Below are positions 1 to 42,392 of a stretch of 42,392 nucleotides of DNA, piece after piece. The translations under genes were made by a program, and so were the position numbers. The stretch comes from a virus. The notes under the pieces are model-generated. The model saw nothing but the letters and a program-made list of their open reading frames with translations. It was not told where the DNA came from and did not search any database. The stretch is taken from IMG/VR virus record IMGVR_UViG_3300008259_000205, positions 1 to 42,392 of that record; one strand, 5' to 3'. Numbering within the stretch: position 1 is the stretch's first letter; each line of letters starts with the position of its first letter.

Positions 1-34
1 ATAATAAAAATTAAAAAACCGATAAATTTATTTT

Positions 35-901
35 TTAAGCTTTTCCATCACAAATTCCACGAGAATGGAATTCGCACCATTTACAATTCTTTTTGTTGTT
101 TCCCGGTACTTTAGGAAATGATATATCTTTAAATGTACCATCATCGTTGAATACAGTATCAATAAATCCCATAAACTCATCATATACTTTGTTTACCGAT
201 GGTGAACCATTTGATGGGATGTGCTTTGATATGTAAGGAATTGGAAAAGCAGAATCTTCAGGTAATTTCCTACGAAGGATTTGATATTCAACTTTAATCT
301 TTTGTAGTGGTATGTTGAATAACTCAGAATAATATTTTTTATACAATAGAATTTGAGAGTTTTTTAACTTATCAGCCTTTTGATATTGATTCCAACCTTG
401 CGTTGAAGTTTTAAGGTCAATAATGATAATTGAGTTCTCTGCTAAATCTCTAAGTACAATATCTATGAATCCAATAAAATGAACTCCTTCTTTGATTTTA
501 GCATTAAGTGGAATCTCAATACCAACTAATTCAAATCCTGATTTAGAATAGAATTTTGCTATATGCTTATTTAACCATTGTAGAATACGTCTACCATCAC
601 CATAAAACTCTTCCAATTCAATTTGGCTACAAGGAGTACCTTCAGTCATTTTTTCAACTTCACCCTTATAGTTCTCTCTCATTCTTTCCAACAAGAGTTT
701 ATCCATATTGATTTCATCTGCTTGCTTTTTAGAAACACCATACATAACTGATAAGTAATGTTGGATTGTTTCGTGCATAGCCGAACCAAATATTGTATGT
801 ATGTTAGATGAACTTTCACCTAACTTATCTATGTAATTTAACTTATATTGTTGTGGACATGAACTCCACATACTATATTGTGAAAATGATACTTTAGCCA
901 T
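35..901 (-). CDS. PD-(D/E)xK exonuclease, RecB/Cas4-like
   Basis: This is a 288-residue protein of the RecB/Cas4-type PD-(D/E)xK nuclease superfamily. The N-terminus has the typical SxSQYxxWxxCPxQYKLxY opening, including CPQQYKLNY at about residues 15-23. An FGSAMHETIQHYL helix follows. The nuclease core is GFIDIVLRD followed by IIIIDLKTS (about residues 144-167), supplying the Asp and the D-x-K pair. Near the C-terminus, CKWCEF and ICDG add cysteines that, with the early Cys, could hold an Fe-S cluster as in Cas4/AddB proteins. It is the last gene of the clamp-loader side of the replication block and has its own promoter 18 bp upstream of the ATG. A role in processing DNA ends during recombination-dependent replication is inferred; the family call is firm, the substrate is not. 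Confidence 0.8.
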   Translation of the reverse strand: MAKVSFSQYSMWSSCPQQYKLNYIDKLGESSSNIHTIFGSAMHETIQHYLSVMYGVSKKQADEINMDKLLLERMRENYKGEVEKMTEGTPCSQIELEEFYGDGRRILQWLNKHIAKFYSKSGFELVGIEIPLNAKIKEGVHFIGFIDIVLRDLAENSIIIIDLKTSTQGWNQYQKADKLKNSQILLYKKYYSELFNIPLQKIKVEYQILRRKLPEDSAFPIPYISKHIPSNGSPSVNKVYDEFMGFIDTVFNDDGTFKDISFPKVPGNNKKNCKWCEFHSRGICDGKA

Positions 902-918
902 TATGTTTTATTATACTA

Positions 919-950
919 TAAAGATACAAAAAATAAACGAGTTTACCAAA
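919..950 (-). promoter_or_regulatory. Bacteroidota-type promoter (P1)
   Basis: On the minus strand TTTGG (946-950) is followed after 20 nt by TATCTTTA (919-926), matching the Bacteroidota -33 TTTG / -7 TAnnTTTG pattern with the last base changed. It lies between the clamp-loader small subunit gene and the nuclease gene it would drive. Confidence 0.75.
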
Positions 951-1403
951 TTAAAATTTAAGTTTTAACTTTGTTATCTTCTTAGGGTCAGTACCAAATG
1001 ATTCAGCTATATGCTTTATTTGCTTATGACCTTCCTTTGTTAGATACAAAATTTGGTAATACTCTTCAGCCTCTTTTAGAGAAACTTCATAGTACTTCTT
1101 AACTAATTCAACAATCCAATCTTCATATTCTTCTGATTTGGTTGCTTTCATATATTTTAAGAAATGCCTACCTTTTGGTATTAATCCATTAGTGAGTGCT
1201 TTATATAAAAGTTTTGGTGGAAGTTCTTGAAGAGCCGGTTGTAATTCCGATATTAAAACAATCCAATCCGAATTCATTGAAAGGAATCGAAGTATCATAT
1301 AGTTACTCCAAGTTTTTTTATCCGCTTCATCTAGCTTTTCCCAATAGTTTGGGTCTTGCTCATTCGTAATTGCTTTAATATGGTCAAATAATCCTTTTGC
1401 CAT
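951..1403 (-). CDS. 62: Clamp loader small subunit, gp62-like
   Basis: This 150-residue protein is probably the small clamp-loader subunit that works with gp44 to load the gp45 clamp. Sequence similarity visible by eye is modest: a helical protein with NYMILRFLSM, LPPKLLYKALTNGLIPKGRHFLKYMK and a C-terminal stretch EEYYQILYLTKEGHKQIKHIAESFGTD in the same order as T4-like gp62 (which has PRGKRYGKW and INYKSILTKNG). It is shorter than T4 gp62 (187 residues). The position just downstream of gp44, separated only by a small zinc-ribbon gene, supports the call. Start ATG at 1403. Confidence 0.7.
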   Translation of the reverse strand: MAKGLFDHIKAITNEQDPNYWEKLDEADKKTWSNYMILRFLSMNSDWIVLISELQPALQELPPKLLYKALTNGLIPKGRHFLKYMKATKSEEYEDWIVELVKKYYEVSLKEAEEYYQILYLTKEGHKQIKHIAESFGTDPKKITKLKLKF

Positions 1404-1407
1404 TTTA

Positions 1408-1665
1408 TTATTGCATTTTAAAACCAGGTACTAATAATTCTTCTAACACTTCACCACAATCACCACATAGGAATAACTCTACCGGTAAAACTTCATCTTT
1501 TGGTTTGCCGGATAGTAGTTTAGATATTTTGCGAAATGCAAATCCTTGTACAAAAACTTCACCACCACACTTACCACATGCAATTGGTTCGGTTTTAGAT
1601 AAATCAATTGGTGCTTCTTCTTTTTGAGCCATTGGTTGTCCACCTGCTCCTAATATATTTGCCAT
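1408..1665 (-). CDS. Small zinc-ribbon protein
   Basis: This is an 85-residue protein with two CxxC knuckles, CGKCGG (about residues 30-35) and CGDCGE (about residues 67-72), the usual layout of a four-Cys zinc ribbon. It lies between the gp44 and gp62 genes, with the gp44 stop 1 nt upstream of this ATG, so it is almost certainly co-translated with the clamp loader. Its function is unknown; small phage zinc ribbons often bind DNA or a polymerase, but nothing here identifies a partner. Confidence 0.65.
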   Translation of the reverse strand: MANILGAGGQPMAQKEEAPIDLSKTEPIACGKCGGEVFVQGFAFRKISKLLSGKPKDEVLPVELFLCGDCGEVLEELLVPGFKMQ

Positions 1666-1666
1666 A

Positions 1667-2602
1667 TTATAGTTCGTTTAAAATGTTAATTAATGTTGCT
1701 GCCGTTGGAATTTCTTTATCAATACTCATTGAACACTTATACAATCCATCTGCTATCAACAAAATTACAGTTGGATTATTAGGTGCATATTCCTCTACCT
1801 TATCATATAATAACGTATATAGTTCGGTGAAATCAGTTGCCTTACTATCAATGATAGCCTGTCTGATATTCATATATTTATTTCTCTTATCATCTTTTGA
1901 TTTAAGAATCTCCAAAACTTTCATTTTGTAATCATTCTCTAAAAGATTTTGAGTATCCACTTTCAACTCACCTTTAATAGAATTATGTTGACAAGTATTG
2001 ATTACTTTACGAATATCAGGATATGCTGAATCAATAATAGGAACTAAATCCTTTGGTTCAAATTTAATCTCTTCATTTTTTAGAATCTTACTAATTTGAA
2101 TAGCAACATCTTTTTTAGTTGGAGGAATAATTTGAAAAGTTTGGCAACGGGATTGAATTGGTTCGATAATCTTTTCAACATAGTTACAAGTCAAAATGAA
2201 TCGGCAATGTTTAGAGAACGTTTCCATAACATTACGAAGTGCTGCTTGACCATTTGGTGTTAGATAATCGGCCTCATCCAAAATCAAAAGCTTAAATGGT
2301 TTGAAACCCATAGATGATGCAAATCCTTTAATCTTCTCTCTAATAGTATCAATACCATTTTCATCTGAAGCGTTGATGATAAGATAATCACATTCGATTG
2401 AGTTTACAATCATTTTTGCTAAAGTAGTTTTACCAGTACCCGCTCTTCCATAAAGAAGAAGATGTGGTACATCACCACTTTCAATGTATAGTTGAACCTT
2501 TTCTTTAAGGTGCTCATTACCTACATAATCTTCCAATTTAGTAGGTCTATACTTCTCAACCCATAGTGAGTTATCCGAGGCTTGTTGTTTAAATTCAAAC
2601 AT
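1667..2602 (-). CDS. 44: Clamp loader ATPase, gp44-like
   Basis: This is a 311-residue AAA+ ATPase of the RFC-small/gp44 family, which hydrolyses ATP to open and load the sliding clamp at primer-template junctions. It starts with the family opening LWVEKYRPTKLEDYVGNE. Walker A is GRAGTGKT (about residues 52-59), Walker B is LLILDEAD (about 105-112), sensor 1 lies in FILTCNY (about 135-141), and the trans-acting arginine finger is in QSRCQTF (SRC about 151-153). Length matches T4 gp44 (319). It sits with gp62, the clamp and polymerase, the standard T4 arrangement. Confidence 0.95.
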   Translation of the reverse strand: MFEFKQQASDNSLWVEKYRPTKLEDYVGNEHLKEKVQLYIESGDVPHLLLYGRAGTGKTTLAKMIVNSIECDYLIINASDENGIDTIREKIKGFASSMGFKPFKLLILDEADYLTPNGQAALRNVMETFSKHCRFILTCNYVEKIIEPIQSRCQTFQIIPPTKKDVAIQISKILKNEEIKFEPKDLVPIIDSAYPDIRKVINTCQHNSIKGELKVDTQNLLENDYKMKVLEILKSKDDKRNKYMNIRQAIIDSKATDFTELYTLLYDKVEEYAPNNPTVILLIADGLYKCSMSIDKEIPTAATLINILNEL

Positions 2603-2606
2603 ATTT

Positions 2607-3251
2607 TTATTTTATTAATTTTAACCCAAAGGGAGTTGGTATTCCAATACCCTCAAAAAAATCATTACTATATACATCAAACGCTAATCCAATTCTTTCA
2701 TTACCAACATATGGTAAAACTTCATGTGGAATTACGCAACAAAAAAAATGGAAATCACCTTTTATGTTTTTTATATTTTTTGTACCACTATCAAAGTGAT
2801 ATATTGTATCCGAATCCGTATCATTTCTAAGAAACAAATGTCCACAAAATGTTTTGAATATATTGTTTTTAAATTCATCCGTTTCTCTAACAGGTTCAGG
2901 GTGATGAATGTGTTTTGTTATACACTCACCATTTCTAAAAATGTTAGCCCACATTTTAACATAAAAAGAACTACCACCCAATATCTTAGAAGCGTTTTCA
3001 ACTATTTTAGTTTCAACTTCTTTTAACTCATCCCAATCAAAATCAAGCAAATTATAATATTCATGTCTGCTTGTTATAGTATTTGGCGGAGTTTGTGGAT
3101 AATTAGCTGGTCCCAAAGATAAGATATAATTTTCTTTTTTCAAAATTTTATCAGCTAAAGAATCACATAATTCTGAATTTAATTCATCTTCAGCTAATAC
3201 ATCGTTTTTCCAAAGGGAAATCTTATCTCTATATTCTTTTTCAGTTATCAT
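2607..3251 (-). CDS. 2OG-Fe(II) oxygenase-like protein
   Basis: This 214-residue protein resembles the putative 2OG-Fe(II) dioxygenase group (PF13759-like). Visible signatures are MWANIFRNGECITKHIHHP (about residues 98-116), supplying the first metal-ligand histidines, and HFFCCVIPHEVLPYVGNERI (about 167-186), which has the second metal-ligand His and the Arg that binds 2-oxoglutarate, then LAFDVY. It overlaps the dUTPase stop by TAATG, so translation is coupled. Substrate is not evident; protein or nucleic-acid hydroxylation are both possible. The middle of the fold is divergent, so activity is not assured. Confidence 0.65.
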   Translation of the reverse strand: MITEKEYRDKISLWKNDVLAEDELNSELCDSLADKILKKENYILSLGPANYPQTPPNTITSRHEYYNLLDFDWDELKEVETKIVENASKILGGSSFYVKMWANIFRNGECITKHIHHPEPVRETDEFKNNIFKTFCGHLFLRNDTDSDTIYHFDSGTKNIKNIKGDFHFFCCVIPHEVLPYVGNERIGLAFDVYSNDFFEGIGIPTPFGLKLIK

Positions 3252-3685
3252 TATTTTCCAGTTGAACCAAACCCACCATCACCTCTTTCAGTATCAGATA
3301 GCTCATCAGCTTCTTCAAACTCAATTGTTGGGTGTGGTATAATCATAATTTGTGCACCTTTATCTCCTACGTTATACTTTGTGGATGAATCTTGCTTTAA
3401 CCAACTTGTTTTTTTGAATGTTGCTTGCAATTCACCCCTATATCCGCTATCAATTACACCAACAGAATTTGTTAATGCTAAATCATATTTTCTAACAGAT
3501 GAACGAGGGAATATCAATCCAACAAAACCAAAAGGTATTTCTAAAGCAATACCAAATCCATAAGTAACATCGGTTGTAGTTTCAGATATGATACTTGTTA
3601 TTGTCAAATCCATTCCAGCATCACCGGCTTTGGCGTATGATGGAATTACTGCATTTGGATTAAGCTTCTTTATTCTCACCTTCAT
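3251..3685 (-). CDS. dut: dUTP diphosphatase
   Basis: This is a trimeric-type dUTPase that hydrolyses dUTP to dUMP and PPi, keeping uracil out of phage DNA and feeding thymidylate synthesis. All five motifs are present: AGDAGMDL, PRSS, GVIDSGYRGEL, GDKGAQIMI and the C-terminal RGDGGFGSTG arm that closes over the active site. I chose the ATG at 3685 (MKVRIKKLN), the family's normal beginning; an in-frame ATG at 3709 would add eight unconserved residues and deepen the overlap with the upstream gene. Its stop overlaps the next ATG as TAATG. Confidence 0.95.
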   Translation of the reverse strand: MKVRIKKLNPNAVIPSYAKAGDAGMDLTITSIISETTTDVTYGFGIALEIPFGFVGLIFPRSSVRKYDLALTNSVGVIDSGYRGELQATFKKTSWLKQDSSTKYNVGDKGAQIMIIPHPTIEFEEADELSDTERGDGGFGSTGK

Positions 3686-4034
3686 TGTTTTGCGATTTAA
3701 ATTGTTCAAAAGCTAATTTTTGTGTATTACGCATTTTTTTACCTTCATCACTCAATTCCCTTGAGAATATTTTAAAAATTCTACCAGTTACTTTATCAGT
3801 AAAATTGATGTATGAATTTTTGGTATTTGTTATTGTAAAGATAACCTTCGGCTCTTCATCTTTTGGCTGGTCTTCATCAGTCCAAGCAAATATTTGTGCC
3901 TCATCTTCATCAAACTGAAAACACCATTCACATTCTTTGTAAGTTTCCAATGGAGCTATTTTAAGCTCACCCAATGGTTGTGCATTTTCCTGTTGTAATT
4001 CTACAACTTCTTCTTTTTGTTTTTTCTTTGCCAT
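3660..4034 (-). CDS. Hypothetical acidic/charged protein
   Basis: This 124-residue protein is not recognised. It starts with a lysine/glutamate-rich segment, has a central part with CEWCFQFDEDEAQIFAW, a beta-rich stretch with KVIFTITNTKNSYINF, and ends in a charged tail. It overlaps the dUTPase start by 26 bp and shares codon usage with its neighbours. It is likely translated with the dUTPase operon; no function is inferred. Confidence 0.6.
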   Translation of the reverse strand: MAKKKQKEEVVELQQENAQPLGELKIAPLETYKECEWCFQFDEDEAQIFAWTDEDQPKDEEPKVIFTITNTKNSYINFTDKVTGRIFKIFSRELSDEGKKMRNTQKLAFEQFKSQNNEGENKEA

Positions 4035-4045
4035 ATTATTTTGTT

Positions 4046-4417
4046 TTATCTACCAACTTCTCCTAAATAATTTTCTTTCATTTGTTCCCAACTCATTCCA
4101 ATAGCATCTATATAGAATAAATGTTCAGGTTTAATTCTACCTTCATCATGTAGTTTTGTGTATCTACTAATAGCATGTTTCTTCCACCACTTCTGAATGT
4201 ATTCATTACCTTGCTTAAACTTATCTTTAAGGATTAATTCATCCTCACCAATACGATTACATAGATAATCATTACCATTTTCATACATCATTGCCATATA
4301 CACACCTCTCTTAAAACCATGATGATAATCGGTAGCTTTAATACCACACTCTTTGAATATTTGGCTAAGAATTTTTTGCTTAATACCACTAACAGGTCCG
4401 TTAGCTTCATATCCCAT
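4046..4417 (-). CDS. C-terminal piece of a split DUF4338-like gene
   Basis: From the ATG at 4417 this gives 123 residues beginning MGYEANGPVSGIKQKILSQI and ending MSWEQMKENYLGEVGR. The same frame stays open upstream to 4516, before a TAG, with no ATG, and reads YYDPWHQWLKENRAEWY, which looks like real protein. From memory of related phage proteins, this piece and the 182-residue gene at 4512-5060 look like the two ends of one DUF4338 (DruA-like) family protein whose middle is absent here. The frames differ by +1 at the join. It may be a remnant or a separately started domain; the start at 4417 is uncertain. Confidence 0.5.
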   Translation of the reverse strand: MGYEANGPVSGIKQKILSQIFKECGIKATDYHHGFKRGVYMAMMYENGNDYLCNRIGEDELILKDKFKQGNEYIQKWWKKHAISRYTKLHDEGRIKPEHLFYIDAIGMSWEQMKENYLGEVGR

Positions 4418-4511
4418 ATTAGCACCATTACGAGCTCTCTCATCTGATATATTTTCTTTATACCATTCCGCACGATTTTCTTTTAACCATTGATGCCAAG
4501 GGTCATAATAC

Positions 4512-5060
4512 TTAACCTAATGGTTGAGTACATACAATTGTAGAAGCAATTGTGGTATGATTTAACTTACCATCAACAAATTTATTATCCTTAGTCCAAC
4601 CAATGTAGTTATCCCTAACTCCTAATGCAGTAACATCAGATGCTAATGAAATCTGTCCTAATAGTTTTCCACTAACTCTATCCTTTACATTAATCTTAAC
4701 ATTACGACCAGGGTTTGCTGTAAAATCCATTGTATGAATCATTCTACGGATTTGTGCCCATTTAGTAGATTCTTTTGGATTATCTTCAACAATTTCAACA
4801 TAAGGGTCTAACGATTCGATTTCTCTTACCGTTAGCTCCTTATTGTTGATATCGGTTGGTTTCCATTGAAGGTCATAATATGATGCTATTTGGGACTTAG
4901 CCTGAATTATTGATGGGTCTTGCAACTCCACCCACTTCTTATACAAAGTCTGCTCTTGCACACTCATTGTCATAAGGTAGTCCATATTTTCTTTTAACTT
5001 TTGTTTTTCAACATCAAAGTCAAAAACAGGTTTTTGTGGTTCAGTATCCCAAAAGCTCAT
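4512..5060 (-). CDS. N-terminal piece of a split DUF4338-like gene
   Basis: This 182-residue protein contains GKLLGQISLASDVTALGVRD followed by YIGWTKDNKF and LNHTTIASTIVCTQPLG, then stops. This order resembles the DUF4338 family (which includes Druantia DruA), where the segment LGxRDxxIGW is followed by a longer conserved region that is missing here. The next open segment, in the +1 frame from 4516, looks like the family C-terminus. An internal deletion, a frameshift or a deliberately shortened protein would explain this. It lies directly downstream of the clamp gene (5 bp), in the same operon. Function unknown; family assignment is from recall only. Confidence 0.5.
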   Translation of the reverse strand: MSFWDTEPQKPVFDFDVEKQKLKENMDYLMTMSVQEQTLYKKWVELQDPSIIQAKSQIASYYDLQWKPTDINNKELTVREIESLDPYVEIVEDNPKESTKWAQIRRMIHTMDFTANPGRNVKINVKDRVSGKLLGQISLASDVTALGVRDNYIGWTKDNKFVDGKLNHTTIASTIVCTQPLG

Positions 5061-5065
5061 AATGA

Positions 5066-5761
5066 TTATTTAATTTCTACAAGGTAATAATTAGAAGTGT
5101 AATCCCCATCAGTAAAGGAAACATGCGATAGTCCTTTAGATGAGATTTTCAACGAAGATGATTTAGAACCTTTGTTAGCCATTAGGATAGCCTTCAAATA
5201 CTTTGCTGAGAAAGCGATTGGTTCGATATCTTCATTACACTTACAATCCACTGCTAAAGAGATTCGGTTAGAGTTAATTGAAGAATACCCCAAAATAACT
5301 TCACCACTTCCACCCTTACAAGTGAAAGTAAATGTATCAGCATCAGCCAATGCACCTTTTGATTTGATGAACTTATTAATAAAGTCATCATTCAATGTAA
5401 TCTCCGCATCAAATGGAGGTAGTGTTTTTAAATCAGGTACTGCTGGGATTACAGAAGGCGCTGCCAACATATATTGTACCTTAGTTCCCTTATCAGAGAA
5501 CTTTAATGCTCCAGTTACTTCTTCAACTGAAATTGCCTCATCTAATACACTTAACAATCCTTTCAATTGTGTAGTTGTATAGATACCGAATTCACCATTT
5601 GGGAATTCACTTTCAGTAACAGTAACATCTCCCAATAGGGTCTTGTCATCTGAAATCATTCTTACTGAAAGATTTTGTTCATCGGATTTAACCATAACCG
5701 ATTCAATCTCACCACCGAGATTGTAACGATTAATAAAACCATCAAATTTACTTTTGTTCAT
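5066..5761 (-). CDS. 45: Sliding clamp, gp45-like
   Basis: This is a 231-residue protein with the length and beta-rich composition of T4 gp45 (228), the trimeric ring that tethers the polymerase and, in T4, also activates late transcription. Supporting stretches are MNKSKFDGFINRYNLGGEI at the N-terminus, FPNGEFGIYTTTQLKGLLSV near residue 80, and the C-terminal SHVSFTDGDYTSNYYLVEIK, similar to gp45-type ends. It has its own promoter 35 bp upstream and lies immediately downstream of the polymerase gene. Confidence 0.85.
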   Translation of the reverse strand: MNKSKFDGFINRYNLGGEIESVMVKSDEQNLSVRMISDDKTLLGDVTVTESEFPNGEFGIYTTTQLKGLLSVLDEAISVEEVTGALKFSDKGTKVQYMLAAPSVIPAVPDLKTLPPFDAEITLNDDFINKFIKSKGALADADTFTFTCKGGSGEVILGYSSINSNRISLAVDCKCNEDIEPIAFSAKYLKAILMANKGSKSSSLKISSKGLSHVSFTDGDYTSNYYLVEIK

Positions 5762-5795
5762 AATTTTTATTTTACTTGTTTAAAGTTTAGAAATA

Positions 5796-5827
5796 CAAAT
5801 ATACAAAATATTATCGAAATTACCAAA
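5796..5827 (-). promoter_or_regulatory. Bacteroidota-type promoter (P2)
   Basis: Minus-strand TTTGG (5823-5827), 20 nt, then TATATTTG (5796-5803): a perfect -33/-7 pair. It lies between the polymerase stop and the sliding clamp ATG and gives the clamp operon its own transcription. Confidence 0.85.
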
Positions 5828-8227
5828 TTAAAATGAAAAAAACTTTTCAGCTGTCTTAGCTGCGGAAAGTACCTCTCCCCAACCCAAAGCTCCATAAAAA
5901 TCTTCTAATTTTTTCAATAGTTCTCTTTCAAATATCTTATCATAATCAATATATTGAGTTACCAATTCCATAATTTCGGGTGCATCATTATAACCCTTAA
6001 ATCCTAAGCCCTCTAATCCATACGGATTTTGCTTCAGATATACCCATTTAATTTTATCACCATCTCTCATTGGTTCATACTTAGAAGGACATTTAAAGTG
6101 AGCCAATAATTGATTGTGAGCGATTGCTGCTTTAACGTGTGCCGGAGTTGCTGATGCAAATTGGAACATCGCCGTTGGTTTCTTAGGCATATACTTTGAT
6201 AATTCCTTTACAGCCGAGTTCTTTGCGATTGAAGTTACATCCATCGTTGATAATGCTTTCTTAAAAGCCTGAATCTTATCGGTTAATTCTTCCTCACCTT
6301 TACCTTTTAGAATATCAATTAAAACCTCACTCATTAGTTTACGAAATTCAGCCGGATATGATGAACGAACCACATCCAATCCCTTCACATCCAATCTATC
6401 CATAGCAATACCGTTTTCAGCAACAATCCATTGAGCGTATCGCTTCTTAGCAATCCAAATACCACTTCTACTAACAAACTCTTTTTTAATTTGAAAACGA
6501 TGCTTTTCTTTTGCTACATTGAATATCTTTTCAGCTAACACATCGTAAAACTTATTTAAGAAGTCTTGCGTTTCACCAGCTATACCATCTACCAATAAAG
6601 CAATTTCCATATCTTCTTTGGTTTTCCAATCAGGGTATCTGTGATTTAGAATAGGTACTGCTGAAAAGAATACTGAATCAGTATCAATGTAGATATTGTA
6701 ATCACCATCTTTTGTACCCAACTCTTTGTTGTATTTAATGTTAGCCATATCCGCAGTTGATTTAATTACGGTCTGACCTGTTAGTGTTACCGCCTCAGCG
6801 TTATCCACATCGTAGAAACGGAAAGCAGGTAATCCTAATACTCCATAAAGAGAGTTCAATAGAATCTTTTGTACCAGCTGTCTTTTCTTATAGAATGCGT
6901 ATTTTTCTTTATCACCAGCTTCACCAAACTTCTTCTCCAACTTACGAAATTCAACCCTTTGGTCAAACCATAAATTAAGAATATCAGGGATACAACCCGG
7001 CTTATCGGTTTTATACAACACACCATTTGATGCTACCGAACACTTAGCTTCTTCAAATAGTTTCTTTAAGTTTTCTTTTGTAATCTGCCTATCACCAATT
7101 GTGTACATATCAATTTCACCCTTCATAAACTTTTGAGCATCCCAATCATTAATCTTACCAATCTTAGTTTCGGGACTGATGTTTACAGTCATAATGATTG
7201 ATGGGTATAGTGAAGTTAAATCCAAGTCATATATCCATTCATACTTACCAACGATAGGTGCTTTAACGTATGCTCCAATGAACTTTTCTTCATTGTTCTC
7301 TCTAATAGCATCCATACGTTCTTGTCTATCCGCAGGTTTGTTAGGTGCTACAATGTTCTTTCGTTTAAGGTAAGTAAGCATCGCACCCTCTAAGTATTTA
7401 GATGAGTAAACGAAATCTTCATAAGGAACGTGTCCAGCGTGACAGATACCTCTACACAAATCAATGAATTGTAATTTTCTATCCAATGATACTACGAGGT
7501 CAACGTCAATCAAGTTATACTCAATGAATTTATCAATATCGTTCTTAAATAATTCATCTAAGTTACCCTTATACTCAACCTTACCTCTACCCAATTCTTT
7601 GGTAGCGATAGAATCCAATCGATAGTTATCCAATTCTGAATAGGTGTAGGTTTTATACAATGCTAAATAGTCCAAATAAGATACACCAGCCATAAAGAAT
7701 CTCTTACGATATGGTGACCAAAAACACTCACCAATTGGAGATAATCTATTAGCGTGCTTAGCACCCAATAATCTCTTAATACGATTGTATAGATACGGAG
7801 TATCGAAGTAATCAATATTCCAACCCGTTACAATTGATGGGTTAATATACTCATATAAATCTAAATATTTTAGAATCATATCTCTTTCATCTCTAAAAGG
7901 AATTACGGTACGATTTCCAGTTTTACTTTCCTTCATCTTACCAGCTTTATCCATAATCAGAACCCAATAATGGTCAGTTGCCCCATCGTGCAAACCAATA
8001 GCTGTAAGTTCGTTTTCGGATTTTTCAACATCGGGCAATCCCGATTCCATTTCAACCTCAATATCATAAGTTAAAATAACATGTCCTTCTGATGGAATAT
8101 CAACATATTCACCTCTATCAGCTTTTTCATAAGCATACCTTGTATATGGAAAAGAACGATATCCTAAACGGTCATCCCAAATATGTACTAAATTCCTTTC
8201 TCTTTGATAATAACAGTTTTGATACAT
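5828..8227 (-). CDS. 43: Family B DNA polymerase, gp43-like
   Basis: This 799-residue protein is the replicative polymerase. The 3'-5' exonuclease domain shows Exo I YDIEVEM (D55, E57), Exo II GWNIDYFDTPYLYNR and Exo III in EYNLIDVDLV. The polymerase domain shows motif A DLTSLYPSIIM, motif B KILLNSLYGVLGL and motif C YIDTDSVFF with both catalytic aspartates, so both activities should be intact. It is about 100 residues shorter than T4 gp43 (898). The C-terminal AAKTAEKFFSF end is a plausible clamp-binding peptide. The ATG directly follows no long leader; the glycosyltransferase stop is immediately downstream (TAA/ATG adjacent on the other side). Confidence 0.97.
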   Translation of the reverse strand: MYQNCYYQRERNLVHIWDDRLGYRSFPYTRYAYEKADRGEYVDIPSEGHVILTYDIEVEMESGLPDVEKSENELTAIGLHDGATDHYWVLIMDKAGKMKESKTGNRTVIPFRDERDMILKYLDLYEYINPSIVTGWNIDYFDTPYLYNRIKRLLGAKHANRLSPIGECFWSPYRKRFFMAGVSYLDYLALYKTYTYSELDNYRLDSIATKELGRGKVEYKGNLDELFKNDIDKFIEYNLIDVDLVVSLDRKLQFIDLCRGICHAGHVPYEDFVYSSKYLEGAMLTYLKRKNIVAPNKPADRQERMDAIRENNEEKFIGAYVKAPIVGKYEWIYDLDLTSLYPSIIMTVNISPETKIGKINDWDAQKFMKGEIDMYTIGDRQITKENLKKLFEEAKCSVASNGVLYKTDKPGCIPDILNLWFDQRVEFRKLEKKFGEAGDKEKYAFYKKRQLVQKILLNSLYGVLGLPAFRFYDVDNAEAVTLTGQTVIKSTADMANIKYNKELGTKDGDYNIYIDTDSVFFSAVPILNHRYPDWKTKEDMEIALLVDGIAGETQDFLNKFYDVLAEKIFNVAKEKHRFQIKKEFVSRSGIWIAKKRYAQWIVAENGIAMDRLDVKGLDVVRSSYPAEFRKLMSEVLIDILKGKGEEELTDKIQAFKKALSTMDVTSIAKNSAVKELSKYMPKKPTAMFQFASATPAHVKAAIAHNQLLAHFKCPSKYEPMRDGDKIKWVYLKQNPYGLEGLGFKGYNDAPEIMELVTQYIDYDKIFERELLKKLEDFYGALGWGEVLSAAKTAEKFFSF

Positions 8228-9361
8228 TTATGCTCTTAATTTTTTATGTAATTCTTCAATCATTCTATCTTCATTCAAAGATAATCTTCTTGCTGTTTGT
8301 ACAGCTTTTATATCTAGCTCACTACGATAATTATCGTCATCCAATATTTTATCTAACATAGTAAACAAATCTTTCTTTTGTGCAAAAAACAAACCATCGG
8401 GTTCAATTTCTCTATAACACAAAGATTCTTGATAAATCATAGGAGTTCCATTCATAAGGCAATCGGTAGCAGCAACACTCCAACCATAATTTGTTTGCCT
8501 CATTTGAATACCAACTTTACAACTTTGTAATCTTTGGTAATATTCATGCTTTGGTGATTTTGAATTATCAATCCAATTTTCAGGAGATTCACCATTCAAT
8601 TGTGGAATCCAAACAACAAAATCATTCCTACGTTGGCGATATTCTCTCATTAGTTCTAAAAACTTAGGATATCCCTTATATGCTGCTGCTCTATGGTTGA
8701 ATACGATAATATTTCGTTTACTATCAGATGGTGCTTCTACAATTTTAGATTGGTCTACACCCAAATTCCAAACCTTCAAAATACCATCTAATCTTTGAAC
8801 AAACTCTTCATTAAATGTTTCCCTTGCTTCTTCTAAAACTCTATTTTTTTGGTCCTGTGTATTTAGGTAGCAAGTATCCATTTGTGATACTCCCAATATT
8901 TCTATTGGTAACCATAACCACTTTGCCTTACCGGGTCTATTATCAGCACCATTTGATGATTTCATTTCCCACCAATGACAATATCCAACTATTTTGGTAT
9001 CCATACTTTTTTTATATCTACCAATTTGTGGCCAATCGGGCAAATGTGAGTATATAACATCATACTCAATATCTTTTAATAAGCCAATTAGTTTATCAGA
9101 TGGGAATGCCCTCTGATTCATCATATCACCAGGAATATCTATTTGATGTTGTTTTACATTTGGTAAGTTTAGTTTCTTTGTAACATTTCCCGTTGGTACT
9201 AATACATGCCAAAAATATTCACCATACTTTTCCAATGCCTTAATATGGTTATGAATAACATCAATAAAACTGTCTTTCTCAATATTAGAAGAGTTGGTGA
9301 TATTTGGAATCACCAACACCTTCCTACTATTCTTATAATCTATACTATCCCAAAACTGCAT
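8228..9361 (-). CDS. GT-B type glycosyltransferase
   Basis: This 377-residue protein looks like a GT-B fold glycosyltransferase (GT4-like). The N-terminal Rossmann half has RKVLVIPNITN and DVIYSHLPDWPQIGRYK. The C-terminal half has IIVFNHRAAAYKGYPKFLEL, then VGIQMRQTNYGWSVAATDCL and NGTPMIYQESLCYREI, a layout like the donor-sugar binding region with its conserved acidic residue. It overlaps the upstream ParB-like gene by TAATG and abuts the polymerase gene. T4 relatives glucosylate modified DNA, but DNA, virion or host surface are all possible acceptors here; the sequence does not decide. Confidence 0.7.
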   Translation of the reverse strand: MQFWDSIDYKNSRKVLVIPNITNSSNIEKDSFIDVIHNHIKALEKYGEYFWHVLVPTGNVTKKLNLPNVKQHQIDIPGDMMNQRAFPSDKLIGLLKDIEYDVIYSHLPDWPQIGRYKKSMDTKIVGYCHWWEMKSSNGADNRPGKAKWLWLPIEILGVSQMDTCYLNTQDQKNRVLEEARETFNEEFVQRLDGILKVWNLGVDQSKIVEAPSDSKRNIIVFNHRAAAYKGYPKFLELMREYRQRRNDFVVWIPQLNGESPENWIDNSKSPKHEYYQRLQSCKVGIQMRQTNYGWSVAATDCLMNGTPMIYQESLCYREIEPDGLFFAQKKDLFTMLDKILDDDNYRSELDIKAVQTARRLSLNEDRMIEELHKKLRA

Positions 9362-10548
9362 TAATCTAATTTTTCCATTTGTGCAACAACCTTATCATCA
9401 TTTATATAAACATCACCATAAACAACAACCATATTATCACTATGATTTTCTAAAACGTTTTTAATAGGTAATGTATGCCCACCCATTCCAGCAGATTTCC
9501 AATCTTTTGCTGTCAATGGTGTAAATATCAACAAAAATCTTTGAATACTTTCATCGTAAGCCATTAAAATATATTGACCTTCTCTGATACCCATACCACC
9601 TTTCCAAGAAGTAGATGCCCCATTGAAATTGGTAACTTTAATCTCAACTTTATCATCGATATCAATATGGTAGATATCAGGGTCAGTTGGGTGACCAGAT
9701 GCACATCGTACATTATGTCCTTCACTTTTTAGGACCTCACTTCCAATAGTTTCCATAAGATGGGAAATGTTTCCAGCGATAGAACCTTTTGTAAAGTCTT
9801 TATACGGAAAATAATCTTCACCATTAATTTTTACTTTCATTTCTAAAGTTGCGTGAATGGTGTTGTAAACACGATTCATCATAGCTTTAAAAAATTCAGG
9901 GGTGTATATTGTAGACCAATCTCTAGTAGGATTGTTCGATGTAACAATTGTTGGTTTGTTTCTACCAGTAGCCTCATCCCAAGCAGCTTTGATAGATATT
10001 TCAGTAGCATCAATCTTAGCAAGAAGTTCAGGCATCTTATCTTTGATATCTATGAGCTTTTTCATAGTATCTCTGGAGATTCCCAATTCTTTAAGATGGG
10101 TATTTTCTTCATTAGTACTTCTAGCTATTCCATTTTGAGTTACATATGCAGTATTCATCTGAATGAATTCATTCATCTTAACAGATGGTGTCATTTTTCT
10201 ATATATGTTTGAACTTCTAACCGCTTGTAGTGTATCATATGGATTGTTTTTAAAATCAGGGTATGGTTTATCGGTATATTCAACCCAAATATCACAACCC
10301 GCCATTATACCAGCAGCTCTACGGGTATTGCCAGCATCAACTACACCATCTTCCCATATCATAATAGGTTGTTCATTTGGACAAAGTCCTTCAGAAATTC
10401 TTATTTTATAAGATTCTGCTATCTTTTCCCTTGTTTTTAGTTCTTCTTCACTATTTGTGTATATGGTAGAATTTAAAGGGTTTTCTTTAAGCATTTTTGG
10501 GTTTACAAACATTCTACCTTTTCTTTTGGTAACTTTTAACTTTGACAT
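9361..10548 (-). CDS. ParB-domain protein with nuclease-like C-terminus
   Basis: In this 395-residue protein, residues about 10-130 form a ParB/sulfiredoxin-like domain: MFVNPKMLKENPLN, then IMIWEDGVVDAGNTRRAAGI (the GNTRRAA matches the ParB G-x-x-R-x-x-A nucleotide-binding box). A helical middle follows. The C-terminal third has GSEVLKSEGHNVRCASGHP then DIYHIDIDDKVEIKVTNF, a D-x(n)-E-x-K arrangement typical of PD-(D/E)xK nucleases. The next gene upstream, across a promoter, is a Mom-like modification gene. A nuclease that senses or complements modification state is an inference; a non-catalytic DNA-binding role is possible. Confidence 0.65.
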   Translation of the reverse strand: MSKLKVTKRKGRMFVNPKMLKENPLNSTIYTNSEEELKTREKIAESYKIRISEGLCPNEQPIMIWEDGVVDAGNTRRAAGIMAGCDIWVEYTDKPYPDFKNNPYDTLQAVRSSNIYRKMTPSVKMNEFIQMNTAYVTQNGIARSTNEENTHLKELGISRDTMKKLIDIKDKMPELLAKIDATEISIKAAWDEATGRNKPTIVTSNNPTRDWSTIYTPEFFKAMMNRVYNTIHATLEMKVKINGEDYFPYKDFTKGSIAGNISHLMETIGSEVLKSEGHNVRCASGHPTDPDIYHIDIDDKVEIKVTNFNGASTSWKGGMGIREGQYILMAYDESIQRFLLIFTPLTAKDWKSAGMGGHTLPIKNVLENHSDNMVVVYGDVYINDDKVVAQMEKLD

Positions 10549-10584
10549 AAATTTTAGGGTTTAATTTTTTAAATTGTTAATACT

Positions 10585-10616
10585 CAAATATACGAATAAT
10601 ACCCCAGTTTTCCAAA
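10585..10616 (-). promoter_or_regulatory. Bacteroidota-type promoter (P3)
   Basis: Minus-strand TTTGG (10612-10616), 20 nt, TATATTTG (10585-10592). It lies 36 bp upstream of the ParB-like gene and starts the ParB-glycosyltransferase-polymerase unit. Confidence 0.85.
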
Positions 10617-10664
10617 TAATTTGAGGTATTTTTTGTAACTGATTGATTATCAATGAGTTATATA

Positions 10665-11465
10665 TTACCAAAAATTTGCAGCCCCTTCCGGCGCTTCGTA
10701 TGTAGTTAGGTGATGTACCACTTCTGTGTTGTATGAAGCGGTGTCCTTTGGATAGGGTCTAATTTCGTGCTTTAATCGTTTCATCAAATCCTTCTTCTCT
10801 TTCTTATCTTGTGCAAGTATTTGAACATATCTATGTTTTGGTGGTTCTTCCCTTCTCCAAAACTCTTTGTATCCTTGCTTACCAATTTCCATTTGTAAGT
10901 GTGCTAAGTTACCACTACCCCATAATGAAAAAACAGTCCTACTATGAATCCATTGATATGGGTCTTTGTGTAATGATATACCCCAATTTGGCATCAATGC
11001 AATATCCGTAGATAATCCTTGATAAATCCAATTGGTAGCCTGATAGATTCCTCCTAAGTGAGCCTGTCCATTATCAGCATATGAAAGTAGAACTTTAATA
11101 TCCTTATCGTTTTCCTTTAACCATTTGAAAGATTGTCCTAATGCGTATGATTCGATATTAGAACCATAACCATCATCACAATATAAACGGGTCAATTCTA
11201 AAATGTTATCTTTGGTTAATCCTTCACAAATAGAAGTGGATGCCTTTGCTCCAACAGGAAAACCATAGATTAAACAACCTATAAGTTTATCACCATCAAA
11301 GGTATTAGCATCTTCTGATTTGTAATATATTCCGATTGCATATCTACAAGCTGTCCAAGCATGCGTATAGTGTTTCTTTACGATTATATCTTTAGCAATT
11401 GATTTTGCTATTGGTGCAACATACACTTTAGATACATCACAATAATTTTTACCTTCTACTTTCAT
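10665..11465 (-). CDS. Mom-like DNA modification protein (copy 1)
   Basis: This 266-residue protein resembles phage Mu Mom, the GNAT-fold enzyme that converts adenine to N6-carbamoylmethyl-adenine. Shared features, in order: KSIAKDIIVKKHYTHAW near residue 17, LIGCLIYGFPVG, ILELTRLYCDDGYGSNIES (Mom has LELNR...NSES), an amphipathic SFKWLKEN helix, VLLSYADNGQAHLGGIYQAT and NWIYQG (Mom has SFAD..GDGTIYRA). It is paralogous over most of its length to the protein at 12207-12980. Its ATG overlaps the upstream stop as ATGA. The exact modification cannot be read from sequence. Confidence 0.8.
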   Translation of the reverse strand: MKVEGKNYCDVSKVYVAPIAKSIAKDIIVKKHYTHAWTACRYAIGIYYKSEDANTFDGDKLIGCLIYGFPVGAKASTSICEGLTKDNILELTRLYCDDGYGSNIESYALGQSFKWLKENDKDIKVLLSYADNGQAHLGGIYQATNWIYQGLSTDIALMPNWGISLHKDPYQWIHSRTVFSLWGSGNLAHLQMEIGKQGYKEFWRREEPPKHRYVQILAQDKKEKKDLMKRLKHEIRPYPKDTASYNTEVVHHLTTYEAPEGAANFW

Positions 11466-11821
11466 ACTAAATCTTTAATCTTAATTAAGAATCCAAGTGA
11501 TGTATTATTATCACCACCTTTTACACCCATCCTAGCTTTCTTATCTTTTACCAATTGTTCAATCTTTCTTTTTAACTCATCGGTTTCGATTACAATTGCT
11601 TGCTTTTCTGATATTTTGTAAACCCAATAATCAGCTTGGGTAGTTCTTATTCCAGATGGTTTACCCCTACTTTCATATTCAATATAAACGTTACCGGTTT
11701 TCTGACTCATTCTATCTGATTTAACTTCGAATTTGGAGTTACTAACTATATTATGAAACCAGCTTTCGCCTTCCACAATACCATATTCCAAATCATATCT
11801 AAAATCAGAGTTGTAATTCAT
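11462..11821 (-). CDS. Small PD-(D/E)xK nuclease-like protein
   Basis: From the ATG at 11821 (MNYNSDFRYDLEYG) this encodes 119 residues. The core SKFEVKSDRM followed by GNVYIEYESRGKPSGIRTTQ and ADYWVY matches a recurring phage PD-(D/E)xK fold (D/E-x-K in FEVKSD, then a second acidic strand). I chose the ATG that overlaps the previous stop as TAATG rather than the TTG two codons earlier. It overlaps the downstream Mom-like gene as ATGA, so three genes here are translationally chained. It could be a resolvase-like or restriction-type nuclease; activity is unproven. Confidence 0.6.
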   Translation of the reverse strand: MNYNSDFRYDLEYGIVEGESWFHNIVSNSKFEVKSDRMSQKTGNVYIEYESRGKPSGIRTTQADYWVYKISEKQAIVIETDELKRKIEQLVKDKKARMGVKGGDNNTSLGFLIKIKDLV

Positions 11822-12186
11822 TACCAATAACCTTTATCTTCTTTTAATTTAACTTTTTTAGCAGTAGGTTTAGTTTGTTTTTTTGTTTCAACCTTAGTTT
11901 CTACTTTGGTTGTTTCTTTTTTAGCCTTAGCTTTTTTTCGTTTTTCATCCAACTTAGCAAAAGCATCATGCAATTGACCAATTTTACCTTTTTTCTCTAA
12001 TGCAGCTTTTTTCTGCATTTCTTTGAACATTTTATCATATCCCGGTGGATATTTTTGCTCAACTGATATAGGTCCATTTGTGGTCCTATCTAAATCATAT
12101 TTCCATATCGATTCCCCGCCATCATCATCTTTATAAACTATTTGAAATTTGCGTGGTTTTTCTGGTGGTGTTTTTGATACTGCCAT
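11821..12186 (-). CDS. Basic-tailed hypothetical protein
   Basis: This is a 121-residue protein with a structured N-terminal half (FQIVYKDDDGGESIWKYDL, then EQKYPPGYDKMFKEMQK) and a lysine-rich, low-complexity tail from about residue 75 that repeats KVETK units, ending in KEDKGYW. The tail would bind nucleic acid or be disordered. It has its own promoter 8 bp before the ATG, so the mRNA would be nearly leaderless. Located between the two Mom-like genes and coupled to the PD-(D/E)xK-like gene. Not recognised as a known family. Confidence 0.6.
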   Translation of the reverse strand: MAVSKTPPEKPRKFQIVYKDDDGGESIWKYDLDRTTNGPISVEQKYPPGYDKMFKEMQKKAALEKKGKIGQLHDAFAKLDEKRKKAKAKKETTKVETKVETKKQTKPTAKKVKLKEDKGYW

Positions 12187-12193
12187 AATAATA

Positions 12194-12225
12194 CAAATAT
12201 ACTAATTTATTCTGATAATTCCAAA
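12194..12225 (-). promoter_or_regulatory. Bacteroidota-type promoter (P4)
   Basis: Minus-strand TTTGG (12221-12225), 20 nt, TATATTTG (12194-12201). The -33 box sits inside the end of the upstream Mom-like gene, giving the second half of the modification cluster its own promoter. Confidence 0.8.
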
Positions 12226-12980
12226 TTTATCGGCTCCATTTTATGAACCTCATCTATAATATCCAATTCTATCTTTGGATATGGGAACACCTCATGTTTA
12301 AGCGATTTTAAGAGGGTCTTACGTTGCTTCTTATCCTTTGTTAGAATATACACATATCGATGCTTACGGGGTTCTCTCTTAATCCAGAATGGGCTCGTAA
12401 CCATTGTCTGAATTATCTTCGGGTCATTCGTTCCGTATTTTACATAGGATGTCCGAGAATGATGCCACTCATCATCTTCGTTCCATTTAAAACTCCAACT
12501 ATCACTCCAACGAATTTTGTTACCTTGATATATCCAATTAGTAGCTTGATATACCGTTCCCAAGTGTCCAGCATTTGGGTCTGAATATGATATAAGGGCT
12601 TTTATATGTGGTGCGTTTTCTCTTAACCAATTAAATGTTTGCCCAACAAACCAACTTTCAATGTTACTACCATACCCATCAAATACAAACAGGCGAGTCA
12701 ATTCCAAAACTTCAGTTCTACCTAACATTTCAGAAATTGATGCGCCTGCATTTCTACCAACCGGGTCACCATAGCAAGCTACCCCAATTAGTTGTTCGTT
12801 TACACCACTAAAAAAAGAATGCTCTTCATCAGATAAATAAAACAAACCTATTGCATAGGATACCTTTGTCCATATTCCACTGTAGTGGTTGTTGACAATA
12901 ATATCCTTAGCAATACTTTTGTTTATTTCTCTTACAGAAAGTTTTGATATATCGCAATATAGTTTTCCTTCTACTTTCAT
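12207..12980 (-). CDS. Mom-like DNA modification protein (copy 2)
   Basis: This 257-residue protein is a diverged paralogue of the one at 10665-11465. The shared opening is MKVEGKLYCDISKL (copy 1: MKVEGKNYCDVSKV), then IAKDIIVNNHYSGIW, LIGVACYGDPVG, VLELTRLFVFDGYGSNIES, ALISYSDPNAGHLGTVYQAT and NWIYQG, and the end RKHRYVYILTKDKKQRK. These are the Mom-type GNAT motifs. Between LFY and LIGV it carries a few extra residues. Two diverged copies suggest different substrates, partners or sequence contexts rather than simple dosage. Its ATG overlaps the upstream HTH gene stop as ATGA. Confidence 0.8.
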   Translation of the reverse strand: MKVEGKLYCDISKLSVREINKSIAKDIIVNNHYSGIWTKVSYAIGLFYLSDEEHSFFSGVNEQLIGVACYGDPVGRNAGASISEMLGRTEVLELTRLFVFDGYGSNIESWFVGQTFNWLRENAPHIKALISYSDPNAGHLGTVYQATNWIYQGNKIRWSDSWSFKWNEDDEWHHSRTSYVKYGTNDPKIIQTMVTSPFWIKREPRKHRYVYILTKDKKQRKTLLKSLKHEVFPYPKIELDIIDEVHKMEPINLELSE

Positions 12981-13180
12981 AAGCTACCAGACCAAAATTC
13001 ATTTAGATGTGACCAAGTTTTACGTTGGATTATCTTCATTACATTGGCCGGTGATACCTTATGATTTCGAGCTATCACCTTTACATTTCGGTGACCCATA
13101 CTCCACAACTTTCTGATGCTTAGAACTTGGTCATCTGTCAACTTTGCAGCTGGATGAGATTGTCCTCTTAAAATAGCCAT
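12977..13180 (-). CDS. Small helix-turn-helix protein
   Basis: This 67-residue protein is dominated by one HTH unit: AAKLTDDQVLSIRKLW, then VKVIARNHKVSPANVMKIIQ and RKTWSHL. This is the DNA-binding module commonly attached to phage HNH/homing endonucleases, here without any nuclease domain. It starts the Mom-like cluster and overlaps the next gene as ATGA, so it could regulate the cluster or be a homing-endonuclease remnant that has been kept as a DNA-binding protein. Confidence 0.65.
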   Translation of the reverse strand: MAILRGQSHPAAKLTDDQVLSIRKLWSMGHRNVKVIARNHKVSPANVMKIIQRKTWSHLNEFWSGSL

Positions 13181-13206
13181 GTAACCTTTATTTTGTTTTT
13201 TTTATT

Positions 13207-13470
13207 TTATTTTATATTTTCGTTAATAGAATTTATATAAGCCAATTTTGATTGAAGTCCAGTAAATCTGTCAACTTCTTTTCCATCTTTTACAATCACC
13301 ACAGTTGGTACTGAACGAATTCCGTATTCCGTAGCTGCTTCATAATCCGTATCAACATCATGCTCTACAAATGTAACATTTGAAAATTGAGATTTCACAT
13401 CTTCAAAAATTGGTTTTAAAGCCCTACAAGGACCACACCAAGCTGCTGAGAATTTTTTTACTTCTATCAT
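13207..13470 (-). CDS. trx: Thioredoxin
   Basis: This is a compact 87-residue thioredoxin with the redox site AAWCGPCRALKP near residues 9-20 and the cis-proline loop SVPTVVIVKDG. It is directly downstream of nrdA (23 bp), so its obvious job is to re-reduce the C-terminal cysteine pair of NrdA after each turnover. It is shorter than cellular thioredoxins (about 105), lacking the first strand. Confidence 0.93.
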   Translation of the reverse strand: MIEVKKFSAAWCGPCRALKPIFEDVKSQFSNVTFVEHDVDTDYEAATEYGIRSVPTVVIVKDGKEVDRFTGLQSKLAYINSINENIK

Positions 13471-13493
13471 TTTATTCTATTTTTTATTTTAAA

Positions 13494-15272
13494 TTATCCA
13501 TCACAAGAAACACAATCAGGGTCCATTGCTTTTGCTGCAATATCACCTCTTAATACAGATTCCGTTCTCATATAATAAAGTGTTTTCACACCTTGCTTCC
13601 AAGCTTCCATTGTAACTTGATTAATCCACTTTGGTTCAGCGCTTGCTGGAAATGCTAAATTTAAAGATACCGATTGGTCAATGTATTGTTGTCTTACACC
13701 GGCTTGTCTAACCAAATCTAATTGATTAATTTCTTTAAATGTTTTAAATACATCTTTAATTGAATAACATTTGTGCTTTGTTTCTCCAGCAACTTCATTA
13801 CATTCAACCAATTTACCATCTACAAAACACCACTCATCTAAGAAATCCAATCCCTGAATAGAACCCCCATCTGCTAAAATCTGGTCCCAAACATCTTTGG
13901 TATTCTTACTCATCTTTTTTAAGATTTTTTCAAGTTCAGGATTCTTACGAATGAATGTTCCTTTAGCGGTTTGTTCGGTAAATACGTTAGCTGCCCAAGG
14001 TTCAATACCAGCAGATACGTTACCACTCAACTTTGAGTTTGATACCGTTGGAGCGATAGCACGAAGGTGAGTATTTCTCATTCCAAAATCTCTACACCAT
14101 AGTGGTTCTCCTAATTCAGAAGCCATATCTCTACTTGCTCTTTCAGATTCAATCTTCATTTGAGAGAAAATCTTACGAGTTTCAAATTGAGCTTGTAATC
14201 CTTCAAATGGTAATCCTCTTTGTTGTAAGTAAGTATGCCATCCCAATACACCAAGCCCCAATGCTCTACCTCTTTCTGCTGAACGAACTGCGTTTTCGAA
14301 TCCTTTCATATTCTTAGCTCTTTGGATGTATTCTTCCAATACACCATCTAAAAACCATGTAGCAGTATAAACTAAATCAGTATCTTTCCACTCATCGTAT
14401 TTTGCTAAGTTTAGTGAACTTAGGCAACAAACGAATGAGTGTTGTTCATCAGTATGTAGTACAATCTCTGAACATATATTAGTCATATGAACTTTCAAAC
14501 CATTCTTCTTATACATTTCAGGATTTGCTTTGTTCACATTTCCTTTATACATAATGTATGGTTCACCAGTTGCTTTTCTTTTTTGTAATAGTTTACCCCA
14601 CTTTCTACGAGCTTCTGGGTCACCATCTTCTAATTTTCTCATAAATTTATCACTAACTACAACACATTGATGTAAGTTAAGTGATTGACGATTAACATCT
14701 CCTTTTGGTTCTCTAATCTCTAACCAATCTTCAAAATCTTTATGTTCGATTTTAATGTTAACCGATGCTGCTCCTCTACGAACACTTCCTTGATTTGTAG
14801 CAAGAATAGTTGAGTCATAGATTTTAACAAAAGGAACAACACCATCAGATGTACCATTTCCCGTAATTTTACTACCAGCTGGTCTAATCATGTTGATACC
14901 AATACCAACACCACCACCATGCTTTGCCAACAACATTAATTCTAAATTCTTAGAACCAATTTCAAATATACTATCACCAACATCAATACCAAAGCATGAA
15001 ATTGGTAATCCTCTATCAGTTCCAGTGTTTGATAATACAGGTGTGGCTAAATTCAACCAACCTTTCCAAATGTAATCAAAAAACTTTGAAGCAAGATGTG
15101 GTTTACCCAATCTCTTAGCTACAGTTGTAGCAACTCTCCAATATGCATCTTTTGGTTTTTCACCGGCCTGTAAATACCCTTTTGAAATTGTTTTTACATA
15201 TATCTCCGTATTACCCCATTCAGGAAAATCAACGCCGATTTCCCAATCTAGCTCTTCGCCATAATTCTTCAT
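13494..15272 (-). CDS. nrdA: Ribonucleotide reductase large subunit
   Basis: This 592-residue class I alpha subunit reduces ribonucleoside diphosphates. Visible sites: LPISCFGIDVGD (first active-site Cys), NICSEIVL (the N-x-C-x-E radical/catalytic triad), CCLSSLNL (partner Cys), SAGIEPWAANVF, FPASAEPKW and LYYMRTES (radical-transfer tyrosines), and the C-terminal CVSCDG redox pair. It starts at EELDWEIGVDFPEWGN and so lacks the roughly 90-residue ATP-cone, as seen in several phage enzymes; dATP feedback inhibition through that cone should be absent. Lies between nrdB and thioredoxin. Confidence 0.95.
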   Translation of the reverse strand: MKNYGEELDWEIGVDFPEWGNTEIYVKTISKGYLQAGEKPKDAYWRVATTVAKRLGKPHLASKFFDYIWKGWLNLATPVLSNTGTDRGLPISCFGIDVGDSIFEIGSKNLELMLLAKHGGGVGIGINMIRPAGSKITGNGTSDGVVPFVKIYDSTILATNQGSVRRGAASVNIKIEHKDFEDWLEIREPKGDVNRQSLNLHQCVVVSDKFMRKLEDGDPEARRKWGKLLQKRKATGEPYIMYKGNVNKANPEMYKKNGLKVHMTNICSEIVLHTDEQHSFVCCLSSLNLAKYDEWKDTDLVYTATWFLDGVLEEYIQRAKNMKGFENAVRSAERGRALGLGVLGWHTYLQQRGLPFEGLQAQFETRKIFSQMKIESERASRDMASELGEPLWCRDFGMRNTHLRAIAPTVSNSKLSGNVSAGIEPWAANVFTEQTAKGTFIRKNPELEKILKKMSKNTKDVWDQILADGGSIQGLDFLDEWCFVDGKLVECNEVAGETKHKCYSIKDVFKTFKEINQLDLVRQAGVRQQYIDQSVSLNLAFPASAEPKWINQVTMEAWKQGVKTLYYMRTESVLRGDIAAKAMDPDCVSCDG

Positions 15273-15291
15273 AAACTATTAAATTTCTATA

Positions 15292-16305
15292 TTAAAATAA
15301 ATCAGACCAATCTTCACCTTCATTTGCTTTTGAATAATCGGTAGGTCTAATAGCAAAGAAATCAGTATGTGTAACACCACCTGTGAGATGATAAAACCAA
15401 TCTAATTCAGATGCTTTCTTTTCGTTAAATTCAAAGTAATCATCACCACCCTTAATTGGGTTGTATCCTAACTCTCCTAATTTCTCATTAACTCTTTTTG
15501 TAATGAATTCTTTTAGGTCATTCTTTTTAAGATTTTCCAAATCACCCATTTCAAAAATCTTGTCAATAAATTTGTGTTCCAAATCTCTAATGATTTCAGC
15601 TGCTTTGTAAATATCAGCTTTTGCTTCCTCTAATAATTCAGGAAACTCATCACACATATGTCTGAACAATTGACATCCCATTTTAGAATGTAGGGATTCA
15701 TCTCTCACACTCCATTTCATTTGCTGTCCAATTCCTTTTAATAAGTTTCTCATTTGGAAACTATAAAGAACTGCAAATGATGAGTATAATGCTACACCTT
15801 CAGCAAATGCCGAAAAGATAGCAAGTGAACGAGCAACCTCAACTCTAGCTTTGTGATTAGTATCCAAATCTTTTGGAGTCCAATCAGCCGTTGTGTTAGT
15901 TAGTAGTTCAAATCTTTCTTTCATAACTTCATCATGCATAAAACCTGCGAAGTCATCTAATCCTAATGTTTCATTAAGATACGAATATGCTACTGAATGT
16001 ATTGTTTCTTGAGAACCAAATGCCATTGCCATTTGTCTAATCTCATGCTTTGGAAACCATTTGGTAACCATACCAGTCCAATAATCCGATACTGCACATT
16101 CGGTTTGAGCAAAACCCAATAGGATGTTACCTACTAAGTGCTTCTCTTCTTTTGTTAAATTTTCATTCCAATCCTTTACATCACCTTGCATTGGTATTTC
16201 GGTATGTAACCAAAATGCTTGCATTTGTTTCAACCAACCTTCATTATAGTAGTCTGGGTATTCAAATGGTTTAAAGGGAATTCTTTCGGTAAATAATTTG
16301 CTCAT
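15292..16305 (-). CDS. nrdB: Ribonucleotide reductase small subunit
   Basis: This 337-residue class I beta subunit houses the diiron-tyrosyl radical (or related) cofactor. Metal-ligand stretches are present in order: QTECAVSDYW, GSQETIHSVAYSYL (E-x-x-H), FAEGVALYSSF and RDESLHSKMGCQLF (E-x-x-H). The C-terminus ANEGEDWSDLF is the usual acidic/aromatic tail that docks on NrdA. An RTATTTAT-type octamer lies 30 nt upstream of the ATG, after a hairpin that ends the preceding unit. Confidence 0.95.
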   Translation of the reverse strand: MSKLFTERIPFKPFEYPDYYNEGWLKQMQAFWLHTEIPMQGDVKDWNENLTKEEKHLVGNILLGFAQTECAVSDYWTGMVTKWFPKHEIRQMAMAFGSQETIHSVAYSYLNETLGLDDFAGFMHDEVMKERFELLTNTTADWTPKDLDTNHKARVEVARSLAIFSAFAEGVALYSSFAVLYSFQMRNLLKGIGQQMKWSVRDESLHSKMGCQLFRHMCDEFPELLEEAKADIYKAAEIIRDLEHKFIDKIFEMGDLENLKKNDLKEFITKRVNEKLGELGYNPIKGGDDYFEFNEKKASELDWFYHLTGGVTHTDFFAIRPTDYSKANEGEDWSDLF

Positions 16306-16335
16306 ATTGTAATCCTATTAGATGTTTTGGTTTAA

Positions 16336-16343
16336 ATAAATAC
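16336..16343 (-). promoter_or_regulatory. RTATTTAT octamer before nrdB
   Basis: The minus strand reads GTATTTAT 30 nt before the nrdB ATG. It matches the octamer found before structural and lysis genes elsewhere in the window and is a candidate middle/late promoter core. The 16306-16454 gap also holds an 18-codon ATG-initiated reading frame (about 16382-16326), which I do not call as a gene. Confidence 0.4.
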
Positions 16344-16454
16344 AATCAACTCTCCAAAAGAAAATGGAAATGCAGAACTTTTTGAAAAGTTTTTTTTGCC
16401 ATTATATAAGGATATATGTATAAGTTTATTTTAATGTTTTTTGTGTATCAAATA

Positions 16455-16489
16455 GTAAAGTGGGGGAAGCGAACTCCCCCCATACTACT
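16455..16489 (-). terminator. GC-rich hairpin after the histone-like gene
   Basis: GGGGGA (16462-16467) pairs with TCCCCC (16475-16480), flanked by AAAGT/ACTTT that can extend the stem. It stands out in an AT-rich genome and lies just past the histone-like gene stop. On the minus strand the tract after it is ACTTTACTATTTG, not a clean U-run, so it may terminate weakly or stabilise the 3' end. Confidence 0.6.
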
Positions 16490-16657
16490 TTACTTGTTTT
16501 CTTCAACAGAAGCTTTTTTGTAATCAGTTACTAATTTTTTCAATTCACCGATTGCTTTTCTAGCTCTGCCTTTTGCAGCTTTAGTTGCTCCATTGTGCTC
16601 CTTTTCGAAAGTTTCAAAAAGGGCTTTCATTTGTTCAAATAATTCTTGACTTTTCAT
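16490..16657 (-). CDS. Histone H1-like (Hc1-type) protein
   Basis: This 55-residue protein reads MKSQELFEQMKALFETFEKE, then HNGATKAAKGRARKAIGELK and KLVTDYKKASVEENK. The KAAKGRARKAxxELxKLxxxYKKxSV pattern is characteristic of the short histone H1-like (Hc1) proteins of Bacteroidota, which bind DNA through Lys/Arg-rich helices. It lies 18 bp downstream of the helicase gene and so shares its promoter, followed by the hairpin at 16455-16489. In a phage it could coat or compact DNA, or interfere with the host nucleoid; this is inference. The family resemblance is fairly strong by eye despite the short length. Confidence 0.75.
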   Translation of the reverse strand: MKSQELFEQMKALFETFEKEHNGATKAAKGRARKAIGELKKLVTDYKKASVEENK

Positions 16658-16675
16658 AATTGTATTTTTTTTAAT

Positions 16676-18064
16676 TTAAAACGAAACCTTTTTTACACCA
16701 CCAGTTGATGGCATATTTTCCACATATTTTTTGTGTAATAATTGTCTTTCCATCTCAACCCCATTAGCACTTTGTTTTTGAGTTATAATACCATCAGAAG
16801 AATTTGCTTGGAACACTTCTATCATTCCTTTATTAGTATCCATTTTGGCTGGGAATGTAATCCCATCTGGTCCAAAACGATTCTTCATAATGTGGAATCT
16901 AGCAGTATTATTTAACTTATCTTTTGATTTTCTACTAATACTCATAATGAAATCTGCGTTCATTACTTTTGCATATGAGTCTGCGATTTTATCCGCCTCA
17001 ATAACTTCAGAATCGATTGCGGAACGATTTGTTTGTGATGCTGTCCAAATTGGTATTCCCAATTCACCACCCATACCTCTTAGGTCTATATAAACACCAC
17101 CTTGCTCACCATAAGTTGAGTCTGATTTATTTGAATGTGAAAGAAGAAGGTCAGCGTAATCAACGATAATCAAATCAGGTTTATTACCTGCTGCTATCAT
17201 CTTTTCTAAGTGAGCTTCAATCTTTTTAGATGAAACTCCTTTTGGTGGAAAATATTTAATTAAAAGTTTACCTTTTAATCTTTTAATTTTTTCCAATACC
17301 TCATCTTTATTATCTTTTAAATCAGCAGATGGTACGCCAGAAAATATGGTATCATATCTTTGGCCTACATAGTGTTCGGATAGTTCTAATGTATAGTGTA
17401 CAACACTCTTACCAGCTTTAACAGCTGCTGCCCCTAATGCTGCCAAAACCCAAGTCTTACCAACACCAGATGGTGCTACAACAACTCCCAATTCGCCTGG
17501 TCCTAAACCACCATCCATTAGTTCATTAACACATTCCCAATCAGTTGCAACTGTGCTTCTATCAATTTCATCAACCCTACTTATATAATCCAAAATGTAA
17601 TCATGTCCTAAATCACTTTCAACTCCAACTTTCATAGCTTTATCAACAAGCTCTTTGATTTTATCGTAGTTTCCAGCTTTTAGTAAATCAACTGATTGTA
17701 CAATTACTTCTTTTAGATTTTGGTTTCTACAAAAAGATGCAAACTCATTTTTTACATAATCCAAATCTTCTTTTCCAACTTGGGTATATATTGTTCTGAG
17801 CTGCTCTACTATTGTTTTAGTAATTGATGAATTGTCTAGCTTCGATAGTTGTACTTTGAATACATCTAACGTTGGTGCTTTTTTATATTCTTCGTAATAA
17901 CTTTTTACTTCACCAATTATCCATTTATTTGCTTCCGATTCAAAAAATTTCTTATGGATTATTTCACTCAATGTATCCATAAGTTTAACATCTGTTAATA
18001 ACGCAGATATTACCTTTGTTTGAAAAGATTGCCCATATTTAGATAATGTGTCTTGTGAATTCAT
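16676..18064 (-). CDS. 41: Replicative DNA helicase, gp41/DnaB-like
   Basis: This 462-residue protein has a DnaB-type N-terminal helical domain (residues 1 to about 150) and a RecA-type motor. Walker A is APSGVGKT (about 197-204), preceded by MDGGLGPGELGVVV; Walker B is LIIVDYADLL (about 294-303); the later IPIWTASQTNRSAIDSE and the C-terminal RFHIMKNRFGPDG (arginine finger region) are typical of gp41/DnaB. Length is close to T4 gp41 (475). It should unwind ahead of the fork; no primase gene was seen in this window. Own promoter 18 bp upstream. Confidence 0.93.
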   Translation of the reverse strand: MNSQDTLSKYGQSFQTKVISALLTDVKLMDTLSEIIHKKFFESEANKWIIGEVKSYYEEYKKAPTLDVFKVQLSKLDNSSITKTIVEQLRTIYTQVGKEDLDYVKNEFASFCRNQNLKEVIVQSVDLLKAGNYDKIKELVDKAMKVGVESDLGHDYILDYISRVDEIDRSTVATDWECVNELMDGGLGPGELGVVVAPSGVGKTWVLAALGAAAVKAGKSVVHYTLELSEHYVGQRYDTIFSGVPSADLKDNKDEVLEKIKRLKGKLLIKYFPPKGVSSKKIEAHLEKMIAAGNKPDLIIVDYADLLLSHSNKSDSTYGEQGGVYIDLRGMGGELGIPIWTASQTNRSAIDSEVIEADKIADSYAKVMNADFIMSISRKSKDKLNNTARFHIMKNRFGPDGITFPAKMDTNKGMIEVFQANSSDGIITQKQSANGVEMERQLLHKKYVENMPSTGGVKKVSF

Positions 18065-18082
18065 TTAGTTATTGTAAGTTTA

Positions 18083-18114
18083 CAAAGATACGAAATTTGT
18101 ACGAATTATACAAA
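18083..18114 (-). promoter_or_regulatory. Bacteroidota-type promoter (P5)
   Basis: Minus-strand TTTG (18111-18114), 20 nt, TATCTTTG (18083-18090). It lies in the 51-bp gap between the FEN-type exonuclease stop and the helicase ATG. The base after TTTG is T, unlike the G in the other eight. Confidence 0.8.
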
Positions 18115-18115
18115 T

Positions 18116-19159
18116 TTATTTTACAACGATAGAACCGAATGTTGATTTAAGCCAATCGTTTATATCGTTCCAATTTTGAAGGATTTTATATTTCATCCCA
18201 ACCCGTAGGAAATCCATCTTATCAAAGGGTTTGTTTGGTTCATTAAACCTATCTAAAATTTTCATTTTTTCTGAACCAGATATATTTGGGTCTGCTAATT
18301 GCATCAATTCTTTGTTTCGTAAAACCAAATCTTTTTGATTTAATATATCATTATAAATCTTTGATTCTGATTTTCTATCTTCACATAATTGAAAAAATTC
18401 ATCAAATTCCACATACCTATCTTCAGAAATTTCAGGAAATCTTTTTAGTACAGTTTTTAAACCACATCCTTTAACACCAGGAATGTTATCAGAATTATCA
18501 CCATCTAATGTTCTGAATAGTAAAAGATTTTGTGGGTAAATTCCCCACTCTTCTTTTACCAACTCTCTATCATAAAATTTCTTTTTGGTTGGCGAATAAA
18601 CTTTCGTCTTATCATCTACCAATTGTAAGAAATCTTTATCAGTTGATACTATCACACATTCCTCACCTTCCTTTAAGACATGCTTTGCTACATAACCAAT
18701 TGTATCATCGGCTTCTATACCATCGTATATCATTGTTGTTATTGGAAGATAATCTAAAGTATCTGCTAACCAAACGAATTGACGTTTCATAGAAACTTGC
18801 TCATCTTCTTGAGTCATCATTTCTGGGTATTGTCTATTAACCCTAAAACGATTCTTACCTCTATCAGCTTTATAGCCTTCGAATATTTGCTTTCGTTTGG
18901 TAGAACCACCCTTACCATCAAAGATGATAATTACACGTGTTGGATTAAATTGACGAATAGAAAAACCTATTGATTTTAATGAACCAACTACCCCACCCGT
19001 ATGGTCACCATTCTCATTCATAGTGGGATTGGTGGTCCAACTACGGATGAAGGTATTGAGTCCATCTATGATGAGAACTCTACCATTTCTAGTTCGATTT
19101 TGATTGAGTTCGTGCTCTTTCTCAACCTCGCCAAGTAATTTTTTGTAGAGTTCTTTCAT
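18116..19159 (-). CDS. rnh: 5'-3' exonuclease/RNase H, FEN family
   Basis: This 347-residue FEN-type nuclease corresponds to T4 RNase H, which removes RNA primers and 5' flaps. Metal-binding acidic motifs are all visible: VLIIDGLNTFIRS, IIIFDGKGG, YDGIEADDTIGYV, VSTDKDFLQLVDD and the helix-hairpin-helix region LDGDNSDNIPGVKGCGLKT. The N-terminus carries an extra helical segment of about 25 residues (MKELYKKLLGEVEKEHELN). Its ATG overlaps the stop of the 73-residue gene upstream (TAATG). Confidence 0.93.
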   Translation of the reverse strand: MKELYKKLLGEVEKEHELNQNRTRNGRVLIIDGLNTFIRSWTTNPTMNENGDHTGGVVGSLKSIGFSIRQFNPTRVIIIFDGKGGSTKRKQIFEGYKADRGKNRFRVNRQYPEMMTQEDEQVSMKRQFVWLADTLDYLPITTMIYDGIEADDTIGYVAKHVLKEGEECVIVSTDKDFLQLVDDKTKVYSPTKKKFYDRELVKEEWGIYPQNLLLFRTLDGDNSDNIPGVKGCGLKTVLKRFPEISEDRYVEFDEFFQLCEDRKSESKIYNDILNQKDLVLRNKELMQLADPNISGSEKMKILDRFNEPNKPFDKMDFLRVGMKYKILQNWNDINDWLKSTFGSIVVK

Positions 19160-19380
19160 TATCCGTTGATTTGATTTGCAAAATATTTGTTAATAGTTTC
19201 CAACCTATCATCTGAATCTACTAACATCTGAAGTGCTTCTTCAGCGTTATTGTAGAAATCTTTTGTAGAATGGTCACCAATACCAACTGCTTTAGTTCCC
19301 AAAAGTTCTAAAGTTAAAAGTGCTTTTGCTCTATCAGCCTCAGCGGATGTGCGTAACATATTAATTAAATTCTGATTCAT
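19159..19380 (-). CDS. Small helical hypothetical protein
   Basis: This 73-residue protein is mostly helical: MNQNLINMLRTSAEADRAKA, LLTLELLGTKAVGIGDHS, then NNAEEALQMLVDSDDRLETI. The N-terminal part with RTSAEADRAKALLTLELL resembles small conserved proteins seen in the replication blocks of other T4-like phages, but I cannot name it. It lies between uvsX and the FEN exonuclease and is coupled to the latter by TAATG, so a replication or recombination accessory role is plausible. Confidence 0.65.
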   Translation of the reverse strand: MNQNLINMLRTSAEADRAKALLTLELLGTKAVGIGDHSTKDFYNNAEEALQMLVDSDDRLETINKYFANQING

Positions 19381-19391
19381 AACATTTTGTT

Positions 19392-20510
19392 TTAGTCACC
19401 TAATACTTCTGAACTATCAATTAAGTTATCAGTATCAAGTGAGCTGTTTTTATATTGAAGTATTTGCGATTCACAAATTCTTTTGTAAATCTGGTCTCTT
19501 ACATCTTCACGAGTTTGGAGAATCTCAGGAAAATCCTTTGATTGGAATTTAATCTCTTCTCCGGTTTCAATATCAATGTAAGTGTACCAAGCACCTGCTT
19601 GTTTGATTAAGTTATTATCTTTCAAACTACCCAACCATGCTCCATAGTTATCAATACCTCTATCAAAGAAGATATCGAAATCAGCGGAACGAAGTGGTGG
19701 TCCCATTCGGTTTTTAATAACCTGTGCTCTTACTTTAATACCAACAATATGTTCGTTACCATTTTTATCTTTACCTTTAATAGAACCCATTCCCTTCAAT
19801 CTCAAACGAACCGATGCGTGGAAAGCAAGTGCCTTACCACCAGAGGTAGTCCAAGGGTCAGAGAATGCCATTGCGTTCATTTTCTGTCTTAATTGATTGG
19901 TAAATACCAAAGTAATTTTTTGTCTACCAATCATATTGGTAATCTTTCTCATTGCTTTGGAAATGATAATTGCCTTATCGGTAGCGTAACCATCTTTATC
20001 ATAATCAGCTTCCATTTCCTTTTTTGTAGATGCAGCTGCAACGGAGTCTACAACTATCGTTACATACTTGTCTTTTGATGTTAATCTAACTTTCTCAATG
20101 ATAGTTTCGATAAACTCAAATATTTGTTCTACGGAATCTGCTGATACATAAAGTAGCTTTGATACATCAACACCAATCGCATCTAAGAATTCTCTACTTA
20201 CTGCGGTTTCGGTATCAATTAAAACTGCTACTCCACCTAATTTTTGGGTTTCAGCTAAAAGGTGAGCTGATAGGAGTGACTTACCACTTTGCTCTAAACC
20301 CGTAACTTCGGTGATTCTACCAACAGGCAATCCACCATATGGTCGATTTGATATCGCCACATCTAACATCGATGCTCCGGTTGATATCCAACCTTCTACA
20401 TTTGTAGGAGCATCTTCAGTATCCAAAAAGTATGCTACCTTTTGTTCTTTGGATTGCTTGTTTAGCGATTCAGCCAATACTTCGGCTAAATCGAGTTCTT
20501 TCTTTGCCAT
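19392..20510 (-). CDS. uvsX: UvsX/RecA-like recombinase
   Basis: This is a 372-residue RecA-family strand-exchange protein. It has the UvsX-like start AEVLAESLNKQS, ISTGASMLDVAISNRPYGGL, Walker A GLEQSGKS (about 71-78), VAVLIDTETAVSREF, Walker B YVTIVVDSVAAAS and LVFTNQLRQKM followed by WTTSGGKALAFHASVRLRLK, which covers the DNA-binding loop 2 region. It coats gp32-covered ssDNA and drives recombination-dependent replication in T4-type phages. Sits 15 bp downstream of gp32. Confidence 0.95.
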   Translation of the reverse strand: MAKKELDLAEVLAESLNKQSKEQKVAYFLDTEDAPTNVEGWISTGASMLDVAISNRPYGGLPVGRITEVTGLEQSGKSLLSAHLLAETQKLGGVAVLIDTETAVSREFLDAIGVDVSKLLYVSADSVEQIFEFIETIIEKVRLTSKDKYVTIVVDSVAAASTKKEMEADYDKDGYATDKAIIISKAMRKITNMIGRQKITLVFTNQLRQKMNAMAFSDPWTTSGGKALAFHASVRLRLKGMGSIKGKDKNGNEHIVGIKVRAQVIKNRMGPPLRSADFDIFFDRGIDNYGAWLGSLKDNNLIKQAGAWYTYIDIETGEEIKFQSKDFPEILQTREDVRDQIYKRICESQILQYKNSSLDTDNLIDSSEVLGD

Positions 20511-20525
20511 ATATTCTTACTTATT

Positions 20526-21356
20526 TTATGAATTAAAAAGGTCATCGAAAGCTGAAGCAACATCATCTAATTTCTTTGCTTCTTCTTTCTTAGCTTCAGC
20601 TTTTGGAGCTGGAGTTGTGTCAAAAGGTGCCTCATCATCATCATCGGATGCAGTTGATGAAAGAGTTTCAGTTGATACTGATTTTTCATCGTCTGATTGT
20701 GCTGATGGGTTTAGCCAGCCTTCCAATACACTCTTTAATTCAGCGTAAGTAAGTTCTTGGTAAAGGTCAGTAATTTCTACTTGAGAGTTAAGAAATTTCT
20801 CCACATCTTCTTTGTTTTCAGCAAGTGGAGTTTCTTTTGGTTTCACACGGATAGTTGTTACAGGATATGATGTACCACTATCTTCTGCAGATACAACTTC
20901 TACAACGATATCTCTACCATCATTTTGGTCGGTGATATCACCATAGTCTGGGTCAGCCATATAACCAAGAATTTCTTGATATACAGTTTTTCCAAAGCCC
21001 CAGAAACGTACACCTTCACCTTCTTCACCTCTTACCAATACTGGTACGAATGTGCGAAGTTTCGGCTCCATACGTTTTGCTGCTTTCCAATCTTCCTTAT
21101 CACCCATTCTTTTAAGTTTATCGGCAAACTCAACGATTGGGTCAGGTCTACCAAAACTCATTGGAGATAAGTAAGTTTTGTTGTTAATGTTGTAGTGAAA
21201 GAAAAGTTCAATAAAAGGATTCTCTTTGTTGAACTTGTAGGGAACTAATCTGATTTGATGTTTTCCCGGTGCTGGTTTCCAAAGTTCTACAGTTTTTCTT
21301 TGGGTGTTTTGCAGTTTGTTAAGTCTGCTCTTGATTGCATCTAAATTAATAGCCAT
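20526..21356 (-). CDS. 32: Single-strand DNA-binding protein, gp32-like
   Basis: This 276-residue protein begins MAINLDAIKSRLNKLQ (gp32-type cooperativity region), has an OB-fold-like core with HQIRLVPYKFNKENPFIELF and FWGFGKTVYQEILGYMADPDYGDITD, and ends in a Ser/Asp-rich acidic linker (ASDDDDEAPFD) plus a short terminal helix, the usual tail for protein-protein contacts. The Cys/His zinc site of T4 gp32 is not visible. Tandem promoters and an A-rich leader precede it, suggesting strong and regulated expression. Confidence 0.88.
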   Translation of the reverse strand: MAINLDAIKSRLNKLQNTQRKTVELWKPAPGKHQIRLVPYKFNKENPFIELFFHYNINNKTYLSPMSFGRPDPIVEFADKLKRMGDKEDWKAAKRMEPKLRTFVPVLVRGEEGEGVRFWGFGKTVYQEILGYMADPDYGDITDQNDGRDIVVEVVSAEDSGTSYPVTTIRVKPKETPLAENKEDVEKFLNSQVEITDLYQELTYAELKSVLEGWLNPSAQSDDEKSVSTETLSSTASDDDDEAPFDTTPAPKAEAKKEEAKKLDDVASAFDDLFNS

Positions 21357-21451
21357 TTTGTTTACGTTTTAAAGTTTAATTTGTTTAAGTTTTATGGTTT
21401 TATTATGGTGTCTTTCCTACACCCCTATCATATATAAATATAATCAGATTA
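21357..21451 (-). promoter_or_regulatory. gp32 leader: hairpin plus A-rich start region
   Basis: After the proximal promoter the RNA would begin with a GGTGT/ACACC hairpin (stem 21419-21423 with 21407-21411, 7-nt loop), followed by about 50 nt almost free of G and rich in A up to the ATG. T4 gp32 represses its own translation by binding such an unstructured leader from a folded upstream element. Here the same arrangement is visible but autoregulation is inferred. Confidence 0.45.
21434..21441 (-). promoter_or_regulatory. RTATTTAT octamer before gp32
   Basis: The minus strand reads ATATTTAT 77 nt before the gp32 ATG, between promoter P6 and the leader hairpin. It may add a later start site to the two TTTG-type promoters; the distance to the ATG is larger than for the other octamers. 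Confidence 0.4.
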
Positions 21452-21483
21452 CAAATATACGAATAAAATTTGAGCTTTCCAAA
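21452..21483 (-). promoter_or_regulatory. Bacteroidota-type promoter (P6, proximal gp32)
   Basis: Minus-strand TTTGG (21479-21483), 20 nt, TATATTTG (21452-21459). First of two tandem promoters for the gp32-uvsX-FEN unit. Confidence 0.85.
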
Positions 21484-21530
21484 TCTTTTTTCAAATATTT
21501 TCATCCATACATTTTTTGGATAGATTTCAT

Positions 21531-21562
21531 CAAATATACGAAAAATATCTGATACTACCAAA
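21531..21562 (-). promoter_or_regulatory. Bacteroidota-type promoter (P7, distal gp32)
   Basis: Minus-strand TTTGG (21558-21562), 20 nt, TATATTTG (21531-21538). It begins 2 bp past the U-run of the upstream terminator, so the lysis unit ends and the gp32 unit begins with no space lost. Confidence 0.85.
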
Positions 21563-21563
21563 T

Positions 21564-21587
21564 AAAAAAGGGAGATTTCTCTCCCTT
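21564..21587 (-). terminator. Intrinsic terminator of the lysis unit
   Basis: Minus strand: GGGAGA (21580-21585) and TCTCCC (21570-21575) close a tetraloop, followed by TTTTTT (21564-21569). It lies 55 bp past the small membrane protein stop and just before promoter P7. Confidence 0.85.
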
Positions 21588-21641
21588 CCTTACCACATTC
21601 TTATCGTTTCAAAGAAAGCGATTTTGAATTTATTAATCAGA

Positions 21642-21791
21642 TTACCAATTGTACGCTTCATAACGTTCTATCTTTTTAGTTGAGTATGATATTTTCACAT
21701 GTCCTGCTATATAAGCAAATGCTAAAATTATCATAACAATTACCAAAGGTACTACTATGTGTTCTAAAATAGAATCACGCTTAGTCCTCAT
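21642..21791 (-). CDS. Small membrane protein, holin candidate
   Basis: This 49-residue protein (MRTKRDSILEH, then one hydrophobic span of about 20 residues VVPLVIVMIILAFAYIAG, then a basic tail SYSTKKIERYEAYNW) has a single predicted membrane segment with a charged N-terminus. Its ATG overlaps the stop of the cell-wall enzyme gene as TAATG. Size, topology and position after two lytic genes fit a small class III-type holin or spanin-like component, but many small phage membrane proteins are unrelated to lysis. Followed by an intrinsic terminator. Confidence 0.65.
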   Translation of the reverse strand: MRTKRDSILEHIVVPLVIVMIILAFAYIAGHVKISYSTKKIERYEAYNW

Positions 21792-22390
21792 TATACAATA
21801 TCCTTCGATTCAATCAAAGTATATGTAAACGATGCTCCCCAAACAGTAGCTGCCTTTTTGCAAATAGTCATAAATTCATTGAAGTCAGCTTCTCTTTTAA
21901 AAACCTGACAACCTTCTGACCAATTCTCTACATATGTAGAATCTTTACCAGCTTTATGAATGTTAATTCCAAATATTCCTTCTTGAATTTTACTTTCATC
22001 ATAAGTCATATCTTTATTTGCATCACGATACACTTTAACAGGTTTTTGTTGTTTTAGTGCTTCGTACTTACCCTGATGTAGACCTATGGTGTGTGAACCT
22101 CTATATTGACCCGGAACTAATCTTGCTACACCAGCTGCGTTGTGATATTCCTTCACACCTTTTGTTCCAGGGTCTGTTGTGTTCATCCACTCTTTGTAAA
22201 CCCAATTTCCGTTTTCTTTGTAAGATAAAGTAATAACATCATCAAATGCGTTAGTTACTGCTTTACCAGTTGAAGAATTTCTAACACCAATAATGTTTAA
22301 GTCATATCCTTTGTTTGAAGTATCATCAAACCAAGCATATCCTTTTGCTTTTACTGCTTTTTCAATTTGTTCTTTTGTGTACTTTGCCAT
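21791..22390 (-). CDS. Cell-wall enzyme candidate with SxGC motif
   Basis: In this 199-residue protein the segment FGINIHKAGK followed by VENWSEGCQVFKRE resembles the His...S-x-G-C active site of YkuD-type L,D-transpeptidases, although spacing and context differ and the usual fold cannot be confirmed by eye. It is adjacent to a GH19-type endolysin and coupled to a small membrane protein, so a peptidoglycan-directed role is the best guess. No signal peptide. Alternatives include an unrelated phage family with a chance motif. Confidence 0.5.
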   Translation of the reverse strand: MAKYTKEQIEKAVKAKGYAWFDDTSNKGYDLNIIGVRNSSTGKAVTNAFDDVITLSYKENGNWVYKEWMNTTDPGTKGVKEYHNAAGVARLVPGQYRGSHTIGLHQGKYEALKQQKPVKVYRDANKDMTYDESKIQEGIFGINIHKAGKDSTYVENWSEGCQVFKREADFNEFMTICKKAATVWGASFTYTLIESKDIV

Positions 22391-22402
22391 TATAATTTCT
22401 TA

Positions 22403-23233
22403 TTACGCAAGTAAGTGATAGTACTCTTTAAAGTGTTTAATTCTATCAGCTAAACCAATTGTACCACCATTTACTCTTTTAGTAATTGAAGTAACCACAG
22501 CATCTGATGCTCCACCATCTGCCATCTTATGTAATCCGTTTTTAGAGAAGAACCAAGCTGCTGAAAGTAAAGCGTAATGAGATGCTACTTTATCAGGGTT
22601 AACTGTCATATCTTCACCAATTGCTTTACCAAATGCGGTATAGTTTTGTTTACCTGTTAATTGGATATATCCACGGCCTCTGAATTTGTAGCCTTCCTTA
22701 GATGCTTCATTTCCATTACCCATTCTATCCGCATAAACTCTACTTGCAATCATTTCAGGTTTTCTTTCATATTGTTTAGCTAAAGATTCGCTTGGGAAAT
22801 ACTTTTTGAAAATACCCATCAAACCTTTTGCAGAATAATTTAAATTTTCTTGAGTTGCTCTGAATCCACCACTCTCATGTCCGCATTGTGCTAAGAAATG
22901 TGCTAATCTCAATGGAGTATTAATTTCAAATTTAGCAGCGGTGTCTGGAATCATAGCAATTACCGCATCAGGAACATGTCCTTTTAACTTGTCCAATTTT
23001 AATCCACCAACAGGTTGTATTACAACAGGTGCTGGAGCCGGTACTGAACTTCCCATAATCTTAGCCCAAGTACTGTCACCTACAATACCATCTGGTGTTA
23101 ATCCATTTTTTGTTTGAAAAGCCTTAACAGCTTCTTCGGTTTTAGGTCCGAAAGTAGTAACGGCTGGACTGATACCCAATTTTTCTTGCATCAATCTAAC
23201 GTTTTCGTTGTTGTCACCTCTTTTTAGTAGCAT
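22403..23233 (-). CDS. Endolysin: PG-binding + GH19-like domains
   Basis: This is a 276-residue modular endolysin. Residues 1 to about 60 are a peptidoglycan-binding-1 domain (LKRGDNNENVRLMQEKLG, then EEAVKAFQTKNGLTPDGIVG). A Pro/Ala linker follows, then a GH19 chitinase/lysozyme-type domain with AHFLAQCGHESGGF (catalytic Glu in GHESGGF), VYADRMGNGNE, YKFRGRGYIQLTGKQNY and AAWFFSKNGL. It should cleave the glycan strand at lysis. No signal peptide, so release needs a holin. It is the first gene of the lysis group. Confidence 0.9.
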   Translation of the reverse strand: MLLKRGDNNENVRLMQEKLGISPAVTTFGPKTEEAVKAFQTKNGLTPDGIVGDSTWAKIMGSSVPAPAPVVIQPVGGLKLDKLKGHVPDAVIAMIPDTAAKFEINTPLRLAHFLAQCGHESGGFRATQENLNYSAKGLMGIFKKYFPSESLAKQYERKPEMIASRVYADRMGNGNEASKEGYKFRGRGYIQLTGKQNYTAFGKAIGEDMTVNPDKVASHYALLSAAWFFSKNGLHKMADGGASDAVVTSITKRVNGGTIGLADRIKHFKEYYHLLA

Positions 23234-23293
23234 GATTTTTATTTTTAATTAATCCGAATTGTATAACTTTATTAAAAACGTATAACCATAAAA

Positions 23294-23698
23294 TTATTGT
23301 TCCTCACCAAATGATATTACTTCAAAAATTCTAGTTTGAATTTTTTTAGTACCCTCAGCGTTAGTAAGGATAATACAGTTTTTAAATTTTTGCCAATTTA
23401 GCACAAAAGATGTGTCTAAAACTCCACCATTTTCTTCTTTAACCAATTCGTTAAGAGCATTAATAGTGTATAAGGTATTAGATTCCTTTTTTCTATGAAT
23501 TAGAATGGTATTCTCCAATGGAGTTTCCGGCTGAAAAGCCGTATCAATATTGTATGTTATGAATAGTTCTTCTAAATTAGATTTATTTTGCAACACATAA
23601 ATATAGTTATATACAATGTGGTAAATTTCTCTAATTTGTTGAAGAGTATTCTGAAGTTCTGACTTTGTTGTAAAAGTACATAATAACTGGGTTTTCAT
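23294..23698 (-). CDS. Hypothetical protein
   Basis: From the ATG at 23698 (preceded by AGAGGAGATTG) this gives 134 residues with no recognised motif: KTQLLCTFTTKSELQNTLQQ, YIYVLQNKSNLEELFITY, and TILIHRKKESNTLYTINALN. The last third, LDTSFVLNWQKFKNCIILTN, suggests a small alpha/beta protein. An in-frame TTG one codon earlier is less likely as start. An ATATTTAT octamer lies 21 nt upstream, so it appears to be expressed with the late/lysis group. Confidence 0.6.
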   Translation of the reverse strand: MKTQLLCTFTTKSELQNTLQQIREIYHIVYNYIYVLQNKSNLEELFITYNIDTAFQPETPLENTILIHRKKESNTLYTINALNELVKEENGGVLDTSFVLNWQKFKNCIILTNAEGTKKIQTRIFEVISFGEEQ

Positions 23699-23719
23699 CA
23701 ATCTCCTCTATTTTTGATT

Positions 23720-23727
23720 ATAAATAT
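23720..23727 (-). promoter_or_regulatory. RTATTTAT octamer
   Basis: Minus-strand ATATTTAT 21 nt before the ATG at 23698. One of six octamers at 21-24 nt from a start codon in the late region. Confidence 0.5.
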
Positions 23728-23761
23728 TAAAAATTAATAGAAAGGAGTTTTTACTACTAAT

Positions 23762-26700
23762 TTATTTGGTTCTGTGTCTAAATAGTAATTTTGGCGAACC
23801 CTTATCTTCCGTTTTCATATCGATTTGAATAAACGTATTATCTTGTCCTCCCATATTGATAACCAATTTAACACCATCATATTTAATTTCATACGGTGGT
23901 TTTGGATTACAATAATAATCAGGTGATTTTACTTCAACCTCTCCAGTATTTTTGTTAATAATTTGAGTATATACATTCTTACCACAACCATGAACATCTT
24001 TCCACATTTTGGTAAGTTGTTTTTGTCCTTGTTCGGTTTTACTTAATTCTACCATTTTTTTACTAAAAGCTGAAAGGTATTCCTGTTTTAGGTTTTTCTT
24101 TTTTTCTGCTTTTTGTTCTTCTGTCATTGAATCATTCCAAGCATATTTCTTTCTCCAAAGAGAAACTTGGTCATCTACGGACTTTCCAATACTCCCTAAA
24201 TAAACTTCACCAGCATTTGTAACGCCGGAATTTTTCATTGTTATATTTTTAGGGTCAGAATATGTTTTAGCAGATACTTTCATAATATCCTGCTTACCAC
24301 TTGGGTTAGTATAATGTACCACCAAATCAGTTGGGTCTACTTTAGGGTCAATACCCAATTTCATTAAGGCTGTTTTACCAACACCACCAACTTGCTGAGC
24401 CCCAGTTATTTTAGAACCTTTTGGTAATAATTCTTTAATACTTTCAGCTGCTTTTTTATTGATTTTATCAAACTTAGGTTCATCTCCACCTAATTCTTTA
24501 AAACTTTTTTGAGTAGCTGCATAAGCATCTTTGTTTTCTTTTGATGAGAATATGTAAGATACAACACCAGCTTCATTATGCTTTCCACTCATATCAGCCA
24601 AAGCCCTATCCTTTGCACCACCTCTCAATGGTACATCAATACCAGCATCTATAATTAACTGATTCATTTCTTCGGTTACAGTTGTACCAGCCCCACCAGT
24701 TAAGTGTTTATATGGTAATGTTGTATTTGCCGAAAGATATATCTTTTTACCACCAGCATGCCCTTCAATCAAATTATATTCAGCCATTTCTTTAAGGGCT
24801 TCTATTTTTTTCTCTTTAGTATCAGCATTTAGGTATTTTAACCAATTCTTTTTTAGAATGTTTACTCTGGTTTTGGTTTCTTTATCAGAACTAACAACCA
24901 AAGAATCCATAGTATTTAATTTTTCTACTTCCTTCTTTATAGTTTGGTTACTAAACTTTTTACTTATTTCTTCCTTTCCAGCCCCAGCTACTTTTTTAGC
25001 TTGAGCAGTTGCAGTTTTAACTGCTTTTTGTGGAAGAACTTTTACTGTGATTCGTTCACCCTTACCAGTTACACCACTTAAAGTTTCTTCAAACAATAGG
25101 AATAATGATTGAACATCTTCTTGAACTAATGCTTTTTCTAATACTGATTCGGTTCTAATATATTTTGCCTCACCACCCGGCTTATCTGAATAATATCCTC
25201 CACCTAAACTATATAATCTTTTACCACTTGCAGTTTGTGCGGTTTCACCTTTTTTATCATCGGTTACTTTTGGTTGTAAATCTTTTGGTAATGTAGGTGC
25301 TTCAGCGTTAGCATCTGCTTTCTTAGCTGCTACTCCAATTTCTTCAGCAAATTTATTTGCCATTGGTATAATATCTTTAGCATCCATATCAATGACTCTA
25401 ACTTTCATATTTGTTGGAGTACCATCTTTAATTGCTTTAGATGTCATTGCTGCCCAACGATGATGTCCATCTATTACATATCCATCTCTACTTACATAAA
25501 TTGGAGCAGTAATTTTTGGATGTTCTGGGTCTTTTTCCAATGCTTTGGTCATACCAGCTACTTTAGCACCAACCAATTCCGATTGAGTTGCTTTAAGAGC
25601 ATCTGATGGTACTTCAGTATCAACTACTTTTATACCTTTCTTTGCCAACATTTCTCTAAACACCGGTTCGGTATCAACTTCACCACTAGCATCCTTTGGC
25701 ATACTTTCTGCTTTAGAGCCGGCTTGAGGTTTACCTTTGAATTGTGGCATCTCTTCTCTTGGGATACCTAAATTATTATCACAATATAAATTTGTACCAG
25801 GTACAGTTATTTTACACAAATTAAAATTAGGTGCGTTTAAACCTTTAGCTTTAGCCTCATCAGCCATTCTAGCCAAATCATCAATTTTCATTGATATTGA
25901 TTTCATTTGTTCAGATGAAATTGTATCAATTGTTGAAAAACCACTAAAAGCGTCTGTATCAGCTTGTGGTATTTCAGATTGTACATCTGCCGCATCTATT
26001 GGTTGGAATCCACTCTTATCAGTTGGTTCGGTTGTTTTGGTAGGAGTTGTTGGTTCATCAACTTTTGCTAATTTAGCCATCACTTCCTTTTCCTTATCCA
26101 ACATAGCCTTCATAGCAGGGTCATCAGAATACATACTCTTAGTCTGCTGCGGCTCAGGTTGTTGAGCTTGTGGTTGCGTTTCCGCAGATGGTTGTTCTTT
26201 ACCATCTTTTTCCGAACCCAAATCTTTATTTAATTGGTCTCTTTCTTGACTTCCCTCCGGTGGTAATTGTCTTTCTGCCGCCTGTCTACCAGGGTGTTCT
26301 TTTGGTAATCTTAATAAATTTCCAATTAAACCTTCAGCATCTTCACCTTTGGCGTTTTTATATTTTATAACTTTATTTAAAACTGGATTTACAAATTGTT
26401 TCCCATCAGCTTCTTCAATTGATTCATAAACAATCCCAGCTTTATGAGTATTCCAACCATCTACAATTTTTTCTAAATCTTCAGGAGACATCTCCATATT
26501 TTCAATACCATCTGCAATCATTTCAGCAAACTTTATCATATTTGCTTCAGTTTCCGCTTCACCATCTGCATCGGCAAATATTGCTGCTCTACCAACTCCT
26601 TTTAAAAGTGTTTCACCAACAACGTGTGGTATAAATTCTACGGCAACGTGTTTAGCAAAGTAAGCGGCTCCATGTGATAATCCACCCATAGCAGCACCAA

Positions 26701-27541
26701 ATACTGCGGTTGTTGCTATCTTTATACCAACTGATTTTAGGGCTTTCTTTTCGTGGTCATCTAATGGTTCTCCTTTGAAGAATTTTTGAACACCTTTACC
26801 AGCTTCTTTAAATTCGTGAACTTCGTGTGCAGCTCCTTGCTTTATTGCTTTGATAGCACCCTTTGCTTTATCTTTAATAGCTTCACCTAATGTTCTACGG
26901 GTTTCAGAACCTGGCTTATGTTCACCATTTTGGAAGAATTTTTTCTCCTCACTACCCCAACTCTTTAATTTGTTTTTTAATTTATTTACAAATGAATTTT
27001 CAGAATCAGCTTCAGCATCTGCTTTAGCTATCTTATCCATTGTATCTTTTTCCTTTTCAACCGATGCTTTTGCAGCAGGGTCATCAGTAAACATCTTAGA
27101 TTGTGCTGCTTTTGTATCAGCATCTGCTGCTGGTTTTTCAGCTGAAGGTTTTTGAGCTTGAGTTGTACCTTTTTTCTGAGAACCTAACTCATTATCCATA
27201 CTATCTCTTTCCGGAGTTCCTTCAGGTGGTAAGGTTTTTTCAGCTGCTTCTCTACCAGGTGTTCCTCTTTTCAATCTTAAAAGATTTCCAACTACACCTT
27301 CTTTATCCTCACCATCTTTACTTTTGTATTTAACAATTTTATTTAGTGCTGGATTTTTGTATTTAGTTTCTTCTTCTCTAAGGTTTTGTAATAATTCATC
27401 CTTAATCGCAGATAAACCCATTTCGCTTAATACTTCAGATAAAACCGAAATATGTTCATCGTTTTTTGGGCTAGGTGTTCCATTATCAACTCTATAAGCC
27501 CATTCTATAAGGATTTCATTTATTATGTTCTCTACCGTCAT
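23762..27541 (-). CDS. Giant mosaic protein with ParB-like and duplicated modules
   Basis: This 1259-residue protein is the largest in the window. Residues about 61-174 and 381-494 are two copies of a module (NPALNKIVKYK / NPVLNKVIKYK; GNLLRL; PGREAAEKTLPPEG / PGRQAAERQLPPEG; DDPAAKASVEKEKD / DDPAMKAMLDKEKE). Between them is a segment with a hydrophobic Gly/Ala stretch (about 272-300). Residues about 585-740 include a ParB-like box (DGYVIDGHHRWAAM). A C-terminal region has SGKHNEAG, DPTDLVVHY and KVSAKTYSD, suggestive of a PD-(D/E)xK core. No signal peptide. It follows the secreted nuclease gene by 6 bp. A packaged or injected DNA-acting protein is a guess. Confidence 0.6.
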   Translation of the reverse strand: MTVENIINEILIEWAYRVDNGTPSPKNDEHISVLSEVLSEMGLSAIKDELLQNLREEETKYKNPALNKIVKYKSKDGEDKEGVVGNLLRLKRGTPGREAAEKTLPPEGTPERDSMDNELGSQKKGTTQAQKPSAEKPAADADTKAAQSKMFTDDPAAKASVEKEKDTMDKIAKADAEADSENSFVNKLKNKLKSWGSEEKKFFQNGEHKPGSETRRTLGEAIKDKAKGAIKAIKQGAAHEVHEFKEAGKGVQKFFKGEPLDDHEKKALKSVGIKIATTAVFGAAMGGLSHGAAYFAKHVAVEFIPHVVGETLLKGVGRAAIFADADGEAETEANMIKFAEMIADGIENMEMSPEDLEKIVDGWNTHKAGIVYESIEEADGKQFVNPVLNKVIKYKNAKGEDAEGLIGNLLRLPKEHPGRQAAERQLPPEGSQERDQLNKDLGSEKDGKEQPSAETQPQAQQPEPQQTKSMYSDDPAMKAMLDKEKEVMAKLAKVDEPTTPTKTTEPTDKSGFQPIDAADVQSEIPQADTDAFSGFSTIDTISSEQMKSISMKIDDLARMADEAKAKGLNAPNFNLCKITVPGTNLYCDNNLGIPREEMPQFKGKPQAGSKAESMPKDASGEVDTEPVFREMLAKKGIKVVDTEVPSDALKATQSELVGAKVAGMTKALEKDPEHPKITAPIYVSRDGYVIDGHHRWAAMTSKAIKDGTPTNMKVRVIDMDAKDIIPMANKFAEEIGVAAKKADANAEAPTLPKDLQPKVTDDKKGETAQTASGKRLYSLGGGYYSDKPGGEAKYIRTESVLEKALVQEDVQSLFLLFEETLSGVTGKGERITVKVLPQKAVKTATAQAKKVAGAGKEEISKKFSNQTIKKEVEKLNTMDSLVVSSDKETKTRVNILKKNWLKYLNADTKEKKIEALKEMAEYNLIEGHAGGKKIYLSANTTLPYKHLTGGAGTTVTEEMNQLIIDAGIDVPLRGGAKDRALADMSGKHNEAGVVSYIFSSKENKDAYAATQKSFKELGGDEPKFDKINKKAAESIKELLPKGSKITGAQQVGGVGKTALMKLGIDPKVDPTDLVVHYTNPSGKQDIMKVSAKTYSDPKNITMKNSGVTNAGEVYLGSIGKSVDDQVSLWRKKYAWNDSMTEEQKAEKKKNLKQEYLSAFSKKMVELSKTEQGQKQLTKMWKDVHGCGKNVYTQIINKNTGEVEVKSPDYYCNPKPPYEIKYDGVKLVINMGGQDNTFIQIDMKTEDKGSPKLLFRHRTK
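26060..26401 (-). repeat. Module copy 2 in the giant protein
   Basis: Protein-level repeat covering residues about 381-494 of the 1259-residue protein. Shared blocks with copy 1: a start NPxLNKxxKYK, GNLLRL, PGRxAAExxLPPEG, ERDxxxxxLGS, then a spacer rich in Gln/Pro and DDPAxKAxxxKEKxxMxKxAKxD. The spacer differs in length and composition, so the copies have diverged. Confidence 0.75.
27020..27361 (-). repeat. Module copy 1 in the giant protein
   Basis: Protein-level repeat covering residues about 61-174; see the copy at 26060-26401. The spacer here is rich in Ala/Lys/Ser. Confidence 0.75.
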
Positions 27542-27547
27542 ACTTTA

Positions 27548-28159
27548 TTAAAATTTATGTTCCTTTTGGTTACATTTTACTTCGTAAGATTCCCAACCTT
27601 TATCAGGTCTTGCATTTGGGAATGAATAACATTTCCATACGTTTGATTTTTCAAAGTGGATATGTTTGTGTAATTTTGAAGGAATTGCTGCATTTGTAGG
27701 AACTCTTTTAGCTGGATTATCAAAGTTTAAATTAATAATTACTGTCAATGATTCCTTATCATCCCATTTTCTTTCTTGCTCTTCCAATAATCTCCACTCA
27801 CCTCTATTAAGGTATTGGTCTTGCATTATTGAATTTAAATAAGAAAACGTTTGTTTTAAATTTGTTTCATTATCAGAAAATGTTGCAGCCGGTGCACCAT
27901 GTCCTTTATCATATATGTTTCCTTTGTAATCCATATCATCCGAAGTTTTAATACTTTTTTCAGTATAAAAATTCATATGACCTCTATTAACATTTGTAGG
28001 TCTGTTTGTAGAACGATACTTTATATAAAGGGGTTGTTCTAAAGATTGAGAGTACATTACCTCAAAAACTTCATTTTTCACTCTTACAACATCACTTTGT
28101 TGAGCTGCTCCAAATAGTCCAATAATTAGGAAAGGGAGAATGTATAGGAATCTTTTCAT
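27548..28159 (-). CDS. Secreted NUC1-like endonuclease
   Basis: This 203-residue DNA/RNA non-specific endonuclease begins with a clear signal peptide (MKRFLYILPFLIIGLFGAAQ, likely cut in GAAQ|Q). The NUC1 site is YDKGHGAPAATFS (DRGH variant with Lys, general-base His kept), followed by the metal-binding helix SYLNSIMQDQYLNRGEW, equivalent to the N-x-x-P-Q...LNxGxW signature. Export to the periplasm or outside is expected. A phage enzyme there could degrade DNA released at lysis or incoming competitor DNA. An ATATTTAT octamer lies 23 nt upstream. Confidence 0.8.
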   Translation of the reverse strand: MKRFLYILPFLIIGLFGAAQQSDVVRVKNEVFEVMYSQSLEQPLYIKYRSTNRPTNVNRGHMNFYTEKSIKTSDDMDYKGNIYDKGHGAPAATFSDNETNLKQTFSYLNSIMQDQYLNRGEWRLLEEQERKWDDKESLTVIINLNFDNPAKRVPTNAAIPSKLHKHIHFEKSNVWKCYSFPNARPDKGWESYEVKCNQKEHKF

Positions 28160-28182
28160 TATAGCATATTTTTGTATATACT

Positions 28183-28190
28183 ATAAATAT
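28183..28190 (-). promoter_or_regulatory. RTATTTAT octamer
   Basis: Minus-strand ATATTTAT, extended to TATATTTATAGTATATA, 23 nt before the secreted nuclease ATG. Confidence 0.5.
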
Positions 28191-28195
28191 AAACC

Positions 28196-29179
28196 TTACA
28201 CTTTTCCGTAATCAATTCCCCAACTGGCTTTGATTGGAAACCCACCATCTTCAATGATACTTTTTAGGGATTTTGCGGATTGTGTATCACTATCAGCAGG
28301 ATAATCAAATAGAAATGAATCATATGTGTACAACCTCATTTTAATACCAGTACCCTTAATATAGTTCATTATACCTACCATCTTATCAACGTTCATCTCC
28401 GTTTCCAGCGCTTGTAAAAGATAATTGAACACCTTTTGTGGATTTGGTTCTTCAATCCATTTAAGTGGAATGTGGCGGTATCGGGTTTGGAGATATCCGT
28501 TTTTTGATGTTTCTTCCCACACCTTTTGAATCCACTCATCTACGGCTTTAAAGTATGGTATTTGGTGAAACTCCTTATCAATACCACCATATAGAAGTCG
28601 GAATGTAATACCCTTACCTTCACCTACATCACACCCATATTGCTCCGCTAACCATTGGTGAACCGATGTTTGTGGTAGGGTGAATCCTATCATTTTACCA
28701 ATAAGACGTGGGTGATATGCATCATAGTCCATTTGTAGGAATATCCCATCGGATACAAATACATCTCTAGTCCCATCCGATTTGTTTAAAGCTGCGAAGT
28801 TGATACCACCATGTCTATTGGATGGTCTACCGGTTACCGTAAATGGATTGTACTCCGTATAAATCAAATTATCGGAAGTTAGATGTTTTAGGGCTTGTGG
28901 CCATCTATCAATAAATTTTTCCCTATCGACCCGAATTCCAAATTGTTCGATTTCTGAAAGGAGTGGTATGAAGATATCATTATACCAATTATAAGTTTTA
29001 CTTTTTTCATTGATATGTTTTACCAATTGCGGTTCTATTGCTTCACACAATTTAAGAATGGGAATGGATTGAATGATATCCTCTTTATAACCTTTGTGTA
29101 ATAAAGGAGCTACTAAGTGTTGTATTGGTTGTTGGTAAATTAGAGAGTGATAGAGCGTCTGTATGTTGATGTGGTACAA
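28196..29179 (-). CDS. DNA polymerase I-like polymerase domain (frame 2)
   Basis: This is a compact family A polymerase domain. Motif A region: SNRHGGINFAALNK and LQMDYDAYHPRLIG (catalytic Asp). Motif B: GKGITFRLLYGG (Lys and Tyr kept). Motif C: LYTYDSFLFDYP (Asp kept; the usual H-D-E reads Y-D-S). The frame is open from 29191 but has no ATG before about residue 150; the first possible start is TTG at 29179. It overlaps the 83-residue frame (29085-29336), which looks like its N-terminus, in the +1 frame. Either programmed frameshifting, TTG start, or a mutation/indel. Confidence 0.7.
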   Translation of the reverse strand: MYHINIQTLYHSLIYQQPIQHLVAPLLHKGYKEDIIQSIPILKLCEAIEPQLVKHINEKSKTYNWYNDIFIPLLSEIEQFGIRVDREKFIDRWPQALKHLTSDNLIYTEYNPFTVTGRPSNRHGGINFAALNKSDGTRDVFVSDGIFLQMDYDAYHPRLIGKMIGFTLPQTSVHQWLAEQYGCDVGEGKGITFRLLYGGIDKEFHQIPYFKAVDEWIQKVWEETSKNGYLQTRYRHIPLKWIEEPNPQKVFNYLLQALETEMNVDKMVGIMNYIKGTGIKMRLYTYDSFLFDYPADSDTQSAKSLKSIIEDGGFPIKASWGIDYGKV

Positions 29180-29336
29180 TATACCTATCGGTTAGGGTTC
29201 GTATGAATATGAACGAAAGAGAAGTGTTTTGCGGGTGCTTATCATTATCTACCCACATAGGATACCAAAGAGATGCTTCAGTTTCCAATATGCTCGTTAA
29301 TTCGTTATATTCACTAATAGATTCAACAACCTTCAT
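29085..29336 (-). CDS. DNA polymerase I-like N-terminal part (frame 1)
   Basis: This 83-residue frame starts at the ATG 36 bp from a strong promoter. LWYPMWVDNDKHPQNTSLSF followed by RYIVPHQHTDALSL resembles the exonuclease-like domain of phage family A polymerases, in which a W..D..HP.N..S block precedes a Y-I-x-P-x-x-H-x-D block. After that the frame runs through unlikely Ser/Thr-rich sequence to a stop at 29085, while the polymerase domain continues in the +1 frame. The transition must lie between 29191 and 29088. The catalytic acidic residues of a true exonuclease are not evident. Confidence 0.55.
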   Translation of the reverse strand: MKVVESISEYNELTSILETEASLWYPMWVDNDKHPQNTSLSFIFIRTLTDRYIVPHQHTDALSLSNLPTTNTTLSSSFITQRL

Positions 29337-29340
29337 TTTA

Positions 29341-29372
29341 CAAATATACGAAAAATATTCGGATTTACCAAA
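29341..29372 (-). promoter_or_regulatory. Bacteroidota-type promoter (P8)
   Basis: Minus-strand TTTGG (29368-29372), 20 nt, TATATTTG (29341-29348), only 4 bp before the ATG at 29336, so the transcript would be nearly leaderless. The -33 box starts at the last base of the glycosyltransferase gene. Confidence 0.85.
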
Positions 29373-30404
29373 TTATGATAAAACATCTAAGTTTATATTC
29401 GTACCAACTAATTTTACAGGCAGTTCTTTCCTTTCAACCGGATTTATAGTATTTTTAATTTGATTATAGTATCTTCGGAATTCAGATTTTATAGTATTTG
29501 TTACACCCATAGACATATTTAGATTTTTTTCATAATCCAAATTAATAATCTTTGGTAAAAACCCAGAAGGTCTTAGGTATTCAACATTATCTCTCAATTC
29601 CAAAATATCATCTCTCATTTTAGTACCATCGTATTCAATGCCATCATCAGAAACTCTCCCCTCATCATGTACCCTTACATAAGATAGTATTCTTTTTATG
29701 GAGTTATATCCCAATCCCAAATATTCTAAACTACCTAAAAATTCTAAATCATCTGCAAACTTAGATTTCAATTCGATTTTATCCTTTACCTTTTTAATGG
29801 ATGATGTTCGCATAGCATATGTGTGATATACACAAAATATGTTAGCCTTACTACAATGGATTAAAGATGTCCAATGTTGTGGTTCATCATAATAATCTTC
29901 TACAAATCTCCAAGGGTGTTTCCAAGGATGATTATTAGGAATTATATACGCTGCCCAAGTTGAACGTACTTTTTCAATTTCAAATGGTGTACGGGTTTCA
30001 ACTAATTTAGTTGGTCCATCTTTTTTTGTAAAATTTACACAAGACCCAAATGAAAAATCTAATTCAGAGTTTTTAGTATATAGATTAACTAAAAATTCCA
30101 AAGAATCTCTTACTAATAGGTCATCATCATCCAATCGTACAATTATTTCACCTTCAGCCAAATCCGGTGATATTAACCAACTTTTTGAAAATAATTCTCG
30201 CTGTGTATTGGTTGTAAAATATACAATTCGTTTAGATGGATTTCTTAATTTGAATTTTTTATAAATTTCAAAATTATTATTATCCGCACCATCATCAAAT
30301 AGAATAACTTCCCAATTATTGTGGGTTTGTAATTCTATTGATACCAAAGCTTCTTCTAAAAACTTTTGGCGATTATATGTTCTGACTACTACTGTAACTT
30401 TCAT
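29373..30404 (-). CDS. Family 2 glycosyltransferase (GT-A)
   Basis: This 343-residue protein has a GT2 N-terminal domain: VTVVVRTYNRQKFLEEAL, NWEVILFDDGADN (nucleotide-binding Asp), IIVRLDDDDLLVRDSLEFL (the D-x-D metal site) and later LDFSFGSCVNF. The C-terminal 130 residues are less typical. It starts 9 bp after the tmRNA 3' end, so the two could be co-transcribed. Acceptor unknown; phage GT2 enzymes commonly decorate virion or host glycans. Confidence 0.85.
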   Translation of the reverse strand: MKVTVVVRTYNRQKFLEEALVSIELQTHNNWEVILFDDGADNNNFEIYKKFKLRNPSKRIVYFTTNTQRELFSKSWLISPDLAEGEIIVRLDDDDLLVRDSLEFLVNLYTKNSELDFSFGSCVNFTKKDGPTKLVETRTPFEIEKVRSTWAAYIIPNNHPWKHPWRFVEDYYDEPQHWTSLIHCSKANIFCVYHTYAMRTSSIKKVKDKIELKSKFADDLEFLGSLEYLGLGYNSIKRILSYVRVHDEGRVSDDGIEYDGTKMRDDILELRDNVEYLRPSGFLPKIINLDYEKNLNMSMGVTNTIKSEFRRYYNQIKNTINPVERKELPVKLVGTNINLDVLS

Positions 30405-30413
30405 TTTTAAATT

Positions 30414-30791
30414 TGGTGGAGATGGCGGGATTCGAACCCGCGTCTTGTTCAGTTAAACTAAAGAACTCATTCACAAGCTTAGTCCGTTTTTCTAAATGGA
30501 CAAAATAAATAAGTTTTTATACATTTCATTATTATCAATGTTCCCCACTCTTATTTAAGGAGTCAGCGAGCAGTACTCCGTTTTCTCATTCTTTTTAAAG
30601 CCCCACGATGAGTGCGGAGGGTGATTAGGCTGCTATAGCGTAATCAGCACCTACGAAAGCCATTGCGTCTTCCCAGGTCATAGTTGATAATTCAACTGCG
30701 TTTGTTGTTTGATAGGTATTTAAGGATTTCCATCTAACCCTGCTTGCATCATCGCAATGATTTACCCTGTCAATCAATTCCAGTCATCCCC
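30414..30791 (-). ncRNA. ssrA: tmRNA (ssrA), phage-encoded
   Basis: This is a 378-nt one-piece tmRNA. The 5' end GGGGATGACTGGAATTGATT has the standard tmRNA form. It pairs as a 7-bp acceptor stem (30785-30791 with 30418-30424, one G-U). The T arm is GCGGG-TTCGAAT-CCCGC, and discriminator A plus CCA are encoded (30414-30417). The tag reading frame ends GADYAIAA then TAA (stop 30625-30627). The resume codon is probably GGT, preceded by TTCGTA, as in Bacteroidota tmRNAs whose tags end YALAA. Several G/C-rich blocks after the stop are candidate pseudoknot stems. It would rescue stalled ribosomes and tag nascent proteins for proteolysis. Confidence 0.93.
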
Positions 30792-30809
30792 ATATTTTAA
30801 AGAACTCTA

Positions 30810-30841
30810 CAAATATATAGAAAAAAATTGAGATTTCCAAA
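30810..30841 (-). promoter_or_regulatory. Bacteroidota-type promoter (P9, tmRNA)
   Basis: Minus-strand TTTGG (30837-30841), 20 nt, TATATTTG (30810-30817). It lies 18 nt before the mature tmRNA 5' end, leaving a short 5' leader for RNase P to remove. Confidence 0.85.
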
Positions 30842-30845
30842 TTTT

Positions 30846-31355
30846 TTATTGGAAACAATTGACAGTAGAAATATTACCAGACGAACCACCAAAGACTGCA
30901 AAATGGAAAGTAGTAAACGTACCAACACCCTGCATATGGCTATATGAAGTTACACTTTGATATGGTCCTGCATATGCATCCAATACAATAGTTCCACTAA
31001 TTTGGAAATATGCTTCGGTTGAACACCTTGCACAAGCACCACCAAATACATTCAAAACTAAACTACCAGGCACACCGGTTATAACCAATGAACCATTTAA
31101 ATTGTTACTGGTTGGTGTTATAGTGTTAGATGGACTAAAAGTACATTGTACCGATGGTCCAGCCGTATGATTATATCTATACCACTCTGATATGGAAGCT
31201 GGATTGGCTGCGTCCGGTCTGAATGCGCTATTTGTATTAATAGTTGCATATACTCCGTTTTCCGCTTCATCAATACCAATAAGCGCAGTAAAACTTCTTC
31301 CCAATTCTTGGTTAATCGTACCAAATGATATTTCTCCTGCCGCAGCTATTGCCAT
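30846..31355 (-). CDS. Putative virion surface/fibre protein
   Basis: This 169-residue protein begins MAIAAAGEISFGTINQELGR, then IGIDEAENGVYATINTNSAF and PASISEWYRYNHTA. The SISEWYxYNHTA type of segment is a form seen in small structural proteins of Bacteroidota phages. The rest is beta-rich, Gly/Ser/Thr-rich, with three or four cysteines (GGACARCSTEAY), consistent with a fibre or decoration protein. No signal peptide or enzyme motif. Its ATG has an ATATTTAT octamer 21 nt upstream, the late-type element. Confidence 0.5.
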   Translation of the reverse strand: MAIAAAGEISFGTINQELGRSFTALIGIDEAENGVYATINTNSAFRPDAANPASISEWYRYNHTAGPSVQCTFSPSNTITPTSNNLNGSLVITGVPGSLVLNVFGGACARCSTEAYFQISGTIVLDAYAGPYQSVTSYSHMQGVGTFTTFHFAVFGGSSGNISTVNCFQ

Positions 31356-31376
31356 ACTATTTTAAATTACTTTTTA

Positions 31377-31384
31377 ATAAATAT
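31377..31384 (-). promoter_or_regulatory. RTATTTAT octamer
   Basis: Minus-strand ATATTTAT 21 nt before the ATG at 31355. The 80-bp gap here is the only divergent intergenic region, and no clear plus-strand TTTG-type promoter is visible for the gene at 31436. Confidence 0.5.
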
Positions 31385-31435
31385 CAATTCACCTTTTTAT
31401 TCATCTTAATATATATAAGTATATAACGAGTTATT

Positions 31436-32455
31436 ATGAAATGTTACCACTCTTTTATCATTAGTACTAAAATTTCTCCATACGAATGTTTAGTTCAACT
31501 ATATGCTGTTATTAAACACAAAATGATAAATCCAAAAATACCAATAATTTTACTTACAGATAAAAAATCATTTGAGATTTTTAAATCATTAGAATTGGTA
31601 GATATCTACGATGATGTTATAACGGATATATTTGATGATTACCCATATGATAGAATTTCTGATGCATTTTGGTCATCACCCAAAATATGGGCTATTTCTA
31701 AATTACCAACACCATTTGCTATTATAGATACTGATTTAATTTATAGTAGACCATTAAAAGAATTTGAACATTTTGATTTTGGTTATTTACATAGAGAAAC
31801 TTCTAATGTATATCCAAGACCATATGAAATATCAACCCCAAATGGATTTAAATGGGAATCCGATATGTTGTATTATTTTAGAATTTCTACACCAATTAAT
31901 GCTGCCGTTTTATATTTTAATAATGAAATTTTTAAAAAAGAATTCACACAAAGGTATTTTAATTTTGTATTAGATAATAAAGGTGAGTTTATAAACATAG
32001 CAGAAGAATTATTAAAAGATAATGTTATTGTAAATGGAATTCTTACTTCTTACATAGCCCCATCTGCAGCAGTTATATTTGCCGAACAAGCTATGTTAGG
32101 AGCTTTGGTTGAAAAATACATGTCTACTGATACTATATTTCGTTCAGGACAAGTTTTACCAATAATATTCAATTCAGCTTTTTTTAATAGATTTTCAGCA
32201 GAAGAAGATAGAAAGTCTATTCAAGAAATGATTAACGAAAGTTATTACCATTTATGGGGAGCTAAATATTTTATAAATAATGACGAGTGTAATTGTAAGT
32301 TACCAAAGATTGCAGAAATGCTTATAAAATCAGGACAAGAATTACTTACTAATGGAAATTGTTGGGATAAGTATGGTGGTATATACGAAAGGTATAAAGA
32401 AGAAATTATCCAATCTTTGCAAACTGCAAATAATTTGGAAGATACAACAAAATAG
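31436..32455 (+). CDS. Glycosyltransferase-like protein (only plus-strand gene)
   Basis: This 339-residue protein reads like a GT-A glycosyltransferase. It has KIPIILLTDKKSFEIFKSLE near residue 34, then WAISKLPTPFAIIDTDLIY with a D-T-D metal motif, INAAVLYFNNEIFKKEF (acceptor/donor loop), and a C-terminal HLWGAKYF like the H-x-x-G-x-x-K of GT8-type enzymes. I cannot place it in a family with confidence. It is the only gene on the plus strand, AT-richer than its neighbours, and overlaps the next minus-strand gene tail to tail by 50 bp, as expected for a late insertion. Confidence 0.6.
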   Translation: MKCYHSFIISTKISPYECLVQLYAVIKHKMINPKIPIILLTDKKSFEIFKSLELVDIYDDVITDIFDDYPYDRISDAFWSSPKIWAISKLPTPFAIIDTDLIYSRPLKEFEHFDFGYLHRETSNVYPRPYEISTPNGFKWESDMLYYFRISTPINAAVLYFNNEIFKKEFTQRYFNFVLDNKGEFINIAEELLKDNVIVNGILTSYIAPSAAVIFAEQAMLGALVEKYMSTDTIFRSGQVLPIIFNSAFFNRFSAEEDRKSIQEMINESYYHLWGAKYFINNDECNCKLPKIAEMLIKSGQELLTNGNCWDKYGGIYERYKEEIIQSLQTANNLEDTTK

Positions 32456-32762
32456 CTTTCATTCTTTCGGAAGCCAATTTTACCGAGTTTGAGTTAGATT
32501 CTTTTATTTGCTCAACACTTCCGGTTAATCTCCAATCTAAAGATACAACACTATAAAAAGAATTGTTTACAAAAGAACTATGTGATTTTGAACTAACCTC
32601 ATAAACAGGAGAAGTTGTATCATTTACCTTTTGTACAAAATATCTAACTATATAACCCCTTTTATAATCATTATCGTTTGGGGTTGGTACGCTAGGAGTA
32701 ATTTTGATTTGTGTAAATTCTCTTTTACTTACTAATATATTATTATATCTTTCTAAATCCAT
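32406..32762 (-). CDS. Hypothetical small baseplate-region protein
   Basis: From the ATG at 32762 (MDLERYNNI) this encodes 118 residues, 1 nt after the hub gene stop (TAATATG). An in-frame upstream start would add 12 residues within the hub gene. Content: LVSKREFTQIKITPSVPTP, KRGYIVRYFVQKVND, SFYSVVSLDWRLTG, and KLASERMKAILLYLPNYLQF. No known motif. Position between the hub gene and the end of the tail operon suggests a tail or baseplate component. Its last 50 bp overlap the 3' end of the plus-strand gene. Confidence 0.6.
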   Translation of the reverse strand: MDLERYNNILVSKREFTQIKITPSVPTPNDNDYKRGYIVRYFVQKVNDTTSPVYEVSSKSHSSFVNNSFYSVVSLDWRLTGSVEQIKESNSNSVKLASERMKAILLYLPNYLQFAKIG

Positions 32763-32763
32763 A

Positions 32764-35085
32764 TTACGCTTTCTTTTGTTGTTGCTGTCTAAAACCACCT
32801 TCTATTTGAGTTTTCCAAGTCATATCATCAATTGTATGCTTTACAGATAATACTTGGAAAAATCCATTGTCTGCGTATTTTCTTGGAATACCTCTTACTT
32901 TAAATTTATCACCTCTTTTAATTCCACTTACACCATGTACCGTAAATGTAAATTTAATTGGTAACAATACAGAAACTGCAGCTGCATCTGTGGTAGTATC
33001 ATTTCCTACTTTTTTTGCATCAAATACCATCAAATCATTTAAACATCCAATATAAATTAATTCTTCCAATGCTAAACTAAAATCACTTGTTCCCTCTAAA
33101 TTTATTTTTGGAAAAATACCAACTTTTTGTAAAAACAATTCTAAATTCTTTTGAACTTCATCATCTTCACTTTTAACTTCACCACCAGCATCTTCATCTG
33201 AAGATGGTTCTTTACTTTGAAGTTGAATATCTTTTAAAATCTTATCAGTAAGACCTGTTGCGAATAGTTTACCTTCATACGATGGTCTTGATGAGTTTAC
33301 ATCACCACCTAATCTACTTCCAATAATCCTATTCATTTGCTCACCACTAATATCCATATCAAATGATGCTTCGGTAAATATACTATTTAATCCATACACA
33401 TCAAAAGTTGCGATATTATCAAACGTTGTATTAGATACTAAATTTAAATCAACTATCTTTAGCATGTAATTTGAAACACCAACTTTTGTAGCACTATTAT
33501 TTGCAGTTACTTCAGCTGATGGTGCTGGTACTTGAATTATTTGAAAATCCCACAATCCACCAGCGGCAGATGATAATCCATTTAGTATTTGATATAAGGC
33601 ATCTTTAATAACAAAGTTTTTAGTTTCTAAAATACCTTTTGCAAAATCAAAATTTACATAAAGGTCATCTAACCAACCCCATTTCTCTGCAGGTATAGTA
33701 CTACCTTTTATAGTTGTATTTGTAAAATCAATTTTTATACCATCGGCTGTACCATTAGATACCGCATTTGGACTTGGAAATTGAATATCAATTTCACCAT
33801 ATTTTACGTTGTTTGGAAATGTTCCACTATATGTGTTTTGTGGTTCTGCATTAGTTGCCGCCTGCTCCAAATCAAATTTTGGCGTATTTTTATTTGGTAT
33901 AAAAAGTTTTGATTTATCTGCACTAAATATTTCTGGAAATGCTGATATGATTGTTGTAGAACTATCAATTGTCATTGTAACAAATTCATTTCCTATTTTA
34001 TAACCATCTATACCAATACTATTCATTATTTTAATTAGTGCCCCAAATCTTATAAAAGCATCATCTCCAATAATTTTAGTACCGGTTGGAAAACTTACAG
34101 ACTTACCACCTTCACTTACTTGTGAATCATTTTGAATTAATCCAAAAAATGCACCATCAGTTTTATTATTAATAGCGTTTTTAACTGCCTCATCAAAATT
34201 AATAAAATTAACAGGACTTGCCATTGGAATCTTTCTTGAATCAACGTTACTTATTAAATCTTTTACCAATTGAGTTTGACGATTACTTGATAATTTGTTA
34301 TACATCTGCATAAACCTTTTCTTACCCAAATCTTGCTCACTTAAAACTTTATAAGTTGGATATTTTTTTGCAGCAGTTTCAATCTTTTCTCCCTTTTTTT
34401 CAATATTATCAGCTGCCATAAAGTATGCTGGTAATTCTGTGAAGCCGGTACAACTTATGTTTACAACCCAACCATCACCATCCATACCAATACTACCACC
34501 AGTTATAAATCCTAAATAGCAATCATATAATCCACCACTCTTACTTCTTCTCTCATTTATTTTTGCAAAGTTTTGAGTATCGGTTATATAACTTTCAGAA
34601 AGAGTTGATTGATATGTTGCTAATGCTGCTTTTTGATTCCAACCCCATTCTATGTAAATTGTAAAACCAGGTTCTAAAAAATATTTTGTTATTTCATTTA
34701 ATTGAGCTTCAGTATATACTTTTATTGAAAAGCTTGCTTTACGAGAAATATTACCACTACCTTCATCTATTTCAATTGATGTAATGTTTGGTTTTGGTTT
34801 TAATGGTTGAGCTTCTCCAGATGCATATATTGCAGTACCATCCCATGTTACACCAATAACTCCAGAATTTGCTGAGTTTCCGTATATACTTGGTAATGTT
34901 TTATCACCGGCTGCTTTAAAAATACTAAAATTTGGATTCGATAATAATACACATCCATTACCAACACCAGAAGCAACTCTAACCCATGCAGTTAATCCAC
35001 TTATACTTAACTGGTCTTTTTTTCTTGAATTTAAAGTAGTCTGAACATAGTCTGATATGTTCGAAAAATTAGGAAATGATGACAT
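32764..35085 (-). CDS. Baseplate hub protein, gp27/VgrG-like
   Basis: This 773-residue protein begins with a tail-specific segment, then ITSIEIDEGSGNISRKASFS and FLEPGFTIYIEWGWN near residues 100-150, which match the hub/late-control D type of fold. The C-terminus VHGVSGIKRGDKFKVRGIPR and NGFFQVLSVKHTIDDMTWKT is a common end of gp27-like hub proteins. In contractile tails the hub crowns the tube and carries the spike. It lies directly after the LysM gene, the usual order of LysM and hub genes. No lysozyme domain is seen. Confidence 0.6.
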   Translation of the reverse strand: MSSFPNFSNISDYVQTTLNSRKKDQLSISGLTAWVRVASGVGNGCVLLSNPNFSIFKAAGDKTLPSIYGNSANSGVIGVTWDGTAIYASGEAQPLKPKPNITSIEIDEGSGNISRKASFSIKVYTEAQLNEITKYFLEPGFTIYIEWGWNQKAALATYQSTLSESYITDTQNFAKINERRSKSGGLYDCYLGFITGGSIGMDGDGWVVNISCTGFTELPAYFMAADNIEKKGEKIETAAKKYPTYKVLSEQDLGKKRFMQMYNKLSSNRQTQLVKDLISNVDSRKIPMASPVNFINFDEAVKNAINNKTDGAFFGLIQNDSQVSEGGKSVSFPTGTKIIGDDAFIRFGALIKIMNSIGIDGYKIGNEFVTMTIDSSTTIISAFPEIFSADKSKLFIPNKNTPKFDLEQAATNAEPQNTYSGTFPNNVKYGEIDIQFPSPNAVSNGTADGIKIDFTNTTIKGSTIPAEKWGWLDDLYVNFDFAKGILETKNFVIKDALYQILNGLSSAAGGLWDFQIIQVPAPSAEVTANNSATKVGVSNYMLKIVDLNLVSNTTFDNIATFDVYGLNSIFTEASFDMDISGEQMNRIIGSRLGGDVNSSRPSYEGKLFATGLTDKILKDIQLQSKEPSSDEDAGGEVKSEDDEVQKNLELFLQKVGIFPKINLEGTSDFSLALEELIYIGCLNDLMVFDAKKVGNDTTTDAAAVSVLLPIKFTFTVHGVSGIKRGDKFKVRGIPRKYADNGFFQVLSVKHTIDDMTWKTQIEGGFRQQQQKKA

Positions 35086-35090
35086 AACAA

Positions 35091-35378
35091 TTATTTAGTT
35101 TGGTTGTTTTCTATCTCAATATAATTTAATGGTATTCTTAAAATTGTACCATCTTTTAAACCCAATGGGGCATTATGTATATTATTGGCTGCTGCTATAA
35201 TCCACCAAAGAGATGAATCATCATAATATTCATAAGCCAATGTATCTAAACGGTCTCCTGTTTCAGTAGCTACATAAACATCATCATCTCTCAACGGAAT
35301 ATTTGGATATACCTTTGGGGTATAGACAGTTTTTCCATCAATTGATTTTTTAGTTTTGTTATTTAAGTATCTACTCAT
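35091..35378 (-). CDS. LysM-type baseplate wedge protein, gp53-like
   Basis: In this 95-residue protein, residues about 33-85 form a LysM-like unit: VYVATETGDRLDTLAYEYYD, then WWIIAAANNI and GTILRIP, the pattern of T4 gp53 and of the tail protein X family. In T4 gp53 clamps the baseplate wedges. It lies between the baseplate/tube protein and the hub gene. Confidence 0.75.
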   Translation of the reverse strand: MSRYLNNKTKKSIDGKTVYTPKVYPNIPLRDDDVYVATETGDRLDTLAYEYYDDSSLWWIIAAANNIHNAPLGLKDGTILRIPLNYIEIENNQTK

Positions 35379-35397
35379 ATTAATAATTATTTCTAAT

Positions 35398-37596
35398 TTA
35401 ATTAGTTATTCCTAAAGCTTCTAATTGTTTAAAATAATCTTCAGTAATTACTTCTTCTCTACTTTCATAGCTTTCATTTTGAGTTGGAACTTGTATTTCC
35501 TCTTCTATCACATTTGGAGTTTTTTCCGGTTCAACTCTTCTATTAATCGTTGGTTGTGTTACCGGTAATCCTCTTTGTATTTGTCTGTTATCTTCTTCTC
35601 TAACACTTAATGGTGAATTAGATGGTACTGAACCCCTATCTATTGTAGCTACCTCAGCTCCTAAACTATTTTCACTTTGTGGTGGAGTTGTAACTAAATT
35701 TACAGGAATAAATCCATATTTTGCTACCGTATTAGCTCTTGATTCAATAAATTTAAGAGTAATTGCAACATCAACTATTGTTGGTAATTTATAATCACTA
35801 ACTTTAGCTTGCTTGCCATCTATTCTAACTTTTGCACCTTCTGGCAATCCCACCGAACCAACTTCCCAAGGTGTATTATCATCTATTGTATATGATAACG
35901 ATTCAATAAAACACTCTTTACCTTTATAAAGATTACCCAAAGTAAATTTAATAAATGGTGGTTTAAAATATGTACTTGTATCACTATATACAATAGGATA
36001 TGTTAATCCGGTTAAAAAATTAAGTTTTTCCCAAGCAATAATATGTTCAGCAACATTCATAGAATAAACTTTGAAATTAAACTGAACACTTCTTTCTACA
36101 CCACCATATGTATAATGATTAAATGGAGAACCTAAGAATTTTGCACTATCCCAAGTTGGAGATATTGTTTCACTCAATCCACTAATAGTTGCTCTAAATT
36201 GTACAGTCTTTTTAGAAGTTACTGAATAGAATTTTAATGGTATAAAATCATAATCATCCAAAGTTCTATCACCCAACGTTAAACTTTCACCATCATATGG
36301 CATTTTTTGGTTTATAGCATCCCCAACGTTAGTAAGACCTCTTTGTACCAACAAAGAAGTTTTTTTCTCATCTTTTAATGTTGAATATAATTTGATTTCA
36401 TTTCTATCAGGTCCACCTGAAGCTATACCCCCTTCAGAACTATTTATAGCCTCTTGTAAAGCTGCTAATTTAGTTGAAAGGTCATTTCTTAATGAAATAT
36501 CAGTTGCTGCTCTATCAACAGTATCTGGATACGTCATTTCAGAATCAAATGTGTTTACATTTGGATTGTTTACAACCTCTTCACCTTTTCCTGCTAATTT
36601 TTGCTGCCCTTCCTTTCTACCGCCACTTAATTTTTCTTTTGAAGATTTACCAACTGATTTTAATTTATCTTTTGTTGAAGCAAATGAATTTACACTAAGT
36701 GGTGGAGTTATTTTATCGGCAGATGGTGGGTTTGATAGCCCTCCTTGAATTTTAGCAGCAGTATCACCACTTTTTTCTAATTTTTTATCAATATCCTGTC
36801 TACTTTTTAATACAGAGGATAAATCATTTCTACCAGCTACATCATCAGCTGAAGCATCTATTGTAGAACTATACTTTAATGTACTATAATATAAAGTTGG
36901 TTCGCCTACATTTTGTTCTGCTAAATTCTGACCACCAGTCTTTCTACTACCAAATAATTTTTTTCTTACCGAATCTTTTACTAACTGAATACTATTACCA
37001 ATAGCTGCATTTGCTATTTGTTTTGGAGTTCCTTTGATACTATCTTTTAAAAGTTTTCCAACTAAATTACCAGCCGCATCTTTCTTAATTTCGGCAAGAG
37101 TAATCATAGTATCGGGTTCTTTTCCAACTTTAAATTTATCGTTTTGAGATATTTTAGTTGGAATCATTGTTTCAGGAAAAGCAATACCTAGTTTAGATGT
37201 AATTTGAAGTGCCTTATCTTTAACTTTGTTTATAGCATTTCCTATTATTCCATTATCACCTTCACCACCTGCAGCAGCATCTGCCATTACAGTTTTTATG
37301 TTTGTAGTTCTGGTTTTTAATCTGATTATATCAGTACCATAAATTACGGGAGATGATAACCCTCTGATTGTTCTTAAACCAACTGCTTCTTCCTCTAAAA
37401 ATTTTTCACTTAATCTTGCAGTTAATGTACTACTATTTCTTAATTTTTGAACTAATGGGAAAGTTGTAGCATTAAGAATTCCATTAGAAGTAGTAATTCT
37501 TATATCCTTACTATTTCTAATTTCATACTTAGCTTCAGCGGTTTGTCCGTTGTCTAAGACTTTGGTTCTAAATAATTCTTCTATTGTTTTTCCCAT
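35398..37596 (-). CDS. Baseplate or tail-tube-associated structural protein
   Basis: This 732-residue protein has a C-terminal half (about 450-620) that resembles the family of structural proteins between tape measure and LysM genes in T4-like phages: KKTVQFRATISGLSETISPT, FLGSPFNHYTYGGVERSVQF, WEKLNFLTGLTYPIVYSD, then ECFIESLSYTIDDNTPWEVG. That is reminiscent of gp48/gp54-type tube initiators, but I could not confirm it. The N-terminal 400 residues are rich in Lys/Ser and contain a duplicated segment (residues about 211-272 and 321-384: SRKTGGQNLA / GRKEGQQKLA, then RNDLS). Confidence 0.55.
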   Translation of the reverse strand: MGKTIEELFRTKVLDNGQTAEAKYEIRNSKDIRITTSNGILNATTFPLVQKLRNSSTLTARLSEKFLEEEAVGLRTIRGLSSPVIYGTDIIRLKTRTTNIKTVMADAAAGGEGDNGIIGNAINKVKDKALQITSKLGIAFPETMIPTKISQNDKFKVGKEPDTMITLAEIKKDAAGNLVGKLLKDSIKGTPKQIANAAIGNSIQLVKDSVRKKLFGSRKTGGQNLAEQNVGEPTLYYSTLKYSSTIDASADDVAGRNDLSSVLKSRQDIDKKLEKSGDTAAKIQGGLSNPPSADKITPPLSVNSFASTKDKLKSVGKSSKEKLSGGRKEGQQKLAGKGEEVVNNPNVNTFDSEMTYPDTVDRAATDISLRNDLSTKLAALQEAINSSEGGIASGGPDRNEIKLYSTLKDEKKTSLLVQRGLTNVGDAINQKMPYDGESLTLGDRTLDDYDFIPLKFYSVTSKKTVQFRATISGLSETISPTWDSAKFLGSPFNHYTYGGVERSVQFNFKVYSMNVAEHIIAWEKLNFLTGLTYPIVYSDTSTYFKPPFIKFTLGNLYKGKECFIESLSYTIDDNTPWEVGSVGLPEGAKVRIDGKQAKVSDYKLPTIVDVAITLKFIESRANTVAKYGFIPVNLVTTPPQSENSLGAEVATIDRGSVPSNSPLSVREEDNRQIQRGLPVTQPTINRRVEPEKTPNVIEEEIQVPTQNESYESREEVITEDYFKQLEALGITN

Positions 37597-37605
37597 TGTT
37601 ACTTA

Positions 37606-40128
37606 TTAACCTCCATATGAGTTGCTAGATACTTTACTAACAACTTTGGTAATTCCAGATGTAACTTTACTACCATCCATATAAACAGCTATTTTACCAG
37701 CATTTAAATCTTCTCTTAGTGCTTTAATTTCAGTTATTAATTCATCCATTTTAGCACCCTCACCACCCGCTTCTTCACCACCAACTCCTAATAATGAACC
37801 AACTCCAGTTGCAATTGCACCAACTGCTGCTACTGCTAATAAACCAGGTAATGCTATTACACCAGCAGCACCAACTGCTATCAATGATGCCGATAATCCC
37901 ATCAATGCTAATGATAATGCTGCTATTGCTGGTATAAATGTTACCATACCCATTATTGCTTCACCGACCATTGTTAAATTTGGAACTAATGTTCCTATAC
38001 CAGCACTCATCATTTGAAAACCAGTTCCAATTGCCTGAAGAGCGTATCCTAATACCAATACAGATGCTGCTATTACTAACATTGCCGCTGCTCCAGCTAA
38101 TATTGCTACTGCACCAACACCACTTGTCATAATTGCTCCTAATAAAGCAACTGCACCAACCAATGCCAACATAGATACCACAGCCATACCAACAGCTTCC
38201 CAACTTACTTTCATAAATTCTTGAACTGCTTTTCCAAATACAAATACAGCTGCTGCTACAACTAACATTGCTGCCGCACCTTTGAGAACTTCACTCATTT
38301 TAATTTTGGACATAGAATCCATCAATCCACCTTTTTTACCTACATCCGGTCCATCGGGAACTTTTACTTTATTATCACCCAATGCACCAGCTCCAGCTGC
38401 TGCACCACCACCAAATAAACTACCAATCTTTTTAAATGGCGCACTTACTAAATTTTTTAAGAACCCTCCCGTACCTTGTGCTATACCTTTTACATCAACT
38501 CCCATTTGGGCAAATGAACCGCCAAGCTGAGCTCCGGCCATTATCATACCACCCAATGATTTTAATGATGTACCTAAATATTTGTTTAACCCAGCATCTA
38601 AGGTTTCACCCATTAAACTGAACTTCTCATTAAGTTGTCCACCAATTGTATTTGCGTTTTCTTGCTGAGTTACCATTTTTTGAAGTTCATCAACCGTTGT
38701 ACCCAATAAATCAGCCGTTGCTTTCTTTTGGAAATAATCCATTTTGTTGAAAGCATCCACGCCACCCAATGCTGCTAATGTTTCTTTTGTTGCACCAGCT
38801 ATATCACCTTGATAAGCTAATGAACGTGCTCTGTCTAAGTTAATGTTCTTACCTAACATAGCACCCAATTCCAATTCTTTTGTAATTGATGATTCAAAAT
38901 CCAAAAGGTTTTCAGAAATACCGGTCATTGTACTAAGTGATACACCCATCTTTCTAGCTGCTGCTCCAGCCTCTATAAGATTCTTACCACCTTCTTTTCC
39001 AAATAATGCAAACTCTTCAGCAGAACCTGCCAAATCAGCCATTAATTGTGATGGAATTATTCCGTTTTGTTTTGCAAACTCTTGTGTTGATTTTGTTAAA
39101 TTAAGAGCCGCTTCTTCACTATTACCATTTAATCTACTAAACGAACCTAATAATCCAGCTGCTTCAGTTCCACTAATACCCATATTTGCGGATATCAATG
39201 ATGTTGAAGCTTGTAATTCGGCTGATACGTTATTTATTCCACCAAATTGGTTTGCTAATTCTTTTGCATTTTCAACAGCATTATCATCAAAGAAAGCTAA
39301 AGCAGTTGTACCCATTTCAGATATACCACCCAATTGTGCTCTAGTTTCGCCTAATTTTTCAGCAAATACACCAGCACCAATTGCCAATCCTCCAAAAAAT
39401 CCACCAGGCCCAGATGTTAATATCTTAGCAGTATTTAATACACCTCTAAGTGTTTTACCAATACCTTTATATACATCTATTTGTGATTGTAAATAATCTT
39501 TTGTATCAGCAGATACAGTTGCATATTTTTCAGCAATTTGTAAAGATTGCTCTTGAGAATTTACCATTAGCAACAAAGCATCAGCTTCTTCGTTTGTGAT
39601 TTCTCCCAACGTTTGTTTAGCGGTAATAGTTTCTTTTATTCCATTTAACTGAGAATTATATGCATCACGAATAGATTGTTGAACTTCTAAATCATCAGGT
39701 CCACTTTCTGCTAATTTTTGCTGTAATCCTTGTAATTCAGTTACACCAGTTAAAGTACTATTTAAAATTTCTTTTTTAGTTTCATCAGCTAACAATCCTT
39801 GCTGAACTGAAACTAAAGATGCTTGTGCAACTTTTAAACTTTGAGTTTGTGATGTTGTTAATCCCTTATATATTGATGAAATTGAATTAAGCTCTGAAGC
39901 TTGTGCCGAAATTGCTGCGTTTAAATCTAACTCTGCTTGTTTAGTACCTAAAGCCGCTTTTAATCTTTTTTCTTGAATAGTAACAAGCTTTGAAAGCTTG
40001 GTTTCCATCTTTGTAAGATTTTCAGACTCAGCCTCCGTCAGCTCTTTTTCTTTATTTTGAAGAGCCGCTATATCCTCTCGTAATTTTTTAATCTTTTCGA
40101 GTATTCCTATATTGGTATTATCAGCCAT
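37606..40128 (-). CDS. Tape measure protein
   Basis: This 840-residue protein has the classic tape measure composition: a long helical N-terminal half beginning with a coiled coil (ILEKIKKLREDIAALQNKEK, then TEAESENLTKMETKLSKL), a central region with a Gly/Ala-rich part, and a C-terminal third of repeated hydrophobic spans (about residues 615-790, AAMLVVAAAVFVFGKAV, VSMLALVGAVALLGAIM, AALSLALMGLSASLIAVG). Such spans insert into the host membrane. Its length should set tail length: at about 1.5 Angstrom per residue roughly 125 nm by the usual rule. It lies downstream of the tube and gp26-like genes. Confidence 0.8.
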   Translation of the reverse strand: MADNTNIGILEKIKKLREDIAALQNKEKELTEAESENLTKMETKLSKLVTIQEKRLKAALGTKQAELDLNAAISAQASELNSISSIYKGLTTSQTQSLKVAQASLVSVQQGLLADETKKEILNSTLTGVTELQGLQQKLAESGPDDLEVQQSIRDAYNSQLNGIKETITAKQTLGEITNEEADALLLMVNSQEQSLQIAEKYATVSADTKDYLQSQIDVYKGIGKTLRGVLNTAKILTSGPGGFFGGLAIGAGVFAEKLGETRAQLGGISEMGTTALAFFDDNAVENAKELANQFGGINNVSAELQASTSLISANMGISGTEAAGLLGSFSRLNGNSEEAALNLTKSTQEFAKQNGIIPSQLMADLAGSAEEFALFGKEGGKNLIEAGAAARKMGVSLSTMTGISENLLDFESSITKELELGAMLGKNINLDRARSLAYQGDIAGATKETLAALGGVDAFNKMDYFQKKATADLLGTTVDELQKMVTQQENANTIGGQLNEKFSLMGETLDAGLNKYLGTSLKSLGGMIMAGAQLGGSFAQMGVDVKGIAQGTGGFLKNLVSAPFKKIGSLFGGGAAAGAGALGDNKVKVPDGPDVGKKGGLMDSMSKIKMSEVLKGAAAMLVVAAAVFVFGKAVQEFMKVSWEAVGMAVVSMLALVGAVALLGAIMTSGVGAVAILAGAAAMLVIAASVLVLGYALQAIGTGFQMMSAGIGTLVPNLTMVGEAIMGMVTFIPAIAALSLALMGLSASLIAVGAAGVIALPGLLAVAAVGAIATGVGSLLGVGGEEAGGEGAKMDELITEIKALREDLNAGKIAVYMDGSKVTSGITKVVSKVSSNSYGG

Positions 40129-40135
40129 CTATAAT

Positions 40136-40351
40136 TTACTTCTGTAATGATTTTACGATTCTTTTTAATTCCTCACCTCTATCTTCAATATCTTTCATTA
40201 ATTTAATTGCTTCAGGTGGTAATTTAGCAGTTTCTGCTTTTTTAATTATTTGATTTGCAGTATTTCTCTCCAATCCCTTAAAAAATGCAGCAACGAATTT
40301 ATCAGCCGCATCGAATAGACCTTCATTAATTTGTTTATTTTTATTGGACAT
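40136..40351 (-). CDS. Small helical tail-region protein
   Basis: This 71-residue protein (MSNKNKQINEGLFDAADKF, VAAFFKGLERNTANQIIKKA, ELKRIVKSLQK) is predicted helical with an amphipathic middle. No known family recognised. It precedes the tape measure gene by 7 bp and has an ATATTTAT octamer 21 nt upstream, starting a new transcript after the terminator at 40386-40420. Such a position suits a tape-measure chaperone or assembly factor, without direct evidence. Confidence 0.6.
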   Translation of the reverse strand: MSNKNKQINEGLFDAADKFVAAFFKGLERNTANQIIKKAETAKLPPEAIKLMKDIEDRGEELKRIVKSLQK

Positions 40352-40372
40352 GATATTCTTAGTTTATATTCT

Positions 40373-40380
40373 ATAAATAT
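40373..40380 (-). promoter_or_regulatory. RTATTTAT octamer
   Basis: Minus-strand ATATTTAT, extended to AATATTTATAGAATATA, 21 nt before the ATG at 40351 and 5 bp after the terminator U-run. Confidence 0.55.
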
Positions 40381-40385
40381 TCGCA

Positions 40386-40420
40386 AATAAAAAAGTGAGG
40401 ATTAACGCATCCTCACTTTA
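40386..40420 (-). terminator. Intrinsic terminator after the gp26 unit
   Basis: Minus strand AAAGTGAGGAT (40409-40419) pairs with ATCCTCACTTT (40392-40402), loop of 6 nt, followed by a U-run. The stem includes the last codons of the start-less ORF ending at 40402, so that ORF's stop codon lies in the loop. Confidence 0.85.
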
Positions 40421-40665
40421 GGTACTTTTGATTTACTTTGAGCCTTTTTAACCTCTTCTGCTTCCTTTTTCTTAAATTCTATCAATTTGTTAAAATAGAA
40501 TTTTCGTAGGTGGATTGGCATATTATAAACATCTGCCCAATTGAATCCCCCATTTCCAAAATAAACCAACTCCCAAATTTGTGTATGAAGTTGGACTTTA
40601 TAATCAGTTGGAAGGGTAAAAAAAGTTAATCCCGAATGGGATATCCAGCGCCTCCGTTTCGCCAG
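40402..40665 (-). CDS. Start-less ORF after gp26, +1 frame
   Basis: An open frame runs from the TAA at 40666-40668 to the TAA at 40402, with no ATG, GTG or TTG before the conserved-looking part. That part (from about 40617) reads TLPTDYKVQLHTQIWELVYF, GNGGFNWADVYNMPIHLRKF, YFNKLIEFKKKEAEEVKKAQ; the YxxGGFxxxxVYNMPxxLRxFYxxKL pattern resembles a small T4-like tail-assembly protein in other phages. It overlaps the gp26-like gene end, where a run of seven U occurs (40618-40624). A +1 (or -2) shift there would fuse it to gp26. An indel in the homopolymer is an alternative. Confidence 0.65.
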   Translation of the reverse strand: MAKRRRWISHSGLTFFTLPTDYKVQLHTQIWELVYFGNGGFNWADVYNMPIHLRKFYFNKLIEFKKKEAEEVKKAQSKSKVPKVRMR

Positions 40666-41377
40666 TTAACTCTGAAGTGAATACGAATGTTAAATCCATA
40701 TCAGGAGTAATTTGTTTTACATACTTTCTGAATGCTTTAGTATCTAATGCTAAAAATTCATTTAAAATCCATTTGTTGATATAACCTCTATCCTCCTTAC
40801 CATCAACCGATGTAATCATATAACGGAATCGGGTTGTTACATCTGAACTTGTTTGTACGTTTTTATTTAATCTTTCTAATGCTTGTTGTTCTCTAGTTAT
40901 TTCAATATCATCACCATGAGTTAATAATTTAAACTCAATTTCTTTTTTAGAATTTGGAAGTTTAAATTTATATCTATTTTTCTCATTTAATAACGAATCA
41001 TCAACATCTTTTGTTTGAATCTTAGAAAGGTCAATTACAACTTTTTGTTTTTCTAAACTGAATGGGTCTGTTATTTCTACTTCATAGTCTGGTCCATAAC
41101 CTAAAACTCTTGTTGCTAAAAGAATAGCATTTTTATCACCCAAAATAATATCATTTGGATTTACACCGGTTTCAACAACTACGGATTCAAATAATTTATC
41201 CAAAACTATACCTTTTTTAATAAGATTTTGCGAAGCAAGAATATCTTCTTCCTTTGCAGTCATGTACTTAATTTCAACAGTACCTTTTCTTAGTGGGTGT
41301 CCCTCTGGGTAGACTAATCCTTTTGATGGAAGTTCAATTATTTCCGTTGGGAAATCAAATTTTTTATTTTCGTTCAT
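40604..41377 (-). CDS. 26: gp26-like baseplate protein
   Basis: This 257-residue protein is of the T4 baseplate family (PF12322-like, T4 gp26). The start FPTEIIELPSKGLVYPEGHP LRKG and then VEIKYMTAKEEDILASQNL match the family's signature LPSKGLxYPEGxPLxxGxVEIxYMTAxEEDIL. Then GDKNAILLATRVLGYGPDYE and EFKLLTHGDDIEI follow. In T4 gp26 is part of baseplate hub assembly. The ATG has a GTATTTAT octamer 24 nt upstream. It ends ...INFFYPSN with a U7 run 12 nt before its stop (see the start-less ORF). Confidence 0.8.
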   Translation of the reverse strand: MNENKKFDFPTEIIELPSKGLVYPEGHPLRKGTVEIKYMTAKEEDILASQNLIKKGIVLDKLFESVVVETGVNPNDIILGDKNAILLATRVLGYGPDYEVEITDPFSLEKQKVVIDLSKIQTKDVDDSLLNEKNRYKFKLPNSKKEIEFKLLTHGDDIEITREQQALERLNKNVQTSSDVTTRFRYMITSVDGKEDRGYINKWILNEFLALDTKAFRKYVKQITPDMDLTFVFTSELTGETEALDIPFGINFFYPSN

Positions 41378-41401
41378 AACTAACTACGTTTGTTTGTATA
41401 T

Positions 41402-41409
41402 ATAAATAC
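41402..41409 (-). promoter_or_regulatory. RTATTTAT octamer
   Basis: Minus-strand GTATTTAT 24 nt before the gp26-like ATG, right after the tube-gene terminator; same distance as at the tube gene. Confidence 0.5.
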
Positions 41410-41432
41410 ATAGATTTAAAAAATTTGGAAAT

Positions 41433-41462
41433 AAAAAAGGGATACCTTTCGAGTATCCCTTT
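41433..41462 (-). terminator. Intrinsic terminator after the tail tube gene
   Basis: Minus strand AAGGGATAC (41453-41461) pairs with GTATCCCTT (41437-41445) over a 7-nt loop, followed by a U-run. It separates the tube gene from the gp26-like unit. Confidence 0.88.
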
Positions 41463-41483
41463 AGTTTATAGTTTTTTCTTAGA

Positions 41484-41972
41484 TTAGAATTCAAGAATTG
41501 CGTAATCGTAAGATAATGTTAATTCAATAGTAGCAGGTTCGTTAGAATCGAATGCTAAATCACCAAAGTTAGCGGATTGAATAAATGCACCTTTAATAGT
41601 CCATTGTTCAATTTTATCACCAACAGGACCTAACATATAGAATGTGATATCTTTTTTATAGAAATCAGCGTATCCTCTTCTACCAGTGATTGATTCATGT
41701 CCCAAACGTACCCACTCCATAACAGCCTGAGCTGCAGATGGTACAATCGGGTCATAAAGAGTAACAGTAATATCTTGCCACTCACCTTTACCTTGCAACT
41801 TTCTTTTGATGTTGATGTGGTCTAACACAACGTTCTCAAATTGAATTGAAGGTCTAGCTGCCGCTTTTACCATATATGATGGGATACCGTCAATCTCCAT
41901 CACATAACGATTCTTCATCTTAGGTTCGAAGTTCGTATAGAACATCTTATCAAACTCTAGTATTTCTGCCAT
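41484..41972 (-). CDS. 19: Tail tube protein, gp19-like
   Basis: This 162-residue protein has the tube fold of T4 gp19 (163 residues). Key stretches: MKNRYVMEIDGIPSYMVKAA, RPSIQFENVVLDHIN, WQDITVTLYDPIVPSAAQAV, and the C-terminal SANFGDLAFDSNEPATIELT. Hexameric rings of it stack to form the tail tube. It lies between sheath and gp26-like genes with its own octamer 24 nt upstream and a terminator after it. Confidence 0.93.
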   Translation of the reverse strand: MAEILEFDKMFYTNFEPKMKNRYVMEIDGIPSYMVKAAARPSIQFENVVLDHINIKRKLQGKGEWQDITVTLYDPIVPSAAQAVMEWVRLGHESITGRRGYADFYKKDITFYMLGPVGDKIEQWTIKGAFIQSANFGDLAFDSNEPATIELTLSYDYAILEF

Positions 41973-41996
41973 TTTTTTGTCCTTTAATTTATATTA

Positions 41997-42004
41997 ATAA
42001 ATAT
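41997..42004 (-). promoter_or_regulatory. RTATTTAT octamer
   Basis: Minus-strand ATATTTAT 24 nt before the tail tube ATG, between sheath and tube genes. Confidence 0.5.
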
Positions 42005-42025
42005 TCGTTTACCTGTTTTTTAGTA

Positions 42026-42392
42026 TTATGCTGAAAAACTTGCTCCAGTTGGTAAGATGTTGAAATCAATTACGATGAATTCAGCGGTCTTAGCCGGTTG
42101 TAAGAATATTTGTCCAGCCATAATGTTTCTATCTATAACATCAGGTGTATTGTTTGTTTCATCCATCACAACTTTGAATGCGTATAAACCTTGTCTTTGT
42201 TGAATTGCTTCTAAGTATGGGTTTACAGTGTTCAAGAATCTATTTCTAGTTGTAGAAGTGTTTTGTTCGAACACTAAGTAACGAGATGTAGATGCGATGT
42301 ACTTCTTAACAGTGATAAGTAATCTTCTTACGTTGATTCTATCTAATGCTGAAGCCTTATCTTGCAATGTCTTCTGTCCGAATGCTACAATA
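42026..42392 (-). CDS. 18: Tail sheath protein gp18-like, C-terminal part
   Basis: Partial: the reading frame continues beyond the window edge (upstream codons read VAFGQKTLQDKAS, a typical gp18 segment). The C-terminal 120 residues contain LDRINVRRLLITVKKYIAST, YLVFEQNTSTTRNRF, AIQQRQGLYAFKVVMDETNN, TPDVIDRNIMAGQIFLQPAK and TAEFIVIDFNI, which are close to the conserved end of T4-like sheath proteins. The sheath contracts around the tube to drive DNA injection. The stop lies 53 bp before the tube ATG. Confidence 0.95.
   Translation of the reverse strand, partial: IVAFGQKTLQDKASALDRINVRRLLITVKKYIASTSRYLVFEQNTSTTRNRFLNTVNPYLEAIQQRQGLYAFKVVMDETNNTPDVIDRNIMAGQIFLQPAKTAEFIVIDFNILPTGASFSA

Follow-up and report, generated by a model that had tools for sequence, protein, structure and literature searches.

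The position between a Mom-family gene (mom1) and the DNA polymerase gene of a large T4-like phage is a hypervariable slot, and the exchange of predicted nucleases in this one-gene slot, near twin Mom genes, suggests that the phage family combines a shield with exchangeable weapons. The window, that is, the whole stretch of DNA analysed here (42,392 nt; IMG/VR record IMGVR_UViG_3300008259_000205, positions 1 to 42,392), is a piece of such a phage, and its gene block with the Moms also holds the polymerase and RNR genes. The hosts of the phage family are probably Bacteroidota bacteria. Among cultured phages, the nearest PolB relative is that of Microcystis phage Mel-JY01, which has no annotated Mom near PolB. 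We give about even odds (probability of roughly 0.5) to self/non-self discrimination by the phage, in which Mom modification would protect its own DNA and the exchangeable nuclease would attack non-self DNA. The first-pass annotation had proposed a modification set paired with nucleases, and this is the best reading of the cluster, since the Moms are core genes, nuclease-like proteins recur in the slot and a relative of the ParB-nuclease of the window (50% identity) lies in the DNA-modification cluster of another phage; the small protein that had been read as PD-(D/E)xK-like is not conserved, and that assignment is at most putative. The features are listed in the table.

Features of the Mom locus in the window, with the evidence for each
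Feature	Position	Strand	Evidence
Glycosyltransferase (GT4/GT1-like)	8228..9361	-	sub-threshold Pfam Glyco_transf_4, E 1e-5
Slot nuclease, ParB-like domain + predicted type II restriction endonuclease fold, 395 aa	9361..10548	-	AlphaFold2 model
Bacteroidota-type promoter TTTG-N20-TAnnTTTG, ahead of slot nuclease	10585..10616	-	motif match
Palindromic box AACTCATTGATAATCAATCAGTTA, putative operator/activator site of nuclease gene	10636..10659	-	0 mismatches
Mom1, second Mom-family protein, 266 aa	10665..11465	-	PF25680, E 3.8e-44
Small protein, PD-(D/E)xK-like by eye only, 121 aa	11462..11827	-	PHROG 13596, E 1.8e-27, unknown function
Lysine-rich basic protein, 121 aa	11821..12186	-	relatives keep N-terminal part
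Mom2, Mom-family DNA modification protein, 257 aa	12207..12980	-	PF25680, E 1.2e-45
Small HTH-like protein, 67 aa	12977..13180	-	weak HTH and HNH-endonuclease-family matches

As described earlier, ATGA overlaps can be read off the sequence between the HTH-like gene and mom2 and between the small-protein gene and mom1, and a TAATG overlap between the basic-protein and small-protein genes. A further TAATG overlap, absent from the earlier list, joins the ParB-nuclease and glycosyltransferase genes, and the latter is followed by the DNA polymerase gene at a TAA-ATG junction.

The two Mom ORFs lie where the first-pass annotation had placed them. Both Mom proteins were recovered by PF25680 with 151 (Mom1) and 156 bits (Mom2) at a cut-off of 27.1, and the matches cover nearly the full profile. 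Moreover, both match PHROG 1384, ‘Mom-like DNA modification protein’, they are 52% identical to each other, and Mom2 matches the Mu Mom structure (PDB 8BV8) with E 5e-10. In an alignment that also included SfMu Mom and ten further relatives from cultured phages, Mom2 of the window retains H32-Y, E93-L-x-R, S131-x-x-D, Y144-x-A-x-N and K-H-R-Y, and Mom1 retains H32-Y, E90-L-x-R, S128-x-x-D, Y141-x-A-x-N and K-H-R-Y. Absence of the catalytic residues, a finding that the first-pass annotation had named as fatal to its proposal, is not apparent: as assessed by conservation only, both Moms carry the family-conserved residues. Phage Mu Mom (PDB 8BV8, PF25680) belongs to the same family, and the HY, E-L-x-R, S-x-x-D, Y-x-A-x-N and R-Y columns are common to all; however, Mu has one Mom, whereas the window phage has two paralogues, which are part of a polymerase/RNR block and have a nuclease slot nearby.

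The Moms are under purifying selection equal in strength to that on the DNA polymerase and RNR (dN/dS of 0.07 for Mom2, 0.11 for Mom1, 0.07 for PolB and 0.08 for RNR). In the Mom tree, Mom1 and Mom2 form separate reciprocal clades, and the pair is, on this topology, the product of one old duplication; the Mom2 row of one contig (L084) is an artefact of contig truncation. Both genes are present in 55 of the 55 related contigs whose downstream DNA is long enough, which excludes a chance origin of the pair, and long records with Moms have exactly two each. Judged by this recurrence, the Moms are conserved core genes of the phage family. In some marine relatives the pair is located elsewhere in the genome, apart from the nuclease, glycosyltransferase and PolB genes. 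None of 313 cultured-phage records with a Mom match has such matches at two places. Most of the cultured-phage Moms examined are without a nuclease or ParB neighbour, the exceptions being Appa (ParB-like neighbour) and CRP-902 (VRR nuclease neighbour); in BarnCat an HNH gene lies two genes from Mom. No com gene was seen beside the window Moms.

Structure prediction bore out the ParB plus nuclease-like protein. Its AlphaFold2 model (pLDDT 81) combines a predicted ParB domain with a restriction-enzyme fold of the NaeI/EcoRV-like type. Residues ~11-198 match ParB proteins (KorB 8qa8, ParB 7bnk; Z 9.9, rmsd of about 2 over 80-84 residues), and residues ~205-395 match restriction endonucleases, namely NaeI (Z 9.8, rmsd 3.5 over 151 residues), SfiI (Z 7.9) and SwaI (Z 7.8). 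The PD-(D/E)xK residues D289, D291 and E302-x-K304 are conserved in all relatives except L080; this is the most distant row, and the motif loss there is probably a misalignment. The protein has no GmrSD Pfam match, and the DUF262 plus DUF1524/HNH make-up was not found in it. A minority of relatives carry the ParB-nuclease, and in one of them (G004) it lies tens of kb away from the Moms. The modification cluster that holds its 50% identical relative consists of an N6/N4 MTase, a PLP enzyme, a GT and TAGT, on contigs without a Mom match.

The ParB-nuclease had been taken as the partner of the Moms; it is the slot beside them that is constant, whereas its occupant varies. Across 59 loci the slot displays 12 states, including empty, and never holds two catalogued nuclease families together. 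Mapped on the Mom1+Mom2 tree, the slot state changes 28 times (minimum 11) while the Moms persist, and with 28 changes the stable co-inheritance of a cognate nuclease/modification pair that is expected of type II restriction-modification was not observed. Relatives with near-identical Moms differ in carrying GIY-YIG+ParB, GmrSD-like+HNH or another large protein, each genome having a single one, or nothing in the slot. Family c4 is GIY-YIG+ParB, its GIY-YIG domain being SegE-like (E 0.02); c3, a large slot family, has a GmrSD_N (DUF262) match below the cut-off (PF03235, E 5.5e-7) and a C-terminal HNH; a further family is DUF262-like. The evidence that c5/c13/c21/c23 and c28 are nucleases is weak: the N-terminus of c5 weakly resembles ParB, BrxU and SspE, and its fold gave no Foldseek hit at E <= 0.001, the best ParB-family Z of 6.2 being within background. 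Close slot-nuclease pairs have dN/dS of 0.08-0.19. At 11 of the 59 loci, roughly one in five, the Moms occur without a catalogued slot nuclease, implying that Mom is more than an antidote; empty alleles were found in L039, L042 and L044. Furthermore, the marine Mom pairs located elsewhere and the distance in G004 indicate that the linkage of Mom and nuclease is not obligatory. Single-sequence scans with the slot proteins yielded few new contexts.

Unrelated slot families share putative regulatory sequences. The palindromic box (short form AACTnATTGATnATCAATnAGTT) has a single site in the window, for a chance expectation of 0.06 at up to 3 mismatches, and within 3 mismatches it is found upstream of 40 of 49 slot genes of unrelated families and in none of 166 control regions. 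The Bacteroidota-type promoter precedes 43 of the same 49 genes and occurs 14 times in the window, where 3.2 sites would be expected. Box and promoter are in most cases 42-43 nt apart, or their spacing departs from this by about one helical turn in either direction. A terminator was considered and rejected, as no T-run follows the box on the coding strand; this, together with the helically phased promoter distance, makes it more likely that the box is an operator or activator site for the slot gene.

The glycosyltransferase has a conserved position before PolB and three subtypes among relatives; its relative in L087 (36% identical) adjoins a TAGT DNA-glycosyltransferase-family gene. The HTH-like gene is conserved upstream of mom2, but its HTH assignment is weak, with a sub-threshold Pfam HTH match and PHROG matches (E 2e-6) to the C-terminal part of HNH-endonuclease families; homology to the HTH protein beside Mom in BarnCat was considered and rejected, none being found. 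The basic protein belongs to slot-a family c1 (39 loci). The PD-(D/E)xK assignment of the small protein was not upheld by Pfam, NCBIfam or PDB sequence searches, which gave no match; no relative of this protein was found among the related Mom loci, and it occupies, as cargo, a second variable position that lies between Mom2 and Mom1.

We infer the modification chemistry, the nuclease activity, its target and the protection as follows. The two Moms would put a bulky group on phage DNA (on adenine N6, if they act like Mu Mom), the two paralogues perhaps serving two sequence contexts, and the mark would protect phage DNA against many nucleases simultaneously. The separately promoted slot nuclease would then cut unmarked DNA, either the host chromosome or a rival phage. 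If the mark set by the Moms is a broad one, another nuclease could take over the slot while the antidote stays as it is, which would explain why unrelated nucleases share position, operator and promoter. In its fullest form, which we put forward tentatively, the fixed Mom pair would be a universal antidote, and one operator-controlled position would accept interchangeable ParB-superfamily nucleases (REase, GIY-YIG, HNH) as a lineage-specific weapon against host or rival DNA.

Alternatively, the slot proteins might be type IV-like, modification-dependent nucleases directed against rival phages with other modified bases, ParB/DUF262 sensing and HNH/GIY-YIG/REase cutting, with the Moms separately countering host restriction. 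GmrSD-type enzymes do cut modified T-even DNA (PMC3874153; PMC4619093), family c3 has the GmrSD_N (DUF262)+HNH composition and the c5 N-terminus is weakly similar to ParB, BrxU and SspE, but the window nuclease has a NaeI/EcoRV/SwaI-like fold and not GmrSD+HNH, and we regard this alternative as doubtful. Homing endonucleases, too, typically turn over fast beside polymerase genes, and the slot proteins could be free-standing enzymes of this kind, selfish genes that invade the mom1-polymerase gap by cutting empty alleles, the Moms being incidental. High turnover, empty alleles, the position beside RNR and PolB, the SegE-like GIY-YIG and HNH domains and the NUMOD3 GIY-YIG gene that L005 has in the adjacent slot agree with this. 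However, slot nucleases carry ParB/DUF262 domains, which to our knowledge homing genes normally lack; unrelated families have the same operator and promoter, whose spacing and helical phase are for the most part preserved; each slot holds at most one catalogued family; and the relative of the window nuclease lies in a separate DNA-modification cluster, making homing unlikely. Mu Mom is described as an anti-restriction enzyme (PMC6483171), and the Moms persist without a slot nuclease and away from one, yet it is improbable that they merely shield against host restriction beside an unlinked nuclease and glycosyltransferase (for host DNA degradation for nucleotides and for surface/DNA glycosylation), given that the modification-nuclease association recurs in another setting that lacks a Mom match and that in one contig (L190) Moms, nuclease and glycosyltransferase are jointly missing between RNR-Trx-HTH and PolB, three N6/N4 MTases replacing them.

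The shield-and-weapon reading has a published precedent. According to the proposal by Iyer et al. (2021; PMC7824862), phage DNA is shielded by Mom, and the nuclease domains associated with it attack the host or superinfecting phages; the same logic is predicted for jumbo-phage Mom-REase fusions, where multiple Moms per genome also occur (five in phage PA5oct; PMC7824862). The first-pass annotation had called the arrangement undescribed, which does not hold for this logic; for the combination of tandem Mom, slot and operator, a search confined to open-access papers found no description. In contrast to the fusions, the nuclease gene here is separate and separately promoted, changes family and encodes ParB/DUF262 domains, and tandem Moms are a fixed trait of the clade. 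Family c3 shares DUF262 (ParB-like) and a C-terminal HNH with the GmrSD/BrxU type IV enzymes, but slot genes are phage-encoded beside Moms, and the window protein is ParB+REase. Type II restriction-modification likewise places a modification enzyme next to an REase-fold nuclease, whereas here the modification is Mom-type rather than methylation, the modification genes stay constant while the nuclease changes, and the set is phage-carried. Seg and Mob homing endonucleases of T4-like phages similarly have GIY-YIG/HNH domains and turn over by core genes, but differ from slot nucleases in the ParB/DUF262 domains, the shared operator and promoter and the modification-gene context of the latter.

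If the proposed discrimination is correct, broad base modification would uncouple self-protection from nuclease specificity and permit free nuclease swaps, such that ParB/DUF262 nucleases of three catalytic types would all be tolerated by the same modified genome. The nuclease set would then offer a direct test of the protection range of the Mom mark and of the reason for having two Moms. Moreover, the conserved operator would mark the cassette and aid in finding such genes in uncultured phages.

In related contigs, the genes around the Mom pair follow a mostly constant order, RNR–Trx–HTH–Mom2–basic–Mom1–[slot]–GT–PolB, in which the slot between Mom1 and the glycosyltransferase (GT) holds a protein from one of some eleven sequence clusters (c numbers), which profile comparison collapses to about five groups (Table). 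Members of c5, c13, c21, c23 and c28 might be nucleases. Mapped on the Mom1+Mom2 tree, the state of the slot has changed 28 times, where 11 changes would be the minimum (n = 59 loci), and near-identical Moms are found with differing slot occupants or none. Close pairs of slot nucleases of the same family display dN/dS of 0.08–0.19, indicative of purifying selection. The Mom2–Mom1 interval is a second variable position, with other cargo such as the 121-aa protein of the window, a NUMOD3 GIY-YIG gene, a DNA methyltransferase or a RimK-like ATP-grasp protein.

Both Moms are assigned to the Mom family by Pfam and PHROGs, and Mom2 also has a sequence match to Mu Mom, whose crystal structure is 8BV8. 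Aligned to SfMu Mom together with ten more Moms from cultured phages, the two paralogues keep the HY, E-L-x-R, S-x-x-D, G-x-x-Y-x-A-x-N and C-terminal R-Y columns. Thus, the family membership and shared motifs proposed in the first-pass annotation are borne out, and Mom1 and Mom2 add new members to a known family. The tree separates them into reciprocal clades (the Mom2 row of contig L084 is an artefact), implying a single duplication older than the diversification of the group. Their dN/dS values (0.11 for Mom1, 0.07 for Mom2) are near those of PolB and RNR. All 55 contigs that carry Mom2 and extend 4.5 kb or more downstream of it also have Mom1, and each long record searched (72–253 kb) has exactly two Moms. 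Among 313 cultured-phage records with a Mom match, none matches at two places. Carriage of several Moms by one phage nonetheless has a precedent, as PA5oct was reported with five (PMC7824862).

The window nuclease is preceded by a 116-nt spacer containing the palindromic box AACTCATTGATAATCAATCAGTTA and a Bacteroidota promoter. Across unrelated slot families, the box (at most 3 mismatches) precedes 40 of 49 genes and the promoter 43 of 49; the box is absent from all 166 controls, which are regions upstream of RNR, Mom2 and PolB. Where both occur, they lie 42–43 nt apart in about two thirds of cases, and most of the remaining distances differ from this by roughly one helical turn in either direction. 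The box centre would thus fall near −64, a position at which class I activators bind. Contigs with empty slots (L039, L042, L044) are without the spacer. About ten or more further copies, mostly intergenic, occur in two longer relatives and not in others, suggesting that the box is a phage regulatory site common to the cassettes. In the relatives G009, G013 and G014 (L115–L123), the palindromic box, AACTnATTGATnATCAATnAGTT, is repeated in intergenic regions, often as close pairs; G010, G011 and G015 have nothing beyond weak matches to it.

The 395-aa window nuclease matched no Pfam family. Its AlphaFold2 model (pLDDT 81) divides into an N-terminal ParB part (Z 9.9) and a restriction endonuclease (REase) part resembling NaeI (Z 9.8), SfiI (7.9), SwaI (7.8) and EcoRV (about 7), and the predicted catalytic residues, D...D...E-x-K, are conserved. 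The model thus supports the earlier description of a ParB plus nuclease-like protein.

Features of the window and of related contigs
Feature	Location	Strand	Description
Mom1	10665..11465	-	266 aa
Mom2	12207..12980	-	257 aa
121-aa protein	11462..11827	-	
GT	8228..9361	-	
Slot nuclease	9361..10548	-	ParB+REase, 395 aa
Box	10636..10659	-	putative operator/activator site
Promoter	10585..10616	-	ahead of slot nuclease
DruA-like gene	4049-5069	-	PF14236, Druantia; broken, two pieces with ~67 codons absent between them relative to L105
DNA/RNA non-specific endonuclease	27551-28159	-	PF01223, E 1e-20
Slot group ParB+REase			window nuclease; c14; distant c38
Slot group GIY-YIG+ParB			c4
Slot group GmrSD-like DUF262+HNH			c3, c9, c29
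Slot group ~600 aa			c5, c13, c21, perhaps c23; weak ParB-family resemblance
Slot group c28			
168-aa protein	L193:6355-6861		214-kb relative; ahead of GT-PolB; restriction-enzyme-like stretch ADGIDSDGDCEYKS by eye
Modification cluster	L087:3402-9209		N6/N4 methyltransferase, PLP enzyme, GT, TAGT glycosyltransferase, ParB-REase nuclease
Tandem methyltransferases	L190:2251-4633		three, N6/N4

In contigs that yielded no Mom match, L087 among them, a 50% identical ParB-nuclease adjoins an N6/N4 methyltransferase, a PLP enzyme, a GT related to that of the window and a gene of the TAGT DNA-glycosyltransferase family. In L190, which is related through its polymerase, the HTH–PolB interval contains the three tandem methyltransferases at the place of the Moms, nuclease and GT of other relatives, and has none of these. 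Together, these two cases suggest that the HTH–PolB interval is a locus for DNA modification and the ParB-nuclease a companion of modification genes. The DruA-like gene is conserved in relatives 3′ of Mom1 or of PolB; in many clade B relatives (L048–L081) an intact protein (~408 aa) is encoded directly 3′ of Mom1, a defence-type protein within a phage modification locus.

The window, a 42,392-base IMG/VR virus contig with nearly all coding on the minus strand, encodes T4-type proteins: tail tube gp19, a baseplate protein, gp32, clamp loader, a RecA/UvsX-like protein, both RNR subunits and a family B DNA polymerase closest, among cultured phages, to that of Microcystis phage Mel-JY01 (49.5% identity). 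The host is probably a member of Bacteroidota, given 14 TTTG-N-TAnnTTTG promoters of Bacteroidota type (3.2 expected), the nearest cultured Mom relative in Polaribacter phage P12002L and a TonB-receptor-like gene in one relative, which we read as being of Bacteroidota type.

At 11 of 59 loci, Moms persist with no catalogued slot nuclease, and several marine relatives have them in another part of the genome; therefore, they cannot merely be one cognate partner in a restriction pair. Slot proteins may possibly act in a type IV-like manner, or their genes by homing. The arrangement would have in common with jumbo phages the logic of Mom protecting and nuclease attacking, already published for them as a prediction (PMC7824862), so that the central inference of the first-pass annotation is not new. 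Its description of the arrangement as undescribed nevertheless stands in part: within our searches of open papers, three features are unmatched and appear to be new, namely a Mom tandem that is fixed, an exchangeable slot for a single nuclease with ParB/DUF262 domains, and an operator and promoter common to the slot genes.
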